Below, piece after piece: positions 1-64,000 of a stretch of DNA of 64,000 bases; the first letter of the stretch is position 1; each line of letters starts with the position of its first letter. The notes beneath the pieces were generated by a model that did no database searches, was not told the origin of the DNA, and was given only the letters and a program-made list of their open reading frames with translations. The position numbers were made by a program, and so were the translations under genes. The DNA is from Loktanella sp. D2R18 (lineage in GTDB: Bacteria > Pseudomonadota > Alphaproteobacteria > Rhodobacterales > Rhodobacteraceae): assembly GCF_003318235.1 (NCBI RefSeq), contig NZ_QOCG01000014.1:1-64000 (forward strand), in the 5' to 3' direction.

Positions 1-95
1 CGCGCGTTGATCGTTGCCGCGACCGCGTCGTAGCAGCCAAACCAGCCAACAATGGATTTCATATGGGCGCGGGAGAGCTTCAGAAGGTCAGCCAT
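1..95 (-). CDS. Early leftward gene, 5' end only
   Basis: An open frame starts with ATG at 95 and runs out of the window on the minus strand. The visible N-terminus begins MADLLKLSRAHMKSIVGWFG. A GAGG ribosome-binding site precedes the start by about 7 bases. It follows the small gene at 192-389 on the same strand, as expected for an early phage operon reading away from the switch. The protein is not recognised and its end is outside the window. The plus-strand frame across 63-470 is its antisense shadow. Confidence 0.55.
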   Translation of the reverse strand, partial: MADLLKLSRAHMKSIVGWFGCYDAVAATINA

Positions 96-191
96 TCGAA
101 ACCTCGTTTCCTTTGTCAGCATCGGAAAAAACGGCACAACTTCGGTATGAGGCAAAAACCTGAATTGAAGGGGGCATTGAGAGGGGCGCAT

Positions 192-389
192 TCATCGTGC
201 GACTTCCTCGCTATTCGCAACGATGTATTCGCTCAGTCGATCAGCAACCCGGAGCGAACAAGTCCCGCCATTCATAAGACGCGAATAGAGCCGGCTATTT
301 CCAACGGCCCGCTCGCAAACTGTCGAAGCAGCAAGGCCCGAACTGGCAGCAAACGCCTCGACCATTTTTATAATACGTTTTTCATTCAT
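192..389 (-). CDS. Small putative DNA-binding protein (Cro-like position)
   Basis: A 65-residue protein if translation starts at the ATG at 389 (MNEKRIIKMVEAFAA). A longer frame reaches 416, but that start would lie close to the operator at 401-412, so the inner ATG is preferred. The alternating helical pattern in the middle (residues about 17-55, containing VGNSRLYSRLMNGG) resembles short phage DNA-binding proteins common in Rhodobacteraceae prophages. It is transcribed divergently from the repressor gene at 475, with two operator copies between them. That is the position of a Cro-type or early regulator. The function is inferred from size and context. Confidence 0.5.
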   Translation of the reverse strand: MNEKRIIKMVEAFAASSGLAASTVCERAVGNSRLYSRLMNGGTCSLRVADRLSEYIVANSEEVAR

Positions 390-400
390 TCCCCGTATGT

Positions 401-412
401 GGACTTTTGTCC
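401..412. promoter_or_regulatory. Operator O_L1, GGACTTTTGTCC
   Basis: Palindromic half-sites GGAC and GTCC are separated by TTTT. The copy lies downstream of a minus-strand -35-like TTGACG (complement of 419-424), so a bound protein would block the leftward promoter. The same 12-mer occurs at 426-437, 1146-1157 and 1174-1185. Confidence 0.7.
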
Positions 413-418
413 GCATTA

Positions 419-424
419 CGTCAA
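419..424 (-). promoter_or_regulatory. -35 box of the leftward early promoter
   Basis: On the minus strand the bases read TTGACG. They lie between the two operators at 401-412 and 426-437. No strong -10 box is seen; ACATAC or CATACG at about 394-400 is the best candidate. The promoter would drive the genes at 192-389 and 1-95. Confidence 0.45.
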
Positions 425-425
425 T

Positions 426-437
426 GGACTTTTGTCC
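426..437. promoter_or_regulatory. Operator O_L2, GGACTTTTGTCC
   Basis: Second exact copy of the 12-base operator, 25 bases from the first, centre to centre. It lies one base upstream of the leftward -35 box and 38 bases before the repressor start codon, so it could also serve autoregulation of the repressor gene. Confidence 0.7.
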
Positions 438-474
438 GCTACACCATCGTGCTCGAATAATTTAGTTTAGGCTC

Positions 475-816
475 ATGTCCAAAACCTTTCGCGATGCTCT
501 AATTGAAATGCTTGAACAGACAAAAATGTCTGTTGCAGAGCTTGCACGCGTCTCAGGCGTATCCAAGGATCAGCTTAATAAGCTGCGCCAGCGCGATACA
601 GCCAAGACAAACGTTGAGGATGCACGCAAGATCGCGTCAGCATTTGGGAAAACCCTAGATAACTTCATTGGTCACCCCATATCGAAAGACGATGTTGATT
701 TAGCGAAAGTTCTATCTCAGCTAGAACCATCGGAACGCAAGTTTCTAATAAACGCAGCAAAAGCGCAGATCGCCGCACGGAATCAGTCTCAGAAACAACC
801 TGACGAAGACGGCTAA
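475..816 (+). CDS. XRE-family phage-type repressor
   Basis: A 113-residue protein with a helix-turn-helix of the Cro/C1 type at about residues 17-65; the recognition region reads MSVAELARVSGVSKDQLNKL. The short C-terminal part (LSQLEPSERKFLINAAKAQI) is helical and probably mediates dimerisation. There is no LexA-like peptidase domain, so RecA-driven self-cleavage is not expected. The gene is divergent from the small gene at 192-389, and the 12-base palindromes at both flanking promoters are the likely binding sites. Family membership is clear; its role as lysogeny or maintenance repressor is inferred from context. Confidence 0.75.
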   Translation: MSKTFRDALIEMLEQTKMSVAELARVSGVSKDQLNKLRQRDTAKTNVEDARKIASAFGKTLDNFIGHPISKDDVDLAKVLSQLEPSERKFLINAAKAQIAARNQSQKQPDEDG

Positions 817-1100
817 TAGTTTCTTGGTTTTGCATTTATGCACCCCAGATGTGTTTCAACAAACGGGGCGCATGGTCTCGCAGGCGACCGATACGGCATG
901 TACCCTTGCGGTCAAAAAGCTATCGAACCGCAGTCGACACATACGAGAACATTAGAAGAACATCAGCTAGAGTTAGCATATTTCAGGTGTGGCTAAACTC
1001 TGCATTGCGGCTGCGATCATCCAGCATAGTCAATGTCAAATGCGCAGGTAAGAGCCTAAAAAGGCGGCCCAATCCAGTCCGAATACACGTCGCCTTCGTA
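817..1100. other. Stretch without a convincing gene
   Basis: About 280 bases between the repressor gene and the rightward control region. The longest frame (849-1103, plus) gives an Arg/Ser-rich peptide with no ribosome-binding site and no family resemblance, so it is not called. No RNA gene is recognised. Confidence 0.4.
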
Positions 1101-1102
1101 TA

Positions 1103-1137
1103 GGACTTTTGTATTTTTCAGCTTTGGACTTCAAAAA
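1103..1137. promoter_or_regulatory. Two degenerate operator copies
   Basis: GGACTTTTGTAT at 1103-1114 and GGACTTCAAAAA at 1126-1137 each keep the left half-site and lose the right one. They sit 20-23 bases apart, immediately upstream of the two perfect operators, suggesting a decayed or low-affinity part of one array. Confidence 0.45.
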
Positions 1138-1145
1138 ATAATACA

Positions 1146-1157
1146 GGACTTTTGTCC
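1146..1157. promoter_or_regulatory. Operator O_R2, GGACTTTTGTCC
   Basis: Exact copy of the 12-base operator. It lies upstream of the rightward -35 box, 28 bases centre to centre from the copy inside the promoter spacer. Confidence 0.7.
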
Positions 1158-1166
1158 ACATAATTA

Positions 1167-1195
1167 TTGACGTGGACTTTTGTCCACGATAAATA
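1167..1195 (+). promoter_or_regulatory. Rightward early promoter with operator in the spacer
   Basis: TTGACG at 1167-1172 and TAAATA at 1190-1195 are separated by the ideal 17 bases. The spacer holds a perfect operator at 1174-1185, extended to the 18-base inverted repeat CGTGGACTTTTGTCCACG at 1171-1188. A protein bound here would exclude sigma-70 RNA polymerase. The promoter points to the operon at 1220-2225. Confidence 0.75.
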
Positions 1196-1219
1196 CCTCT
1201 CCAGCAAACGGAGAATGAC

Positions 1220-1408
1220 ATGAGAATGCCAAAGCACCCCCCAAACACAGCAAACGCCTGCGACATCGTCGGAAATCCGCAATGGTTTCACACCCGCAGC
1301 CTGCGCACGCTCGCTTGGGCGGCTCTAAAAGCGGATCGCGGCCAGACCGTCCATCAGCACCGCCTGCAGGTGATGAACATCGCGCAACCGTCCAGCCCAA
1401 CAACATAA
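1220..1408 (+). CDS. Small phage-type protein, unknown function
   Basis: A 62-residue protein (begins MRMPKHPPNTANACDIVGNP) and the first gene downstream of the repressed rightward promoter, 24 bases after its -10 box. A GGAGA ribosome-binding site precedes the ATG by about 6 bases. No family is recognised. The three following genes are closely spaced on the same strand and end with an excisionase-like gene, so this is the leader gene of a short early operon. Confidence 0.55.
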   Translation: MRMPKHPPNTANACDIVGNPQWFHTRSLRTLAWAALKADRGQTVHQHRLQVMNIAQPSSPTT

Positions 1409-1420
1409 GGAATTTGAACA

Positions 1421-1732
1421 ATGATAGGGCTTACCCCAACGCCAAACTATCCGCTTGCCGCGCAGCTTGGCATCGACATCGCAGCCATGACCCAGCACTT
1501 CCAATGCTGCGTGGCTGAAAGCATCGACAACCTTGATGGCTGCGACGCGGAAACAGAAATTCGTAAAGCCGTCGTTACACACGGCGGAACGCTGATCGAG
1601 CCCACGTCGCAGTGGGGGCCGCTCGAAGTGCAGCTATCCATGATTGGCGTCAGCGCATCAGGCGCAACCATCGCCGAAGCCGGGCGCCAATGGGTTAAGG
1701 CAGTCAGCCGCATGACGAAAGCTGCGGCCTAA
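1421..1732 (+). CDS. Unknown 103-residue phage-type protein
   Basis: The product begins MIGLTPTPNYPLAAQLGIDI and has no motif I recognise. AAGGA at about 1408-1412 supports the ATG at 1421. The gene starts 12 bases after the preceding stop and is followed, two bases after its own stop, by the next gene, so the three are probably one transcript. Codon use and composition match the neighbouring element rather than the host core. Confidence 0.6.
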   Translation: MIGLTPTPNYPLAAQLGIDIAAMTQHFQCCVAESIDNLDGCDAETEIRKAVVTHGGTLIEPTSQWGPLEVQLSMIGVSASGATIAEAGRQWVKAVSRMTKAAA

Positions 1733-1734
1733 CT

Positions 1735-1977
1735 ATGAACGCTACGCACCGCCCTGCCCGCACCAGTCGCACAACGAACGCAGGCACGCGCCTCAAGCGC
1801 TTAGGCTGGGCGCGCGGCATTCTCGCTGACATAGAAATTCATTCAGACGCGCGCATCCGGCGCGCCTGCAAAACAATCCTGACGCACAGTCACGACCACG
1901 CAGAGCGCCAACTATCCATCGATCTATGGCGGATGGTGAATTGTGGAAAACCACTAGAAGTAAAGGCGCAAAAATGA
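1735..1977 (+). CDS. Unknown 80-residue phage-type protein
   Basis: A basic protein rich in Arg and Thr (begins MNATHRPARTSRTTNAGTRL), with the Arg-rich part at residues 1-45. It begins two bases after the previous stop and overlaps the excisionase-like gene by four bases (ATGA at 1974-1977), so translational coupling is likely. Small, basic and early suggests nucleic-acid binding, but no family is recognised. Confidence 0.55.
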   Translation: MNATHRPARTSRTTNAGTRLKRLGWARGILADIEIHSDARIRRACKTILTHSHDHAERQLSIDLWRMVNCGKPLEVKAQK

Positions 1978-2225
1978 CAACGACATTAATCGCCATCGAT
2001 CCAGCTGCAATCGATGCCTTAACGGCTGAGATTAAACGTCTTCACCAGCGTTTAGATGCTGTTGAAATGACGCCGCGACCTGATTGGGTGACCGTAAAAG
2101 AGTATGCGAGCCACATTGGCCGAAGCCTTCGCACGGTTACACGAAGGATTGATGCAGGAGAGTTGGAAATTAGAAACGAATGTGGTGTTCGTATGGTCCG
2201 AATTAATCAAGACGCTTCGCAATAG
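1974..2225 (+). CDS. Excisionase-like helix-turn-helix protein
   Basis: An 83-residue protein starting at the ATG that overlaps the previous stop codon; a longer in-frame start at 1926 is not needed. After a short helical N-terminus (residues 1-35) comes a winged-helix pattern (about 40-78: VTVKEYASHIGRSLRTVTRR, then IDAGELEI) of the MerR/excisionase type (helix_turn_helix_17). It is the last gene of the rightward operon and faces the integrase gene, whose stop overlaps its 3' end. It is probably the recombination directionality factor or a related regulator. Confidence 0.65.
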   Translation: MTTTLIAIDPAAIDALTAEIKRLHQRLDAVEMTPRPDWVTVKEYASHIGRSLRTVTRRIDAGELEIRNECGVRMVRINQDASQ

Positions 2226-3168
2226 ATGCGGCGGGCTCATTATAATAGGTCATTAATTGTGAAATGTTTTTATGCCCAACCATCCGGGCCAAGTCTAAGA
2301 CGTCCAACTTTCGCGCCAATCGAGTGATCGCAGAGTGCCTTGCATCGTGAAAGGTCAGCCCATCAACACCCGCGCGATCACGGAGCTTGCGCCACAAAGC
2401 ATCTCTAGTCACGGCGTCCAAATTGAATATTGGATCTGCACGCGGAAGCGCGAGCAACAACCGCAAGGCCTCACGTGAAAGCGGTACATCACGCGCCGTA
2501 CCGTTTTTCGTCATCGGTAAGTGCGCCACGCGGTTTTCTATATCTACATTGTCCCAAGTCAGCCCCAGTAATTCGCCCGAACGCATTGCCGTTTCAATCG
2601 CGAATAGAAATGCATGAAATGCGCGTGCTGTTGCCTTAGTCAGATCAGTGCCCGCAGAAATCGAAAGCGCATCCAACTCACGATCTGTTACCAAACGATC
2701 ACGAGGACGCGCAGACTTTGGACGCCTCACGTCGGTCAACGGGTTACCGTTCATGTAACCCCACTCTTGACGGGCAGTAGATAGGACACCGGAAATCAAG
2801 CCGAGTTCGCGAGTGACCGTCCCACCCGCGACAGTTTCCAATCTCTTGTCACGCCATGCCGCAAAGTCTGACGCCTTTAATGCTGTTAATTGGATGTCCG
2901 CGAATGGCTCTTTGCGCAAACGTCGCAGACGCAAAACTTCCCAGTGCTCCCCACGCTTTGTGGGAGATACTTCGCGGGCATAACGCACGAAAGCTTCACC
3001 TAAGGTCACGCTTTTCTCAACGACCTCGACGTTGAGAATCAAGTGTTCTTCGCGCGCGGCCCAGTCTTTGGCCTCCTGGCGCGACTTAAATGACTTTGAT
3101 TTCCTAACCCCTTGCCGTGCAATTTGAGCCTGCCAACGCCCTGACGGTAGTTTCTTGATGCTGGACAT
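2203..3168 (-). CDS. int: Tyrosine recombinase (integrase)
   Basis: A 321-residue phage-type integrase. An N-terminal arm-binding AP2-like segment (residues about 5-40) is followed by a core-binding SAM-like domain (about 55-150) and the catalytic domain (about 160-321). The catalytic set is visible: Arg196 (ETAMRSGELLGL), Lys221, His274-x-x-Arg277 (FHDARH), His299 and the tyrosine at 308 or 309 (LMTYYN). The gene reads away from tRNA-Leu(CAA) and its 3' end overlaps the excisionase-like gene by 23 bases. It should catalyse integration at and excision from the tRNA. Its start codon lies in an inverted repeat (3167-3196). Confidence 0.93.
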   Translation of the reverse strand: MSSIKKLPSGRWQAQIARQGVRKSKSFKSRQEAKDWAAREEHLILNVEVVEKSVTLGEAFVRYAREVSPTKRGEHWEVLRLRRLRKEPFADIQLTALKASDFAAWRDKRLETVAGGTVTRELGLISGVLSTARQEWGYMNGNPLTDVRRPKSARPRDRLVTDRELDALSISAGTDLTKATARAFHAFLFAIETAMRSGELLGLTWDNVDIENRVAHLPMTKNGTARDVPLSREALRLLLALPRADPIFNLDAVTRDALWRKLRDRAGVDGLTFHDARHSAITRLARKLDVLDLARMVGHKNISQLMTYYNEPAASIAKRLD

Positions 3169-3196
3169 TACGAATCCTTCGGAATTTATTCGTAAT
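3167..3196 (-). promoter_or_regulatory. Inverted repeat over the integrase start codon
   Basis: ATTACGAAT at 3167-3175 and ATTCGTAAT at 3188-3196 form a perfect 9-base stem with a 12-base loop. In the integrase transcript the GAAGGA ribosome-binding site falls at the loop end and the AUG at the base of the stem. It could hide the start from ribosomes or act as an operator DNA palindrome. Confidence 0.5.
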
Positions 3197-3285
3197 GAAT
3201 TGGCAAAACCCGTCTGTAAAGCAAGGACAAACCACCGTTCACGATGCGCGCAGTAGCTGCATTGTCTATATTTATCTAGGGAATG

Positions 3286-3302
3286 ATGTCACCGGGTGAC
3301 AT
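3286..3302. promoter_or_regulatory. 17-base palindrome next to the tRNA 3' end
   Basis: ATGTCACC and GGTGACAT flank a single central G. The palindrome lies three bases from the encoded CCA of tRNA-Leu, within the junction between integrase and tRNA. It is a candidate recombinase, excisionase or repressor site, but no partner copy is seen in the window. Confidence 0.45.
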
Positions 3303-3305
3303 TAC

Positions 3306-3391
3306 TGGTGCCGATGGAGAGACTCGAACTCTCACGATATTACTATCGGGGGATTTTGAATCCCCTGCGTCTACCATTCCGCCACATCGGC
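3306..3391 (-). tRNA. tRNA-Leu (anticodon CAA)
   Basis: On the minus strand the seven-base acceptor stem (GCCGATG with CATCGGC) closes perfectly, CCA is encoded at 3306-3308, and a long variable arm typical of leucine tRNAs is present. The anticodon stem GGGGA/TCCCC encloses TTCAAAA, giving anticodon CAA for UUG codons. The 3' end faces the integrase, so the element entered at the 3' part of this gene and restored it. Confidence 0.95.
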
Positions 3392-3522
3392 CAGTGCGGA
3401 CCTCCTAATGCGGTGCGCGGGCGGCGTCAATCAGTGGATTGCAGATTCATGCAAATATTCCGATTGCTTGACCCTGCGCCCCCATCGTGGCCTAACACAT
3501 GGAACTTGCAAAGGGTCGAATA

Positions 3523-4101
3523 ATGTTGCGCAGTCTTTATGAATGGACGTTGTCATTGGCGCAATCGCGCTACGCGCTTTGGGCGTTGGCCTGTGTCGCC
3601 TTTGTCGAATCGTCGTTCTTCCCAATTCCGCCAGATGTCTTGATGATTCCTATGATTATCGCCCGACCGTCACGCGCATTTTTGATTGCTGCAGTGGCGA
3701 CAGTTTCTTCGGTCCTTGGCGGGATGTTTGGCTATTATATTGGTTTTGCCCTGATGGAGAGCGTCGGTCAGCCAATTTTGGATTTCTACGGCAAAGGGCA
3801 CTATTTCGAAGAATTCGCGCTGAAATACAATGAATGGGGCGCTTGGGCTGTGTTGACTGCAGGCGTCACCCCCTTCCCGTTCAAGGTGATCACGATCGCG
3901 TCAGGCGTGACACAACTGTCACTCCCGGTCTTCTTGATTTCTGCCATTATCGCCCGTGCATTACGCTTCTTTTTGGTCGCTGTATTGCTTTGGAAATTCG
4001 GAGAACCAATCCGCGACTTTATCGAACGCCGTTTGGGGCTGATGTTTATTCTCTTTTGCGTGCTGCTGCTTGGTGGGTTCGCGCTTGTGGGGCTACTATG
4101 A
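3523..4101 (+). CDS. DedA/YqaA-family inner-membrane protein
   Basis: A 192-residue membrane protein with about five hydrophobic segments. The family signature is seen in FVESSFFPIPPDVLMIPMII (residues about 27-46) and in the later segment with GVTPFPFKVITIASG. DedA-family proteins are linked to lipid carrier or phospholipid translocation and to membrane homeostasis. The YqaA-type branch is short, as here. The start at 3523 is preferred over 3499 because AAAGGG lies 9 bases upstream. The stop overlaps the dsbB start (ATGA), so the two genes are translationally coupled. Confidence 0.8.
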   Translation: MLRSLYEWTLSLAQSRYALWALACVAFVESSFFPIPPDVLMIPMIIARPSRAFLIAAVATVSSVLGGMFGYYIGFALMESVGQPILDFYGKGHYFEEFALKYNEWGAWAVLTAGVTPFPFKVITIASGVTQLSLPVFLISAIIARALRFFLVAVLLWKFGEPIRDFIERRLGLMFILFCVLLLGGFALVGLL

Positions 4102-4574
4102 TACGTAATTTGATGGTTCTTTTTGCGGCTGGTGGGTCAGCGGCACTGATGGCTGGTGCCTATCTATTTCAGGCGCTCGGATACCCCCCTTGCGCAATGT
4201 GCCTTTGGCAACGCTATCCGCATGTGATTGCAATTTTGATTGGATTATTGGCGTGGAAAATACGCGGGCGGCTTCTGCCGACCTTGGGCGCGCTTGCTGC
4301 TGCAACAACAGGCTCAATCGGATTTTTCCATATGGGCGTCGAACGTGATTGGTGGGAAGGTCCGTCAAGCTGTACTGGCAACGGTCTTTTGAACGGCCTT
4401 GACGGTGCCGGGCTGCTTGCCGTCGAAGGCCCCAAAGTCATTATGTGCGATCAAGTGTCATGGGAATTTCTGACACTGTCGATGCCGACATGGAACGGAA
4501 TCTTTTCGTTTGTCTTAGTCGGATTTTGGATTGCGGCCGTTATGCGGAACGACGCGTCGACAAAAGCAGGCTAG
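4098..4574 (+). CDS. dsbB: Disulfide bond formation protein DsbB
   Basis: A 158-residue inner-membrane quinone-linked oxidase that reoxidises periplasmic DsbA. The first redox pair is in PPCAMCLWQRYPH (residues about 30-42, CxxC). The second pair is C94 and about C116, in the loop SSCTGN and IMCDQV. Four membrane segments are visible. The start overlaps the DedA-like stop by four bases. Its 3' end overlaps by 35 bases the convergent Lrp-type gene. Lengths and cysteine spacing fit the alphaproteobacterial DsbB family. Confidence 0.85.
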   Translation: MIRNLMVLFAAGGSAALMAGAYLFQALGYPPCAMCLWQRYPHVIAILIGLLAWKIRGRLLPTLGALAAATTGSIGFFHMGVERDWWEGPSSCTGNGLLNGLDGAGLLAVEGPKVIMCDQVSWEFLTLSMPTWNGIFSFVLVGFWIAAVMRNDASTKAG

Positions 4575-4965
4575 TTTCAGAGCGCGTCACACCTTCAAAC
4601 CTGCGGATTGCGAACAGCACTTGATCGAAGTCTTCAAGCGTTGCTGTACTGATCTCCGCGATTAAATCCCAGGTTCCATTGGTCGAATGCACCATTTGGA
4701 CTTGTGGCATCCGTGTCAGGCTTTTCCAGATTTTTTCTGTGCCGCGCCCGGCAATCTCGATCATCATCAAGCCGCGCACCGGATCAGGCCGCACGTCAGA
4801 TCGCGTCACAACCGAAAACCCCACAATTTCGCCACCCGCGATCAACCGATCAAGCCGGGAGCGCACTGTACTGCGTGTCACGCCCAGATCGGCGGCCAAT
4901 TCAGACAGTGACGCGCGCCCATTGCGGCGCAACGCCCCAATCAGTTGATTATCCATATCGTCCAT
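4540..4965 (-). CDS. Lrp/AsnC-family transcription regulator
   Basis: A 141-residue regulator if translation starts at MDDMDNQLIG (4965); longer in-frame starts at 4998 and 5007 exist. The N-terminal winged HTH reads LSELAADLGVTRSTVRSRL (about residues 20-40), and the C-terminal RAM/AsnC ligand domain contains GTWDLIAEI. The gene is divergent from the arginase-ornithine cyclodeaminase operon with under 90 bases between them. Lrp-family regulators commonly control adjacent amino-acid catabolic genes, so arginine or ornithine is the likely effector. Its end overlaps dsbB. A 12-base direct repeat lies over the start region. Confidence 0.85.
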   Translation of the reverse strand: MDDMDNQLIGALRRNGRASLSELAADLGVTRSTVRSRLDRLIAGGEIVGFSVVTRSDVRPDPVRGLMMIEIAGRGTEKIWKSLTRMPQVQMVHSTNGTWDLIAEISTATLEDFDQVLFAIRRFEGVTRSETSLLLSTRRSA

Positions 4966-5050
4966 TTTGATTATCCATGATGTCATATTTGGATTCATTT
5001 TGCACAATTTGCCAGCTATTTACACCCGTTCTTTTGCGCAATGATGCGGT

Positions 5051-5980
5051 ATGACACAAAAACACTGCATATTAATTGGCGCCCCTGTGGATTGCGGTAA
5101 GCGTACACGTGGGTGTCTCATGGGCCCCGACGCCTACCGCACTGCCGGTATTTCCGAAGCCATCGCCGCACTTGGCCATAGCGTCGAAGATATCGGCAAC
5201 CTTACCCCAGTCGCCGTTGACGTCCCTCCACCGTCAAACCCGTTGGTGCATAAACTGGCTGAAAATGTTGGGTGGACACAAACATTGATGGCGGCCGCAC
5301 AGGCGCATGCGCCGCGTGGGATGCCGATTTTTTTGGGGGGTGATCATGCGCTTGCCGCCGGCACCGTTGCAGGTATGGCCGCCCATGCAGCGGACCAAAA
5401 CCGCCCGTTCTTTGCGCTTTGGTTGGATGCACATAGCGACATTCACACGCCTGAGACTACGGATAGTGGCAATTTGCACGGCACGCCGATGGGTTATGTG
5501 ACCGGGCGTGACGGGTTCGACGCCTTCCCGCCCCTGCCCGCGCCGGTCGATCCGGCCAATATTTGTATGATTGGCTTGCGGTCGGTGGATGCCGCAGAGC
5601 GCGCTGTGCTGGCGGATGGTGCGGTAACGCTTGTCGATATGCGGATGATTGATGAACATGGGATCAGTGCGCCGTTGCAAGCGTTCCTTGATCGGGTCTC
5701 CGCCGTGAACGGTATGTTGCATGTGTCATTGGACGTTGATTTTCTTGATCCGTCGGTCGCCCCTGCTGTTGGGACAACCGTGCCTGGCGGCGCGACTGTG
5801 CGCGAAGGACATCTGGTGATGGAAATGCTGTCTGATTCCGGGCTGGTGACATCACTGGACCTTGTTGAATTGAACCCCTTTCTTGATGACCGCGGCCAGA
5901 CCGCAAACCTTATGGTGGACCTGACAGCATCGCTGATGGGCCGCCGCGTTTTTGATCGACCAACCCGGAGCATTTCATGA
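5051..5980 (+). CDS. rocF: Arginase
   Basis: A 309-residue enzyme that hydrolyses L-arginine to ornithine and urea in the cytoplasm. All manganese-binding motifs are visible: GGDH at 96-99, DAHSD at 126-130 and SLDVDFLDPSVAPAVGT at 226-242. The length is typical. The stop codon overlaps the start of the ornithine cyclodeaminase gene by four bases (ATGA), so the two steps arginine to ornithine to proline are coupled. The divergent Lrp-type regulator is the likely controller. Confidence 0.93.
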   Translation: MTQKHCILIGAPVDCGKRTRGCLMGPDAYRTAGISEAIAALGHSVEDIGNLTPVAVDVPPPSNPLVHKLAENVGWTQTLMAAAQAHAPRGMPIFLGGDHALAAGTVAGMAAHAADQNRPFFALWLDAHSDIHTPETTDSGNLHGTPMGYVTGRDGFDAFPPLPAPVDPANICMIGLRSVDAAERAVLADGAVTLVDMRMIDEHGISAPLQAFLDRVSAVNGMLHVSLDVDFLDPSVAPAVGTTVPGGATVREGHLVMEMLSDSGLVTSLDLVELNPFLDDRGQTANLMVDLTASLMGRRVFDRPTRSIS

Positions 5981-7023
5981 CCCTCAAAGCCTCAGAGCTG
6001 GCGCTTGTACCATTTGTCAGCGTCGATAATATGATGCGCCTTGTGCATAGCATTGGGATCGACACGTTCATGGCCGATCTTGCGCGTGAAATAGAAACGG
6101 ATTTTGCACGGTGGGAATTGTTCGACAAAACACCGCGCATCGGCAGCCATTCTGATGTGGGCGTCATTGAATTAATGCCAACATCCGACGGGACGCATTA
6201 TGGGTTCAAATATGTAAACGGCCATCCGAAAAACATGAACGAAGGGCTGCAAACGGTCACTGCATTTGGCGTCCTATCTGACGTTTACACGGGTTATCCG
6301 ATCCTATTTTCAGAAATGACGGTGCTAACCGCATTGCGCACGGGCGCGATGTCAGCGGTCGCCACCAAACAATTGGCCCGCAAAGACGCAAAAACCATGG
6401 CGATGATCGGCAATGGTGCGCAGTCTGAATTCCAATGTCTGGCGATTAAGGCGGTTTGTGGGATCAATGACATCCGGCTGTATGATGTCGACCCAGCCGC
6501 CACCGAAAAATGCGCGGCTAACCTTGCGGATCTTGGGTTTACCATCACTAAATGCACGACGCCTGAAGACGCCATTCAGGGCGCTGATGTGATCACTGTC
6601 GCAACAGCGGATAAGGACATGCAAACCATTCTGACAGACAACATGGTTGGCGCAGGCGTGCATATCAACGCCATCGGCGGCGATTGCCCCGGTAAAACAG
6701 AACTACACCGCGATATTGTTGCGCGCTCGTCTGTTTTTGTTGAATATCCGCCGCAAACCCGGATCGAAGGCGAAATTCAACAAATGCCTGATGATCACCC
6801 GGTGACCGAACTTTGGCAGGTCATTACAGGGGCGCAACAAGGACGTACATCGTCGGGTGAGGTCACGCTTTTTGACGGTGTTGGTTTTGCGATCGAGGAT
6901 TTTTGCGCCCTGCGCTACGTCCATAAGCAGATCAAGGACACGCCGTTTTACGTTGATATCGACCTGATTGCCGACCCCGATGACCCGCGCGATTTGTTCG
7001 GGATGATCAAGCGGGCGAGATAA
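5977..7023 (+). CDS. Ornithine cyclodeaminase
   Basis: A 348-residue NAD-dependent enzyme of the ornithine cyclodeaminase/mu-crystallin family, converting ornithine to proline with release of ammonia. The nucleotide-binding region reads MAMIGNGAQSEFQCLA (about residues 137-152). The substrate region TALRTGAMSAVATKQLA lies just before it. The gene is coupled to arginase by a four-base overlap. The protein carries the longer C-terminus typical of the ornithine-specific enzymes rather than the shorter alanine dehydrogenase-like members. Confidence 0.9.
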   Translation: MTLKASELALVPFVSVDNMMRLVHSIGIDTFMADLAREIETDFARWELFDKTPRIGSHSDVGVIELMPTSDGTHYGFKYVNGHPKNMNEGLQTVTAFGVLSDVYTGYPILFSEMTVLTALRTGAMSAVATKQLARKDAKTMAMIGNGAQSEFQCLAIKAVCGINDIRLYDVDPAATEKCAANLADLGFTITKCTTPEDAIQGADVITVATADKDMQTILTDNMVGAGVHINAIGGDCPGKTELHRDIVARSSVFVEYPPQTRIEGEIQQMPDDHPVTELWQVITGAQQGRTSSGEVTLFDGVGFAIEDFCALRYVHKQIKDTPFYVDIDLIADPDDPRDLFGMIKRAR

Positions 7024-7060
7024 GCGCCAATCAACGCCAAATATATTCCCATAATAACAA

Positions 7061-7092
7061 AGGTTTAGGGCCTTACCGCGGTCCCTAAACCT
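7061..7092 (+). terminator. Stem-loop after the arginine operon
   Basis: AGGTTTAGGG at 7061-7070 and CCCTAAACCT at 7083-7092 form a perfect 10-base stem; the loop contains the small palindrome ACCGCGGT. No uridine run follows, so it is either a weak terminator for the ocd transcript or an upstream element of gyrA. Confidence 0.5.
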
Positions 7093-7185
7093 GCAACTTT
7101 GCATCGCCCATTGCACCCTATATCAAGTGTCTGATAGTATACCACGAACGAGATATAGCAGTAAAAATAGCAACAGGCGGTCCAC

Positions 7186-9927
7186 GTGAACTATACTCCT
7201 CAAACCCCTGAAAATGATGATGAAAACACGCCCTCAGCCTATGTGTACGATGGGCCTGCCGTTACTATCGAGCATGAGCTGAAAACCAGCTACCTTGATT
7301 ACGCAATGAGCGTGATCGTTTCACGTGCGATCCCTGACTTGCGTGATGGGCTTAAGCCCGTGCACCGCCGCATTCTTTACGGCATGAACGAAAGCGGGAA
7401 CACAGCTGATAAATCATACCGAAAATCGGCGCGTTCTGTTGGCGATGTGATGGGGAAATATCACCCGCACGGCGATAGTGCGATTTACGATGCGCTTGTA
7501 CGGATGGCACAAGATTTCTCTATGTCGCTCAAGCTATTAGACGGCCAAGGTAACTTTGGGTCTATGGACGGCGACCGTGCTGCGGCGATGCGTTATACCG
7601 AAGTGCGCATGGATAAACCTGCAGCGTTCTTGCTGGCAGATATCGATAAAGACACCGTTGATTTCCAAGATAACTACGACGGAAAAGACCGCGAACCCAC
7701 TGTTTTGCCAGCACGTTTTCCCAATATGCTGGTCAATGGCGCGGGCGGTATTGCTGTTGGTATGGCGACAAACATTCCGCCGCATAACCTTGGCGAAGTG
7801 ATCACGGCTACGCTTGCGCTGATCGACGAGCCTGATCTGACATCAGAGCAATTGATTGAATACGTCCCGGCCCCCGATTTCCCAACTGGCGGGATCATTT
7901 TGGGCCGCTCCGGCGCGCATAAAGCTTATCTTGAAGGGCGCGGTTCCGTCATCGTACGGTCCAAAACGCACATCGAAGAAATCCGCAAAGATCGCTATGC
8001 TATCGTCATCGACGAAATTCCGTATCAGGTGAATAAGGCCGCGATGATCGACAAGATCGCCGAAGCTGCCCGCGACAAGCGGATCGAAGGCATCGCACAT
8101 GTCCAAGACGAATCCGACCGGAATGGTGTCCGTGTTGTGGTCGAGCTTAAACGCGATGCAACGGCCGAAGTCGTCTTGAACCAGCTGTTCCGCTTCACAC
8201 CGATGCAGACCTATTTCGGCTGTAACATGCTGGCGTTGAACGGCGGTAAGCCCGAACAATTGACGCTGCGCGTGTTCCTAACCTCCTTTATCGATTTCCG
8301 TGAAGATGTGGTCGCGCGCCGTACCGCGTTTGAGCTGCGCAAAGCCCGCGAACGCGCGCATATTTTGTGTGGTTTGGCAGTGGCCGTCACAAATATTGAC
8401 GAAGTTGTCGCGACCATCCGGGCATCTATCGACGCTGCAAGTGCGCGCGAGGCGCTTATGACCCGCCGCTGGCCTGCAGAAACGATCCTTGAATATATCG
8501 CGCTGATCGATGACCCGACCCACACCGCCAACGACGACGGCACCTATAACCTATCAGAAACACAAGCCCGCGCGATCCTTGAGTTACGTCTGCAACGCTT
8601 GACCCAAATTGGCGTCAAAGAAGTCACCGACGAGCTGCAAGAACTTGCAGGTAAGATCCGGGAATACCTTGAAATTCTAGGATCACGTGACCGGATCATG
8701 CAGATCATTCGTGATGAGCTGAACGAAGTGCGTGAAAAATTCGCTGTGCCACGTCGGACGGAAGTCGTCGATTGGGCTGGAGATATGGACGACGAAGACC
8801 TGATTGAACGTGAAGACATGGTCGTCACGGTCACGTCTGGCGGCTATATCAAGCGAACCGCGCTTGCCGATTTCCGCGCGCAACGCCGTGGCGGTAAAGG
8901 TCTGTCATCCATGGCCACTAAAGAAGAAGACGTGGTAACCACGCTGTTCGTGGCTAATACGCATACGCAACTGCTATTCTTCACAACCGACGGTATGGTC
9001 TACAAGCTGAAAACATGGCGCTTGCCATTGGGCAGCCGGACAGCCAAGGGCAAGGCGATTGTGAACATCCTGCCAATCCCGGCAGGTGTTTCTATCGCTG
9101 CGATTATGCCTGTCGACCGCCCCGAAGAAGAATGGGATGACCTACAGGTCGTCTTCGCAACCTCTGCTGGAACTGTGCGTCGTAATAAGCTGTCAGACTT
9201 CACAAATGTGATGCGCAACGGCAAGATCGCGATGAAGTTTGAGGACGATCACGCCGAGACAACCCTGATCAATGCGCGCATTGCGTCCAACGATGATGAT
9301 GTGATGCTTGTCACCGATTCAGGGCGCGCAATCCGCTTCCCGGCGACCGATGTGCGAGTGTTCAATTCACGTGCCTCTGTCGGTGTGCGTGGGATCAAAC
9401 TGCAAGGCGATGATACCGTCGTATCTATGTCAATCATCGGCCATTTTGACGCCGAAGCGTCCGAGCGCGCCGCCTATCTGAAAATGCGCCGTGCAATGGC
9501 CGGGCTTGCGGATGATGCTGAAACAGATGATGAAGATGAGGCGGCACCTGGCGCTATCAGCCAAGAACGCTATGCAGAGATGTCAGCAGCCGAAAACCTG
9601 ATCCTGACGATCACGTCGCAAGGGTCCGGTAAACTGTCATCCAGCCACGACTACCCTGTGCGCGGGCGTGGTGGCATGGGGGTTGCGGCGATGGATAAGG
9701 CGATGCGCGGCGGACCATTGGTGACATCCTTCCCTGTAGAAATGTCTGACCAGATCATGCTGGTCACTTCAACTGGCCAATCAATCCGTGTGCCAATCGA
9801 GGGTATCTCATTCCGCTCGCGCGGTGCTGGCGGCGTCAAAGTCTTTAACACGGGCAAAGGCGAAACCGTTGTCAGCGTTGCCTGGATCGCAGATCAAGGC
9901 GATGATGAGGAAGACGGCGAAGGCTAG
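7186..9927 (+). CDS. gyrA: DNA gyrase subunit A
   Basis: A 913-residue DNA cleavage and rejoining subunit of gyrase. The start codon is GTG. The active-site tyrosine is Tyr137 in [10 protein letters not shown]. The quinolone-determining region reads [19 protein letters not shown], with Ser98 and Asp102 in the wild-type state at the positions equivalent to E. coli 83 and 87. The C-terminal beta-pinwheel contains the GyrA box QRRGGKG (about residues 566-572). An acidic insert around residues 780-795 and an acidic tail follow the last blades. It is transcribed alone. Confidence 0.97.
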
Positions 9928-10104
9928 TCGATCTCACATTTGCTTTAGTTTTTGTAAGTATAAGTAAGGATTTTCCTACTTCCATTTTGCAGAACCTGAC
10001 GTTAGGTAATCAATTATTCATAATTTTATGAGTTGCGATCAATTTTGACCGCCGAAATTCTCATAAACTGACCCTATGTGGGGTCACTAACTAGGAGACG
10101 ACCA

Positions 10105-10839
10105 ATGACTAAGAACATTTTACTCGCAACAACTTGCCTTGTTGTTGGCGCAACAAGCGCGAGCGCACTTGAATTTACCGGCGCCACAATCGGTGCCGAT
10201 TATACGGCTTACACAAGCTCCGGCTTAGACGAAGTAACCTCACTCGGTTTCTCAAGCGAGCTCGAATTTTCACTCGCTCCGAGCTTTTCGATGGCGTTGA
10301 ACATTTCGCGTGAAAGCTTTGACGTTGATGGCGCGCCGTTTGATCTCACGTCTTCAGATATTTCCCTGCACGGGATTTATAGCGTGAACGACGCCGTAAA
10401 AGTTGGCGCATTTGTCGCCCAAAGCAGTTTTTTCTACTACGATTCAGATAGCTATGGGGTTGAAGCCGCTTATGATGGCGGATCATATAATGTAGCCGGC
10501 TATATCGGCGCTGCTGATTTCGAAATTGCTGACGAGACAATGACATTGTTTGGATTGAACGGTGATTACGGCTTCGCCAACGGTTTTGGCGTTCAAGCTG
10601 CCGTTGATGTCGTCGATTTCCAAGACTTTGATCTTACTGTTGCTACCTCAACTATTGGTGCAACCTATGACTTTGGGAACGGGGTATCAATTTCAGCTGA
10701 TCTCGGCCGGATCGACATTGACGATACTGGCTCCTCTGACGAAGAAACCTTTGTTTCTGTTGGCACGACCTTTGCGTTTGGCCCAGAGGGTGGCACTACA
10801 TTTAAAACGCCTAAGGGTTTCGACCTATTCTTCTTCTAG
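10105..10839 (+). CDS. Putative outer-membrane beta-barrel protein
   Basis: A 244-residue protein with an N-terminal signal peptide (residues 1 to about 22, cut near TSASA-LEF). The rest alternates aromatic and small residues in short strands, is acidic and ends with phenylalanine, as expected for insertion by the BAM complex. AGGAG at 10093-10097 fixes the ATG at 10105; an in-frame upstream start at 10078 lacks one. The pattern suggests a small porin-like barrel of Rhodobacteraceae, but no named family is certain. It is a single-gene unit with its own terminator. Confidence 0.65.
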   Translation: MTKNILLATTCLVVGATSASALEFTGATIGADYTAYTSSGLDEVTSLGFSSELEFSLAPSFSMALNISRESFDVDGAPFDLTSSDISLHGIYSVNDAVKVGAFVAQSSFFYYDSDSYGVEAAYDGGSYNVAGYIGAADFEIADETMTLFGLNGDYGFANGFGVQAAVDVVDFQDFDLTVATSTIGATYDFGNGVSISADLGRIDIDDTGSSDEETFVSVGTTFAFGPEGGTTFKTPKGFDLFFF

Positions 10840-10871
10840 TCTGAGGACAGTTGCGTTCGAAAATAGTTTGC

Positions 10872-10901
10872 AAAAGCCCCGTGGGAAACCTCGGGGCTTT
10901 T
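10872..10901 (+). terminator. Rho-independent terminator
   Basis: AAAAGCCCCG at 10872-10881 pairs with CGGGGCTTTT at 10892-10901, followed by more T residues. It ends the beta-barrel gene and lies just before trmFO. Confidence 0.85.
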
Positions 10902-10932
10902 CATTTTTGTGCGCGCACACTACATCCCTCAT

Positions 10933-12276
10933 ATGAAAAATACACTCAATATCATCGGCGGCGGCATGGCCGGATCAGAGGCCGCGTGGCAGGCGGCGAA
11001 CGCTGGTCTGAACGTCATTATCCATGAAATGCGTCCCAAGGTAGAAACCTTTGCGCACCGGACCGGCAACCTTGGAGAAATGGTCTGTTCAAACTCATTT
11101 CGCTCTGACGATCATGAGCATAATGCTGTCGGTCTGCTGCATTGGGAAATGCGTGCTGCTGATGGGTTAATCATGAAAACGGCTGAGAAACACCGCATTC
11201 CTGCGGGCGGCGCCTTGGCGGTTGATCGCGACCCCTTTGCAGAAAGTGTTACCGCGGCGCTTAAAGCCCACCCCAATATCACGATTTCTTATGAAGAAAT
11301 CACTTCCTTGCCCGAAGACGGTCATTGGATTATCGCCACCGGTCCGCTGACATCAGGCGCGCTAGCCGAAGCGATCCAAGCCGAAACCAGTGCAGAGGCG
11401 CTCGCATTCTTTGATGCTATTGCCCCGATTGTTTATCATGAAAGCATCAATATGGATGTCGCATGGATGCAATCGCGCTACGACAAAGGCGAAACAATCG
11501 AAGAGCAAACCGCCTATCTGAATTGCCCGATGACCAAAGACCAATATGAGACCTTTATCGACGCGCTTTTGGCGGCCGATAAGACGGAATTCAAAGAAGG
11601 CGAAACTGCGGGCTATTTCGATGGCTGCTTACCGATTGAGGTGATGGCCGAACGTGGCCGCGAAACATTACGTTTCGGACCAATGAAACCGGTTGGCCTG
11701 ACAAATGCCCATGACCACGAAAACAAGGCCTATGCCGTCGTGCAGCTGCGGCGGGACAATGCGCTTGGCACACTTTACAATATAGTCGGGTTCCAAACTA
11801 AGATGAAATACGGCGCACAAAAGGATGTTTTTAAAACGATTCCTGCGCTTGAAAATGCCGAATTCGCACGCCTTGGCGGGATTCACCGGAACACATTTAT
11901 TAATTCACCGACACTGCTTGATGGTCAAATGCGTTTGAACTCTCGTCCTAATATCCGGTTTGCGGGTCAAATTACGGGCGTTGAAGGTTATGTCGAAAGT
12001 GCGGCGATGGGCCTGCTAGCTGGCCGGATGGCTGTCTCCGAAATCACCGGGAAACCGATGCCCGCCGTGCCTAACACCACCGCGATGGGCGCGCTGGTCA
12101 CCCATATTACGGGCGGGGCAGAGGCAAAGACATTCCAGCCGATGAATGTGAATTTCGGGCTATTTCCACCTCTCGAAGGCGCGAAAAACGGGCGTCGCAA
12201 CCGTAAAACCCGTTACAAGGGCTATACCGACCGGGCCAAAGTTGATTGGCAAGGCTGGTTGGAGCAGAGCGCCTAG
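10933..12276 (+). CDS. trmFO: tRNA U54 methyltransferase TrmFO (folate-dependent)
   Basis: A 447-residue FAD enzyme that makes 5-methyluridine at position 54 of tRNA with methylenetetrahydrofolate as carbon donor. The FAD-binding loop is [16 protein letters not shown] at the N-terminus. The conserved cysteine region [14 protein letters not shown] follows at about 45-58. The C-terminal part contains [11 protein letters not shown]. The start at 10933 (MKNTLNII) fits the family; 10909 would add eight residues. The stop is directly followed by the gluQ start with no gap. Confidence 0.93.
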
Positions 12277-13116
12277 ATGATCACGCGGTTTGCCCCCTCG
12301 CCGACAGGCCCGTTGCATCTGGGGCACGCCTACTCCGCGCTCACGGTCTGGGCTATCGCTAAAAAACACGACGGTACTGCGTTGCTACGGATCGAAGACA
12401 CGGACAGCACGCGCGCGCGATCCGCATTTGAAATCGGTATTTATGATGATTTGGACTGGCTTGGACTACACTGGCCAACACCTGTACGGCGGCAGTCAGA
12501 CCATCTGGCAGGCTACGCAGCGGCGCTGGAAAGCCTGAACGCACGTGGGCTGCTTTACCCATGCAGTTGCAGCCGTCGCGAAATTCTTGCGTCCGGTGCG
12601 ACACCGGGTGCCGAAGGCTTGGTCTATCCCGGCACTTGCCGGCAACGGTCTATGGCGACCGCCAAACCCGGCGACGCCATAAGGCTGAATATCGCAGCCG
12701 GTCTTGATCACATTGGGCAGCTGCGTAGCTTTGTTGAATGCGGTGCGGGAAAGGTTGTCGAACATCAGGTTTCCACCAAATTCCTGCTTGATCAAATCGG
12801 CGATCCCGTCCTTAAACGCAAAGACAGCGGCGATATTGCTTACCACCTTGCCTGCGTCCACGATGATGCGCTCCAAAATATCACCCATGTGGTGCGCGGT
12901 ATGGATCTCTGGTCGTTGACACCGTTTCAGGTTTTTTTACAGCAGCTTATGGGATGGAAGACTCCGCAATACCGCCACCACGCTTTAGTCACCGACGCGG
13001 ATGGAAAACGCCTTGCCAAGATCGATCGCTCCAAGGCGCTGTCCAAATACCGTACCGAAGGAATATCACCAGATGACATCGGCGCAATGATCGGACTACC
13101 GATATCATCTCGCTAA
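12277..13116 (+). CDS. gluQ: Glutamyl-Q tRNA(Asp) synthetase
   Basis: A 279-residue paralogue of the catalytic domain of glutamyl-tRNA synthetase, which attaches glutamate to queuosine in tRNA-Asp. The HIGH-like motif is in FAPSPTGPLHLGHAYSAL (residues 5-22), and the KMSKS-like motif is KRLAKIDRS near the C-terminus. The Zn-binding Cys set (YPCSCSRR and later TCR) is present. It lacks the anticodon-binding domain of GltX, which separates it from that enzyme. It starts one base after trmFO, so the two tRNA-modifying genes form an operon. Confidence 0.9.
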   Translation: MITRFAPSPTGPLHLGHAYSALTVWAIAKKHDGTALLRIEDTDSTRARSAFEIGIYDDLDWLGLHWPTPVRRQSDHLAGYAAALESLNARGLLYPCSCSRREILASGATPGAEGLVYPGTCRQRSMATAKPGDAIRLNIAAGLDHIGQLRSFVECGAGKVVEHQVSTKFLLDQIGDPVLKRKDSGDIAYHLACVHDDALQNITHVVRGMDLWSLTPFQVFLQQLMGWKTPQYRHHALVTDADGKRLAKIDRSKALSKYRTEGISPDDIGAMIGLPISSR

Positions 13117-13141
13117 AAATACTCCCGCGCGGCGCGCATCC

Positions 13142-13504
13142 CTAGCTCTCCAATGGCGCTTGCGTGATAAGTTCGACACCATCGACAACATCAGTGTAAA
13201 AACAAGTGCGACGCCCCGTGTGGCAAGCTGCGCCAATCTGGTTGACCATGACCAAAAGGCAATCGCGGTCGCAATCAATGCTAAAATTAACCAGTTCTTG
13301 CGTATGACCGCTGGTTTCGCCTTTGATCCAAAACGCCTGCCGCGAACGCGACCAATAGGTCACTCGGCCCGTCGCAAGCGTCTTTTCAACTGCGGCTGCA
13401 TTCATCCAAGCCATCATGAGAACTTCGCCTGATGTGGCATCTTGCGCGATCGCCGGGATCAACCCTGCGTCATTATATGTGAGGTTGGTTGGGTCAAAAG
13501 TCAT
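13142..13504 (-). CDS. hisI: Phosphoribosyl-AMP cyclohydrolase
   Basis: A 120-residue enzyme of histidine biosynthesis, third step. The visible signature includes [17 protein letters not shown] and [18 protein letters not shown], with metal-binding Asp and Cys residues in DCDRDCLL and [11 protein letters not shown]. It is the monofunctional form, without the HisE domain. It is convergent with gluQ and divergent from the NifU-like gene, and no other his gene is in the window. Confidence 0.93.
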
Positions 13505-13571
13505 GGTGGCCCCCTTTGCATCTAGCTGATTGGCCCCTATCTAGGGGGGACCGCACGAAAGGGCAAACACT

Positions 13572-14012
13572 GTGTCAGCAGAAACAGATATGATCAAACT
13601 CTATTCGGGACGGATATTGGCGCTGGCTGCTGATATGCCCCGCACAACCCGGCTTGAAGCGCCCTCCGCGACCGCAAAAAAACGCGCACCACTGTGCGGA
13701 TCGACAGTGACCGTGGATGTGCAAATCGCCGCTGGCATCATCACAGATTTCGGGCAAGATGTGAAAGCCTGCGCCTTGGGCCAGGCGGCGGCAGCTGTGG
13801 TTGGTGCCAATATTGTCGGGTTGTCCCCGGCGCAGGTCCAGGCGGGACGTGAGCAATTGTTTAATATGCTCAAGAATGACGGGCCGACACCTGTGGCCCC
13901 ATTTGGCGATCTTGCGGTGCTTGAACCTGCAAAAGACTACAAAAATCGCCATGCGTCGATCTTGCTCGCGTTTGATGCGATTTTAGATGCGATCAACGCC
14001 GTTCCCGCATAA
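13572..14012 (+). CDS. NifU/IscU-like iron-sulfur scaffold protein
   Basis: A 146-residue protein of the NifU N-terminal family. The first cysteine is in PLCGSTVTVDV and the second in VKACALGQAAAAV, as in scaffold proteins, but the C-terminal third cysteine of IscU is not seen. It starts with GTG at 13572. This short form is common in Rhodobacteraceae, where it stands apart from the suf operon. The exact client and whether it binds a cluster are unknown. A strong hairpin follows its stop. Confidence 0.75.
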   Translation: MSAETDMIKLYSGRILALAADMPRTTRLEAPSATAKKRAPLCGSTVTVDVQIAAGIITDFGQDVKACALGQAAAAVVGANIVGLSPAQVQAGREQLFNMLKNDGPTPVAPFGDLAVLEPAKDYKNRHASILLAFDAILDAINAVPA

Positions 14013-14016
14013 AAAA

Positions 14017-14047
14017 CCGCCGCGCATCCGGGACAGGATGGCGGCGG
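14017..14047. terminator. Terminator hairpin after the NifU-like gene
   Basis: CCGCCGC at 14017-14023 and CATCC at 14025-14029 pair with GGATG and GCGGCGG at 14036-14047, with one bulged base. An A-run on the left and TTTT on the right would let it serve both strands. Confidence 0.7.
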
Positions 14048-14189
14048 CAAAGTTTTGTAACGCAAGGTCTGGTGAATTCCATCGGGAGAGGCAAAACCCC
14101 GGTCAGGATCGTTGACAGGCAGGTCATTCAGTATTGCATCGGTGGGACAGCGCAATCTGAGGGTCACCAAACCCGCGTTACATAGGCGG

Positions 14190-14312
14190 TCAGATCAATC
14201 CAGGCAGGGATAATCCGACAAACAGCATGACCATCAGAGCAACAACACCAAGCGCATCAGCCAAAATCGTGTCACGGGACCGGACAATAACGTCTCTGAT
14301 TTCCTTAGCCAT
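14190..14312 (-). CDS. 40-residue single-span membrane protein
   Basis: A short gene with a near-perfect ribosome-binding site: AAGGAG lies 7 bases before its ATG. The product begins MAKEIRDVIVRSRDTILADA and continues with one hydrophobic helix (residues about 21-37, ending GLSLPGLI). A basic N-terminus and one membrane helix suggest N-in topology. Similar tiny proteins with an SRDTILADA-like start recur in Rhodobacteraceae, from memory. Function unknown. It reads toward the NifU-like terminator and lies 89 bases from recG. Confidence 0.7.
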   Translation of the reverse strand: MAKEIRDVIVRSRDTILADALGVVALMVMLFVGLSLPGLI

Positions 14313-14401
14313 TTTATTGCTCCTTTGTTCTGTTGCCTCTTTGTTCCCATATCAGTAACTATCTGTAAAGAACTTTTTGAGAACATTTGCGAACAAAATA
14401 T

Positions 14402-18639
<4,238 letters not shown>

Positions 18640-18760
18640 TTAACAGCCAGCATGCGCTGGTAACCCGTTTAATTCTTAGGCAACCCAGCCGACAAGGTCC
18701 AGTGCCGAAGCCGCCCAAGTCTGGCCTGATCAGATCCGTGAGTGGTGGAATATGGCTGGG

Positions 18761-19474
18761 TTAGGCGCTAACTGCGATGAGTTCCGATTGCGCGACTGGA
18801 TCCGGATCACGCAATACATAACCGCGGCCCCAGACAGTTTCGATATAGTTTTCGCCATCGGTTGCTTCACTTAGTTTTTTACGCAGTTTGCAGATGAAGA
18901 CATCGATAATCTTGAGTTCAGGTTCGTCCATGCCCCCATAGAGGTGATTGAGGAACATTTCTTTGGTCAAAGTTGTGCCTTTTCGCAGGCTCAACAGTTC
19001 GAGCATCTGATATTCTTTACCTGTGAGATGCACCGCCGCTTTCCCGACGTTAACGGTTTTTGCGTCTAAGTTGACGGCAATCTGACCTGTTTTTATGACT
19101 GATTGCGCGTGTCCTTTTGAGCGCCGAATGATCGCGTGAATGCGCGCGACCAATTCTTCGCGGTGGAACGGCTTGGTCAGGTAGTCGTCCGCGCCAAAGC
19201 CGAACCCTTTGAGTTTACTTTCGGTGCCATCATCACCAGAAAGGATCAAAATCGGCGTATCAATGCGGCTAAGCCGCAGCTGGCGTAGCACCTCATGCCC
19301 ATTCATGTCAGGTAAATTCAGGTCAAGCAGGATCAAATCGTAGTCGTATAGCTTTGCGAGATCGATCCCCTCCTCCCCCAGATCCGTAGCATAGACGTTC
19401 AAATTGGCATGGGTCAGCATCAATTCAATGCTTTTGGACGTTGTTGGGTCATCTTCAACCAGCAAAACACGCAT
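18761..19474 (-). CDS. ctrA: Cell-cycle response regulator CtrA
   Basis: A 237-residue OmpR-type master regulator. The receiver domain (1 to about 115) has phosphoacceptor Asp51 in [15 protein letters not shown]; the C-terminal winged HTH (about 125-225) contains [12 protein letters not shown] and [10 protein letters not shown]. In Rhodobacteraceae, CtrA controls motility, gene-transfer-agent expression and related functions. A CcrM-type GATTC site lies at 19479-19483, five bases before the start, and a TTAA-N7-TTAC CtrA-like site lies at 19525-19539, so autoregulation is plausible. sciP is just upstream on the same strand; chpT is also in this window. Confidence 0.96.
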
Positions 19475-19524
19475 TCGGGATTCTCCGCTTTCTCGTTTAT
19501 AGCGTTAACCTAAACTGCGAAAGG

Positions 19525-19539
19525 TTAACCACACGTTAC
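19525..19539. promoter_or_regulatory. Candidate CtrA-binding site upstream of ctrA
   Basis: TTAA at 19525-19528, seven bases, then TTAC at 19536-19539: one mismatch from the TTAA-N7-TTAA consensus. A separate GTTAACC half-site lies at 19504-19510. Both fall between sciP and ctrA. Confidence 0.45.
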
Positions 19540-19565
19540 CAGTGATTACGTTATTTCACTTCAAT

Positions 19566-19844
19566 CTAGGGTTGTCTATACTGTTGCAGTGCCGTTGTCT
19601 TTAGCGCTGCTTCACCGTGCAGCGCGACCGCATTTTCCCATTCACTGAATTCTTCTTCGGACAGCCCATACCGTTCGAGCGCATCTTTGCGCGGGATCAA
19701 CCCCCCTGATACCGCCCGGACAACGGCCGCTTTGCGCGATGCTACCCAACGCCGTGTATTTTCTGGTGGCAAATCTGCACGGGTCATAATCGACCCGTCT
19801 GGCAAGGTGATTGACCGTGGTCCTTCTACTTTTCTAAGATACAT
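19566..19844 (-). CDS. sciP: SciP (DUF1153), CtrA-antagonising HTH protein
   Basis: A 92-residue protein of the DUF1153/SciP family. In Caulobacter, SciP binds CtrA and blocks activation of CtrA-dependent promoters. The typical start MYLRKVEGPRSITLPDG and the HTH region SGGLIPRKDALERYGLSEEE are visible. It lies 91 bases upstream of ctrA on the same strand, so the activator and its antagonist may share a transcript or regulation. Confidence 0.9.
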   Translation of the reverse strand: MYLRKVEGPRSITLPDGSIMTRADLPPENTRRWVASRKAAVVRAVSGGLIPRKDALERYGLSEEEFSEWENAVALHGEAALKTTALQQYRQP

Positions 19845-19974
19845 TACGCACCCCTTTCGGTTACTCCCGACTGAGGGTATGACGCCAAGGACTTAATGAT
19901 CCGTATAACCTGCCCTTGAGAGTACGGCGCATTTTCCTATATTTCATATCGAACTTTACCCAACTGGACACGTT

Positions 19975-21114
19975 ATGCCCCTTGATTCGCCGCTCAATTC
20001 GCTCGGATTTGCAAAGCCCCCCGCTAAAACGCGGGTTGTTGTTGCCATGTCCGGTGGTGTCGATAGCTCGGTTGTTGCCGCGCAGCTCGCTGAAGAAGGC
20101 TATGACGTCGTGGGCGTGACCTTGCAGCTTTATGATCATGGGGCTGCACTGGCCAAAAAAGGCGCGTGCTGCGCGGGCCGCGACATTCACGACGCGCGCC
20201 GCGTGGCCGAGGAAATGGGGTTCCCGCACTATGTGTTGGATTACGAAAACACATTCCGCGAGGCTGTGATTGACGAATTTGCGGATAGCTACCTTGCCGG
20301 CGCGACCCCTGTGCCCTGCATTCGCTGTAATGAGCGCGTGAAATTCAAAGACCTTCTTGAAACGGCCAAGGATTTGGACGCCGATTGTATGGCGACAGGC
20401 CATTATATCCAGCGCCAAATGGGCAATCAAAAAGCAGAGCTGCATTCTGCCGCTGACGCCAACCGCGATCAAAGCTATTTTCTGTTTTCCACAACGCAAG
20501 ATCAGCTGGACTACCTGCGCTTTCCGCTTGGGCATTTGAAATCCAAGGATGAAACCCGCGCGCTCGCGACAAAATATGGGCTAAGCGTCGCGGATAAACC
20601 CGACAGCCAGGATATTTGTTTTGTCCCCGATGGGAATTACGCCAAGCTGATCGAGAAACTGCGCCCGGGATCTGCTGAACCCGGCGATATTGTCGATACG
20701 GACGGTAATGTGCTGGGTCAACACAACGGTGTGATCCACTATACCGTTGGGCAGCGCCGCGGGCTGGGCATCGGCGGGCTGGCTGATCCGCTTTATGTGG
20801 TGAAGCTAGATGTTGATAAAAAGCACGTCATCGTTGGCCCGCGCGAAATGCTGGCGACCCGGCGCGTGCCGATCCGCGAGGTGAATTGGCTGGGCGACGG
20901 TGGCTTTGCCGATATGAAAGAGCGCAATATCATGGTACGGGTGCGCTCCACACGGCCCCCTACTGATGCGATCTTACGCCCGATCTCGGATACCGAGGCT
21001 GAAGTCGAACTACTGGTTGCCGAACAAGGTGTGTCACCGGGGCAGGCATGCGTTTTCTACGACCCTGACAGCACGCGCGTTCTAGGCGGCGGATGGATTT
21101 GGCGCGGGGCCTAG
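19975..21114 (+). CDS. mnmA: tRNA 2-thiouridylase MnmA
   Basis: A 379-residue enzyme that puts sulfur on U34 of Lys, Glu and Gln tRNAs. The PP-loop is [14 protein letters not shown] (residues about 25-38). The catalytic cysteines are seen in [13 protein letters not shown] and [13 protein letters not shown]. The gene is divergent from sciP, with a 130-base gap. A short hairpin follows its stop. Confidence 0.95.
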
Positions 21115-21143
21115 CCGTGTAGGCGCTTCAAGTCAAAAGAGGC

Positions 21144-21162
21144 GGCAGGGCATAACCCTGCC
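21144..21162. terminator. Hairpin between convergent mnmA and rhodanese genes
   Basis: GGCAGGG at 21144-21150 pairs with CCCTGCC at 21156-21162 around a five-base loop. The flanks hold only weak T- or A-runs, so it is a probable but modest bidirectional terminator. Confidence 0.55.
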
Positions 21163-21170
21163 AATCCCCA

Positions 21171-21521
21171 CTATTTTTCGAGTTTGCGATAGGCATTGAG
21201 CCCGCCCGCAATGAACTTGGCATTCTTATAGCCCATCTCGCGCAGCGTCGCCGCCGAGAGCGCACCACGGTTGTAAGCATTGCAATAGCAAAGAATTGTT
21301 GTGTCGAGATCGCTGATCTCGCCTTCGATGTTCATCTCAAGCTTGCCGCGACTAACATTGATGCCGCCGGGAATATGGCCAGCATCATGTTCCTCTTTGT
21401 CGCGAATATCGAGAGGGATCGCACCCTGCGCTATCAGCTGATCGACGTCTGCGGGCTGGACTTCGTCGACTTTCTTGCGAGCAGTATCAGCCAAGGCTTG
21501 GAATTTTTCAGTATATGCCAT
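21171..21521 (-). CDS. Single-domain rhodanese-like protein
   Basis: A 116-residue cytoplasmic protein with the rhodanese fold. The aspartate-rich entry LDIRDKEEHDAGHIPGGINV and the active-site loop with the catalytic cysteine in LCYCNAYNRGALSA are present. Such proteins move sulfane sulfur; the donor and acceptor are unknown. Its neighbour on the other strand is mnmA, which needs activated sulfur, but convergent orientation makes a shared operon impossible. Confidence 0.85.
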   Translation of the reverse strand: MAYTEKFQALADTARKKVDEVQPADVDQLIAQGAIPLDIRDKEEHDAGHIPGGINVSRGKLEMNIEGEISDLDTTILCYCNAYNRGALSAATLREMGYKNAKFIAGGLNAYRKLEK

Positions 21522-21698
21522 CTACGCGATTCCCATCTGGTTCGGTCATTTGCCAAATGTTTAGCGATTGGCCCAAATTAGTTTGGTGATTTTGTCACAA
21601 AAACAATTTGCCGGGCCGGACAAAATGAAGGGGCCTATGTGGTATAAGCCCCCTCTTCGACAAGCGCCGAAATCAATATGCGCGCGTGGGGTCAGACA

Positions 21699-22679
21699 CT
21701 AAGGTTTGATCATAACCTTGCCCTTGCGGCCCGGCGTGAGCGCAGCTTCCATCGCCTTGGTGACATCATCAATCCCGTAAACGCCGCCGTCGATCAGGTC
21801 CAATTGGCCCGTTGCGGCAAGTGTCACTAATTCGGTGATCAGGCGCTTACGGTCATCCGCAGGCATATCGCTGCTGACCCGTGATCCCCAGAAACCTTTG
21901 ACTGTGATATGCTTGAAAATAAGCGTGCCAGACGACAGCGTGAGCGGCGCGCCCGTTGCTGTGCCAAAAACGATCAACTCGCCATTCACACCCAACAAAT
22001 CGCACAGGTCTTCCGCCAATGCACCACCCACTGAATCAATCGCCGAGGCAGCGCCGGGATCACCCATGATCGCGCGTGCGGCGTCTTTCCAACCGGCGTC
22101 CGCAGTCACGATCACATTTTCGATACCAAGGTCAGTGAGCTCCTGTGCGGCCTCTGCACGGCGAACAAGATTGAGCAGGTTGATCCCGCGTGCCTTTGCC
22201 AGCACGGCCATGATTTTGCCCACCGCCCCATTGGCGGCTGTCTGAATGATCCAATCGCCTTCTTTCGCTTGCAGCGTTTCTAGCAAGGAAATCGCGCTGA
22301 AGGGCATCGCAATCAGCTGGGCGCCCAAAGTGTCAGAAATCATTTCAGGCAGTGGCAGCACGCCTTCCGCCGGGGCCGTGAAATATTCCGCCCATGTGCC
22401 GTGTACGCCCGCAATCGCGACGCGTTGGCCAATCATCATTTCATCAACACCTGCGCCGATGGAATCAATCACACCCACAGCCTCTGATCCGCCAATTGCG
22501 CCGGGAAGATCAGGCTTATAGCCATAGTCACCACGCACGGTCCAAAGGTCATGGTTATGGATGGGGGATAGGGTTGTTTTCACTAAAACCTCACCAGCAC
22601 CGGGTGTAGGGGTGGTCACATCGGCTGGTTTCATAACCTCGGAAGGTTCGCCGAATGTATCATGGATAGCTGCGCGCAT
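21699..22679 (-). CDS. Zinc-free medium-chain oxidoreductase (quinone reductase-like)
   Basis: A 326-residue MDR-superfamily protein. The GroES-like N-terminus (MRAAIHDTFGEPSEVMKPAD) is followed by a Rossmann domain with the NADPH-binding run WIIQTAANGAVGKIMAVLAK (about residues 143-162). The zinc-ligand set of alcohol dehydrogenases is not seen, which points to the quinone reductase or enoyl reductase branch. Substrate unknown. It stands alone between two intergenic gaps. Confidence 0.8.
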   Translation of the reverse strand: MRAAIHDTFGEPSEVMKPADVTTPTPGAGEVLVKTTLSPIHNHDLWTVRGDYGYKPDLPGAIGGSEAVGVIDSIGAGVDEMMIGQRVAIAGVHGTWAEYFTAPAEGVLPLPEMISDTLGAQLIAMPFSAISLLETLQAKEGDWIIQTAANGAVGKIMAVLAKARGINLLNLVRRAEAAQELTDLGIENVIVTADAGWKDAARAIMGDPGAASAIDSVGGALAEDLCDLLGVNGELIVFGTATGAPLTLSSGTLIFKHITVKGFWGSRVSSDMPADDRKRLITELVTLAATGQLDLIDGGVYGIDDVTKAMEAALTPGRKGKVMIKP

Positions 22680-22806
22680 GGTGTGATCCTTTGTTATTTA
22701 TCATGATGTTAGAAGTCAGGTAATCCTCGGCATCGCAGCATTCAAGCGCCGACCCTGCGTCAATTTAAGACTGGTAAATGATGCAATATCCTCCTACCCA
22801 GAAATC

Positions 22807-23418
22807 ATGATTTATAATTTCATCTCAGCATTGTGTCGCTTACCGAGCCCCACTCTCGCGCGCTTCATGGTCATCGCTTGTGTGTCGTGCATTTTGGCGG
22901 TGCCAAGTGCCGCGCAACAGCAGCCCCCCGGACCTGGGTTCACATTGACCAGTCCCGCTTTGATTGATGGCGGCGCCCTGCCCGATGATCTGAAATGCAC
23001 CCGCGATGGGGGTGACGGGCTGTCGCCACCATTGGCATGGTCGAACGTACCGCCTGAGGCGGCTGGATTTGCCATTGTCATGCACCATTACCCGCACGGC
23101 ACCTATCCCGGCGTCAATGCACCCAGCCAGTATTGGCTGGTCTGGAACATCCCTGCCGATGCTGAGGGTGTCAGCCGCGGCAATCTTGAAAGTTTGGGCA
23201 TTGAGGGCAGCGACAAAGATACGCGCGCCACAGGTTATACGCCGCCTTGTTCACCAGCTGGCGGTGCTACCCATGAATACACAATCTGGGTTTATGCGCT
23301 GAACGCGCCGCTGGAAAACTTGCCAAGTGACGATAGCATCGATGTCGATTGGGCAGATGTGATGGCAGCCCTCGACGGACACATCCTTGACGCGACATCG
23401 CTGACGTTCATGAATTGA
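22807..23418 (+). CDS. Exported PEBP/YbhB-family protein
   Basis: A 203-residue protein with an N-terminal signal peptide (residues 1 to about 36, cut near PSAAQQ). The mature part carries the phosphatidylethanolamine-binding-protein fold of the bacterial YbhB/YbcL type: PPLAWSNVPPEAAGFAIVMH, then YWLVWNIPADA and GYTPPCSPAGGATHEYTIWV. The biochemical role of these bacterial members is unknown. The bases around its start codon resemble those of the P-loop gene 700 bases downstream. Confidence 0.85.
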   Translation: MIYNFISALCRLPSPTLARFMVIACVSCILAVPSAAQQQPPGPGFTLTSPALIDGGALPDDLKCTRDGGDGLSPPLAWSNVPPEAAGFAIVMHHYPHGTYPGVNAPSQYWLVWNIPADAEGVSRGNLESLGIEGSDKDTRATGYTPPCSPAGGATHEYTIWVYALNAPLENLPSDDSIDVDWADVMAALDGHILDATSLTFMN

Positions 23419-23506
23419 TTGATGTACGCGGCCGTACCGGCAATTATTTTAATACCGCGTTGAAAATAATCTGGTAGATTGATCATCATCCCGCTACCCA
23501 GAGGGC

Positions 23507-24370
23507 ATGATTTACAATTCTGCCTCTGAATGGCGCGCTGCGCCACAAAAACGTGTTTTGCTGTTCGCGATGTCGGGCTTGGGCAAGACCTATCTGTCGT
23601 CGATGCTACGCGAGCAAGGCGATTGGTTCCACTATTCTATCGATTACCGCATTGGCACGCGCTACATGGGCGAACTGATCGCCGATAACGCCAAGCGTGA
23701 GGCGATGAAAGTGCCGTTCTTGCGCGATCTTTTGCGGTCGGACAGTATTTATATCGGATCGAATATTTCGTTCAACGATCTCAAGCCGATGTCGTCCTAT
23801 TTAGGCAAGCCGGGTGACCCAGAGCAAGGCGGTTTGCCGTGGGATGAATATACCCGCCGTCAGGATCAGTTTCAGCAGGCCGAAGTCGCGGCCCTGCATG
23901 ACACGGGGCATTTCATTGAACGGTCGTATGATCTTTACCAATATCCGCATTTCATCTGCGACACGGGCGGATCGATTTGCGAATGGGTGGATGCGGCGGA
24001 CCCTAACGACCCAATTTTGACTGACCTCGCATCTAAAACGCTGATGGTCTGGATCGAAGGATCGGATGCGCATACCGCCGAATTGGTACGCCGGTTCGAC
24101 CGTGAACCCAAACCGATGTCATATGATCCCGTGTTTTTGCTGAAAACATGGAACGCCTATTTGGAAGAATTTTCTGTAGCCCCAGACAAGGTGAACCCAG
24201 ACGATTTCATTCGTTGGGCCTTTGCAAAGGCCTTGGCGCACCGTCAACCGCGCTACCGGGCCATGGCAGAAAAATGGGGCATTACCGTGCCGATGGACGC
24301 CGTGACAGGGGTCAAAGACGCGGAGGGCTTTGTTGGCATGATCGCTGACGCACTTGAGATGCGCGGGTAA
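23507..24370 (+). CDS. P-loop ATPase/kinase-like protein, unknown role
   Basis: A 287-residue cytoplasmic protein with a Walker A loop in LLFAMSGLGKTYLSSML (about residues 19-35). The following segment (HYSIDYRIGTRYMG) has the shape of a nucleoside-kinase substrate region, and CDTGGSICEW lies at about 149-158. I recognise it as a protein found in Rhodobacteraceae beside metA, but no substrate is known to me. It ends 40 bases before metA on the same strand, so co-transcription is likely. Confidence 0.6.
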   Translation: MIYNSASEWRAAPQKRVLLFAMSGLGKTYLSSMLREQGDWFHYSIDYRIGTRYMGELIADNAKREAMKVPFLRDLLRSDSIYIGSNISFNDLKPMSSYLGKPGDPEQGGLPWDEYTRRQDQFQQAEVAALHDTGHFIERSYDLYQYPHFICDTGGSICEWVDAADPNDPILTDLASKTLMVWIEGSDAHTAELVRRFDREPKPMSYDPVFLLKTWNAYLEEFSVAPDKVNPDDFIRWAFAKALAHRQPRYRAMAEKWGITVPMDAVTGVKDAEGFVGMIADALEMRG

Positions 24371-24410
24371 GAGCCCTATTTCTTAACCCTGCTGCTTTAG
24401 GACGACCACT

Positions 24411-25328
24411 ATGCCAATTAAACTGCCCTCTGCCCTGCCCGCCTTTGACGTTTTGTCGCGCGAAGGTGTGAGCGTCATGGCCGAAGAACAAGCCGCCCGA
24501 CAAGACATCCGCCCGCTGCGGATTGCTTTGCTGAACCTGATGCCCAAGAAAATTCAGACAGAAAACCAGTTTGCGCGGCTGATCGGGGCGACCCCATTGC
24601 AGATCGAACTGACGCTGATCCGCATGTCAGAACATCAGACAAAAAACACCGCCGCCGAACATATGGAAGAATTTTATGTGCCGTTTAGCGATGTGCTGGA
24701 TAAAAAATTTGACGGGCTGATCATCACGGGCGCACCAATTGAACATATGCCGTTCGAAGATGTGACCTATTGGGACGAGCTCAAACAGGTTTTCGCATGG
24801 ACACAAACCAACGTACATTCCACCTTTGGCGTTTGCTGGGGCGGAATGGCGATGATCAACTATTTCCACGGAGTCAAAAAGCACCTCTTGGATCATAAGC
24901 TTTTTGGCTGCTATCGCCACCACCTGAACGAAAACACATCACCCTATTTGATGGGGTTTTCTGATGATTGCGTGATCCCTGTGAGCCGTTGGACTGAAAT
25001 GCGCCAAGCCGAAATTGACGCAGCCCCTGGCCTGACGACGTTGATCAGCAGTGACGACGCTGGCCCCTGTCTGGTCGAAGATCCGGCGCACCGCGCGCTT
25101 TATATCTTTAACCATTTTGAGTATGACAGCGAGACGCTTAAGCAAGAATATGACCGCGACGTCGCGGCGGGCACAGCGATTAACGTTCCGCTGAACTATT
25201 ACCCGCAGGATGACCCGACGAAAAAGCCGTTGAACCGCTGGAAAAGCCACGCACATCTTTTGTACGGGAACTGGATTAACCAGATCTATCAAACAACGCA
25301 TTATGCGTTGGATGACATTGGGACGTAA
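24411..25328 (+). CDS. metA: Homoserine O-acyltransferase MetA
   Basis: A 305-residue enzyme that acylates homoserine at the entry to methionine synthesis. The nucleophile cysteine is in [16 protein letters not shown] (about residue 142). The catalytic histidine and glutamate lie in YIFNHFEYD. Whether the acyl donor is succinyl- or acetyl-CoA cannot be told with confidence by eye. The 40-base gap before it leaves no room for a SAM riboswitch. The downstream hydrolase gene starts four bases after its stop. Confidence 0.92.
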
Positions 25329-25332
25329 GCGC

Positions 25333-26295
25333 ATGAAATTTGCAGTCATGGCGCTAGGCTTTGGGGCTATGTTGACCGGTTGCGGTGCGCAATACCGCAC
25401 CGAGCGAGCAGAAACCATCTACCCGCCACTGGGTAACTTTGTGACTGTTGACGGGTTGCAGGTGCATTATGTGCAAGCGGGTCAGGGTCCTGACCTTATT
25501 TTACTCCATGGAGCCGGGGGGAACCTGCGCGAATTCACCTTCGCGTTGATGGATCAGCTGACAGACCGCTACACTGTAACTGCATTTGATCGGCCAGGGT
25601 TAGGCTATTCCGACCCAGTTCCCCTTCTCTCAGCAACAGATGGGGCCAGCCCCCAAGACCAAGCGCGCATTTTGCGTGGTGCCGCTGAACAACTTGGGAT
25701 TACATCGCCGATTGTTGCAGGGCATAGTTACGGTGGGATTGTGTCCTATGCTTGGGCCGTTGCAGGGTTGCATGAACAAAGCCCAGTGAATGCGGATGCC
25801 ATTGTATCATTGGCAGGCGTGACATTGCCTTGGCCCGGGAAGCTGGACGCATATTACACGGTGAATGCCAGCGCTTTTGGCGGCGCTGTCACCGTGCCTT
25901 TGATATCGGCGCTTGTACCGCCCGGCGTCGTCAATAACAGGATCGAGGCAACATTTTTCCCGCAATCCGCACCAGTTGGCTACGCCGACTATATCGGCGC
26001 TGGGCTGACGCTGCGCCCGGATAGTTTTCGAGCGAATGTGCGGCAGGTCAATGCACTGCGTCCGTATGTTGTGACCTTGTCTAAAGATTATCCCGCGCTG
26101 ACCTTACCTATTGAGATCGTACACGGCACTGCCGATACCACCGTGCCAATCCATATCCATGCGGAAGAAATCATCAAAATAGTGCCTTCGGCCCATTTGA
26201 CCCGACTTGACGGTGTCGGGCACATGCCACAGCAAACCAACCCCGAAGCGGTGATCGCCGCGATTGACCGTGCGGCAACACGTGCTGGGCATTAG
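25333..26295 (+). CDS. Lipoprotein alpha/beta hydrolase
   Basis: A 320-residue envelope protein. A signal peptide ends in the lipobox LTGC (about residues 13-16), so the mature enzyme is lipid-anchored. The hydrolase fold shows the oxyanion loop LHGAGGNLREF, the nucleophile elbow GHSYGGIVSY, and the final histidine in GVGHMPQQ. The ATG at 25333 is chosen because it begins the signal peptide directly; 25303 would overlap metA. Substrate unknown; ester or lactone hydrolysis is typical. Confidence 0.8.
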   Translation: MKFAVMALGFGAMLTGCGAQYRTERAETIYPPLGNFVTVDGLQVHYVQAGQGPDLILLHGAGGNLREFTFALMDQLTDRYTVTAFDRPGLGYSDPVPLLSATDGASPQDQARILRGAAEQLGITSPIVAGHSYGGIVSYAWAVAGLHEQSPVNADAIVSLAGVTLPWPGKLDAYYTVNASAFGGAVTVPLISALVPPGVVNNRIEATFFPQSAPVGYADYIGAGLTLRPDSFRANVRQVNALRPYVVTLSKDYPALTLPIEIVHGTADTTVPIHIHAEEIIKIVPSAHLTRLDGVGHMPQQTNPEAVIAAIDRAATRAGH

Positions 26296-26373
26296 GGTTT
26301 ATTTTACAGCGTGAATTGCGCTTGGGCGCACAAATCTCCATATATATATCAACACAGTACCGGGAGAGTTTTC

Positions 26374-27243
26374 ATGGAATTGCCATTTGATGGTGGGATT
26401 AGCGCATTTTACCGCGATCAGGCCCCGGATGCGGTCAAGAAAGCGATCAAATCCAAGGGTAAATCCGATATTCTCAATCCCGACTATCCGTATGGTACAC
26501 GCTGGGACAAAGACGACTACGAAGATGCACTTGCCGCTCTTCAGATCGAATTGGTACGCATGCAAGCATGGGTGCGCGACACCGGGCAGCGGATCGCGAT
26601 TGTGTTCGAAGGCCGCGATGCGGCGGGCAAAGGCGGGACGATCAAGCGACTGCGCGAAAATCTGAACCCGCGTGTGGCCAATGTCGTGGCCCTATCCAAA
26701 CCCACCGATGTTGAGGCCGCGCAATGGTATTTTCAGCGTTACATCGCGCATCTGCCCGCAAAGGGGCAAATTACGATTTTTGACCGCAGTTGGTACAACC
26801 GCGGTGTCGTCGAACATGTGTTTGGCTTTTGCACACCAGAACAGCGCAGCCGCTGGTTTGGTCAGGTGCCCGCCTTTGAACAAATGCTGGTCGACGAAGG
26901 GATCACGTTGATCAAAATCTGGCTCAATGTCGGGCAAGCCACGCAATTAAAACGGTTTTTGGACCGTGAGAAAGACCCGCTTAAGCAGTGGAAACTTAGC
27001 AGTATTGATGTCAAAGGCCTATCCAAATGGGATGCCTATAGCGCCGCAATTGATGAAACGCTAACCCGTACACATAGCGAAACCGCACCTTGGACCATTG
27101 TGCGTTCTGACGATAAACGGCGCGCTCGGGTGCAAACCATTCGCAGTATTTTGCACCAATTGGACTATGCCCGCAAAGATGTGGATGCGGTGGGGCCGAT
27201 TGATTCAAAGATCGCTGGAGGCCCTGATCTCTGGCATGTCTAA
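26374..27243 (+). CDS. ppk2: Polyphosphate kinase 2
   Basis: A 289-residue nucleotide-polyphosphate phosphotransferase. Walker A is [15 protein letters not shown] (about residues 79-93), and Walker B is [10 protein letters not shown], the PPK2 signature. It transfers phosphate between polyphosphate and nucleoside diphosphates; single-domain class I enzymes usually favour making GTP or ATP from polyphosphate. GGGAG at 26362-26366 fixes the start. Its 3' end overlaps the TetR-type gene by eight bases, so the regulator is co-translated. Confidence 0.93.
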
Positions 27244-27853
27244 ACGCGGGTATCATCACGGCAATCTGCGAAAGGCCCTGATTTCAGGCTGTTTGACGTT
27301 GATTGAAAAGCGGGGACCGACCGGGTTTACGCTGTCGGAAGCGGCCCGCGAAGCAGGCGTGACCCCCGCCGCCGTATACCGCCATTTTGATGGGCGCGAA
27401 GATTTGATCGCCGCCGCTGCACAACAGGGTTACGAGATGTTCGGCGATGCGATGGAAATTGCCTATGGCAATGGTCAGCCGTCAGACTTGGCCGCGTTTG
27501 AACGCACAGGCCGCGCCTATCTGACCTTTGCGCGTGATCACCCGGGCTATTATATCGCGATGTTTGAATCGGGTATATCAATGCATCGCTCAACACAGCT
27601 TCATGCGGCGGCAACGCGCGCGATGGGTGTTTTGGAAAAAGCAGCCGAGGAACTGAGCCAGCATATCCCCGCAGACAGGCGCCCGCCCCCACAGATGTTT
27701 AGCGCGCATATCTGGGCGCTGTCACATGGGGTTGTTGAACTTTTTGCCCGTGGCAATCCCGGTTCAAAAAGCCCATTTTCACCCGAAGACCTGCTGGAAA
27801 GCGGGATTGGTATCTACCTGCGTGGCCTTGGGTTGCTTGACGCGGATCAATAG
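27236..27853 (+). CDS. TetR-family transcription regulator
   Basis: A 205-residue repressor starting at [16 protein letters not shown]. The HTH is [27 protein letters not shown] (about residues 28-54, of which TPAAVYRHF is diagnostic). The C-terminal ligand domain belongs to the WHG-type family. Coupled to ppk2 by an eight-base overlap, it may regulate ppk2 or the following pagL-like gene, but no operator could be identified. Confidence 0.88.
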
Positions 27854-27862
27854 GAGTTTCCG

Positions 27863-28384
27863 ATGGACGGATCGCTTGCGATTATTTTTCTTATTACCAG
27901 CCTCACCGATATGGGGTTGAACGACTGTCGGACAGGCGTGTGTTTGGCACAAGATTCAGCTACTTCCCGGCTTTCGCTTCAAATTGCGGAGATGGAATTC
28001 CAAGAAGAGAGCATCAGTGAAGAAGTCTATGTCGGTTACGACATGGACCGTCGTTATGGCCCGTTTCAACCGACATTTGGTGCCTCTATCGCTAGCAATG
28101 GCGCAACTTGGGTTGGCGCGGGTTTCAAATGGACAAGTGCAGACGCGATTGACAGCCCGTTTTTCATCGAAACATCATTGATGCCCGGTTACTACACACA
28201 TGGCGATGACGGGCCTAATTTGGGTGGCAATTTGCATTTTAGGTCTGCATTTGGTGCGGGCTACGAATTTAACAACGGCGCGACGCTCACAGTGCTTTAT
28301 GATCACCGATCTAATGGCGATACCCACAAATTGAACCCCGGGCTTGAAACCATCGCTGTCCGTTACGCGATCGCGTTGCACTAG
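27863..28384 (+). CDS. PagL-like lipid A 3-O-deacylase
   Basis: A 173-residue protein with a hydrophobic N-terminus (SLAIIFLITSLTDMG) and beta-strand-rich body ending in a barrel-like strand VRYAIALH. The catalytic pair of PagL (His and Ser) is found in LYDHRSNGD, and the distal NPGLETI run fits the family. PagL removes an acyl chain at position 3 of lipid A in the outer membrane. It begins nine bases after the TetR stop. The terminal residue is His rather than Phe. Confidence 0.7.
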   Translation: MDGSLAIIFLITSLTDMGLNDCRTGVCLAQDSATSRLSLQIAEMEFQEESISEEVYVGYDMDRRYGPFQPTFGASIASNGATWVGAGFKWTSADAIDSPFFIETSLMPGYYTHGDDGPNLGGNLHFRSAFGAGYEFNNGATLTVLYDHRSNGDTHKLNPGLETIAVRYAIALH

Positions 28385-28483
28385 CTCAACAACACAAGCG
28401 CGCGTTCGCCCCAGATAACCTGCGTTGCCCACATTCAAAATAGGTCGACCAATGAGGTTTTTCATCGCGATACTAACGGGTTG

Positions 28484-28603
28484 ACTGGCGACGCACCTAG
28501 AATTCGGAAGCCGATAAAGCGTTTCTGGGTCGGCAAGCTGTCTGATCTCGCCTTCAAACATCACCGCGATCCCGTCGGACATGACAAGCGCCAGAACCAC
28601 CGG
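28484..28603 (-). pseudogene. Remnant of ABC transporter ATPase (PotA-like)
   Basis: The frame reads ALVMSDGIAVMFEGEIRQLA, followed by DPETLYRLPNSRCVAS, which is the stretch after the D-loop/H-loop of polyamine- or iron-type ABC ATPases. No Walker A, signature or N-terminal domain remains anywhere nearby. It runs straight on from the permease remnant without its own start. It is therefore a decayed gene fragment. Confidence 0.65.
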
Positions 28604-28609
28604 AAATGA

Positions 28610-28946
28610 TGCCCGAAATAGGAACAGCCCACTGATATAGACGGGCATGGTCGGGCTTGCTCCTGAAAGGAAGGAGCCGATGATGAATTCATCAAGCGAA
28701 ATGCTGAAAGCGGCTTTCGACGAGATCCATCGCGGCTTCTTCCATCGCAAGGTCAAGGCTTTGAAACGCACCATTCAAAATCGCGATGTAAAACGGTGTG
28801 TAGATCAACACATGTGCCGCGATAACTGTCCAATTTGACAGGCATAGATCAAAAATCTGCACCACGACGCTCAATAGCGATACAGTAACAATGATTTCGG
28901 GCAGTACCAGCGGCAACATGATAAACTCCATGATCCCGGCCTTCAT
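28610..28946 (-). pseudogene. Remnant of ABC permease (PotC-like), frameshifted
   Basis: One frame (down to about 28715) reads MEFIMLPLVLPEIIVTVSLL and later MEEAAMDL, matching the middle of PotC-type permeases. The next part, ISLDEFIIGSFLSGASPTMP, is in another frame, so a frameshift lies near 28705-28718. The first third of the gene is missing: the preceding bases belong to an IS3-family fragment. This dates the loss of the transporter to IS insertion or deletion followed by decay. Confidence 0.75.
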
Positions 28947-29110
28947 GCTGGTGCTTTTGGACCCGCGTGTTCAACGTCAAAAGCCCAACCCCCAAATCAG
29001 AGGCCGCTTGTGGTCGCGTCAGTCCACTCGTCGTTACATCTCGGCGAATCGCGTCTGTGTATCTCGGCGCCATTCTCAATCTCCTTCATAGCAAACATTG
29101 CTCGAAAGAG
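28943..29110 (-). mobile_element. IS3-family fragment, copy 1 (orfA 5' part)
   Basis: The frame starting near 29073 reads MAPRYTDAIRRDVTTSGLTR and continues with QAASDLGVGLLTLN, then VQKHQHE, an IS3-type orfA helix-turn-helix. It stops abruptly at the permease remnant. The leader 29083-29110 is identical over 28 bases to 47093-47120. No orfB or far terminal repeat is present. Confidence 0.8.
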
Positions 29111-29296
29111 GCCAAAACTAAATCGCAACAAGACCAGTTCGGGGATATCCGGTCACGTATCGCGCACAGCCGTGATCCAGATAAACTGAACAAGCAGAAA
29201 TTGCGCTTTAGCACGGGTTCACATGCACGTCACAAGGAGGGATATATGGGCTTCGCTCGATCCTCTGCCCCGTTACACAAAAAAGAAATGTGCTAA

Positions 29297-30142
29297 CTAT
29301 TTGGCGCTACGCCAAAGTGTTTTTGTCTCTGGAAATTCTACGTGGCAGAAATCATAAACCGATGCGTAAAAATCTCTGCACGCATTCCTTTTAGCCTCTG
29401 GCAGCGCTAACTTTTTAGATGTGTTCACTTTTTCGCTCGCATCGAAAACAGTAAGGTCACGCTGTAAGAAATGACCTAATCTCTTGAGGGACGTCTCATC
29501 AAACAAGTTTTCGTAAATGCCAAAATGAATGTCAGATTCATCAAAAGCCGATCGAAGATTAATGACCGTCTTGTCATATAGTGTATGATCAAGGCTTCGT
29601 TGTAATTTATAAAATTCATCGAACATATTGAGTAGCGCGTCATCGTCGATGTGTCGTCCGCTACGGGCGACTATCCTTTGCCGCATCAGGCACGCGCTCC
29701 AATTGCGGGCGACCGGGTCGCGCATAATGAACACCACTTTTACGGCAAAGCCTGCTTCTTCTAGTTCGTTACGTATTTTGGTAAAATGAGAGGCATCGAG
29801 ACCCGAGTAAGATGGCGTAATGTCACCTGTCGTGTTGACGTTGCCATGAATGCGACTTTTAAAATAGTTTGCGTATGCCCCGTCTTCGGTTTGCATTTGT
29901 AAACACTTGAGAGTGTTTGCATGTCGTCGTGAACCCAATTTAGCGGCACCTTTAGAGTACCACTTGGGATTAGCTAGGAAGCTGTCAAAATGAGGAAGAA
30001 AGACTGCATCCCAAATATGGTATTCTTTTCGAAAACCTAAATCGACAGTGTCTTGCCGCGCAAGCTGCGCGTAAAGCCAAGACGTACCCGATTTCTGAGC
30101 ACCAACCCCGAGTATAAATGTTGGTTTTTGTGTTGGTTTCAT
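29297..30142 (-). CDS. Sulfotransferase-family protein
   Basis: A 281-residue protein (start MKPTQKPTFILG; an alternative ATG lies at 30160). The PAPS 5'-phosphosulfate loop is GVGAQKSGTSWLYAQL, and the 3'-phosphate site is VVFIMRDPVARNWSACLM. It should transfer sulfate from PAPS to a carbohydrate or similar acceptor; the acceptor is unknown. Base composition is clearly AT-richer than the neighbouring core genes and it lies beside an IS scar and a dead transporter, so it was probably acquired. No good ribosome-binding site is seen for either start. Confidence 0.75.
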   Translation of the reverse strand: MKPTQKPTFILGVGAQKSGTSWLYAQLARQDTVDLGFRKEYHIWDAVFLPHFDSFLANPKWYSKGAAKLGSRRHANTLKCLQMQTEDGAYANYFKSRIHGNVNTTGDITPSYSGLDASHFTKIRNELEEAGFAVKVVFIMRDPVARNWSACLMRQRIVARSGRHIDDDALLNMFDEFYKLQRSLDHTLYDKTVINLRSAFDESDIHFGIYENLFDETSLKRLGHFLQRDLTVFDASEKVNTSKKLALPEAKRNACRDFYASVYDFCHVEFPETKTLWRSAK

Positions 30143-30245
30143 TGGAGACAAGGCGACCATGCTAAAGGGTTGACAGAAAATATTGCAATGCCACCCAATA
30201 GTCTAGGTGTCTGGCCTGGGTATCGATGAATGACATCAAAACAAG

Positions 30246-30269
30246 AAAAGCGCGAAAAATCGCGCTTTT
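30246..30269 (-). terminator. Terminator of the rplM-rpsI operon
   Basis: AAAAGCGCGA at 30246-30255 pairs with TCGCGCTTTT at 30260-30269; the minus-strand transcript ends in a U-rich tail. It lies 32 bases after the rpsI stop. Confidence 0.85.
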
Positions 30270-30301
30270 CAACAGCAATAATGGATAAGCTAAAGGCCAG
30301 C

Positions 30302-30790
30302 TTAACGCTTCGAGAATTGGAAGCTCTTACGGGCTTTTGCTTTACCGTATTTCTTACGCTCAACAACACGGCTGTCGCGTGTGAGGAAGCCAGCGGCTTT
30401 CAACGCGGCGCGCAGGGACGGGTCATAAAGTTGCAGGGCTTTGGAAACGCCGTGCTTAACCGCACCAGCTTGACCAGAAAGACCGCCACCTTTGACCGTC
30501 GCCATGACGTCGAATTGGCCCGTGACACCAGCAACCGAAAACGGCTGTGCAAGGATCATTTGCAAAACAGGACGAGCAAAATACGTGTTCATGTCTTTGC
30601 CGTTGACGGTGACCTTACCAGAACCTGGCTTGATCCAAACGCGAGCAACCGCATCTTTCCGTTTACCGGTTGCATAAGAGCGGCCCAGCTCGTCACGAAC
30701 AGGTTCGCGCGGTGCGGCAACTTCAACAACGACTTCAGCAGCTTCAGCAACTTGGCCCAGCTCTTCGAGAGAATTCACTTGATCAGACAT
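30302..30790 (-). CDS. rpsI: Ribosomal protein S9
   Basis: A 162-residue protein of the small ribosomal subunit. An acidic N-terminal extension of about 30 residues precedes the conserved core ([20 protein letters not shown]), and the C-terminal tail ends [11 protein letters not shown], which reaches the P-site tRNA. Its start overlaps the rplM stop by one base (TAATG). rplM-rpsI is the standard bacterial pair. Confidence 0.97.
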
Positions 30791-31251
30791 TATGCAGTCC
30801 TCGTGTTCTTTTTGTTCATGGACTTAACGTCCAGAACTTCTGGCTTTTGGGCTTCCATGCCATGCTCTGTGCCGGCGAATACACGCAGGTGAGTCATTTG
30901 CTGGCGAGACAGTTTGCCACCGGGCAGCATGCGCTGAACGGCTTTCATGACGACGCGCTCAGGGTGCGCACCTTCAAGAATCTCGGCTTTTGTCTTTTCT
31001 TTGATCCCACCGGGGTGGCCAGTGTGCCAGTAATATTTTTCATCACGCTTGTTGCCAGTCATCTGAATTTTTTCAGCGTTGATGACAATCACGTTGTCGC
31101 CCATATCCATGTGCGGCGTGAAGGAAGGTTTATGCTTGCCGCGCAAGCGCATAGCGATGATCGACGCAAGGCGACCCAGAACAACGCCTTCAGCGTCGAT
31201 CAGGATCCATTTCTTGTCGATATCCGCTGGGGTAGCGGTAAAGGTTTTCAT
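30790..31251 (-). CDS. rplM: Ribosomal protein L13
   Basis: A 153-residue large-subunit protein, beginning [20 protein letters not shown], with the conserved run [18 protein letters not shown] and [18 protein letters not shown]. It is the first gene of the rplM-rpsI operon. Confidence 0.97.
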
Positions 31252-31397
31252 ATCTCACCAGAAGTTTGGGGTGGCGCGAGGCCACAGTCATTCGGATTGG
31301 GGTGTTATAGAGAGGTTCACAACACAGTCAAGCGACATGAGTTCCAATTAAATATGCAAAAACAATAAGTTGCAAATTAGGTATTATTTTACCTCAA

Positions 31398-32822
31398 CTA
31401 AATTGCGATCCGCTCTGGCGGGTGGTCAAGCAAATCGCGCAAGCATTCCATCGCTTGCAAGAAATGCGCATGCGGCACGAGCCCATTCACGGCGATGCGC
31501 ACCGCGTGTACTGATCGACTTTCGCGCAACGCAAAATCATCTGCCGATTTGATCAAGATCCCTGCCGCCTCGGCGGCCTGACAAAACTCCCCTGCCCGCC
31601 AGCCAATTGGCAACTCCAACCACAAAAACGGCACGTTGCCCGCATAGCGCATTTCATAGCCATCTAGGATACGCACGGCCGCAGATATATCATCACTGAT
31701 GCGGTCTTTGACTCGTTCAACAATCGCATCAATTTCAGCATGGTTCATAATCGTTGCGTAAAGGTCGGTTACCATGCGGGTCACGCCAAACGATGAAAAG
31801 GTCGCAGTTCGGGTCAATGCCTTGCTCCAACCTTTGGGGGCTACGGTAAAACCAATGCGCAAAGAGGCCGTGATCGATTTGGATGGGGATGTCAGATACC
31901 AACCCAGCCCTGGTAGCAACGCGCGGTAGCTTGGGCCGATCCGTCTTGTGTTCATCAACCGGTAACAATCGTCGTCGATGATATGCATGCCATGAGCTTG
32001 TGCCAACGCGGCGATTTGGCTCCGGCGCTCTGGCGTCGTTTGCTTGGCGGTGGGGTTGCTCACCTCCGCAGAAGTGCAAAAAGCCTGAATTTTATGAGTT
32101 TTAATGGCGGTTTCAAGCGCGCTGACAAGTGGCCCGTCGTCATCCCACGGAATACCCACCACCTCAGCACGGCAAAGCACACCCGCGGATCGAAACCCAC
32201 CATAGCTCAGCTCATCCACGGCAATCACGGGATTTGCCCCTGTCAGAACGCTTTGCAAAATCATGACAATCGCGTTTTGTCCGCCGTGGCTGGTGACAAT
32301 GTTATGAATATCAAAGGCACCAACCTGCTCAGGATCAAGCGTCGCGGCAAATGCTTCGCGTGCGGGCAAATCTGTATCGCGCGTCGGGTAGCGCAGGAAC
32401 ATGTCGGGCGAAGTGGTATCTGCCAGCATGTGCATGGCTTCGCGGATCATATCGGCTTGTCCCACATCGGGCATTTTCGGGCTTAGCAGATGCGCCTGAC
32501 CGTCACGATCAAGCGCGGGATCAAAAAACCGATCCGCTGAAGGCAGGCTGCGCACCGGGGTCGGCTTTGCTTTGGCGACAAAGGTTCCTCGCCCGACACC
32601 TGCCTCAAGCAAGGTTTCATCAATAAGCAGCTTGTAAGCCCGCGCAACGGTCCCCGGTGTCACACTGACGCGGTACGCCAAATCTCGCACCGGTGGCAGC
32701 TTTTCACCCTCAGCAAGCTGCCCCGATGTAATCCCTTCGCGGATCGCATGCGCCAACGCCTGATATTTAGACCGCCCTGCACCAGCAAGGGTCGGTTGCC
32801 AAATTGTATCGGTTACAATCAT
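31398..32822 (-). CDS. MocR-type (GntR/aminotransferase) regulator
   Basis: A 474-residue fusion. The N-terminal GntR winged HTH reads GEKLPPVRDLAYRVSVTPGT (about residues 39-58). The C-terminal fold-I aminotransferase domain carries the PLP lysine in SPSKSITASLRIGF. MocR proteins sense PLP or amino compounds and control adjacent genes. The divergent neighbour is the DUF1127 gene, which shares its promoter region (32823-32908), so this may be its target. Confidence 0.9.
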   Translation of the reverse strand: MIVTDTIWQPTLAGAGRSKYQALAHAIREGITSGQLAEGEKLPPVRDLAYRVSVTPGTVARAYKLLIDETLLEAGVGRGTFVAKAKPTPVRSLPSADRFFDPALDRDGQAHLLSPKMPDVGQADMIREAMHMLADTTSPDMFLRYPTRDTDLPAREAFAATLDPEQVGAFDIHNIVTSHGGQNAIVMILQSVLTGANPVIAVDELSYGGFRSAGVLCRAEVVGIPWDDDGPLVSALETAIKTHKIQAFCTSAEVSNPTAKQTTPERRSQIAALAQAHGMHIIDDDCYRLMNTRRIGPSYRALLPGLGWYLTSPSKSITASLRIGFTVAPKGWSKALTRTATFSSFGVTRMVTDLYATIMNHAEIDAIVERVKDRISDDISAAVRILDGYEMRYAGNVPFLWLELPIGWRAGEFCQAAEAAGILIKSADDFALRESRSVHAVRIAVNGLVPHAHFLQAMECLRDLLDHPPERIAI

Positions 32823-32908
32823 TTTCTAGACCTGCGCAAAAACACTTTGTATCAATTCAATTACAGCAAGGCACGATATTGTGTCAACACAATTAAAGGA
32901 ATACACCC

Positions 32909-33136
32909 ATGTCATACGCGCTCCCAGCGGCGCAATTCGCCGCAATAAGTTCACCTTCAAGCATGCCGCTCGCGGCACGTATTGCGGTTCGCTTTGCAGT
33001 GGCCGTGACAAAATGGGACACGCGGCGCAAAACCCGCAAGCATCTTAAGGCGCTTCCCGCGCATTTATTGAACGATATTGGTTTGGATTCAGCAACCGCC
33101 AAGGCGGAAGTGATCAAACCTTTCTGGCAAGCCTAA
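32909..33136 (+). CDS. DUF1127 small protein
   Basis: A 75-residue protein whose C-terminal half carries the DUF1127/YjiS motif (KALPAHLLNDIGLDSATAKA). AAGGA at 32893-32897 precedes the start. Members of this alphaproteobacterial family have been linked to phosphate and nitrogen metabolism and to RNA turnover. Divergent from a MocR regulator, it ends at a strong terminator. Confidence 0.85.
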   Translation: MSYALPAAQFAAISSPSSMPLAARIAVRFAVAVTKWDTRRKTRKHLKALPAHLLNDIGLDSATAKAEVIKPFWQA

Positions 33137-33157
33137 CACGTTTGCATCTTCCTGACT

Positions 33158-33185
33158 GGGCCGGAAATTCTCCGGCCCTTTTTTT
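33158..33185 (+). terminator. Rho-independent terminator
   Basis: GGGCCGGA at 33158-33165 pairs with TCCGGCCC at 33171-33178 around a five-base loop, followed by seven T residues. It ends the DUF1127 gene. Confidence 0.93.
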
Positions 33186-33196
33186 GTGCGGGATGA

Positions 33197-34666
33197 TTAC
33201 AGCCCGTAGATACCTCTGAACTTCTCTTCGAGATAATCCAACAATGGCGCTTCGCTTGGCATTGTACCCGTTGCGTACGCGATTGTATCTGTCGGGGTGC
33301 GCAGCCCACCGAATTGTTGCAAGTTTTCGCGCAACCAAGATGTTGCGGCCGACGTATCCCCTTGGGCCAGATCATCATCCAAATCCGGAACCGCTTTGCG
33401 GAGTTTCGCATTCAAACACCCAGCATAAACATTGCCCAGCGTATAGGTCGGGAAATAGCCAAACAGCCCTTCGGACCAATGCACATCCTGTAAGACCCCA
33501 TTAGATGGGCGATCAACCGCATAGCCAAAATCAGCTTTGAACCGGTCGTTCCAAGCAGCCTCGAGATCGTTGACCGCTAGATCCCCAGCCATCAACGCAC
33601 GTTCAAGATCAAAACGAAGCAGTACATGCAGGTTATATTGCACCTCATCGGCCTCGGTGCGGATAAACCCGTCGCTGACACGGTTCACGGTGGCGTAAAA
33701 CGCATCCTCATCCGCAATGCCAAAGTCTCCGAAAGCGTCGCGCATTTGTCCATAGACCCAGCCAGTAAACGCGCGACTCCGTCCCAATTGGTTCTCATAA
33801 ATCCGGCTTTGGCTTTCATGCACCCCCATCGACACACCCGCACCAATCGGGGTCAGAAGGTGTTGATGATCAATCCCCTGCTCGTAGGCTGCATGGCCCA
33901 CCTCGTGAATTGTTGAATAAAAACAGTTAAATGGGTCTGTGGGATTTGTGCGCGTGGTGATCCGCACATCAAGCCCAGAACCAGATGAAAACGGATGCAC
34001 GGCCTTATCGATCCGGCCATTCCCAAGGTCGTAGCCAAAAGCAAGCGCAAGCTTTTCAGATAAGGCAAGCTGAGCCGCCTCATCAAAACTGCCGGAGAGC
34101 TGCGCAGGCGCCGGGCGGTCCAAAATGGCCGCGCGCAAGTCTACCAGCCGCGGGCGTAATGCATCAAACATCGCACCAAGGCTGGCCCCTGTTGCACCCG
34201 GCTCGTAATCATCAAGCAACGCATCATAAGGGTCAGAATTGCCAGCGATCGCAGACGCCTCTTGCTTGCGCAAATCAACGACCTTTTGAAGCATTGGCAA
34301 GAAACTCGCGACATCCTCATCCGCGCGGGCCTGTGCCCAAGTGCGGTGCGCCAGCGACGTCGTTTTCGCCAATTCCGCAGCCAAACTGGCAGGCACTTTG
34401 GCTGTGCGTTCAAAATTGCGTTTGATATGGCGCAGGTTTGCCGCGGCGATATCATCAGCAGACTCTGCCTGCGCCAACCAATCGCCGACTCGCGGATCAG
34501 TCCGGCGCGCGTGCAAGATATTGGCCATCGCGCCATGTTCTTCGGCCCGTTGGGGCGTGGCCCCTTCGGGCATCATGGTCTCTTGATCCCAGCCAAGCCG
34601 ACCTGCAATTTGCCCTAGAGCTTCGGTTTCACGCTGGAATTGCATCAAGTCATCATATGCGGTCAT
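33197..34666 (-). CDS. M32 metallocarboxypeptidase (Taq-type)
   Basis: A 489-residue zinc carboxypeptidase. The zinc motif is HEVGHAAYEQG (HExxH), and the downstream glutamate and helix set follow in GVHESQSRIYENQLGRS. These enzymes remove C-terminal amino acids from peptides in the cytoplasm. It begins five bases from the ctaA 3' end and reads in the same direction, so it is probably the second gene of that unit. Confidence 0.9.
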   Translation of the reverse strand: MTAYDDLMQFQRETEALGQIAGRLGWDQETMMPEGATPQRAEEHGAMANILHARRTDPRVGDWLAQAESADDIAAANLRHIKRNFERTAKVPASLAAELAKTTSLAHRTWAQARADEDVASFLPMLQKVVDLRKQEASAIAGNSDPYDALLDDYEPGATGASLGAMFDALRPRLVDLRAAILDRPAPAQLSGSFDEAAQLALSEKLALAFGYDLGNGRIDKAVHPFSSGSGLDVRITTRTNPTDPFNCFYSTIHEVGHAAYEQGIDHQHLLTPIGAGVSMGVHESQSRIYENQLGRSRAFTGWVYGQMRDAFGDFGIADEDAFYATVNRVSDGFIRTEADEVQYNLHVLLRFDLERALMAGDLAVNDLEAAWNDRFKADFGYAVDRPSNGVLQDVHWSEGLFGYFPTYTLGNVYAGCLNAKLRKAVPDLDDDLAQGDTSAATSWLRENLQQFGGLRTPTDTIAYATGTMPSEAPLLDYLEEKFRGIYGL

Positions 34667-34670
34667 TTAT

Positions 34671-35804
34671 TTAGCCTCGGACAGATTGTGAAATAGGGTA
34701 TTGTGACAGAAAACGTGCGCGCAGTATCAACATCCACAGAACGATAGCGCCAACTTGATGTACAATCGCGATATGCCACGGGGCAGAGTAGATCACCGTG
34801 AAAATGCCCAGAACCATCTGCAAAAACATCATACCTATCACCCCGTGAAAGGCTGCCCGGATCTTACGGTTTGCCGATTTTCGGGCGCGCATGAACACAA
34901 ACAATCCATAGGCAAACAACAGGTATCCCGCCATCCGGTGCATGAATTGCACCAGCCCATCGTTTTCAAAGAAGTTGCGCCACAGCGGCTCGATATCAAA
35001 GGGCTGCGGCGGCAAAAATCCTCCGGCCATCAATGGCCAGTCAGGATATCCGCGCCCAGCGTCGATCCCGGCGACCAGCGCCCCAAGGACAATCTGCACA
35101 AAGGCAAAGACGACAAGCGTAGTCGCTAGCCGGACCATCCGCGCATCCGTCGCCCGGCGCGCCTGCATCAAATCGGCCTGCGCGCGCCCTAACCGCAGCG
35201 CATAGACCATCAAAAGGCCAAGGATCACAAAGGCGAGCCCAAGATGCGTCGCCAAACGGTACGACGCCACATCAAGCATCCCCGCACCTAGGCCCGATGA
35301 CACCATCCACCAGCCAATCGCACCCTGCACCCCAATCAGTGCGCCAATGCCAAACAACCGACCCGTCCAGCCAGTCGGGACTTTGCGCAAGCCAACAAAT
35401 GCCAAAAAGCCGACAGCCCAAACCAGCCCGATCAAGCGACCAAGCTGGCGATGGCCCCATTCCCACCAATAGATGGATTTGAATTCCGACAGCGTCATGC
35501 CCTTGTTTTGCAGCTGATATTCAGGGATTTCTTGGTATTTCGCAAACTCAGAGTCCCAGGCTTCTGCATTCATCGGGGGGATGGCACCAGTGACAGGTTT
35601 CCATTCGGTAATGGCAAGTCCGCTATCGGTTAAACGGGTCAAACCGCCGACGGCAATCATCACAACAACCATTGCCATCAACGCAAAAAGCCATGCCCGG
35701 ATCGCGCCGCGCGCACCCTGCCCTGAGCGGTCAATCGCGCCGGGGGCTGCCACCTGTTTGGGGGTGTCGCCGACCTCTTCAAAGATGGAACGTTTTGTCG
35801 CCAT
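34671..35804 (-). CDS. ctaA: Heme A synthase
   Basis: A 377-residue membrane protein (COX15/CtaA type 2 form), which hydroxylates heme O to heme A for cytochrome oxidase. About eight membrane helices are visible. Conserved pieces include GGLTRLTDSGLAITEWKPVT and WEWGHRQLGRLIG, and the second half repeats this fold with QFMHRMAGYLLF, giving the paired heme-ligand histidines. It is the first gene of an operon with the M32 peptidase. Confidence 0.93.
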   Translation of the reverse strand: MATKRSIFEEVGDTPKQVAAPGAIDRSGQGARGAIRAWLFALMAMVVVMIAVGGLTRLTDSGLAITEWKPVTGAIPPMNAEAWDSEFAKYQEIPEYQLQNKGMTLSEFKSIYWWEWGHRQLGRLIGLVWAVGFLAFVGLRKVPTGWTGRLFGIGALIGVQGAIGWWMVSSGLGAGMLDVASYRLATHLGLAFVILGLLMVYALRLGRAQADLMQARRATDARMVRLATTLVVFAFVQIVLGALVAGIDAGRGYPDWPLMAGGFLPPQPFDIEPLWRNFFENDGLVQFMHRMAGYLLFAYGLFVFMRARKSANRKIRAAFHGVIGMMFLQMVLGIFTVIYSAPWHIAIVHQVGAIVLWMLILRARFLSQYPISQSVRG

Positions 35805-35872
35805 GATATTGGCCTCCGAAAAAATAGCTTAGATGGAACCTAGGTGCCGTGCAGGCAGGGTGCAAGCAGCCC

Positions 35873-35897
35873 GTAGGGTGGATCTTGATCCACCTAC
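35873..35897. repeat. REP-like imperfect palindrome
   Basis: GTAGGGTGGATC and GATCCACCTAC mirror each other around TT, with one extra G in the left arm. It overlaps the trmJ stop codon. Palindromes with a GTAGGGTGG arm are scattered in Rhodobacterales genomes, to my knowledge. It may also end transcription. Confidence 0.6.
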
Positions 35898-36634
35898 CCC
35901 CGTTCTTTCCAGCGCACCATTTGTCGCATCACCCCATGCAGCATTTGCACGTCCGCGCGGGTCAGCGGCATGCGTGACCACAGGTTGCGCAGGTTCAGCT
36001 TCATGTTCGCGGCTTTATGTTCGGGGAAAAAGAAACCCGCCTCATCTAGCCGCTCTTCAAAATGCGCGCCCAGCTTTTCAATCTCGATCTGTTCCGCCCA
36101 GCCGGCCATTGCAGAGACAGTGACATCCGGCACAGGCACGGCTTCACGGCGCCATTCATAACCTGTGAGCAAAACACATTGCGCAAGGTTCAGCGACGCA
36201 AATTCGGGGTTCACCGGAACCGAAATAATCGCATTGGCGCGCGCGATATCGTCGTTTTCCATTCCCGCACGTTCTGGGCCAAACATCACCGCAACTTTTC
36301 CGCCCGCCGCAATCCGCGCGCGGGCGTCCTTCATCGCGGCTTCTGGGGTAAAGACGGGTTTGGTCAGATCACGTGGACGTGCCGTCGTGGCATAGACAAA
36401 ATCACAATCGCCAATAGCGGAGGGGGTATCATCAAAAAGCTGCGCCTCATCCAGCAAACGCCCGGCCCCGCTTGCCATTACGACAGCCTTTTGATTGGGC
36501 CAGCCATCGCGCGGGTCAACAATCCGCATCCGATCAAGCCCGAAATTCCACATCGCACGTGCAGCCGCGCCGATGTTTTCGCCCATCTGTGGACGGATCA
36601 AGACAAAAGCAGGCTGTTGGTCAGGGCTTGGCAT
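35894..36634 (-). CDS. trmJ: tRNA/rRNA methyltransferase, SpoU family (TrmJ-like)
   Basis: A 246-residue SPOUT methyltransferase starting at MPSPDQQPAFVLIRPQMGEN. The knot-forming motifs are ENIGAAARAMWNFGL (about residues 16-30), VMFGPERAGM (about 104-113) and the final SLNLAQCVLLTGYEW. TrmJ methylates the ribose at position 32 of tRNAs. The longer frame up to 36718 is not favoured because family members begin near this start. The stop lies inside a REP-like palindrome. Confidence 0.85.
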   Translation of the reverse strand: MPSPDQQPAFVLIRPQMGENIGAAARAMWNFGLDRMRIVDPRDGWPNQKAVVMASGAGRLLDEAQLFDDTPSAIGDCDFVYATTARPRDLTKPVFTPEAAMKDARARIAAGGKVAVMFGPERAGMENDDIARANAIISVPVNPEFASLNLAQCVLLTGYEWRREAVPVPDVTVSAMAGWAEQIEIEKLGAHFEERLDEAGFFFPEHKAANMKLNLRNLWSRMPLTRADVQMLHGVMRQMVRWKERG

Positions 36635-36697
36635 AGGTCTTCCTTTGATATCGGCTGGCGTGATACGCTGGGTCGTATCACAACGCAAGGAAACCCG

Positions 36698-37030
36698 ATG
36701 GCTTACGACGAAGGACATGCAGAATTACTGCGCGAGGATCTTGCGGATGAACTAGGCATTTCCGAGAAGAAGATGTTTGGCGGACTGTGTTTTCTGAAAT
36801 GTGGCCACATGGTTTGCGGCGTCCACAATGGCGGCGGAATGGCCCGGGTCGGCAAAACAGCCGAGGCACAAGCGCTTGAAATTGATGGGGTTACACCGCT
36901 GTCGTTCACCGGACGAAAGATGGGTGGCATGGTCGATGTCGCCGAAGAATTGTTTGCAGATGATGCCCGGCGCACTCAGATTGTCGGCATGGCGCTTGAT
37001 TATGCGCGCAGCCTGCCGCCGAAAGCATAG
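36698..37030 (+). CDS. TfoX N-terminal-domain protein
   Basis: A 110-residue protein consisting of the TfoX_N domain: EKKMFGGLCFLKCGHMVCGV, with MGGMVDV near the C-terminus. The TfoX C-terminal domain is missing. Function of stand-alone TfoX_N proteins is unknown; a link to competence is not supported by this alone. Start chosen at 36698; the upstream in-frame extension is antisense to trmJ. Confidence 0.8.
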   Translation: MAYDEGHAELLREDLADELGISEKKMFGGLCFLKCGHMVCGVHNGGGMARVGKTAEAQALEIDGVTPLSFTGRKMGGMVDVAEELFADDARRTQIVGMALDYARSLPPKA

Positions 37031-37090
37031 CCAAGCAAGGTAATCCCAGATAGAACGCCCAGAACAACGCCTTATTCGAAAGCCGATCCC

Positions 37091-37717
37091 ATGTCAGACG
37101 CCCCCGAGCAGCCGCAAATTTACTTGATCACCCCGTCAGAATTTGATTTGTCGACCTATCCCGATCAGCTGGCAGCCTGTTTGGACAGCGCCGAAGTTGC
37201 CTGTGTGCGCTTGGCTTTGGGCACAACAGATGAAACACGCATCGCCAAAGCCGCCGACGCGCTTCGCGATGTCACCCACGCGCGTGACGTCGCGCTGGTG
37301 ATCGATAGCCATATTATGATGGTTGAACGGCTTGGATTAGACGGCGTTCATCTGATGGATGCAGCCAAATCGGTGATCAAAACCCGCAAAGAACTTGGCG
37401 AAGACGCAATTGTCGGAACTTTCTGCGGCACTTCCAGCCATGAAGGCATGTCAGCAGGCGAAATGGGCGCTGATTACGTCAGTTTTGGCCCCATTGGGCA
37501 GTCACCGCTGGGTGCGGGCGAACAGGCGGGGCTTGATCTGTTTGAATGGTGGTCGATGATGATCGAAGTCCCTGTCGTCGCCGAAGGCGCGCTCGATGCC
37601 GATCTGATCCGTGCTTTTGCGCCGCATAGCGATTTCTTCGGCATTGGCGATGAGATTTGGCGCAGTGACGATCCCGCCACGGCGCTCGCCGCATTACGTG
37701 TTGCGATGACGGTTTAA
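37091..37717 (+). CDS. Thiamine phosphate synthase-like protein
   Basis: A 208-residue TIM-barrel protein of the ThiE family (YLITPSEFDL at the N-terminus; LDGVHLMDAAKSVIKTRKEL; GADYVSFGPIGQSP). It keeps the GADYVSFGP motif, but the catalytic HLGQ and phosphate loop are altered (HLMD, and EGALDADLI in place of a GGI-type loop). It may therefore be a divergent ThiE or a paralogue without that activity. No other thi gene is in the window. Confidence 0.65.
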   Translation: MSDAPEQPQIYLITPSEFDLSTYPDQLAACLDSAEVACVRLALGTTDETRIAKAADALRDVTHARDVALVIDSHIMMVERLGLDGVHLMDAAKSVIKTRKELGEDAIVGTFCGTSSHEGMSAGEMGADYVSFGPIGQSPLGAGEQAGLDLFEWWSMMIEVPVVAEGALDADLIRAFAPHSDFFGIGDEIWRSDDPATALAALRVAMTV

Positions 37718-38524
37718 GCCAGCGCGCACTGTTTCCTCTAGCGCTTTGGCCATTTTTTTGCGGTCCGCAAACGCGGCCATTTGCACGGGTGGATGGTAGA
37801 CCGCCGTCACGCCACCTTGCCGTTTTGCGGCCAGTGTCGCCAGCAAATGCGGCCCAAAATCCATATCTCCCCACCAACCGTAAAACCGTGGGTCAGCCCC
37901 ATCCGGCGCATGATAGATCACGGTCACGGGCTGGATCGCCAGACCATCCCGCAGTTCACTATCAAAGAACGCCGCGAAAAGCGTTGATTTAAAAGGTAAA
38001 ATTTGCAACCCGTCCGTTGACGTCCCTTCAGGAAAAAACAACAAACGATGCCCAACGGCAAGCCGTTCCTTAAACAATGCGACCTGATCAGGTGCCGCGC
38101 CACGCGCACGTCTAATAAACAATGTGCCGGTGGCGCGCGCCAGCCAGCCTATGCCAGGCCAATCTGCGACCTCTGACTTGGCGACAAAATAGATTCGCTT
38201 ACGCGCATTAAGCGCAAAAATATCAAGCCACGACACATGATTAGCAACAACAGCACCGCCGCCTGTCATCGGTTTCCCGATCGTGGTGAATTTGAGCCCG
38301 AGAAGGAAAAGCGCACCGCGGCAAACCCACTGCGTGATATGTGGCGTAACAGGCCGTGCCACACCGCAAAAAAGGCGTTCAAAAAGCCGGATAAAGAGCA
38401 AAAACAAAAGCCCGCCAAACACTAATACCACCATCGGAACCGCCCGACACAGGACCCGCAGCCACCCGGCCCAGCCAAGCGGCGTCACGTCCGGGGTATC
38501 GTCAGAGGTCCAGGCCTTAGACAT
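37694..38524 (-). CDS. olsA: 1-acyl-glycerol-phosphate/lyso-ornithine lipid acyltransferase OlsA
   Basis: A 276-residue PlsC-family acyltransferase anchored by an N-terminal membrane helix (VPMVVLVFGGLLFLLFIRLF). The catalytic NHxxxxD motif is in VANHVSWLDIFAL, and motif III is FPEGTSTDG. It follows olsB with an eight-base overlap, which marks it as OlsA, making ornithine lipid from lyso-ornithine lipid. An upstream start at 38647 in the same frame would overlap olsB and is not used. Confidence 0.85.
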   Translation of the reverse strand: MSKAWTSDDTPDVTPLGWAGWLRVLCRAVPMVVLVFGGLLFLLFIRLFERLFCGVARPVTPHITQWVCRGALFLLGLKFTTIGKPMTGGGAVVANHVSWLDIFALNARKRIYFVAKSEVADWPGIGWLARATGTLFIRRARGAAPDQVALFKERLAVGHRLLFFPEGTSTDGLQILPFKSTLFAAFFDSELRDGLAIQPVTVIYHAPDGADPRFYGWWGDMDFGPHLLATLAAKRQGGVTAVYHPPVQMAAFADRKKMAKALEETVRAGLNRHRNT

Positions 38525-39293
38525 TTTGACCGCCACGCACATAGATATCGCGTTGCAATTGCGATACGGCATCTGCCGCCAAAACCATACAAATATCCGT
38601 TGTATTAAAGAGCTTATCGACAAAAGCCCCATCGCCCACAGTGCCACCCAATCTCAGATAGGCTTTGATCAGCGCGGGCGTGTCCCGCATGGCGCTGACC
38701 CGGTCGATTTGCTCGGGAGGCAAGCGATTCATATCGGCGGCGCTCGGGCCTTTGGCTGTAACACGCAGGGTTTCTGGGGCTAAATGCCGATGGTAAAGCA
38801 GGCTTAGCGGGGCCGCGAGCCTGTCGACATCCGTGCCATGAAACGATGCAGCCCCAAACAGCACATCAATTTCGGCCAGCGCAACATAGTCGGCTAATGC
38901 CCCCCATAGATGCATCATCGCAGCCCCGCCCCGGTAATCGGGGTGCAAACAAGACCGGCCCAATTCAAGCAGTCGCTTGCCACTTTGACGCAGGACAGTT
39001 AGGTCAAATTCGTCTTCGCAATAGAATTGTCCGGCCTGATCGGCCTGCGCTTGGGTCAACAGACGGTATACGCCCACGGTTTGATCATCTGCGGGCCGCG
39101 CAAGATCACGCAGCAAAAGGTGATCCGCAAAATCATCAAAACGGTCACATTCAAGCTGTGCTGCATGATCCACCATGTCACCTGCCCCGCCAAGTTCACG
39201 AATAAACACAGCATAGCGCAGTTTTTGCGCCGCGCGCAGGTCATCGGGCGATTGCGCGTGTGAAACCTGAAACTGTGGGGAATGTATCGGCAT
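38517..39293 (-). CDS. olsB: Ornithine N-acyltransferase OlsB
   Basis: A 258-residue GNAT-fold enzyme that adds a 3-hydroxyacyl chain to ornithine, the first step of ornithine lipid synthesis. Family hallmarks include FIRELGGAGDMVDH, ECDRFDDFADHLL and LLELGRSCLHPDYRGG. It is the first gene of the olsBA operon. Two GTTAAC palindromes lie in its upstream region (39344-39349 and 39389-39394). Confidence 0.9.
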   Translation of the reverse strand: MPIHSPQFQVSHAQSPDDLRAAQKLRYAVFIRELGGAGDMVDHAAQLECDRFDDFADHLLLRDLARPADDQTVGVYRLLTQAQADQAGQFYCEDEFDLTVLRQSGKRLLELGRSCLHPDYRGGAAMMHLWGALADYVALAEIDVLFGAASFHGTDVDRLAAPLSLLYHRHLAPETLRVTAKGPSAADMNRLPPEQIDRVSAMRDTPALIKAYLRLGGTVGDGAFVDKLFNTTDICMVLAADAVSQLQRDIYVRGGQNV

Positions 39294-39392
39294 GAATACT
39301 TGTAAGCGCCTTTGGCTTTCGCGCTCAGTTTCTACTGCGCCGTTAACGTTTTGACAACCATTGAAGGGCTACCTCTACACAAAGAAGGTTAA

Positions 39393-39572
39393 CTACTGAT
39401 CCACAATGGCCAAAGCGAGACGCGTTCCATCTACAACGACTTTACCCTGTTCGCGAAAGTTAACCGTGATTTTGCCGCCAATGTTTGACTGCACTTGCCC
39501 GGTGCCCCAATCTGGTTGGGCAGGGTTCCGGACAAGCATGCCGGGTTCTAAAATGGCGTTAATGCCGATCAT
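39393..39572 (-). CDS. DUF3553 small protein
   Basis: A 59-residue protein too short for standard length cut-offs, with GAGGA before its ATG. It reads INAILEPGMLVRNPAQPDWG and then a beta-rich GKITVNFREQGKVVVDG, the DUF3553 fold (an SH3-like barrel related to the UvrD C-terminal domain). Divergent from chpT with 29 bases between the two starts, so they share a promoter region. Function unknown. Confidence 0.75.
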   Translation of the reverse strand: MIGINAILEPGMLVRNPAQPDWGTGQVQSNIGGKITVNFREQGKVVVDGTRLALAIVDQ

Positions 39573-39601
39573 ATTTCATTCCTCAAAGGAGAGACCACGC
39601 C

Positions 39602-40192
39602 ATGCACCCTGATTTGGCCGCACTTGTTGGCTCGCGCATTTGTCATGACCTTATTAGCCCAATTGGCGCGATCGGCAATGGGATGGAATTATTGGAGCTT
39701 ACCAGCGGCGATACTGCCCCTGAAATGGCCTTGATCAATGACAGCGTGCATAACGCAAATGCGCGAATTCGACTATTTCGGATCGCCTTTGGGGCCGTTG
39801 GGGAAGATCAGCGGGTCAGTAGCACTGAGGTGCAAGACATTCTTAACGCCGTGACCCGTGGCGGGCGGCATCAATTTCATTGGAATATCAGTGGCGACCA
39901 GCCCCGACATGTCGTGCGTTTGGCGCTTTTGGTCTTGCTTTGCTTTGAAACGGCCCTACCGATGGGCGGCGAAATCACTGTAACCTGCACAGGCGACGAA
40001 TGGCTATTTGACGCCCAGGCAAAACGCGTGACTATTGACGCAGAACTATGGGCGTGTTTCAGCGCTGAAGGCAGCACCCATCGGTACACGGCAGCTCAGG
40101 TACAGTTTGCATTGCTGCCGTCCGCCTTGGCAGCAGCCGCGCGTAGCCTGAAGTTTGATGCCAGCGAGACACGCCTGACCGCGCAGTTTTAG
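39602..40192 (+). CDS. chpT: Histidine phosphotransferase ChpT
   Basis: A 196-residue protein that passes phosphate from the hybrid kinase CckA to CtrA and CpdR. The phosphoacceptor His15 lies in [20 protein letters not shown], which is diagnostic of ChpT. The C-terminal part is a degenerate ATPase-like domain. With ctrA and sciP also in the window, much of the CtrA pathway is on this stretch; CckA and DivL are not seen. Its 3' end overlaps proA by four bases in convergent orientation. Confidence 0.93.
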
Positions 40193-41454
40193 CTGCGGGT
40201 CGTGCCGTCCCCCGTCACCAGATATTTAAAGCTGGTCAATTGCGTTGCGCCTACGGGTCCGCGCGCATGCAGCTTGCCTGTCGCAATCCCAATTTCAGCG
40301 CCCATGCCAAATTCACCACCATCGGCAAATTGTGTCGAGGCATTGCGCATCAAAATCGCGCTGTCGAGATCGCGGAAAAACTGGTCCGCAACTTTGTCAT
40401 CTTCGGCAATAATCGCGTCGGTGTGATTAGATCCAAATTCACGGATATGCGCCACTGCGCCATCGATCCCGTCAACGGGTTTGGCGGCGATGATCATATC
40501 CAAGAATTCATGCCCAAAATCGTCGGCTTGCGCTGGAACGGTGCCCGCGGTTTCGGCCAATGCTCCGGCGGCGCGGACCTCTACCCCCGCAGCTAGTAGA
40601 TCGCGCGTCAGAATATCGCCGTGTTGATCGAGAAACGCCTGATCCACCAACAGACATTCCGCCGAGCCACAAATTCCCGTCCGGCGGGTTTTCGCATTCA
40701 GCAAGACGGCGCGGGCCTTTTCTAAATCGGCGCTGGCATCGACATAGATATGACAAATCCCTTCAAGATGCGCAAAGACGGGAACACGCGCTTCGCGTTG
40801 CACCAATCCGACCAAACCTTTCCCGCCGCGCGGCACAATAACGTCAATGTAATCAGTGGCTTGCAGCATCGCAGACACCGCAGCGCGGTCGCGCGTTGGG
40901 ATCAGTTGAATGGATGTTTCTGGCAGGCCAGCGGCCTTTAGCCCCGCCACCAAACAAGCGTGAATGGCTTGGCTAGAATGAAATCCTTCAGAGCCGCCGC
41001 GCAAGATAACCGCGTTGCCAGATTTTAGACAAAGTGCCCCTGCATCGGCAGTCACATTTGGCCGGCTTTCATAGACTACGCCGATCACGCCAATAGGCGT
41101 GCGCACACGTTTGATATTCAGGCCAGTTGGTTGTGTCCATTCTTCGGTGACCGCGCCGATGGGGTCATCTTGGGCAGAAACAGCGCGCAAACCGCTCACG
41201 ATGCTGTCGATCCGATCCTCATCAAGCATCAGCCGGTCCATCATCGCAGGCGACAGCCCTTTATCCGCACCAAATGCCATGTCTTTCTTGTTGGCCGCGA
41301 TAATCTGGGCACGTTGGTCCCATACGGCATCAGCCGCCGTCGCTAGCGCGCACGCCTTTGCCTCAGCGGTCGCGGTCGCCAGCGCAGTCGCCGCCGCGCG
41401 CGCGCCTTGGCCGATCTGTGTCATCATCGCTTCAATTTCGGTCGCATCATTCAT
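40189..41454 (-). CDS. proA: Gamma-glutamyl phosphate reductase
   Basis: A 421-residue enzyme of proline synthesis, reducing glutamyl 5-phosphate with NADPH. Aldehyde-dehydrogenase fold; the catalytic cysteine is in [15 protein letters not shown] (about residue 290). It follows proB by 12 bases, last in the rplU-rpmA-GNAT-obg-proB-proA series. Confidence 0.95.
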
Positions 41455-41466
41455 CTTGCTGGCCTC

Positions 41467-42573
41467 TCAAAGCACCATATCATCGCGGTGTACCAATGCA
41501 GCGCGGCCTTCATAGCCCAACACTGCGGTCATTTCGTCGGACCTGCGGCCCATAATCAAACGTGTTTCAGCCGCCGTATAGCGGGTGAGCCCCTGTCCAA
41601 GTTGGGTGCCTTGTGCGTCTAAAATCGCAACGACATCGCCCCGGCCAAACTGGCCAGCGACACCACAAATGCCGGCGGGCAGCAGGCTCTTGCCGCAGAT
41701 CAGCGCGGATTTCGCCCCAGCATCAATCGTCACCGAACCTGCCGGTTTCATCGATGCAATCCAGCGTTTACGGGCGGCTTGCGGGTCGGTCTGCGCGGCG
41801 AACCATGTGGTGCGCGCCCCGGCTTCAAGTGCGGCAAGCGGGCTGTTTTCAGTGCCAAGGGCAATCGCCATCGCACAGCCCGCCTCGGTCGCCATGCGGG
41901 CAGCCATGATTTTTGTGATCATCCCGCCTTTGGACAAACCCGACCCAACATCGCCAGCCATATCTTCTATTTCTGGTGTTATTTTGTCAACTATATCAAT
42001 ATGTTTTGCGTCGCTGCTGACGCGTGGATTGGCCGTATATAGCCCATCCACATCCGACAAGAGGATCAATTGATCTGCGCCAATTGTAACCGCAACCTGC
42101 GCTGCAAGCCGATCATTATCACCGTATCGGATTTCATCCGTCGCGATCGTATCGTTTTCATTCACGATCGGCGTCACACCCAATGACAGCATGGTTTCCA
42201 TCGTCGCACGACTGTTCAAATAGCGGCGGCGATCATGAGAATCTTCAAGAGTAACAAGCACTTGACCGGCGATAATCGCGTGCTCCGCGAGCGCCCCTTC
42301 GTAAGCGCGGGCCAGACGGATTTGGCCAACAGCGGCAGCGGCTTGCGATTGTTCAAGCGGCAGTGCGGACGCTGGCAAGTCCAAAACGCCCCGCCCAAGC
42401 GCGATTGACCCCGAAGAAACCAGTACCACATCGGTGCCACGAGCGCGGATCCGCGCGACATCAGCGGCAAGTGACGTGAGCCATGATTGACGCAGCGCGC
42501 CCGTCTCCGCATCAACAAGCAGAGCCGAACCAATTTTGACAACCAGTCTTTTTGCGCCGGTTAAGGCTGCCAT
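41467..42573 (-). CDS. proB: Glutamate 5-kinase
   Basis: A 368-residue enzyme that phosphorylates glutamate to start proline synthesis. The amino-acid kinase domain begins [15 protein letters not shown], with [11 protein letters not shown] and [17 protein letters not shown] further on. A C-terminal PUA domain (about 275-360) is present. Its start overlaps the obg stop by 13 bases. Proline feedback is expected from the family. Confidence 0.95.
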
Positions 42574-43607
42574 GGGGCGTCCTCCACCGTTTCCTCCGCA
42601 GCTTTACGGTGACGTAGACGGTTGTCGTCGATTTCAGCACGCAGCGCGCGCAGCACATCGGGAATACCTTCTTGGCTCACGCCCGACATCATTAGAACAG
42701 GGCCAACGGCCACCGCCGCGATCTCATCACGCAAGAACGTGCGTTCTTCGTCATCAAGTGCGTCAATTTTGTTCAACACGGTAATCCGTGGTTTAGTTGC
42801 TAGCTCACCACCGTAAGCTTCCAACTCGCCAATAATCGTGGTCAGATCGCCTGCCGGATCACCAGAGGTGCCATCAACCAAATGCAAAAGCACGGCGCAG
42901 CGTTCCACGTGGCTTAGGAATGTATCGCCCAGACCACGACCCTCAGAAGCGCCAGCGATCAATCCGGGGATGTCAGCGACTACAAATTCAACCTCGTCAA
43001 TGCCAACAACACCAAGGTTTGGGATCAGTGTGGTGAACGGGTAATCTGCGACCTTAGGGCGTGCGTTTGATGTGGCCGCCAGAAATGTTGATTTACCCGC
43101 GTTTGGCATGCCTAGCAAACCAACATCAGCAATCAGTTTCAAACGTAGCCAAATCGTGCGTTCAATACATTCTTGCCCCGGATTGGACCGGCGTGGCGCT
43201 TGGTTCGTGGCAGATTTGAAATGCAGGTTGCCCCAGCCACCGTTACCGCCCTTGGCGATCACAATCCGCTGACCGACTTCGGTCAGGTCGGCGATGACGG
43301 TTTCTTCGTCTTCATCAATGATTTCGGTGCCAACGGGGACGCGCAGTACTTTGTCTTCGCCGTCTTTCCCGGTGCGTTGGCTGCCCATCCCGTGCTGGCC
43401 ATTGCCCGCAAAGAAATGCTGCTGATAACGAAAATCAATCAAGGTGTTCAGACCATCGACGACTTCGACGATGACATCGCCGCCGCAGCCGCCGTCACCA
43501 CCGTCGGGCCCGCCGTATTCGATGAATTTTTCGCGCCGGAAAGAAATACAGCCGCCGCCACCGGCACCGGACCGGATATAGACCTTGGCGAGATCAAGAA
43601 ATTTCAT
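42561..43607 (-). CDS. obgE: Obg-family GTPase (ObgE/CgtA)
   Basis: A 348-residue GTPase associated with ribosome assembly and the stringent response. The glycine-rich Obg fold occupies residues 1 to about 158 ([19 protein letters not shown]), followed by the GTPase domain with G1 [12 protein letters not shown]3 DIPG and G4 NKID. It lacks the longer C-terminal extension of some homologues. It is co-oriented with rpmA and rplU, the usual arrangement. Confidence 0.96.
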
Positions 43608-43651
43608 GAGTTTTTGCTTTCCGCGCTATTCAGATGTGGCGATAGTCTATT

Positions 43652-43676
43652 GCGCGCGCCACCTCAAGGCGCGCGC
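43652..43676. terminator. Hairpin between GNAT gene and obg
   Basis: GCGCGCGCC at 43652-43660 pairs with GGCGCGCGC at 43668-43676 around a seven-base loop. No U-run follows on the minus strand, so it may attenuate rather than stop transcription into obg. Confidence 0.45.
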
Positions 43677-43680
43677 CACG

Positions 43681-44223
43681 CTATGCGCCCATTTTCAGCG
43701 TGTAAGTCCATGTTGATACGGTTGCGTTGCGCGCAACAGAGAATGCCTCAGCATCCCCAAGATAGTCAAAGCCGCAATTGGTCAACACACGGGCCGAACC
43801 CGGATTGTCCTGAAATGCTTCGGCGAAAATGGTTTTCGAATGATGCGGATTGGCGGCAATCAGTGCGCGCACCGCTTCTGAGGCCAGCCCAGTGTTCCAA
43901 AAGGCAGGCGCAATCCAATAGAAGATTTCAGACTGGTTGCGGTCCATGCGTTCAAGACTGATGAGCCCCAAGGCCTCGGCATGGCCCTGTGCTGATCCGT
44001 CGATGACCCAGATGTCTTCGGTCCGGTGGGCAGCACCTGCCCGGTCGATCATCGCTTCGATCGTGCCGGGTGGCAGCGGATGTGGAATGCTGCGTGTGCC
44101 ACGCGCAACGCGTTCATCGCCCGCATACATCGCGATCAATCCTGCATCGGATTTACGACATGGCCGCAGCACGAAACGCGCGGCGGTTATTGTCTCTTGA
44201 ACTGTAATCTCTTCGTGAATCAC
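43681..44223 (-). CDS. GNAT N-acetyltransferase (RimJ/RimL-like)
   Basis: A 180-residue protein beginning with GTG at 44223, preceded by a strong GAGGAGG site. The fold shows ARFVLRPCRKSDAGLIAMY at the start and IAPAFWNTGLASEAVRALIA as the acetyl-CoA motif. RimJ/RimL-type members acetylate N-termini of ribosomal or other proteins; this position in the rpmA-obg operon is typical for Rhodobacteraceae. Confidence 0.85.
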   Translation of the reverse strand: MIHEEITVQETITAARFVLRPCRKSDAGLIAMYAGDERVARGTRSIPHPLPPGTIEAMIDRAGAAHRTEDIWVIDGSAQGHAEALGLISLERMDRNQSEIFYWIAPAFWNTGLASEAVRALIAANPHHSKTIFAEAFQDNPGSARVLTNCGFDYLGDAEAFSVARNATVSTWTYTLKMGA

Positions 44224-44293
44224 TGTTTTCCCTCCTCGAAAACACGACCATCATCAGCACGTCTAAATTGATATAGTGGCAAGAGTATGAACG

Positions 44294-44323
44294 AAAAAGG
44301 GGACCGGCTCTCGCCGATCCCCC
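44294..44323 (-). terminator. Terminator after rpmA
   Basis: On the minus strand GGGGATCGGC pairs with GCCGGTCCCC (one mismatch region) around GAGA, followed by TTTTT. It lies 27 bases after the rpmA stop and separates the ribosomal pair from the GNAT gene. Confidence 0.8.
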
Positions 44324-44349
44324 TAAAATTCAACCTTAAGGTATTCGGC

Positions 44350-44619
44350 TTATTCAGCGGCCTCCGCCACGGGAAGAACCGAAATAAAGGTACGGCCCTT
44401 CAGGCCTTTGTGGAACTGTACGTTGCCTTCGACGGTTGCAAAGATTGTGTGATCTTTGCCCATGCCAACGCCCATGCCCGGCCACATCTTTGTGCCGCGC
44501 TGACGCATGATGATGTTGCCAGGAATGACAACTTCGCCACCGAATTTTTTCACGCCAAGGCGACGACCAGCTGAGTCGCGCCCGTTACGGGATGAACCGC
44601 CTGCTTTTTTATGTGCCAT
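44350..44619 (-). CDS. rpmA: Ribosomal protein L27
   Basis: An 89-residue protein beginning [20 protein letters not shown], the conserved basic N-terminus that reaches the peptidyl-transferase centre. It lies 12 bases after rplU in the standard pair. Confidence 0.97.
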
Positions 44620-44631
44620 TGGTGTCTCTCC

Positions 44632-45261
44632 TTAGCCTTTTGCCAGCTCAACCGCTTGCGCGATCCAGCCTTCACGTTCGATGCGGCCTTTGAAAGACAG
44701 TTTTTCGTCCATCGCAGCTACATCTTCGGGTGTCCATGCTGCGATCTGTGCGAATGTTGTCACATCAGCCGCGTGCAATTTTTTCTCAAGTGCGGGGCCA
44801 ACACCGGACAATTGTTTCAAATCGTCAGAACCGGCTGCCGCTGGGGCTGCCTTAGGTGCCGCAGCTTTCTTAGGCGCCGTTTTTTTTGCAGCAGGTGCAG
44901 CAGCAACAGCTGATCCCGCGCCGTTTACAGCAGCTTTAACACCAGATGCGTCTGCGCCTCTTTCAAGGATATCGCCGATGCGCACCAATGTCAGTTGCTG
45001 ACGGTGGCCTTTTTTACGCGCCGAAGAGTGCTTACGACGACGTTTTACGAAATTGATCGTCTTTGGACCTTTGATTTGGTCGATGACTTCGGCTTGAACG
45101 CCAGCATCTGCAACCAAAGGCGCGCCAACAGTGGCGCCAACCATCAGAATCTCGTTGAATTGAACTGTTTCGCCAGCGGTCGCCGCCAGCTTTTCTACGC
45201 GGAGCACGTCGCCAGAAGCGACTTTGTACTGCTTGCCGCCGGTTTTCAAAACCGCAAACAT
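44632..45261 (-). CDS. rplU: Ribosomal protein L21 with helix-hairpin-helix tail
   Basis: A 209-residue protein, about twice the usual L21 length. Residues 1 to about 103 are L21 ([38 protein letters not shown]). An Ala/Lys/Pro-rich linker (about 104-146) leads to a helix-hairpin-helix domain ([20 protein letters not shown], about 147-166). This extension is common in Rhodobacteraceae L21 and may bind rRNA or DNA. It opens the rplU-rpmA unit. Confidence 0.96.
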
Positions 45262-45448
45262 ATGATCTTCCTTCGTTTTTCGCGTCTCTGAGGCCCCGGA
45301 TTGTTCCGGCGTTGGTGGCTAAAGCCGCCTGTAAACAGCGCGCCCAATGGGCGTAATTTTACCTACACCCGCACAAAACACTTGTACGGATGGCGGCTTA
45401 TCTGACCAATACCCTTACAAGTCAACCCATAGAACGGGCGAAAACACG

Positions 45449-45793
45449 ATGAAACGCAGTCTGATTGCCCTTACCATCCTGTGCGGATGTAGCACAGAGG
45501 CAAATCACATTGGCAACCCGTTGCTGCTGCCGTTTTCCGCGATCAGCACCGGGATCGGCAATGCCGCCTATAATCAGCGCCGGGGTCAGGTCGAAGTTTA
45601 CGTGAAATCCAACCACACAGCAATCATGATGGATATTGTAAATGGTGGCGGCGATCATATCACCCGCGCAATGGATATCGCGGGGATCGCGACAGAAGAC
45701 CGCCCTGCCCGGCTGATCCAACTACGCAGCGATCAAGCGCTTTATCAAACAAGCCCCGAGGCCTTGATCACAGCTTTGATGGTCTATTCTTAA
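45449..45793 (+). CDS. Small putative lipoprotein, unknown
   Basis: A 114-residue protein beginning MKRSLIALTILCGCSTEANH; a short signal peptide leads to a lipobox-like cysteine (ILCGC). The rest (VYVKSNHTAIMMDIVNGGGD) has no family I know. It is divergent from rplU, with a 187-base gap. An upstream in-frame start at 45347 exists, but it would remove the signal peptide from the N-terminus. Confidence 0.6.
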   Translation: MKRSLIALTILCGCSTEANHIGNPLLLPFSAISTGIGNAAYNQRRGQVEVYVKSNHTAIMMDIVNGGGDHITRAMDIAGIATEDRPARLIQLRSDQALYQTSPEALITALMVYS

Positions 45794-45880
45794 TACGTTC
45801 GGATCATGGGACATTAGGTCCGTCCTCACGTTGGTTAGAACAGCAATCACTCCACGAGGGCCAGGGCTTGCACCCACAAT

Positions 45881-46294
45881 CTACTCAGAGAGTTTGTTGC
45901 CCAAAACCTCATCAATGAATTCACAGCCTTCTGCACCGCGCGCATGAACGCACGTCAGTTGCCGCGCTGCTGTATTGTAAATTTTTGTTCCGTTAAGGAT
46001 GATGCTGTATTCATCGTCTTCGTTCCCATTTTGATGATACCTGACTCTGAAAAGCCACAGGTCAGCTCCAGCTTCATAGTTTTGGGAAGAGTAGTGTATG
46101 TTACCGCACACTTTAGACAATATTGCTGTCGCGCAGTTGTCCAACATACACAAATCTACTGCTCTAGTGTCGTTGCCAAGAGTAACTGTTCCGGCATCAA
46201 TACAGGCAGAGTTTCCTATTGTACCCTGCGATAGTAGGAACATCGTTGATCCGACGAGTGCGTTAAACCTGTTACGCTTCGCATAAACGTTCAT
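45881..46294 (-). CDS. Unknown exported protein, AT-rich
   Basis: A 137-residue protein with a hydrophobic N-terminus (NALVGSTMFLLSQGTIGNSA) that may be a signal peptide, and six cysteines in the mature part, suggesting disulfides. AGGTGG lies 8 bases before the ATG. It follows the lipoprotein gene at 46311 by 16 bases. GC is lower than the core, so it may be a recent acquisition. No family is recognised. Confidence 0.55.
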   Translation of the reverse strand: MNVYAKRNRFNALVGSTMFLLSQGTIGNSACIDAGTVTLGNDTRAVDLCMLDNCATAILSKVCGNIHYSSQNYEAGADLWLFRVRYHQNGNEDDEYSIILNGTKIYNTAARQLTCVHARGAEGCEFIDEVLGNKLSE

Positions 46295-46310
46295 CGGTGC
46301 CCACCTATAC

Positions 46311-46715
46311 TTAGAAGTTCGCGTAGGCGGAATCGCGTTGTGCGACGAGGTCCCAGAAGGCTTTGGATTTGGCGATCTCTGCCGCCATATCCGCAGGAAT
46401 GCCGCGTGCGATCATCCGTTGGTAAAGCGTTTCGGGGTAGCCCGGAGTCACGGATGGGACGCTGACCATTGGGTTGATGTCAGCGGAGCGCGCGCGGGCT
46501 TCTACGGGGCAATCTTTGGTCGGGTTGCCGTTGGCGGACAGGCTGTCCGCTTCGAGCTTGGCCACAGCCGCGTAATAAATGGCACATTCGCTCATGACTA
46601 AGGCCTGCTGGCGCGGATCATCAAGCGGCAGATTGTCTTCGACCACAATCGGTGGGGTTTGATCGCAAGCAGCCAAAAAACCACATGTAAGAACGACAAA
46701 TTTAATGGGTGACAT
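46311..46715 (-). CDS. Small lipoprotein, unknown function
   Basis: A 134-residue protein starting at MSPIKFVVLTCGFLAACDQT, with a clear lipobox LAAC (cysteine about residue 17). AAGGAA precedes the ATG. The rest is acidic to neutral and contains DDPRQQALVMSECAIYYAAV. It is upstream of the AT-rich gene on the same strand. Conserved-looking, but no family is recognised. Confidence 0.65.
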   Translation of the reverse strand: MSPIKFVVLTCGFLAACDQTPPIVVEDNLPLDDPRQQALVMSECAIYYAAVAKLEADSLSANGNPTKDCPVEARARSADINPMVSVPSVTPGYPETLYQRMIARGIPADMAAEIAKSKAFWDLVAQRDSAYANF

Positions 46716-46866
46716 GGTCAATTCCTTCGATATTCAGTTGCAGCGTAGCATAAGCCCAATTGTGCGAAAGCCAAGACTGGACGCGTTAGAAAACCCACCT
46801 AACCCGCGAAAACCACGGGAATTTCTCTTGCACAGGGGATACGATCCTATTTGCTGACGCCGTCAA

Positions 46867-46943
46867 GGAGAGGTGCCAGAGTGGTCGAACCGGGCGTTCT
46901 CGAAAACCGTTGTAGGTGCAAGCCCAACCAGTGTTCGTATCCA
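46867..46943 (+). pseudogene. Broken tRNA-Ser (anticodon CGA) remnant
   Basis: The bases begin GGAGAGGTGCCAGAGTGGTC and include CTCGAAA at the anticodon-loop position and GTTCG with a T-loop-like TTCGTATCC near 46933, so this is a serine tRNA 5' and middle part. The anticodon stem has a mismatch, and the T-arm and 3' acceptor do not fold correctly. An IS3-family fragment follows directly. It cannot be a functional tRNA. Confidence 0.75.
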
Positions 46944-47120
46944 TGTCACTCTCCTCGCGCAGCAAGCGGACTTCTTTGCGAGGGCGTTCATTTTCTTTCT
47001 CAACGTCTTCGTACGGGCTGTACATCAGATCACCGTGTTGATGCTTCTGAACCCATTTGTTCAACGTCGAGACTCGTCTGTGTATCTCGTCGCCTTCATA
47101 GCAAACATTGCTCGAAAGAG
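46939..47120 (-). mobile_element. IS3-family fragment, copy 2 (orfA middle part)
   Basis: The frame reads MNKWVQKHQHGDLMYSPYED and ENERPRKEVRLLREE, the coiled-coil half of IS3-type orfA. Its leader at 47093-47120 is identical over 28 bases to 29083-29110, but the HTH part present in copy 1 is deleted here, so the two copies are complementary fragments. No orfB is present. Confidence 0.8.
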
Positions 47121-47215
47121 AGCAGAACTAAACCGGGGCAAGTCCACAAATGTGGTATCGGGGCGGGAACGCAATATCTTTTATTCGGTTGAAATCCATT
47201 GACGGCATAAAAGCA

Positions 47216-47248
47216 AAAAAGCCTTCAAGCTATTGAGCTTGAAGGCTT
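47216..47248 (-). terminator. Terminator of tRNA-Asn
   Basis: AAGCCTTCAAGCT at 47219-47231 pairs with AGCTTGAAGGCTT at 47236-47248 around a four-base loop; the minus-strand transcript ends in TTTTT-rich sequence. It lies five bases after the tRNA 3' end. Confidence 0.9.
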
Positions 47249-47252
47249 ATTA

Positions 47253-47327
47253 TGGCTCCGACGGTAGGGGTCGAACCTACGACCAATTGATTAACAGTCA
47301 ACTGCTCTACCACTGAGCTACGTCGGA
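47253..47327 (-). tRNA. tRNA-Asn (anticodon GTT)
   Basis: A 75-base gene including encoded CCA (complement of 47253-47255). The acceptor stem TCCGACG pairs with CGTCGGA. The anticodon loop CTGTTAA gives GTT for AAC and AAU codons. All arms fold normally. Confidence 0.96.
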
Positions 47328-47387
47328 ACATCTGCGGGCCGTATAGCAATGCGTATTCCCGGCGTCCAGAGGTTTTGTGCGTTTTTT

Positions 47388-48323
47388 TTACATTCCTGTG
47401 ACGGGCAATTCAGCCGCATCATTTATCTGAAATTTTGCGTCAAATCCGATGTTTGGGGTCGCAAAAACGACATGCCGCTGACAGAGATCAATCAGATGCG
47501 CAAAGACATTTCGCTGTGCTGCTGGCAGTAGCCCGGGCGAAAGGTCGCGGTAGATCGATTCTGTCAGGGAGGGAATCTTCGCTGCGCCCTGCCTTAACGC
47601 GGAAAGAATTTGCGCTTCTCGGTCTTGGCGATGGGTCATGAGCCACGCGAGCCGTTCTTCCGGTTGGGACACTGCCGCTCCGTGGCCCGGAAAATATCGT
47701 ACTGCAGGGATATCTTGCAGCTTGCGACATGACTGCATGAATGCTGTCAAATCCCCATCGGGTGGTGAGATCAGCGATGTCGACCAGCCCATGATGTGAT
47801 CGCCCGTAAATATATCATCGCCCCATGCAAAGCACAGGTGGTTCGCCATATGGCCCGGCGTGTGGATCGCGGTTATCTCTCCCCACGGGCCGTTGATCTT
47901 GGCGCCGTCAGCCAGATAGGCATCGGGTCGAAACCCCTTGTCTACGCCTTCTCCACCTTGCGTCATTCCCGCGGCAACAAGGGCGGTCATGATATCGCTG
48001 CGCCCGGCCTCACTATCGCCAAATCCAGCGATTGGCACCCCGGTTTGTTTGGCCAGCGCCATACAAAGCCCTGAATGATCTAAATGGCTGTGCGTAACCA
48101 AGATATGTGCGACCCTGCGGCCATCCAACGCTTGCAGTAATGCGTTGAGATGCGCTGGATCATCGGGGCCGGGATCAATCACTACGACGTCGTTTTCACC
48201 CAGAATATAAGTATTTGTGCCCCAATAGGTCATAGGCGATGCATTGGGGGCTAACATCCGTTGCAGCCCCGGTCGCAGCTGTTCGGCGATGCCAATAGGC
48301 GGCATTTTTTCGCGATGCGTCAT
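47388..48323 (-). CDS. Metallo-beta-lactamase-fold hydrolase
   Basis: A 311-residue protein with the HxHxDH metal motif in ILVTHSHLDHSGLCMAL (about residues 71-87) and further histidines in HTPGHMANHL and GDHIMG. The C-terminal winged-helix-like tail resembles the LACTB2/glyoxalase-II-like subgroup. It is divergent from the sensor kinase by 44 bases. Likely thioester or other ester hydrolysis; substrate unknown. Confidence 0.85.
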   Translation of the reverse strand: MTHREKMPPIGIAEQLRPGLQRMLAPNASPMTYWGTNTYILGENDVVVIDPGPDDPAHLNALLQALDGRRVAHILVTHSHLDHSGLCMALAKQTGVPIAGFGDSEAGRSDIMTALVAAGMTQGGEGVDKGFRPDAYLADGAKINGPWGEITAIHTPGHMANHLCFAWGDDIFTGDHIMGWSTSLISPPDGDLTAFMQSCRKLQDIPAVRYFPGHGAAVSQPEERLAWLMTHRQDREAQILSALRQGAAKIPSLTESIYRDLSPGLLPAAQRNVFAHLIDLCQRHVVFATPNIGFDAKFQINDAAELPVTGM

Positions 48324-48367
48324 ATTCTGCGCTTTCCGTTTAAAGGTGATAACGGTACCCTTGCCCC

Positions 48368-49687
48368 ATGATTTTCCGTTGGCTCAAAACCTATATGCCG
48401 CGCGGCATCTATGCGCGCGCTGCCCTGATCTTGATTTTGCCAGTTTTGCTACTGCAATTGTTGATTTCCGTCGTCTTTATTCAGCGCCACTTTGAAGGCG
48501 TAACACAGTTAATGACAAGCGCAGAAATTATCGACCTCGACTATATGATTGAAAGTGTGAACGCCGCGCCTGATATTGAGGCGGCGGGTGAGGTTGCTGG
48601 CCGTATTGGCATGGCCCTGCAAATTGCTGCCGTGTTTTCCGCCAATGATATCCCGTCACAAGACCAAATACCCTTTGTTGATCTCACCGGAAGTTCGGTC
48701 ATCGCGACGCTGCGGAACCGCATTGATCCGATTTTAGCAGTATCACTGGCGGATCGCCGCGTCGTGGTCATATGGATTGAAACGCGGCACGGGCCGCTGC
48801 GGTTCGAGTTTAGCAGGCGGCGGGTGTCTGCCTCAAACCCGCACCAACTACTGGTAATCATGGTTGTGATGGGCGCATTTATGACTGCGATTGCATTTAT
48901 CTTTTTACGCAACCAGCTCCGCCCGATCAAACGCATGGCAAAAGTCGCGACCGATTATGGGCGTGGACGGATCACCAATTTCACCCCCACCGGCGCCGTT
49001 GAAGTGCGCGCGGCGGGGACGGCATTTCTTGATATGCGCAACCGGCTAGAACGCCAAATCCAAAGTCGCACCTTGATGCTTTCGGGGGTCAGTCATGATT
49101 TGCGCACCCCGCTCACGCGTATGCGGCTTGGCCTGTCGTTCTTAGACGAAGAAGACGCCGCACCGCTGATTGAAGATGTCGACGAGATGCAGCGCCTATT
49201 GGATGCGTTTTTGGACTTTGCGCGCAGTGATGCCAGTGACGAAATCGCGCATACAGCGCCGGGTGACATCGTGCGCGGTGTGCTTGCCAGTCACAAACGC
49301 ATGGGCGATGCGCTGACCCTTGACCGCATCGAAGGCGGCGATATCCCCGTTCCGCTGCGCCCAACCGCAATCCGGCGTGCCTTGGATAATCTTGTGGGCA
49401 ACGCCCTGCGCTATGGCGATCGCGCACAAATCGGCGTGAGCGTCACAGATCGCGCAGTCCGGTTTTGGGTCGCTGACGATGGCCCCGGCATTCCGCCTGA
49501 ACAATATGACAACGCGATGAGCCCCTTTGTTCGGCTTGACCCTGCCCGCAACCAGGACAAAGGCAGTGGCGTAGGTTTGGGCCTTTCGATTGTTGCCGAT
49601 ATTGCACGCACCCATGGCGGTGTCCTACGGCTAAGCCGTTGTGAAAACCTTGGCGGGCTGAAGGCCGAATTGGTCATCGGTAGGTAG
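48368..49687 (+). CDS. EnvZ-like sensor histidine kinase
   Basis: A 439-residue membrane kinase. Two membrane helices (about 17-38 and 160-180) bracket a periplasmic domain. A HAMP linker (about 181-230) leads to the DHp domain with phosphoacceptor His243 in SGVSHDLRTPLTRMRLGL and the ATPase domain (VADDGPGI, then GVGLGLSIV). It resembles EnvZ. No response regulator lies beside it, so its partner gene is elsewhere; it is flanked by unrelated genes. Confidence 0.88.
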   Translation: MIFRWLKTYMPRGIYARAALILILPVLLLQLLISVVFIQRHFEGVTQLMTSAEIIDLDYMIESVNAAPDIEAAGEVAGRIGMALQIAAVFSANDIPSQDQIPFVDLTGSSVIATLRNRIDPILAVSLADRRVVVIWIETRHGPLRFEFSRRRVSASNPHQLLVIMVVMGAFMTAIAFIFLRNQLRPIKRMAKVATDYGRGRITNFTPTGAVEVRAAGTAFLDMRNRLERQIQSRTLMLSGVSHDLRTPLTRMRLGLSFLDEEDAAPLIEDVDEMQRLLDAFLDFARSDASDEIAHTAPGDIVRGVLASHKRMGDALTLDRIEGGDIPVPLRPTAIRRALDNLVGNALRYGDRAQIGVSVTDRAVRFWVADDGPGIPPEQYDNAMSPFVRLDPARNQDKGSGVGLGLSIVADIARTHGGVLRLSRCENLGGLKAELVIGR

Positions 49688-49720
49688 CGGGGTATGGGGC
49701 CGCTTCCACGGCCCCTAAAG

Positions 49721-52700
49721 TCAGGTAAACCGTAGATCCAACGTCCAAAACTGATGCGTGTTCTCGCGCGGGCGGATCGGCGTGAAGCGTTCTGGCGTGT
49801 GCTGCCCGGGTACGAAACGTACACGGCGTCTGCCTTCGGCCTCGAGCTCATTCACGGGACGGGTTTCATGTGCCCGCCCGCCTTGGTGCGCGACATGATA
49901 GGTCAGCCCGCCAACAGAGCGCCCAATCGTTTTATCATAAAGATCGAACACAAGCGGCGCATGAGCCGGAATTGTCGGATGCAGCGATGACCAAGGTTGC
50001 CAACTGCGGAACCGAATCCCCGCCCCGCGCATGTCAGCCCCGTAATCACGTAAGGGCACTTCGACCTGATTACAGGTCAAAATATAGCGATCAGACCATT
50101 GGCCCGCGACAGTAATCTCAACACGCTCAAGGGAGCTATCGACATAGCGCGACGTACCGCCGGCGCTGCTTTCTTCGCCCAAGACCAGCCAAGGCTCGAT
50201 TGCATTGCGCAGGCTGAGGGTAAGCCCTTCGACCTCGGTGGTGCCGACTTCGGGGAAGCGGAATTCAAACTGCGCATCATACCAATCAGGGCGGAACTCA
50301 AACCCGTGGGCCTGCGTCAGATCAGCAAGCACCTCTTGGAAATCATCCCAAACATGATGCGGCAATAGGTGCTTATCATGCAGATCGCTGTCCCAATCGA
50401 TCAGCGGTTCTGTATAGGGCGTGTCCCAGAACCACGCCAAAAGCGCGCGAATGATCAGCCCCTGCGCCATCGACATTTGCCAATGCGGCGGCATTTCAAA
50501 CCCGCGAAACTCCACCAGCCCCAAACGCCCTGTTGGGCTATCGGGAGAGAACATTTTGTCGATACAGATTTCTGCGCGGTGCGTATTGCCGGTCAAATCC
50601 GTCAGCAAATGCCGCAAGATCCGGTCAGACAACCAAGGGAACCCCTGCCCGCTGTCTTGCATCCGCTGCAATTCTGAAAGCGCGATTTCCATTTCATAGA
50701 CATTGCCAGACCTGCCTTCGTCAAATCGCGGCGCCTGCGATGTGGGCCCAATAAAAGTGCCCGAAAACAGATAGGAAAGCGACGGGTGCCGCTGCCAATA
50801 GCGCACGACAGAGGCCGCAAGATCAGGGCGGCGCAAAAACGGGCTGTCGGCAGCAGTTTGCCCGCCAACAACGATATGATTGCCCCCGCCAGAGCCGGTC
50901 AACCGCCCATCAACCATGAAGGTAAAACTGTCCAATTCGCATTGGCGCGCTTCTTCATACAGCGCCTCTGTAATGTCGCGCAGCCCATTCCAATTGCTGG
51001 CCGGGTGAATGTTGATCTCGATCACGCCGGGATCTGGGGTGACGCGAATGACGTTGATTGACGGATCACGTGGTGGTTCGTAACCTTCGATCCGCACGGT
51101 CAGCCCCATGTCTTTGGCGGTATCTTCGGCGGCTTCGACCAGATCAAGATATTCATCAGCTGATCCAGTGGGCGGCATAAAGACGTGCAAAATCCCTGCG
51201 CGGACTTCAACAGTCAGCGCGGTGCGGATGGGTGTGCCTTCTTCCCAGAACGTCTGACCACCCGCTATCCAGTCGTCAGAGCTGCCGACGTCGCGCAACC
51301 AATGATTTGCGTCATAATCTTGTGCCGGCCCGGTCGCGCCACCAGATGCGGCCTGCATAACCTGCCGCGCGGGCAGCGGTGGGCGTCGTGTCATCGGATC
51401 GCGGACAAACGGTTTATCCACGCGGTGGCGTTTCCCTTGTTTGTTGCGTTCATTCTTGCGCAATGTTGCAAGCGGCAAACGCAGCCCTGCGGGGCTATCG
51501 CCGGGCGTCAAAAACAGCTTACCGCGCCGCGTCGTCCAGCGTTCAGACGCCCATTTGAACCGACGATGCGACGATGCCTTTGCCTGCGCAAGTTGTAGCG
51601 GGATCGCAAAGCTAGATGGTTTATCTAAGCCATTGTTCATCATACGGATAAGACGCGCACGTTCTTGCGGGTCTGACAATTCACTGTCTTCGGCGGTCAC
51701 ATTTTCAGGTAAAAGCGCCTCTGTCCCCATGAAATGCAGCGGATCTTCGTAGATTTCATGAACATACTCATCATCGAACCCAAGGTTCTCTGCGAGCTTT
51801 GACGCAAAATCGCTGGCTGTTTCCGATGTGGCGGTGCCTGTGCCCTCTTTCGCGATCAAATCAACATCAGACCAAAGCGGTAGCCCGTCGCCGCGCCAAA
51901 TGATCGAATAGGCCCATCGCGGCAATGCTTCGCCGGGATACCACTTGCCTTGTCCGTGGTGCAAAATACCATGCGGCGCGAACCGTTTGTGCAAACGACG
52001 CAGTAATTCATCGGCGTGTTGTTGTTTGGTCGGGCCGACCGCATCCGTTGTCCATTCAGCCCCATCACGATCATGCGCCGATATAAAGGTCGGCTCGCCC
52101 CCCATGGTCAGCCGCATATCTTGCGCCTTGAGCTTGGTCTCAATGGTTTGGCCCGCCTGGTCGATTTCAGACCATTGATCCGGCGACAAAGGCCGCGTGA
52201 CACGTGGGGGCTCTGCAATCCGTTGCACAGACATTTCAAAGCCGAACGTAACTTCGGCCATGTCGTGTGCGCCGGTAATCGCAGCAGCCGAACTTGGCTC
52301 AGGCGTGCAAGCCACGGGAATATGGCCTTCACTCGCAAACAGCCCTGACGTCGGATCCATTCCGACCCAGCCCGCGCCGGGCAGGTACACCTCTGTCCAG
52401 GCGTGCAGGTCGGTGAAATCTTCGGTTGGGCCGGACGGTCCCGAAATCGGTTTTTGGTCTGCAGTTAACTGGATCAGGTAGCCCGACACAAATCGCGCCG
52501 CATAGCCAAGGCTCCGAAACAGCGCGACCAACAACCATGCGCTATCACGGCATGACCCAAGCGCCTTCTTGATCGTTTCAGTTGGCGATTGCACGCCCGG
52601 TTCCATACGAATGGTATAGGCGACCGCATCAGCTACATATTGATTGATCGCCACCAACCAGTTGTTTGTCTGGCCCGTTTGAGGCGGCGCATTTGCCACG

Positions 52701-53089
52701 AATTCATCAAATATTGCCCCGCGCGCGATTTTTTTAAGGTACGGGCGCAAATCACGGGCCAACGCTTTATCATACAAAAACGGCACTTCTTCGGCGCTGG
52801 CATCAAGAAAGAAGTCAAATGGGTTAATCGCCACCATATCCGCAACCAGATCAACGGTCACCGATAGTTCACGCGTGGGTTCGGTAAACACGGTCCGGGC
52901 CTGCCAGTTTGAAAATGCGTCTTGCTGCCAGTTCAAGAAATGCGTTTTTGGCTCTACCGTTAGACTATAACTCAGGATCGGTGTGCGCGTATGCGGGGTT
53001 GGGCGAAGCCGAACAATATGCGGTGCGAGGGTGACCAATCGATCATAAGTGTAGGTTGTTTTATGTGAAAGTGCCACTTTTATAGACAT
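49721..53089 (-). CDS. Transglutaminase-DUF2126 fusion protein
   Basis: A 1122-residue protein. The N-terminal beta-sandwich (1 to about 110) leads to a transglutaminase-like core with Cys180 (ALGSCRDSAWLL), His229 (DLHAWTEVYLP) and Asp245 (GMDPTSGLF). The large remainder (about 320-1122) is DUF2126, which contains repeats such as GGEPTFISAHDRDG and GGGNHIVVGGQTAADSPFLR. No membrane segment or signal peptide is seen. Its neighbours across a divergent 113-base gap are an ATP-grasp ligase, an alpha-E protein and Anbu. This is the known gene neighbourhood of predicted peptide-ligation systems; its substrate is unknown. Confidence 0.9.
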   Translation of the reverse strand: MSIKVALSHKTTYTYDRLVTLAPHIVRLRPTPHTRTPILSYSLTVEPKTHFLNWQQDAFSNWQARTVFTEPTRELSVTVDLVADMVAINPFDFFLDASAEEVPFLYDKALARDLRPYLKKIARGAIFDEFVANAPPQTGQTNNWLVAINQYVADAVAYTIRMEPGVQSPTETIKKALGSCRDSAWLLVALFRSLGYAARFVSGYLIQLTADQKPISGPSGPTEDFTDLHAWTEVYLPGAGWVGMDPTSGLFASEGHIPVACTPEPSSAAAITGAHDMAEVTFGFEMSVQRIAEPPRVTRPLSPDQWSEIDQAGQTIETKLKAQDMRLTMGGEPTFISAHDRDGAEWTTDAVGPTKQQHADELLRRLHKRFAPHGILHHGQGKWYPGEALPRWAYSIIWRGDGLPLWSDVDLIAKEGTGTATSETASDFASKLAENLGFDDEYVHEIYEDPLHFMGTEALLPENVTAEDSELSDPQERARLIRMMNNGLDKPSSFAIPLQLAQAKASSHRRFKWASERWTTRRGKLFLTPGDSPAGLRLPLATLRKNERNKQGKRHRVDKPFVRDPMTRRPPLPARQVMQAASGGATGPAQDYDANHWLRDVGSSDDWIAGGQTFWEEGTPIRTALTVEVRAGILHVFMPPTGSADEYLDLVEAAEDTAKDMGLTVRIEGYEPPRDPSINVIRVTPDPGVIEINIHPASNWNGLRDITEALYEEARQCELDSFTFMVDGRLTGSGGGNHIVVGGQTAADSPFLRRPDLAASVVRYWQRHPSLSYLFSGTFIGPTSQAPRFDEGRSGNVYEMEIALSELQRMQDSGQGFPWLSDRILRHLLTDLTGNTHRAEICIDKMFSPDSPTGRLGLVEFRGFEMPPHWQMSMAQGLIIRALLAWFWDTPYTEPLIDWDSDLHDKHLLPHHVWDDFQEVLADLTQAHGFEFRPDWYDAQFEFRFPEVGTTEVEGLTLSLRNAIEPWLVLGEESSAGGTSRYVDSSLERVEITVAGQWSDRYILTCNQVEVPLRDYGADMRGAGIRFRSWQPWSSLHPTIPAHAPLVFDLYDKTIGRSVGGLTYHVAHQGGRAHETRPVNELEAEGRRRVRFVPGQHTPERFTPIRPRENTHQFWTLDLRFT

Positions 53090-53202
53090 GTGTGAACTAT
53101 TTCCTCGCTAAACGCCGCAATGGGCTTGGTTTCGACTATTAGATGTTATTTCCTGAACGATGAAAACAGTTAGGCGCTTTTCCAAGCCGCAACAAAGGTC
53201 AA

Positions 53203-54648
53203 ATGCACAAAAAAACGTCAGGAAGTAGTATGTATAATGAGATGTTTCGCGGATCGGGCCTGCGTGACGAATACGCAGTGATCGATGCGTGGTTAAAAAA
53301 ACACGGTCCAACGGCGCTTTTGGATCGTCAGGCAGAAGCCGAAGAAATGTTCCGCCGCATCGGCATTACTTTCGCCGTTTATACCGAAGGCAGCGATCCT
53401 GACAGACTGATCCCATTTGATATGGTGCCGCGTGTTTTCAATGAAAAAGAATGGTCAATTGTCGAACGCGGGTCGATCCAGCGCGCCAAAGCACTGAACT
53501 GCTTTATTGCCGACGTGTACGGCGACCGGAATATCGTGAAAGAAGGGATCATGCCCGAAGCGATGATCCTCAACAATCCTGCCTATATTAAACAGATGAA
53601 TGGCTACCGCCCGCCCAACGATATTTGGTCGCATATCATTGGTGTTGATATTGTCCGCACCGAGGAAGACAAATTCTTTGTTCTCGAAGACAATTGCCGC
53701 ACCCCTTCGGGCGTCTCTTATGTATTGCAGAACCGCGAGGTGATGCATCGCATGTTCCCTGACCTTTTCGAAGGTGGGCGCGTGCGTCCTGTCGATGGCT
53801 ACGGCGAACTATTAGCGGCGGCGATGCAGGATTGTGCACCTGCAAACTGCCCCGGCAAACCCACCCTCGCGCTCTTGACCCCCGGACAATATAACTCAGC
53901 CTATTACGAACACTACTTTTTGGCCGACCTTATGGGGATTGATCTGGTCGAAGGGTCAGATTTGTTCGTTGATAATGACATTGTATATATGCGCACAACA
54001 AACGGCCCCCAACGTGTGGACGTGCTGTATCGCAGGCTGGACGATGAATTTATGGACCCCGAGGTGTTCTTTGAGGGCAGCACTCTTGGTGTACCTGGAA
54101 TTATTCGCGCGATGAAAGCGGGCAATCTCACAATGGTTAATGCTCCAGGCACAGGCATCGCCGATGATAAATCTGTCTATACCTATGTCCCTGAAATGAT
54201 CCGGTTCTATCTGAACGAGGAGCCGATCATCGAAAACGTAACCACATATTGTTGCGAACGCCCGGATGAGCTAGCCTATGTTCTGGAACATTTATCAGAA
54301 CTCGTCGTTAAAGAGGTCCACGGGTCAGGTGGCTACGGGATGCTGATCGGCCCAACGTCAACGGCCGCGCAAGTCGAAGAATTTCGCGCCAAACTTATCG
54401 CGCGTCCCAACAACTATATTGCACAACCGACGCTCGCATTGTCGACATCGCCGATCTTGACGCCTGACGGTATGTCGCCGCGCCATGTTGACCTGCGGCC
54501 ATTTGTGATTTCGGGCAACCAAACATCGCTTATTCCAAGCGGGTTAACCCGTGTTGCCCTGCAAGACGGATCGCTCGTGGTGAATTCAAGCCAAGGCGGT
54601 GGCGTCAAAGATACATGGGTATTATCAGATCGGACATCACATGCTTAG
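53203..54648 (+). CDS. Circularly permuted ATP-grasp protein
   Basis: A 481-residue protein of the circularly permuted ATP-grasp (DUF404/407) family. Family motifs include VEDNCRTPSGVSYVLQNREV-type runs (LEDNCRTPSGVSYV), SQGGGVKDTWVL at the C-terminus and KEVHGSGGYGMLIGP in the middle. Such enzymes join a carboxylate to an amine, hence peptide ligation is predicted. An alternative start MYNEMF at 53230 with AGGAAG upstream is equally possible. Its end overlaps the alpha-E gene by eight bases. Confidence 0.9.
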   Translation: MHKKTSGSSMYNEMFRGSGLRDEYAVIDAWLKKHGPTALLDRQAEAEEMFRRIGITFAVYTEGSDPDRLIPFDMVPRVFNEKEWSIVERGSIQRAKALNCFIADVYGDRNIVKEGIMPEAMILNNPAYIKQMNGYRPPNDIWSHIIGVDIVRTEEDKFFVLEDNCRTPSGVSYVLQNREVMHRMFPDLFEGGRVRPVDGYGELLAAAMQDCAPANCPGKPTLALLTPGQYNSAYYEHYFLADLMGIDLVEGSDLFVDNDIVYMRTTNGPQRVDVLYRRLDDEFMDPEVFFEGSTLGVPGIIRAMKAGNLTMVNAPGTGIADDKSVYTYVPEMIRFYLNEEPIIENVTTYCCERPDELAYVLEHLSELVVKEVHGSGGYGMLIGPTSTAAQVEEFRAKLIARPNNYIAQPTLALSTSPILTPDGMSPRHVDLRPFVISGNQTSLIPSGLTRVALQDGSLVVNSSQGGGVKDTWVLSDRTSHA

Positions 54649-55612
54649 TCGGACCGCAGAAGGGCTTTTTTGGATGTCGCGCTATGTGGAGCGCATGGAT
54701 AACACAGCGCGGCTTTTAGATGCCGGGCGCAGGTTGGACGCATTACCTCGTCAAGATGGGGCCACATCGAGCGAATGGACATCAATCGTGATCGCATCGG
54801 GATGTTCGGACAGCTTTCCAGACGATCCGGAATCCGCAACATCAACCACGGTCCGTGAACATCTTGTCCGCGACGAAACAAACCCATCGTCCATCGTGTC
54901 TTGTATTCTTGCAGCACGACAAAATGCCAAAGCCGTGCGCCCGTCACTGACCTCTGAAGTTTGGGAAGCGATCAACCAGACACAATCAGAGTTGAAAAAA
55001 CATCTTCACAACGAATTTGACCGCAAAAACCTGAACGCATTTTTAGACTGGGCACATGGCCGGGCCGCGTTGATCATCGGGTCGGTCTTAGGCACAATGA
55101 TGCGCGATGATCGCTATGGGTTTGTGCAAATCGGGAAATGGTTTGAACGGGCTGACGCGACGGCGCGCCTCTTGGATGTCAAATACCATGTTCTTCTACC
55201 CAAAGTCGCCGATGTCGGTGGTGGGTTCGATTATCTGCAATGGCTTCAAATTTTGCGAGCTGCCAATTCTGCGACAGCATTTCGGCACGCCTATGGGCGT
55301 AGCCCAGATGCAGAAGGTGTGGTTGATCTTTTGGTGCTCAACCCACAAAGCCCAAGATCCTTACGGACCGCACTCGAACAACTCGACTTTGAATTGACGT
55401 CATTAACCAAAGGCAATGTAGGGCTTCAGCAAAAGTTGCTGGCCCAGGTTAAATTGCAAAGTCGGGCGATTGATCAACTTGCACTCGAAGATATTTTTGC
55501 CCGTGGGTTACACGAATGGTTAACAAACTTTATATTGGAAACCAATAACTTAGCGCGCATGACAGCTGTGGCGTTCGGGTTTGGCGCGATCCCGGAGCCT
55601 GACGCTTCATAA
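54641..55612 (+). CDS. Alpha-E domain protein (DUF403)
   Basis: A 323-residue all-helical protein starting MLSRTAEGLFWMSRYVERMD, the conserved DUF403 N-terminus. It overlaps the ATP-grasp gene by eight bases, so the two are made together. Alpha-E proteins accompany permuted ATP-grasp and transglutaminase genes in many bacteria. The fold suggests a helical partner or an enzyme, but no reaction is proven to my knowledge. The longer frame from 54599 is not needed. Confidence 0.9.
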   Translation: MLSRTAEGLFWMSRYVERMDNTARLLDAGRRLDALPRQDGATSSEWTSIVIASGCSDSFPDDPESATSTTVREHLVRDETNPSSIVSCILAARQNAKAVRPSLTSEVWEAINQTQSELKKHLHNEFDRKNLNAFLDWAHGRAALIIGSVLGTMMRDDRYGFVQIGKWFERADATARLLDVKYHVLLPKVADVGGGFDYLQWLQILRAANSATAFRHAYGRSPDAEGVVDLLVLNPQSPRSLRTALEQLDFELTSLTKGNVGLQQKLLAQVKLQSRAIDQLALEDIFARGLHEWLTNFILETNNLARMTAVAFGFGAIPEPDAS

Positions 55613-55713
55613 AAAATTTGTGAATTCGTTGTATCGTTTACATCGATCAACTTGCGACACGTGTCCAGATGCCTCATAGAACGGCTCTGAACGTTTCTCT
55701 ACTGGAGCAAAAA

Positions 55714-56475
55714 ATGACGTATTGCGTCGCAATCAAACTTGATGCCGGGATGGTATTTCTATCGGACACACGCACAAACGCGGGTCTCGATAACATTGCC
55801 AAGTTCAAAAAGATGTTCACTTGGGAAGTTCCGGGTGACCGTTGCATCACGTTGATGACCGCAGGCAACCTTGCGATTACGCAAGCCGTGATTTCGCTGC
55901 TGCAAGAAAATATCGACCACCCGGAAAATGGCTTAGAAACAATTCTTTCTGCGCCTTCAATGTTTCGGATCGCGGAACTTGTTGGTGATGCGATGCAAGT
56001 TGTGCAAACCCGCTATGGCCCCGGCATGACGCAAACCGGTGAAAGCACCATGAGCTCAATCCTTGTCGGCGGGCAACGCGCAGGCGGTGCCCCGCGTTTG
56101 TTCCACGTCTACACGGCTGGCAATTTTATAGAAGCAACGGCTGAGACACCCTATTTCCAAATCGGCGAACATAAGTACGGTAAACCGATCCTAGACCGGA
56201 TCATTACGCCCGAAACTCCACTGGATGTTTCGGTGACCGCTGCCCTTCTTTCAATGGACTCAACCTTGCGTTCAAACCTTTCGGTTGGCATGCCTTTGGA
56301 TCTTTCGGTGCTTGAGACTGACAAATTGCAATTTTCGCAAAACCGCCGCATTTCCAAGCAGGACCCTGACTATCAACGGCTGTCTGTTGGTTGGTCCACA
56401 GCGCTGCGCAATGCCTTTGATGAAGTGATGCATTTAAACGTCCAACAACAGCAAAGCCAAAGCCAGAAAGTATGA
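55714..56475 (+). CDS. Anbu, proteasome-related peptidase
   Basis: A 253-residue Ntn-hydrolase of the Anbu (ancestral beta-subunit) family, related to HslV and proteasome beta-subunits. After removal of Met1 the nucleophile is Thr2 (MTYCVAIKLD). Supporting residues include Asp18 in SDTRTN and Lys33 in FKKMFTW. It starts at 55714, not 55669, because Thr must be exposed directly after Met. It follows the ATP-grasp/alpha-E pair by 101 bases. In other bacteria Anbu sits with the same genes, implying it cleaves or processes their product. Confidence 0.92.
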   Translation: MTYCVAIKLDAGMVFLSDTRTNAGLDNIAKFKKMFTWEVPGDRCITLMTAGNLAITQAVISLLQENIDHPENGLETILSAPSMFRIAELVGDAMQVVQTRYGPGMTQTGESTMSSILVGGQRAGGAPRLFHVYTAGNFIEATAETPYFQIGEHKYGKPILDRIITPETPLDVSVTAALLSMDSTLRSNLSVGMPLDLSVLETDKLQFSQNRRISKQDPDYQRLSVGWSTALRNAFDEVMHLNVQQQQSQSQKV

Positions 56476-56507
56476 CACATCAGCAGCGGGCAACTGTGTC
56501 GCTGCTG
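56474..56507 (+). terminator. Interlocked inverted repeats after Anbu stop
   Basis: GACACA (56474-56479) pairs with TGTGTC (56495-56500), and CAGCAGC (56481-56487) pairs with GCTGCTG (56501-56507). The two stems are interleaved, so only one can form at a time. Neither is followed by a U-run. It may end transcription or protect the 3' end. Confidence 0.4.
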
Positions 56508-56704
56508 CGTGTTGATGCATAAGGTCCGCTCAAAACAACATGGCTTGTGCTCGCACATCTGTGCCTTTTCTCTCGTGCTCTTCTCCCTACCCCCACGCGT
56601 TAATAAACTGACCCCAAAGGGCGTAAATCTTTTGCTTCACATCGTTCTCCGCATCGCGCAAACCTTTGGTGACGCGCGTAATAAACCAATCGGGGAACGA
56701 ATAT

Positions 56705-57673
56705 ATGAAAATGGGATTTGTGGGACTAGGCAATGTCGGCGGTAAACTTGCCGGAAGCCTTTTGCGGAATGGATTTGACCTCACGGTTTTGGATCTAAAT
56801 CCTGATCTCGTTGCGGATTTTGTCGAAAAAGGTGCAAAAGCCGCACAAAGCCCTGCCGAACTCATGCGCGATTGCGATGCGGTGATCACCTGTTTGCCGT
56901 CACCAGCGGCCTGCGCCACAGTGGTCGAAGCAATGTTGCCCGAAGTAAATGACACGAAAATCTGGATGGAAATGTCCACTACCGAAGTGTCCGAGGTCAA
57001 ACGCCTTGCGGAATTGGTTGCACAAAAAGGCGGATCAGCGATTGAATGCCCTGTATCGGGCGGGTGCCATCGCGCCGACACCGGTAATATTTCGATCTTT
57101 GCAGGCTGCGACCGGCCCACATTTGAACGGATGCTGCCAATTCTAACAACTCTTGGGCGCCGGGTTTTGCACACAGGCGAAATCGGGTCAGCATCGACCC
57201 TCAAGGTCATGACAAACTACCTTGCGACCGCAAATTTGCTGACCTGCTGTGAAGCATTGGTGACAATGAAAGCCGCAGGTATTGACCTTAACACGACCTA
57301 TGAAGCGATGAAGATCAGCTCGGGCACGTCATTTGTACATGAAACCGAAAGTCAGGTTATCTTGAACGGATCGCGCGATATTTCGTTCACGATGGACCTT
57401 GTAAAAAAAGACATCGGCCTGTTTCAAAAGCTAGCCGAAGACGCCAATATTCCGTTGGAAATCAGCCCTTTGATGGTGCAAATTTTCGACGATGGAATCG
57501 CGAAATACGGCGACCGCGAACTGTCACCAAATATTATTCGTCGCCTCGAAGACGCGACGGGTTTGGATGTGACTGCGCCGGGATTCCCGCTGGAACTGAC
57601 GGACGATGAACCAGAAGAACAAGGCTACGAAGTTATACCAACAGGGTTAAGCAAACCCGTTTTAGCGGAGTGA
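56705..57673 (+). CDS. 3-hydroxyisobutyrate-dehydrogenase-like NAD(P) oxidoreductase
   Basis: A 322-residue beta-hydroxyacid dehydrogenase. The N-terminal Rossmann fold has GFVGLGNVGGKLAGSLLRNG (about residues 4-23). The substrate motif is ECPVSGGCHRADTGNISIFA, and the catalytic lysine is in STLKVMTNYL. GGGGA precedes the ATG by 8 bases. It is the first gene of the class II aldolase/dioxygenase operon and begins well after Anbu (229 bases). Confidence 0.85.
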   Translation: MKMGFVGLGNVGGKLAGSLLRNGFDLTVLDLNPDLVADFVEKGAKAAQSPAELMRDCDAVITCLPSPAACATVVEAMLPEVNDTKIWMEMSTTEVSEVKRLAELVAQKGGSAIECPVSGGCHRADTGNISIFAGCDRPTFERMLPILTTLGRRVLHTGEIGSASTLKVMTNYLATANLLTCCEALVTMKAAGIDLNTTYEAMKISSGTSFVHETESQVILNGSRDISFTMDLVKKDIGLFQKLAEDANIPLEISPLMVQIFDDGIAKYGDRELSPNIIRRLEDATGLDVTAPGFPLELTDDEPEEQGYEVIPTGLSKPVLAE

Positions 57674-57677
57674 TTAG

Positions 57678-58421
57678 ATGACACATCAAAACATGGACCA
57701 CTGGAAAGAGCGCGCGGACCTTGCCGCGACATTCCGCTGGGCTGCCCGGCTCAACATGCACGAAGGCGTTGCCAATCACTTTAGTCTTGCGGTGAATGAT
57801 GATGGCACGCAATTCCTGATTAACCCAAACCAAGCCCATTTTGCGCGCATCAAAGCATCTGACCTGCTTTTGCTGGACGCCAATGACCCGAATGTTCTGG
57901 ATCAACCTAACGCGCCCGACCCAACCGCGTGGGGCCTGCACGGATCATTGCACCGTTTGTGTCCCCACGCACGCTGTGTCATGCACACCCATTCGATTTG
58001 GTCGACTGTGTTGGCCTGCCTCGCCGATAGCACCCTGCCCCCAATCGATCAAAACACAGCGACATTTTATAACCGTTACGTGATCGATCAGGAATTTGGT
58101 GGTTTGGCTTTCGAATCCGAAGGCATCCGCTGCGCTGAAATGCTCTCGGACCCCGCGAAAAAAGTCATGATCATGGGCAACCATGGCGTCTTGGTCATTG
58201 GCAGCGATGTCGCTGACACATTCAACCGCCTTTATTACTTTGAACGTGCTGCAGAGACCTATGTGCGCGCTTTGCAAACCGGGCAAAAGCTGCGCGTTCT
58301 TTCTGATGAAGTCGCGGAAAAAACAGCCAAAGAATTAGATGATTATCCCGGCCAGGCAGAGGCCCATTTGGCCGAAATCCGCGCCATCCTTGATGATGAA
58401 AAAAACACCTACGCTAATTAA
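57678..58421 (+). CDS. Class II aldolase/adducin-family protein
   Basis: A 247-residue protein. The metal-binding histidines lie in RCVMHTHSIWSTVLACL, and the third is in IMGNHGVLVIG. It starts five bases after the dehydrogenase. The role in this pathway is unassigned: such enzymes can cleave aldols or act as isomerases or decarboxylases. Confidence 0.85.
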   Translation: MTHQNMDHWKERADLAATFRWAARLNMHEGVANHFSLAVNDDGTQFLINPNQAHFARIKASDLLLLDANDPNVLDQPNAPDPTAWGLHGSLHRLCPHARCVMHTHSIWSTVLACLADSTLPPIDQNTATFYNRYVIDQEFGGLAFESEGIRCAEMLSDPAKKVMIMGNHGVLVIGSDVADTFNRLYYFERAAETYVRALQTGQKLRVLSDEVAEKTAKELDDYPGQAEAHLAEIRAILDDEKNTYAN

Positions 58422-58451
58422 CGCCAACCTCCATATCACGAGATCAAGACC

Positions 58452-59561
58452 ATGATGAACACGCAGTTTGAATTGCAGGACAACGGGGTCATCGTACCGC
58501 TGTCTAGTGGCCCTAAATACTTTAACTATTACTGGCTCCGTGATGCGAGTAATTCCAGCATTGACCCCCAAACCCGCGAACGTATCTTTGACGTGTCTCA
58601 GCTTGCCAGCGCCCCCAAGGCGCAGGCCCTGTCGGTCAAAGATGATATGCTCGTGATCGATTGGGAAGCCGAAGACTGCCCAAGCGAGGTCCCGCTTGCA
58701 CTGCTTGAAAGTGTTGCGACAACTGGCCGGGCCGCAGATGTTGCGGCTATCCCACGTAAGGTTTGGTATAGCGACCATTTGCCCAACATCCCTCGCATCC
58801 CGCAGGCAGAGGTGATCAACACAGCTGCCGGTCGCGCCGAGCTGACCCGCGCATTGATCGAGGACGGCATCGCCATCGTCACCGAAATGGAGCCAACGGA
58901 AGATTCCCTGCCCAATCTGGTCAAGGCAATCGGCCCGGTTACCCCATCGGGCGAAGGGTTGTTCTTTAACGTGCGCGTTGAAATTGAGCCAACAAACCTT
59001 GCCTTTACGGCGGGTCCGCTTGAAATGCACACCGACCTGCCCGGCGAAGAAGCGGCCCCAGGCGTGCAGTTCTTGCATTGCCTTGAGAATACGGTCGACG
59101 GCGGCCTTTCACTGTTTTTAGACGGCGTCGCGGTTGCGATGGCGCTTAAAGAAGAAGATCCAGACGCGTTCGACATGCTTGCGGCACATAAGATTCCGTT
59201 CTTTTATCGGCACGATAAGATTGATTACCGGTCGCATCAGCGTGTGATCGAAACTGATCAGGACGGCAATGTCACCGGGGTGACTATTTCTCAGCATCTT
59301 CAGGACAACATGGATCTGCCCCAAGACCTTCTTGATCGCTATTACCCGGCCTTCATCAAGTTCATTCGCATGATGCAAGAAGACCGGTTTTTGCTGAAAT
59401 TCAAATCCGAGGCCGGAAATTGCGTGGTGTTTGATAACCACCGGATCGTCCACGGGCGCGAAGGCTATGTCGCCGACAGTGGCAGTCGCCATTTGCGCGG
59501 GTGCTACACCGACCGCGCCGCGATGCGCAGCACCTACCGGATTGCATCGAAATCTGCATAA
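58452..59561 (+). CDS. Gamma-butyrobetaine-hydroxylase-like dioxygenase
   Basis: A 369-residue Fe(II)/2-oxoglutarate dioxygenase. An N-terminal DUF971/GBBH-like domain (YFNYYWLRDASNSS, about residues 24-37) precedes a TauD fold. The iron ligands are His and Asp in EMHTDLPG and the distal His in VFDNHRIVHGREGY. Gamma-butyrobetaine hydroxylase and trimethyllysine hydroxylase share this domain order, so a carnitine-like substrate is possible but not proven. It is third in the operon and ends at a strong bidirectional terminator. Confidence 0.85.
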   Translation: MMNTQFELQDNGVIVPLSSGPKYFNYYWLRDASNSSIDPQTRERIFDVSQLASAPKAQALSVKDDMLVIDWEAEDCPSEVPLALLESVATTGRAADVAAIPRKVWYSDHLPNIPRIPQAEVINTAAGRAELTRALIEDGIAIVTEMEPTEDSLPNLVKAIGPVTPSGEGLFFNVRVEIEPTNLAFTAGPLEMHTDLPGEEAAPGVQFLHCLENTVDGGLSLFLDGVAVAMALKEEDPDAFDMLAAHKIPFFYRHDKIDYRSHQRVIETDQDGNVTGVTISQHLQDNMDLPQDLLDRYYPAFIKFIRMMQEDRFLLKFKSEAGNCVVFDNHRIVHGREGYVADSGSRHLRGCYTDRAAMRSTYRIASKSA

Positions 59562-59600
59562 AAAAACGGCGCGGGGATCAAACCCCGCGCCGCATCTTTT
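59559..59600. terminator. Bidirectional terminator between convergent operons
   Basis: CGGCGCGGGG at 59567-59576 pairs with CCCCGCGCCG at 59583-59592 around a six-base loop. An A-run on the left and a T-run on the right make it work in both directions. It separates the dioxygenase operon from the aldehyde dehydrogenase operon. Confidence 0.93.
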
Positions 59601-59617
59601 TGAATTTATTGATCTAT

Positions 59618-61048
59618 TTACGCCACGAACGGCGGGCGCACCTTTACCTCAAGATAATCTTCTAGACCAAGCATCCCACCTTCGCGGCCATTGCCAGACT
59701 GTTTATAGCCACCAAAAGGTGATCCATAGTCAGGTCCGCGCCCGTTGATCTGGATCGTTCCCGCACGCAGTTGACGCACGACACGCGCAGCGCGCTCTGG
59801 GTCACTTGTCTGCACATATGCGGCCAATCCATATTCTGTGTCATTGGCCATGCGGATGGCGTCTTGTTCTGTATCAAACGGCGTGATCACCAAAACCGGA
59901 CCAAAGATTTCTTCGCGTGAAATCCGCATATCGTGATCCACATCACAGAAAATCGTAGGCTTCACGAACCAGCCTTTGTTGATCCCGTCAGGACGCCCAA
60001 GACCACCGACCAAAACCCGTGCGCCTTCGTCAATCCCCATTTGGATCATGGCCTGCACCCGGTCATATTGGATTTTATCGAACAAAGGCCCGATGTGGTC
60101 GCCCTCTTGCGTTGGATCGCCAACTTCTTGTGTCAAGGCGACAGATTTCGCGATCTCGAGCACATCATCATAGCAGCTGCGTTCCACCAAAAGGCGCGTG
60201 GGCGCGTTGCATGATTGGCCCGTGTTATAAAAACAGCCTTCGACACTTTCCTTAATCCGCTTGTCCAAATCAGCGTCGGCGAAAACAAGGTTAGGTGACT
60301 TGCCACCCAATTCGAGCGTCACGCGTTTGACGGTGTCAGCCGCATCCTTTGATACAGCTGTGCCCGCGCGGGTGGACCCGGTAAAGGACATCATCGCAAT
60401 ATCAGGATGGCGCGACATTGCAGACCCAACCGATGGCCCATCACCCTGCACAAGGTTGAAAACACCAGCGGGATAGCCAGCGGCATCCACGATTTCAGCA
60501 TAGATTTGCGCAGACCACGGCGTGTGCTCTGAAGGTTTTAGCACGCAAGTCGCCCCAGTTGCCAAAGCAGGCACAACCTTAAGCGCAATTTGGTTAATCG
60601 GCCAGTTCCACGGTGTGATCAGACCGCAAACACCAATCGGTTCATGGCTGATGATATCGCCATTGTACAAGATTTCTTCTTCGTCCAAAGTTTCAAGCGC
60701 CGTAATAAAATGATCCAAGTGGCCCAAGCCCGCGTCGGCTTGCACACCCAAAGACATCGTCGCTGGCGCACCCATTTCTGCGGTCATCGCCTCTGCCAGA
60801 TCGCCCATTCGCGCCTCTGTTGCGACACGCAGCTTTTTCAGCAGCGCGAGGCGTTCTTCCTTAGTGGTCATTGAAAACGTTTCAAACGCACGTTTGGCTG
60901 CTGCCACCGCGCGATCGACATCTTCGCTATTGCCCATTGATACCGTCCCGATTTGGGCTTCGGTCGCGGGGTTCATGATGGGCATTGTTGCGTCAGACGC
61001 CGGGTCCACCCATGCGCCATCAATATAGAATTTATTCAGTGTCAGCAT
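59618..61048 (-). CDS. NAD(P)-dependent aldehyde dehydrogenase
   Basis: A 476-residue enzyme (start MLTLNKFYIDGAWVDP with AGGAG upstream). The NAD motif LELGGKSPNLVFADADL and catalytic cysteine in GCFYNTGQSCNAPTRLLVE are present. The active-site glutamate lies in VTLELGGK. It follows the enolase-superfamily gene by 10 bases. In the proposed pathway it oxidises the aldehyde made upstream. Confidence 0.92.
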   Translation of the reverse strand: MLTLNKFYIDGAWVDPASDATMPIMNPATEAQIGTVSMGNSEDVDRAVAAAKRAFETFSMTTKEERLALLKKLRVATEARMGDLAEAMTAEMGAPATMSLGVQADAGLGHLDHFITALETLDEEEILYNGDIISHEPIGVCGLITPWNWPINQIALKVVPALATGATCVLKPSEHTPWSAQIYAEIVDAAGYPAGVFNLVQGDGPSVGSAMSRHPDIAMMSFTGSTRAGTAVSKDAADTVKRVTLELGGKSPNLVFADADLDKRIKESVEGCFYNTGQSCNAPTRLLVERSCYDDVLEIAKSVALTQEVGDPTQEGDHIGPLFDKIQYDRVQAMIQMGIDEGARVLVGGLGRPDGINKGWFVKPTIFCDVDHDMRISREEIFGPVLVITPFDTEQDAIRMANDTEYGLAAYVQTSDPERAARVVRQLRAGTIQINGRGPDYGSPFGGYKQSGNGREGGMLGLEDYLEVKVRPPFVA

Positions 61049-61058
61049 ATTGCGTCTC

Positions 61059-62270
61059 CTAGTGGGTAATCGGTTGTTGTGCCATTTCGAGGTGAAGCGC
61101 GTCGCCCGTATAGGGCATATCGGCGATTGCCTCATCGTTGAGTTCCAACCCTAAACCTGGGGTCGTTGGGGGAATAATGTAACCATTGTCCCACGTAATT
61201 TCGCCTTTCACAGAGGACATGTAGGGACCATCAAATGTGCCAATGCTTTCCAAGATCAAAAAGTTCGGACTGCATGACGCGATTTGGATATTCGCTGCGG
61301 CAACAATGGGACCACAATAGAGATGCGGCGCAATTTGCACCGACCGCGTTTCTGCCATCCCGGCGATCTTCTTGGCTTCCAGAAGCCCCCCAACCCGGCC
61401 CAAATTGATCTGCAGGATGGAGGCCGCGCTCGTTTCTATCATCCGTGCGAACTCATGTTTGGTGCAAAGCCGTTCGCCAGCGGCGACGGGAATAGATGTG
61501 AATGCCGCGACCTGCGCCATGTCTGAGGGGTTTTCCGGCGGTAGCGGTTCTTCGAACCAAAGCGGATCGAACGGTTCAATCGCACGCGCCATACGTTTGG
61601 CACCAGACACCGTAAACTGCCCATGCGTGCCAAAAAGTAGGTCCGCGCTGTCACCAACCGCCGCGCGGATCGCACGGCAAAAGCCAACGCTCAGTGTGAT
61701 ATCTTCCAGCCGAGGCTGCCGCCCATCATAGATCGAAAATGGACCCGCTGGGTCAAATTTCAGCGCGGTAAACCCCTGCTCGACCATTTCAGCCGCGATC
61801 TGAGCCGCGATGTCTGGATCATTGTAGGCATTCGGCGTTGATGGATCGGGATAGACATCACCGGACGGCGGATAAATATAGGAATAGCTGCGCAAGCGAT
61901 CATGCACGCGCCCGCCAAGCAATTCGTAAACAGGCTTATCCGCAGCCTTGCCGACGATATCCCAACACGCCATTTCCAGACCACTAAAGACACCCATTAC
62001 AGTGACATCGGGGCGCTGCGTAAAACCGGCCCCGTAAGATTTGCGAAACAGTTTCTCAATATGATGGGGGTCGGCCCCGTCAAAATGGCGCCCGAACATA
62101 TCGCGGGCCATCGCACAGCATAGATCCGGGCCGAATGTCGCGTTATAAATCTCGCCGACGCCAGTGATCCCGCAGGCGGTGGTCAGGCGGACAAAGATAA
62201 AATAGCGCCCACCATGGCGCGGCGGCGGGTTTCCCACGACAAAGGTTTCCAGTTTTTCGAGCTTCATCAT
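61059..62270 (-). CDS. Mandelate racemase/muconate-lactonizing enzyme family protein
   Basis: A 403-residue enolase-superfamily protein, beginning MMKLEKLETFVVGNPPPRHG. The barrel motifs are ALKFDPAGPFS (lysine position), LLFGTHGQFTV (metal ligand position), FEEPLPPENP and AAGERLCTKHEF; the C-terminal APHLYCGP holds a histidine that could be the general acid. This pattern is close to sugar-acid dehydratases of the galactonate type. The true substrate is unknown. Its start overlaps the GMC oxidoreductase stop by four bases. Confidence 0.85.
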   Translation of the reverse strand: MMKLEKLETFVVGNPPPRHGGRYFIFVRLTTACGITGVGEIYNATFGPDLCCAMARDMFGRHFDGADPHHIEKLFRKSYGAGFTQRPDVTVMGVFSGLEMACWDIVGKAADKPVYELLGGRVHDRLRSYSYIYPPSGDVYPDPSTPNAYNDPDIAAQIAAEMVEQGFTALKFDPAGPFSIYDGRQPRLEDITLSVGFCRAIRAAVGDSADLLFGTHGQFTVSGAKRMARAIEPFDPLWFEEPLPPENPSDMAQVAAFTSIPVAAGERLCTKHEFARMIETSAASILQINLGRVGGLLEAKKIAGMAETRSVQIAPHLYCGPIVAAANIQIASCSPNFLILESIGTFDGPYMSSVKGEITWDNGYIIPPTTPGLGLELNDEAIADMPYTGDALHLEMAQQPITH

Positions 62271-63883
62271 GCGTCCTCTAGGATAAGTGCGGCGGCGCGT
62301 AGCGCCAGCATCATTGTTGGCGCATTTGTATTGCCTGAGGTGATATTAGGAAAGGCCGAAGCATCTGCGACACGTAAACCAGACACGCCGTGGACACGCA
62401 ATTTTTCATCCAAAACAGAATCTTGCGCGGTGCGGCCCATCCGGCAAGTACAGGTTGGATGATAGACGGTGGACGCGCGGTTCTGAAAGTCTTGCAACAG
62501 GCCCGCATCATCCATTTGCATCAAATCTGGGGCTTTGGCCTGCGTCGTCACCGCGCGCAGGCTTGCGGTGCGCGCAAACCCTTGAAGAACTTTGCCCGCC
62601 GCAATTGCTGCCGCCTTGTCGCCGTCAGTTTCTAATGAATTTGGTTGAATGATCGGCGCGTCTTGCGCATGTGGCGATGCGATCTCAACGGTTCCCGAGC
62701 TTGTCGGGCGGCACGGTTGCGCGGAAATTTGGTAACCTGGCGTCGCATCCACGGTCACATCGCCAGATGCAGATAGCCCATAAGACACGGGGTTAAAGTA
62801 AAGCTGCACATCCGGCACAGCACTATCCGGGTCAGTACGAACAAAACCGCCCACTTGGTTCACGGGCACCGCGAGCGGTCCCTTCCGTGTCAGTAAATAT
62901 TGCAGCCCGGCACGTAATCGCCCAAACCGGCGCCCAAGTACGTTGTTGAGCGTCGGGGTACTCGCTTGAAACTGATATGAAACGGCCAGATGGTCCTGCA
63001 AACCGCGCCCAACCCGGGGCAAATCATGTATAACGTCGATACCGTGCGCGCGCAGCACCTCAGCCGGACCGAGCCCAGACAGTTGCATCAATTTCGGCGA
63101 ATTGATCGCACCCGCGCAGAGTATCACCTCTTTGCGGGCTTTCGCAATTTGCGACACGCCACGTTGTTTCAACGATACCCCCGTCACGGCGCGCCCATCT
63201 AAGACCAAGCGATCAACTTCGGCATGGCGCTTGATATGCAAATTCGTGCGACGCCGCGCGGGTCGCAAAAACGCATCAGCAGAGGACCAACGAAACCCAT
63301 TGCGTACGGTGCTCCGGTAGTAGCTAACGCCGTCTGCGTCAGGCGCGTTCAAATTCGCGATAACCGGATAGCCAGCATCGCCCGCGGCATCGAGGAATAC
63401 CTTCGAAAACGGCGACATCTGATCGGTCAGGTCTGTTACATGAATTGGGCCATTACCCCGGGTCTGACGCCCGGCACCTGGCATTTTCGTGTGGGTTTCA
63501 GCGGCATCATATACCGCGCGCACTGCATCCCAGCCCCAACCACGCGCCCCTGCCGCCTCCCAATCGTCGAAATCTCTGGGCAACCCACGCATATAGGTCA
63601 TCGCGTTGATGGAGCTAGAGCCGCCAATGAGCTTGCCGCGCGGCCAAGATATCGCGCGCCCGTTCAGACCGGGATCGGGGGCCGTCTGGTACCCCCAATT
63701 CAACGCTGGGTTGGCCACATTGATTGCATAGCCCAACGGAACTTTGACCCAAAACCGGGCGTCGCTGCCACCACTTTCTAAAAGCAACACAGTATGCTTG
63801 CCGCAAGCGCTTAGCCGATTGGCCAAAACGCAACCCGCAGATCCCGCGCCAACGATAACATAGTCAAATTCCAAGTGCTTCAT
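62267..63883 (-). CDS. GMC-family FAD oxidoreductase (choline dehydrogenase-like)
   Basis: A 538-residue flavoprotein. The FAD-binding loop DYVIVGAGSAGCVLANRLS is at the N-terminus and GGSSSINAMTYMRG follows. The active-site histidine region is HPTCTCRMG near the C-terminus. Members oxidise alcohols to aldehydes. It is the first gene of the operon GMC, enolase-superfamily, aldehyde dehydrogenase. In its 117-base leader no operator is recognised, and the regulator is not in the window. Confidence 0.9.
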   Translation of the reverse strand: MKHLEFDYVIVGAGSAGCVLANRLSACGKHTVLLLESGGSDARFWVKVPLGYAINVANPALNWGYQTAPDPGLNGRAISWPRGKLIGGSSSINAMTYMRGLPRDFDDWEAAGARGWGWDAVRAVYDAAETHTKMPGAGRQTRGNGPIHVTDLTDQMSPFSKVFLDAAGDAGYPVIANLNAPDADGVSYYRSTVRNGFRWSSADAFLRPARRRTNLHIKRHAEVDRLVLDGRAVTGVSLKQRGVSQIAKARKEVILCAGAINSPKLMQLSGLGPAEVLRAHGIDVIHDLPRVGRGLQDHLAVSYQFQASTPTLNNVLGRRFGRLRAGLQYLLTRKGPLAVPVNQVGGFVRTDPDSAVPDVQLYFNPVSYGLSASGDVTVDATPGYQISAQPCRPTSSGTVEIASPHAQDAPIIQPNSLETDGDKAAAIAAGKVLQGFARTASLRAVTTQAKAPDLMQMDDAGLLQDFQNRASTVYHPTCTCRMGRTAQDSVLDEKLRVHGVSGLRVADASAFPNITSGNTNAPTMMLALRAAALILEDA

Positions 63884-64000
63884 GGGGTCAGCCCGTGTTT
63901 CTAGGGGGCCAATTTGCAGCTATTTTCCCGATGACTTCAAACAAGCACTTTTGCGCCTAAGGGGTGGTTTTCGTTAATCACAAAGACTTGAAGGGTAAGC

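What the first reader, a model, noticed from the sequence alone, without database searches (positions are those of the whole stretch)
49721..56475. Transglutaminase, ATP-grasp, alpha-E and Anbu: a peptide-ligation and proteolysis system
This neighbourhood pairs a predicted ligase (ATP-grasp), a helical partner (alpha-E), a very large transglutaminase-DUF2126 protein and a proteasome-like Ntn peptidase with its nucleophile Thr in place. It resembles a tagging-and-removal system, like pupylation in logic but not in sequence. The modified substrate and the ligated group are unknown. All catalytic residues of the transglutaminase and Anbu are intact, so the system should be active.
Basis: partly seen in the sequence, partly recalled or inferred. 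Interest (0 to 1): 0.75.

Follow-up and report, generated by a model that had tools for sequence, protein, structure and literature searches.

The report
Variant Anbu protease–ligase gene cluster
A marine bacterium carries a known but poorly understood set of genes thought to attach and remove peptide groups, in an unusual form in which one large two-domain enzyme stands in for the small enzyme that close relatives have, sometimes at the same chromosomal place.

Summary
The genes are real and intact. This is a variant of the published Anbu operon (circularly permuted ATP-grasp, alpha-E, transglutaminase, Anbu), not a new system. Corrections: the large protein is divergent; its DUF2126 part is itself a predicted amidoligase, so two predicted ligases are present; Anbu starts at 55714. 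New here: in canonical loci the transglutaminase is a short protein between alpha-E and Anbu, and TG-DUF2126 belongs to a second, paralogous cluster. The window's lineage merges the two. Trees put its ATP-grasp and Anbu with the Anbu operon, its TG-DUF2126 with the other cluster. Of 56 genomes of the genus, 36 have Anbu beside a short transglutaminase, 7 the merged form, none two Anbu genes; 12 of the 36 sit beside the same kinase/hydrolase pair as the window's, so one form probably displaced the other in place. The fused ATP-grasp of the second cluster has lost ligase residues; the merged form kept the intact type. Relatives are nitrogen-regulated in print; the merged form shows no sigma54 site. 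No conserved small ORF was found. A pupylation-like cycle is possible but unshown: no substrate, tag or Anbu peptidase activity is known. A glutamine-synthetase relationship of DUF2126 was not confirmed.

The parts
49721..53089 (-). TG-DUF2126: N-terminal transglutaminase-like domain (residues 6-246, triad C180/H229/D245) fused to DUF2126, a putative amidoligase (276-1120); holds the only Bact_transglu_N domain found in the genome
   Evidence: Pfam; one Bact_transglu_N match in the genome; triad intact in 41 of 42 DUF2126 rows, the 42nd cut by its contig end; 186 invariant DUF2126 columns over 39 rows
53230..54648 (+). Circularly permuted ATP-grasp of the intact, standalone type; E153/N155, K361 and the GSGGYG loop kept; start 53230 preferred over 53203
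   Evidence: Pfam; phmmer 2.6e-173 to PDB 3n6x; residue comparison; tree; sequence
54641..55612 (+). Alpha-E protein, predicted all-helical; overlaps the ATP-grasp gene by 8 bases
   Evidence: Pfam, sequence, AlphaFold2 model mean pLDDT 90.3 from 30 sequences
55714..56475 (+). Anbu, Anbu-1 type, Thr nucleophile at residue 2, to be exposed after Met removal
   Evidence: sequence, phmmer to 5loy/5nyj/5nyf/5nyw/5lox, catalytic and S1 residues (compared with PMC5666114)
53090..53229 (.). 140-base divergent intergenic region, presumed to hold both promoters; no sigma54 site found; similar in sequence only among the closest Yoonia
47388..49687 (.). Flanking MBL-fold hydrolase (-) and histidine kinase (+): the landmark next to which the canonical operon stands in 12 relatives; not itself part of the system

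Best explanation
The locus is a merged form of the Anbu operon. Shown: ATP-grasp and Anbu are of the Anbu-operon lineage; the short transglutaminase normally between alpha-E and Anbu is absent from the locus; a divergent TG-DUF2126 protein of the paralogous cluster's lineage supplies the only Bact_transglu_N domain found in the genome; in the genus this form and the canonical one do not occur together, and in several genomes they stand at the same chromosomal landmark. Inferred: both forms do the same job, so the transglutaminase domain is the shared requirement. Inferred mechanism: ATP-grasp, with alpha-E as its constant partner or carrier, forms an amide bond through an acyl-phosphate; the thiol transglutaminase domain transfers or removes the attached group; DUF2126 may carry out a second ATP-dependent ligation; Anbu hydrolyses the products, recycling nitrogen-rich peptides when nitrogen is short. 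Likelihoods: merged Anbu operon about 0.95; functional interchange of the two transglutaminases about 0.7; a ligate-and-cleave cycle about 0.5; protein (not small-peptide) substrates about 0.3.
For: Families and residues. Co-occurrence: ATP-grasp and alpha-E in the same 40 of 115 genomes, Anbu 30 of 30 and DUF2126 17 of 17 inside them. Merged arrangement in 20 of 80 kept relatives plus the window; 18 canonical, 2 TG-DUF2126 with Anbu only, 40 Anbu without partner in the stretch held. Trees: merged Anbu with the two partial loci one clade, 94/92; merged DUF2126 one side of a branch, 100, quick tree; merged ATP-grasp among the standalone type and apart from the fused type, 19 of 20 in one fork, L077 unplaced, quick tree; DUF2126-linked and short transglutaminases separated by one change. 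Genus: 36 with Anbu beside a short transglutaminase (34 with ATP-grasp and alpha-E also seen), 7 merged, 12 no Anbu, 1 fragment, one Anbu each; P about 3e-4 without correction for kinship. Same landmark: 12 canonical loci carry MBL(-) HK(+) directly before ATP-grasp, as the window and 3 relatives do before TG-DUF2126. Nioella (L071) has TG-DUF2126 and Anbu at one place, ATP-grasp, alpha-E and short TG without Anbu elsewhere, and one Anbu in the genome. Nitrogen control of relatives; sigma54-like sites in 6 of 85 upstream regions against about 1 expected; ntrC, glnL and an amidase near a plasmid cluster.
Against: No substrate, product or tag is known. Published work found no Anbu peptidase activity and no operon complex. 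No sigma54 site in 20 merged loci, so nitrogen control of this form rests on relatives; in one P. putida study the Anbu gene itself rose only 1.1-4.8 fold. The transglutaminase is not universal: Variovorax PCZ-1 (G124) has ATP-grasp, alpha-E and Anbu but no Bact_transglu_N match. Of five merged genomes checked, four have no other Bact_transglu_N (G000, G091, G117, G118) but Chachezhania (G119) has a short one elsewhere. Ruegeria (G115) has a canonical operon as well as the TG-DUF2126 and Anbu pair, against strict exclusion. Exclusion in the genus was judged by Anbu alone; TG-DUF2126 elsewhere in the canonical genomes was not searched. The four merged kinases form one clade, so the in-place exchange may be one event.
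Confidence: 0.6

Rival explanations
1. The cluster makes and breaks down a small peptide or amide metabolite, for instance a nitrogen store or a glutathione-like compound; no protein is tagged, and Anbu and the transglutaminase are peptidases for that compound.
For: The only solved relative of the ATP-grasp found is annotated as a putative glutathionylspermidine synthase (3n6x); nitrogen-limitation control of relatives; the peptide-synthesis proposal attributed to Iyer et al. 2009.
Against: PMC5666114 argues that the Anbu structure and inhibitor binding speak for protein degradation and make this less likely. No metabolite is known.
Confidence: 0.3
2. Anbu is a general nitrogen-starvation protease; the ligase genes share only its regulation and act in a separate path.
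For: Anbu without a partner is common: 40 of the 80 kept loci show no ATP-grasp hit in the stretch held, some of which are short; no stable complex among operon proteins in print.
Against: Anbu never occurs without the core in 115 genomes (30 of 30), also when unlinked (9 of 9 Anbu-2-like); the three genomes of partnerless loci that were checked (G122, G123, G124) also carry ATP-grasp and alpha-E.
Confidence: 0.15
3. TG-DUF2126 sits beside the merged locus by chance or hitch-hiking and does not take the place of the short transglutaminase.
For: TG-DUF2126 usually belongs to another cluster: of the 13 class genomes with both Anbu and DUF2126, 10 have them on other contigs or far apart. Chachezhania (G119) keeps a short transglutaminase elsewhere.
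Against: One clade keeps the pair over several families; two members have TG-DUF2126 with Anbu but no ATP-grasp or alpha-E at the place (L070, L071); none of the merged loci has a short transglutaminase gene.
Confidence: 0.1
4. The locus is an anti-phage or mobile accessory system.
For: Patchy within the genus (12 of 56 genomes without an Anbu match, two of them under 90% complete) and related proteins on plasmids.
Against: No PADLOC match for any of the four proteins; one weak phage match, to the transglutaminase part; base composition 53.3% against 53.9% of the window.
Confidence: 0.02

Closest known systems
Anbu operon (ATP-grasp, alpha-E, transglutaminase, Anbu), as described in PMC6376114 and PMC5666114 and attributed there to Iyer et al. 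2009 and Valas and Bourne 2008
   Same: Same ATP-grasp and alpha-E, Anbu-1 with intact Thr, Asp, Lys; a transglutaminase domain beside them
   Different: No short transglutaminase in the locus; a divergent TG-DUF2126 protein instead, of another lineage
Second cluster: TG-DUF2126, fused ATP-grasp~alpha-E, short transglutaminase (for example L044, L155, L161)
   Same: TG-DUF2126 is of this lineage
   Different: The fused ATP-grasp there has lost E153 and N155 (0 of 17 keep either), mostly K361 (5 of 17 keep it) and the glycine loop, and no Anbu lies in those stretches; the window has the standalone type (66 of 66 standalone rows keep E153, N155 and K361)
Burkholderia cenocepacia I35_5080-5083 and P. 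putida PP_2685-2688, nitrogen-regulated clusters (PMC5491218, PMC7801951; passages read)
   Same: Same gene families, strongly nitrogen-controlled
   Different: The passages do not show a merged form; control of the window's locus is untested
Pupylation-proteasome system (recalled)
   Same: Ligation and a proteasome-like Ntn peptidase in one pathway, in logic only
   Different: No conserved small ORF, no AAA+ partner of Anbu in print, ATP-grasp in place of the PafA ligase, Anbu an open ring in print
RimK/RimB and RloABC (PMC12239564, passages read)
   Same: ATP-grasp protein paired with a peptidase; RloB has a transglutaminase domain
   Different: Aspartic peptidase, inactive membrane-bound transglutaminase domain, no alpha-E named; analogy only

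Membership tests
Anbu (Anbu-1) | Sequence similarity over the full length to solved Anbu | tested here: met
   1.3e-84 to 5loy (a designed Anbu), 8.8e-73 to 5nyj
Anbu (Anbu-1) | Thr directly after Met, Asp17, Lys32 and the Anbu-1 S1 pocket rather than the basic Anbu-2 pocket | tested here: met
   T1, D17, K32 in 111 of 111 Anbu rows; window T20, F30, T48, L52, T55 (pockets of both types in PMC5666114)
Anbu (Anbu-1) | Open-ring assembly and Thr reactivity | not testable with these tools
   published for relatives only
Anbu operon | ATP-grasp and alpha-E adjacent to Anbu | tested here: met
Anbu operon | Separate transglutaminase gene in the same operon, conserved order of four genes | tested here: not met
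   no short transglutaminase in the locus; the only Bact_transglu_N match of the genome is in the divergent TG-DUF2126
Transglutaminase-like superfamily | Cys-His-Asp triad | tested here: met
   C180/H229/D245
Transglutaminase-like superfamily | Transamidase rather than protease activity | not testable with these tools
   the fold serves both (recalled)
Circularly permuted ATP-grasp ligases | Conserved acidic/Asn pair, ATP lysine and glycine loop (roles recalled from glutathionylspermidine synthase, not from a call) | tested here: met
   E153, N155, K361, GSGGYG
GS-like amidoligase (DUF2126) | Membership in Pfam PF09899, described as putative amidoligase | tested here: met
   1157 bits, 826/826 positions
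GS-like amidoligase (DUF2126) | Detectable glutamine-synthetase relationship or fold | tested here: inconclusive
Pupylation-like tagging system | A conserved small tag protein encoded at the locus | tested here: not met
   1186 small ORFs of 18-130 residues in 22 loci; among the 25 best linked, none matches more than two other clades, and the two that do are arginine- and proline-rich
Pupylation-like tagging system | Dedicated AAA+ unfoldase | not tested
   none among the neighbouring genes scanned; the rest of the genome was not searched for it

The most novel reading that the evidence does not exclude
The merged locus is the working sum of two paralogous ligation systems: the paralogous cluster's ATP-grasp is a dead pseudo-ligase that only presents alpha-E, so its ligase is DUF2126; lineages like this one dropped the dead half and joined DUF2126 to the live ATP-grasp, alpha-E and Anbu, giving a two-ligase, two-hydrolase modification cycle in which one protein carries both the DUF2126 ligase and the thiol transferase that attach and release the group.
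Probability: 0.2. Interest if true: 0.72.

Novelty: new variant of a known kind. Interest (0 to 1): 0.45.

Why it matters
Anbu has had solved structures since 2017 but, in the papers I could read, no known substrate. A natural exchange between two forms that differ in their transglutaminase component gives a direct genetic test: does TG-DUF2126 restore a short-TG mutant? It also ties DUF2126 to Anbu; in the held library the word DUF2126 was found in no paper and PF09899 in one, a Mycobacterium leprae genome comparison seen as a listing only. And it suggests which copy of the ATP-grasp is the real ligase, so that biochemistry can start from the right protein.

Tried and rejected
Glutamine-rich Anbu tail (QQQQSQSQKV) as a transglutaminase acceptor: rejected, not conserved in the relatives whose tails were listed. 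Conserved small ORF as tag: none found. Sigma54/NtrC promoter in the merged form: none in 20 upstream stretches. Divergent intergenic footprint: similar only among the closest Yoonia. Defence-system reading: no PADLOC match. Functional coupling with the downstream HIBADH, aldolase, TauD and ALDH genes: rejected, seen beside the locus only in the window, L061 and L062. GS relationship of DUF2126 by sequence: not found. Alpha-E relatives in the PDB: none by sequence (one hit at E 2.9); its fold could not be searched.

L041 and L079 are the same record and both count in the residue tallies; L041 and L065 were left out of the trees and the sigma54 count, L144 and L162 (cut by contig ends) out of the DUF2126 tree, and 41 of 51 partnerless Anbu rows out of the Anbu tree. 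Only 10 of the 80 loci were followed to whole genomes. Of the 36 canonical genus loci, L224 ends at its contig end after the transglutaminase and L241 shows no ATP-grasp or alpha-E in the stretch; L234 and L237 have an ATP-grasp cut by the contig end. The ATP-grasp, DUF2126 and transglutaminase trees are quick ones without bootstrap.
Full report
WHAT IS THERE. Four intact genes lie at 49721-56475. Pfam names a transglutaminase N-terminal region, transglutaminase core and DUF2126 in the 1122-residue protein on the minus strand, then, on the plus strand, a circularly permuted ATP-grasp, Alpha-E and a proteasome-family protein. The last is Anbu: it matches five solved Anbu sequences at 1.3e-84 to 1.9e-63. 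The sequence suggests that the long ORFs are over-extended: the ATP-grasp probably starts at 53230 after AGGA, alpha-E at 54641 with an 8-base overlap, Anbu at 55714 after GGAG so that Thr follows the initiator Met. The window's genome has one match each to Bact_transglu_N, alpha-E and this ATP-grasp family. The closest relatives named are Yoonia, Rhodobacterales.

KNOWN SYSTEM. PMC6376114 and PMC5666114 (passages read) describe the Anbu operon of ATP-grasp, alpha-E, transglutaminase and Anbu and cite Iyer et al. 2009 (not held) for a tagging or peptide-synthesis proposal. [quoted passage not shown] PMC5491218 (passages) lists a Burkholderia cluster of ATP-grasp, alpha-E and two transglutaminase proteins, one large, among the genes lowered in an ntrC mutant (log2 -6.0 to -9.4). 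PMC7801951 (passages) reports induction of PP_2686-2688 by 11- to 37-fold under nitrogen limitation and of the Anbu gene PP_2685 by only 1.1- to 4.8-fold; the table passage of PMC3325844 gives 11.1 and 4.0 for PP_2685. PMC3597751 (passages) links Bact_transglu_N, DUF403, DUF404 and DUF407, but not DUF2126, to urea metabolism in marine metagenomes.

CO-OCCURRENCE. In 115 genomes drawn from the class, ATP-grasp and alpha-E occur in the same 40; Bact_transglu_N in 41, of which 40 are these; Anbu in 30, all inside the 40; DUF2126 in 17, all inside the 40. The hypergeometric values (2.8e-30 to 3.9e-5) ignore kinship. Nine of the 30 Anbu genomes hold only a distant, Anbu-2-like match, not adjacent to the core; the eight of these that I read carry the basic S1 pocket described for Anbu-2. 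Against a strict rule, Variovorax PCZ-1 has ATP-grasp, alpha-E and Anbu but no Bact_transglu_N match.

TWO PARALOGOUS CLUSTERS AND A MERGER. The canonical Anbu operon is ATP-grasp, alpha-E, short transglutaminase, Anbu. The second cluster is TG-DUF2126, a fused ATP-grasp~alpha-E of about 800-1080 residues, and a short transglutaminase. The window has neither: TG-DUF2126 is divergent to ATP-grasp, alpha-E, Anbu. Of the 80 loci kept, 20 have this merged form, 2 have TG-DUF2126 and Anbu only, 18 are canonical and 40 show no partner in the stretch held. Merged Anbu proteins form one clade with the two partial ones (94/92, just under the tool's star); so do their DUF2126 proteins (100, quick tree). 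The merged ATP-grasps lie among standalone ones, apart from the fused type; 19 of 20 are in one fork and L077 is unplaced (quick tree). DUF2126-linked transglutaminase domains are separated from short ones by a single change on the tree (quick tree), so the window's large protein did not arise by adding DUF2126 to the operon's own short transglutaminase. Partial versions exist elsewhere: G025 has Anbu, a short transglutaminase and TG-DUF2126 together; two betaproteobacteria have TG-DUF2126 divergent to ATP-grasp and alpha-E, about 3 kb apart, with Anbu elsewhere; an Enterobacter plasmid strings ATP-grasp, alpha-E, TG-DUF2126, fused ATP-grasp and short transglutaminase in a row.

EXCHANGE WITHIN THE GENUS. 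Among the window's genome and 55 others of its genus, 36 carry Anbu beside a short transglutaminase (34 of them with ATP-grasp and alpha-E in the stretch), 7 the merged form, 12 no Anbu match and 1 a fragment; none has two Anbu genes (P 2.5e-4 to 3.3e-4 without correction for kinship). Whether the canonical genomes hold TG-DUF2126 elsewhere was not searched. In 12 of the 36 the operon directly follows an MBL(-) HK(+) pair whose kinase is 67-73% identical to the one that borders the window's locus and those of three merged relatives, while the ATP-grasp and Anbu are only 54-56% and 48-51% identical to the window's. The plain reading is that one form displaced the other in place. The four merged kinases are one clade, so this may be one event, and its direction is open. 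Outside the genus, Ruegeria 2205SS24-7 keeps a canonical operon with its own Anbu plus a TG-DUF2126 and Anbu pair, and Nioella has TG-DUF2126 and Anbu at one place and ATP-grasp, alpha-E and short transglutaminase without Anbu about 50 kb away, with one Anbu in the genome. Of five merged genomes checked for further Bact_transglu_N, four have none and Chachezhania has one. Three canonical operons without a local transglutaminase (L047, L048, L056) are in genomes with one elsewhere.

ACTIVE SITES. Transglutaminase triad: intact in 41 of 42 DUF2126 rows (the other is cut by its contig), in 29 of 32 canonical short ones, 13 of 14 of the second cluster, 6 of 9 others and the one mixed locus, and in 47 of 47 rows of the genus and family set. 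Anbu T1, D17, K32: 111 of 111 rows. ATP-grasp: E153, N155 and K361 in 66 of 66 standalone rows (20 merged, 33 canonical, 13 other); E153 and N155 in 0 of 17 fused rows, K361 in 5 of 17, and the glycine loop mostly lost, though that stretch aligns poorly. The roles of these residues are recalled from glutathionylspermidine synthase. The fused ATP-grasp of the second cluster therefore looks like a pseudo-ligase; whether this is in print I do not know, as the 2009 paper was not held.

DUF2126 AND ALPHA-E. DUF2126 has 186 columns invariant in 24 merged-type and 15 other rows, which speaks for a working enzyme, but a glutamine-synthetase relationship was not seen by PDB profile search, Pfam or hhalign against E. 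coli GlnA (the last scored below shuffled controls), and its model is of middling quality (mean pLDDT 67.7). The amidoligase reading rests on Pfam's description alone. Alpha-E is modelled with confidence as all-helical (90.3) and has no sequence relative in the PDB.

REGULATION. Sigma54-like sites lie 40-160 bases upstream of ATP-grasp in 4 of 32 canonical, 1 of 12 other and 1 of 2 betaproteobacterial stretches and in 0 of 16 second-cluster, 0 of 3 canonical without transglutaminase and 0 of 20 merged ones: 6 of 85 against about one expected by shuffling. An Acidithiobacillus plasmid cluster lies near ntrC, glnL and an aliphatic amidase. Nitrogen control of the window's form is thus an inference from relatives.

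VERDICT. A real, intact and conserved variant of a known system of unknown substrate. The pupylation comparison stays a possibility with no tag found and no unfoldase known. The gain is a natural exchange that makes the role of the transglutaminase and of DUF2126 testable.

Noticed in passing
L215, L221, L226, L227, L229, L231, L232, L233, L239: Nine of the 36 canonical genus loci have a second short transglutaminase gene, triad intact, directly upstream of ATP-grasp, on the side where the merged form has TG-DUF2126.
   Followed up: partly
L043, L055, L105 (canonical), L045, L165: Some short transglutaminases lack the catalytic Cys (Tyr, Pro, Ser, Ser, Gly at that column), while none of the 41 complete DUF2126-linked domains does; the L105 case may be a frameshift or misalignment.
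   Followed up: partly
L181 (Enterobacter roggenkampii plasmid): A five-gene cluster of this kind lies on a plasmid typed IncFII, with IS elements on both sides within about 9 kb.
   Followed up: no
L183 (Acidithiobacillus caldus megaplasmid): TG-DUF2126, ATP-grasp and alpha-E lie near ntrC, glnL and an aliphatic amidase; the TG-DUF2126 match falls in two pieces.
   Followed up: no
56666-61135: HIBADH-like dehydrogenase, class II aldolase-like protein, TauD/gamma-butyrobetaine-dioxygenase-like protein and aldehyde dehydrogenase, possibly a quaternary-amine or phosphonate path; seen next to the locus only in the window, L061 and L062.
   Followed up: partly
40 partnerless loci among L091-L140: Anbu-1 stands alone in these mostly Burkholderiales loci, mostly with Ser at S1 positions 48 and 55, while ATP-grasp and alpha-E lie elsewhere in the three genomes checked.
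   Followed up: partly
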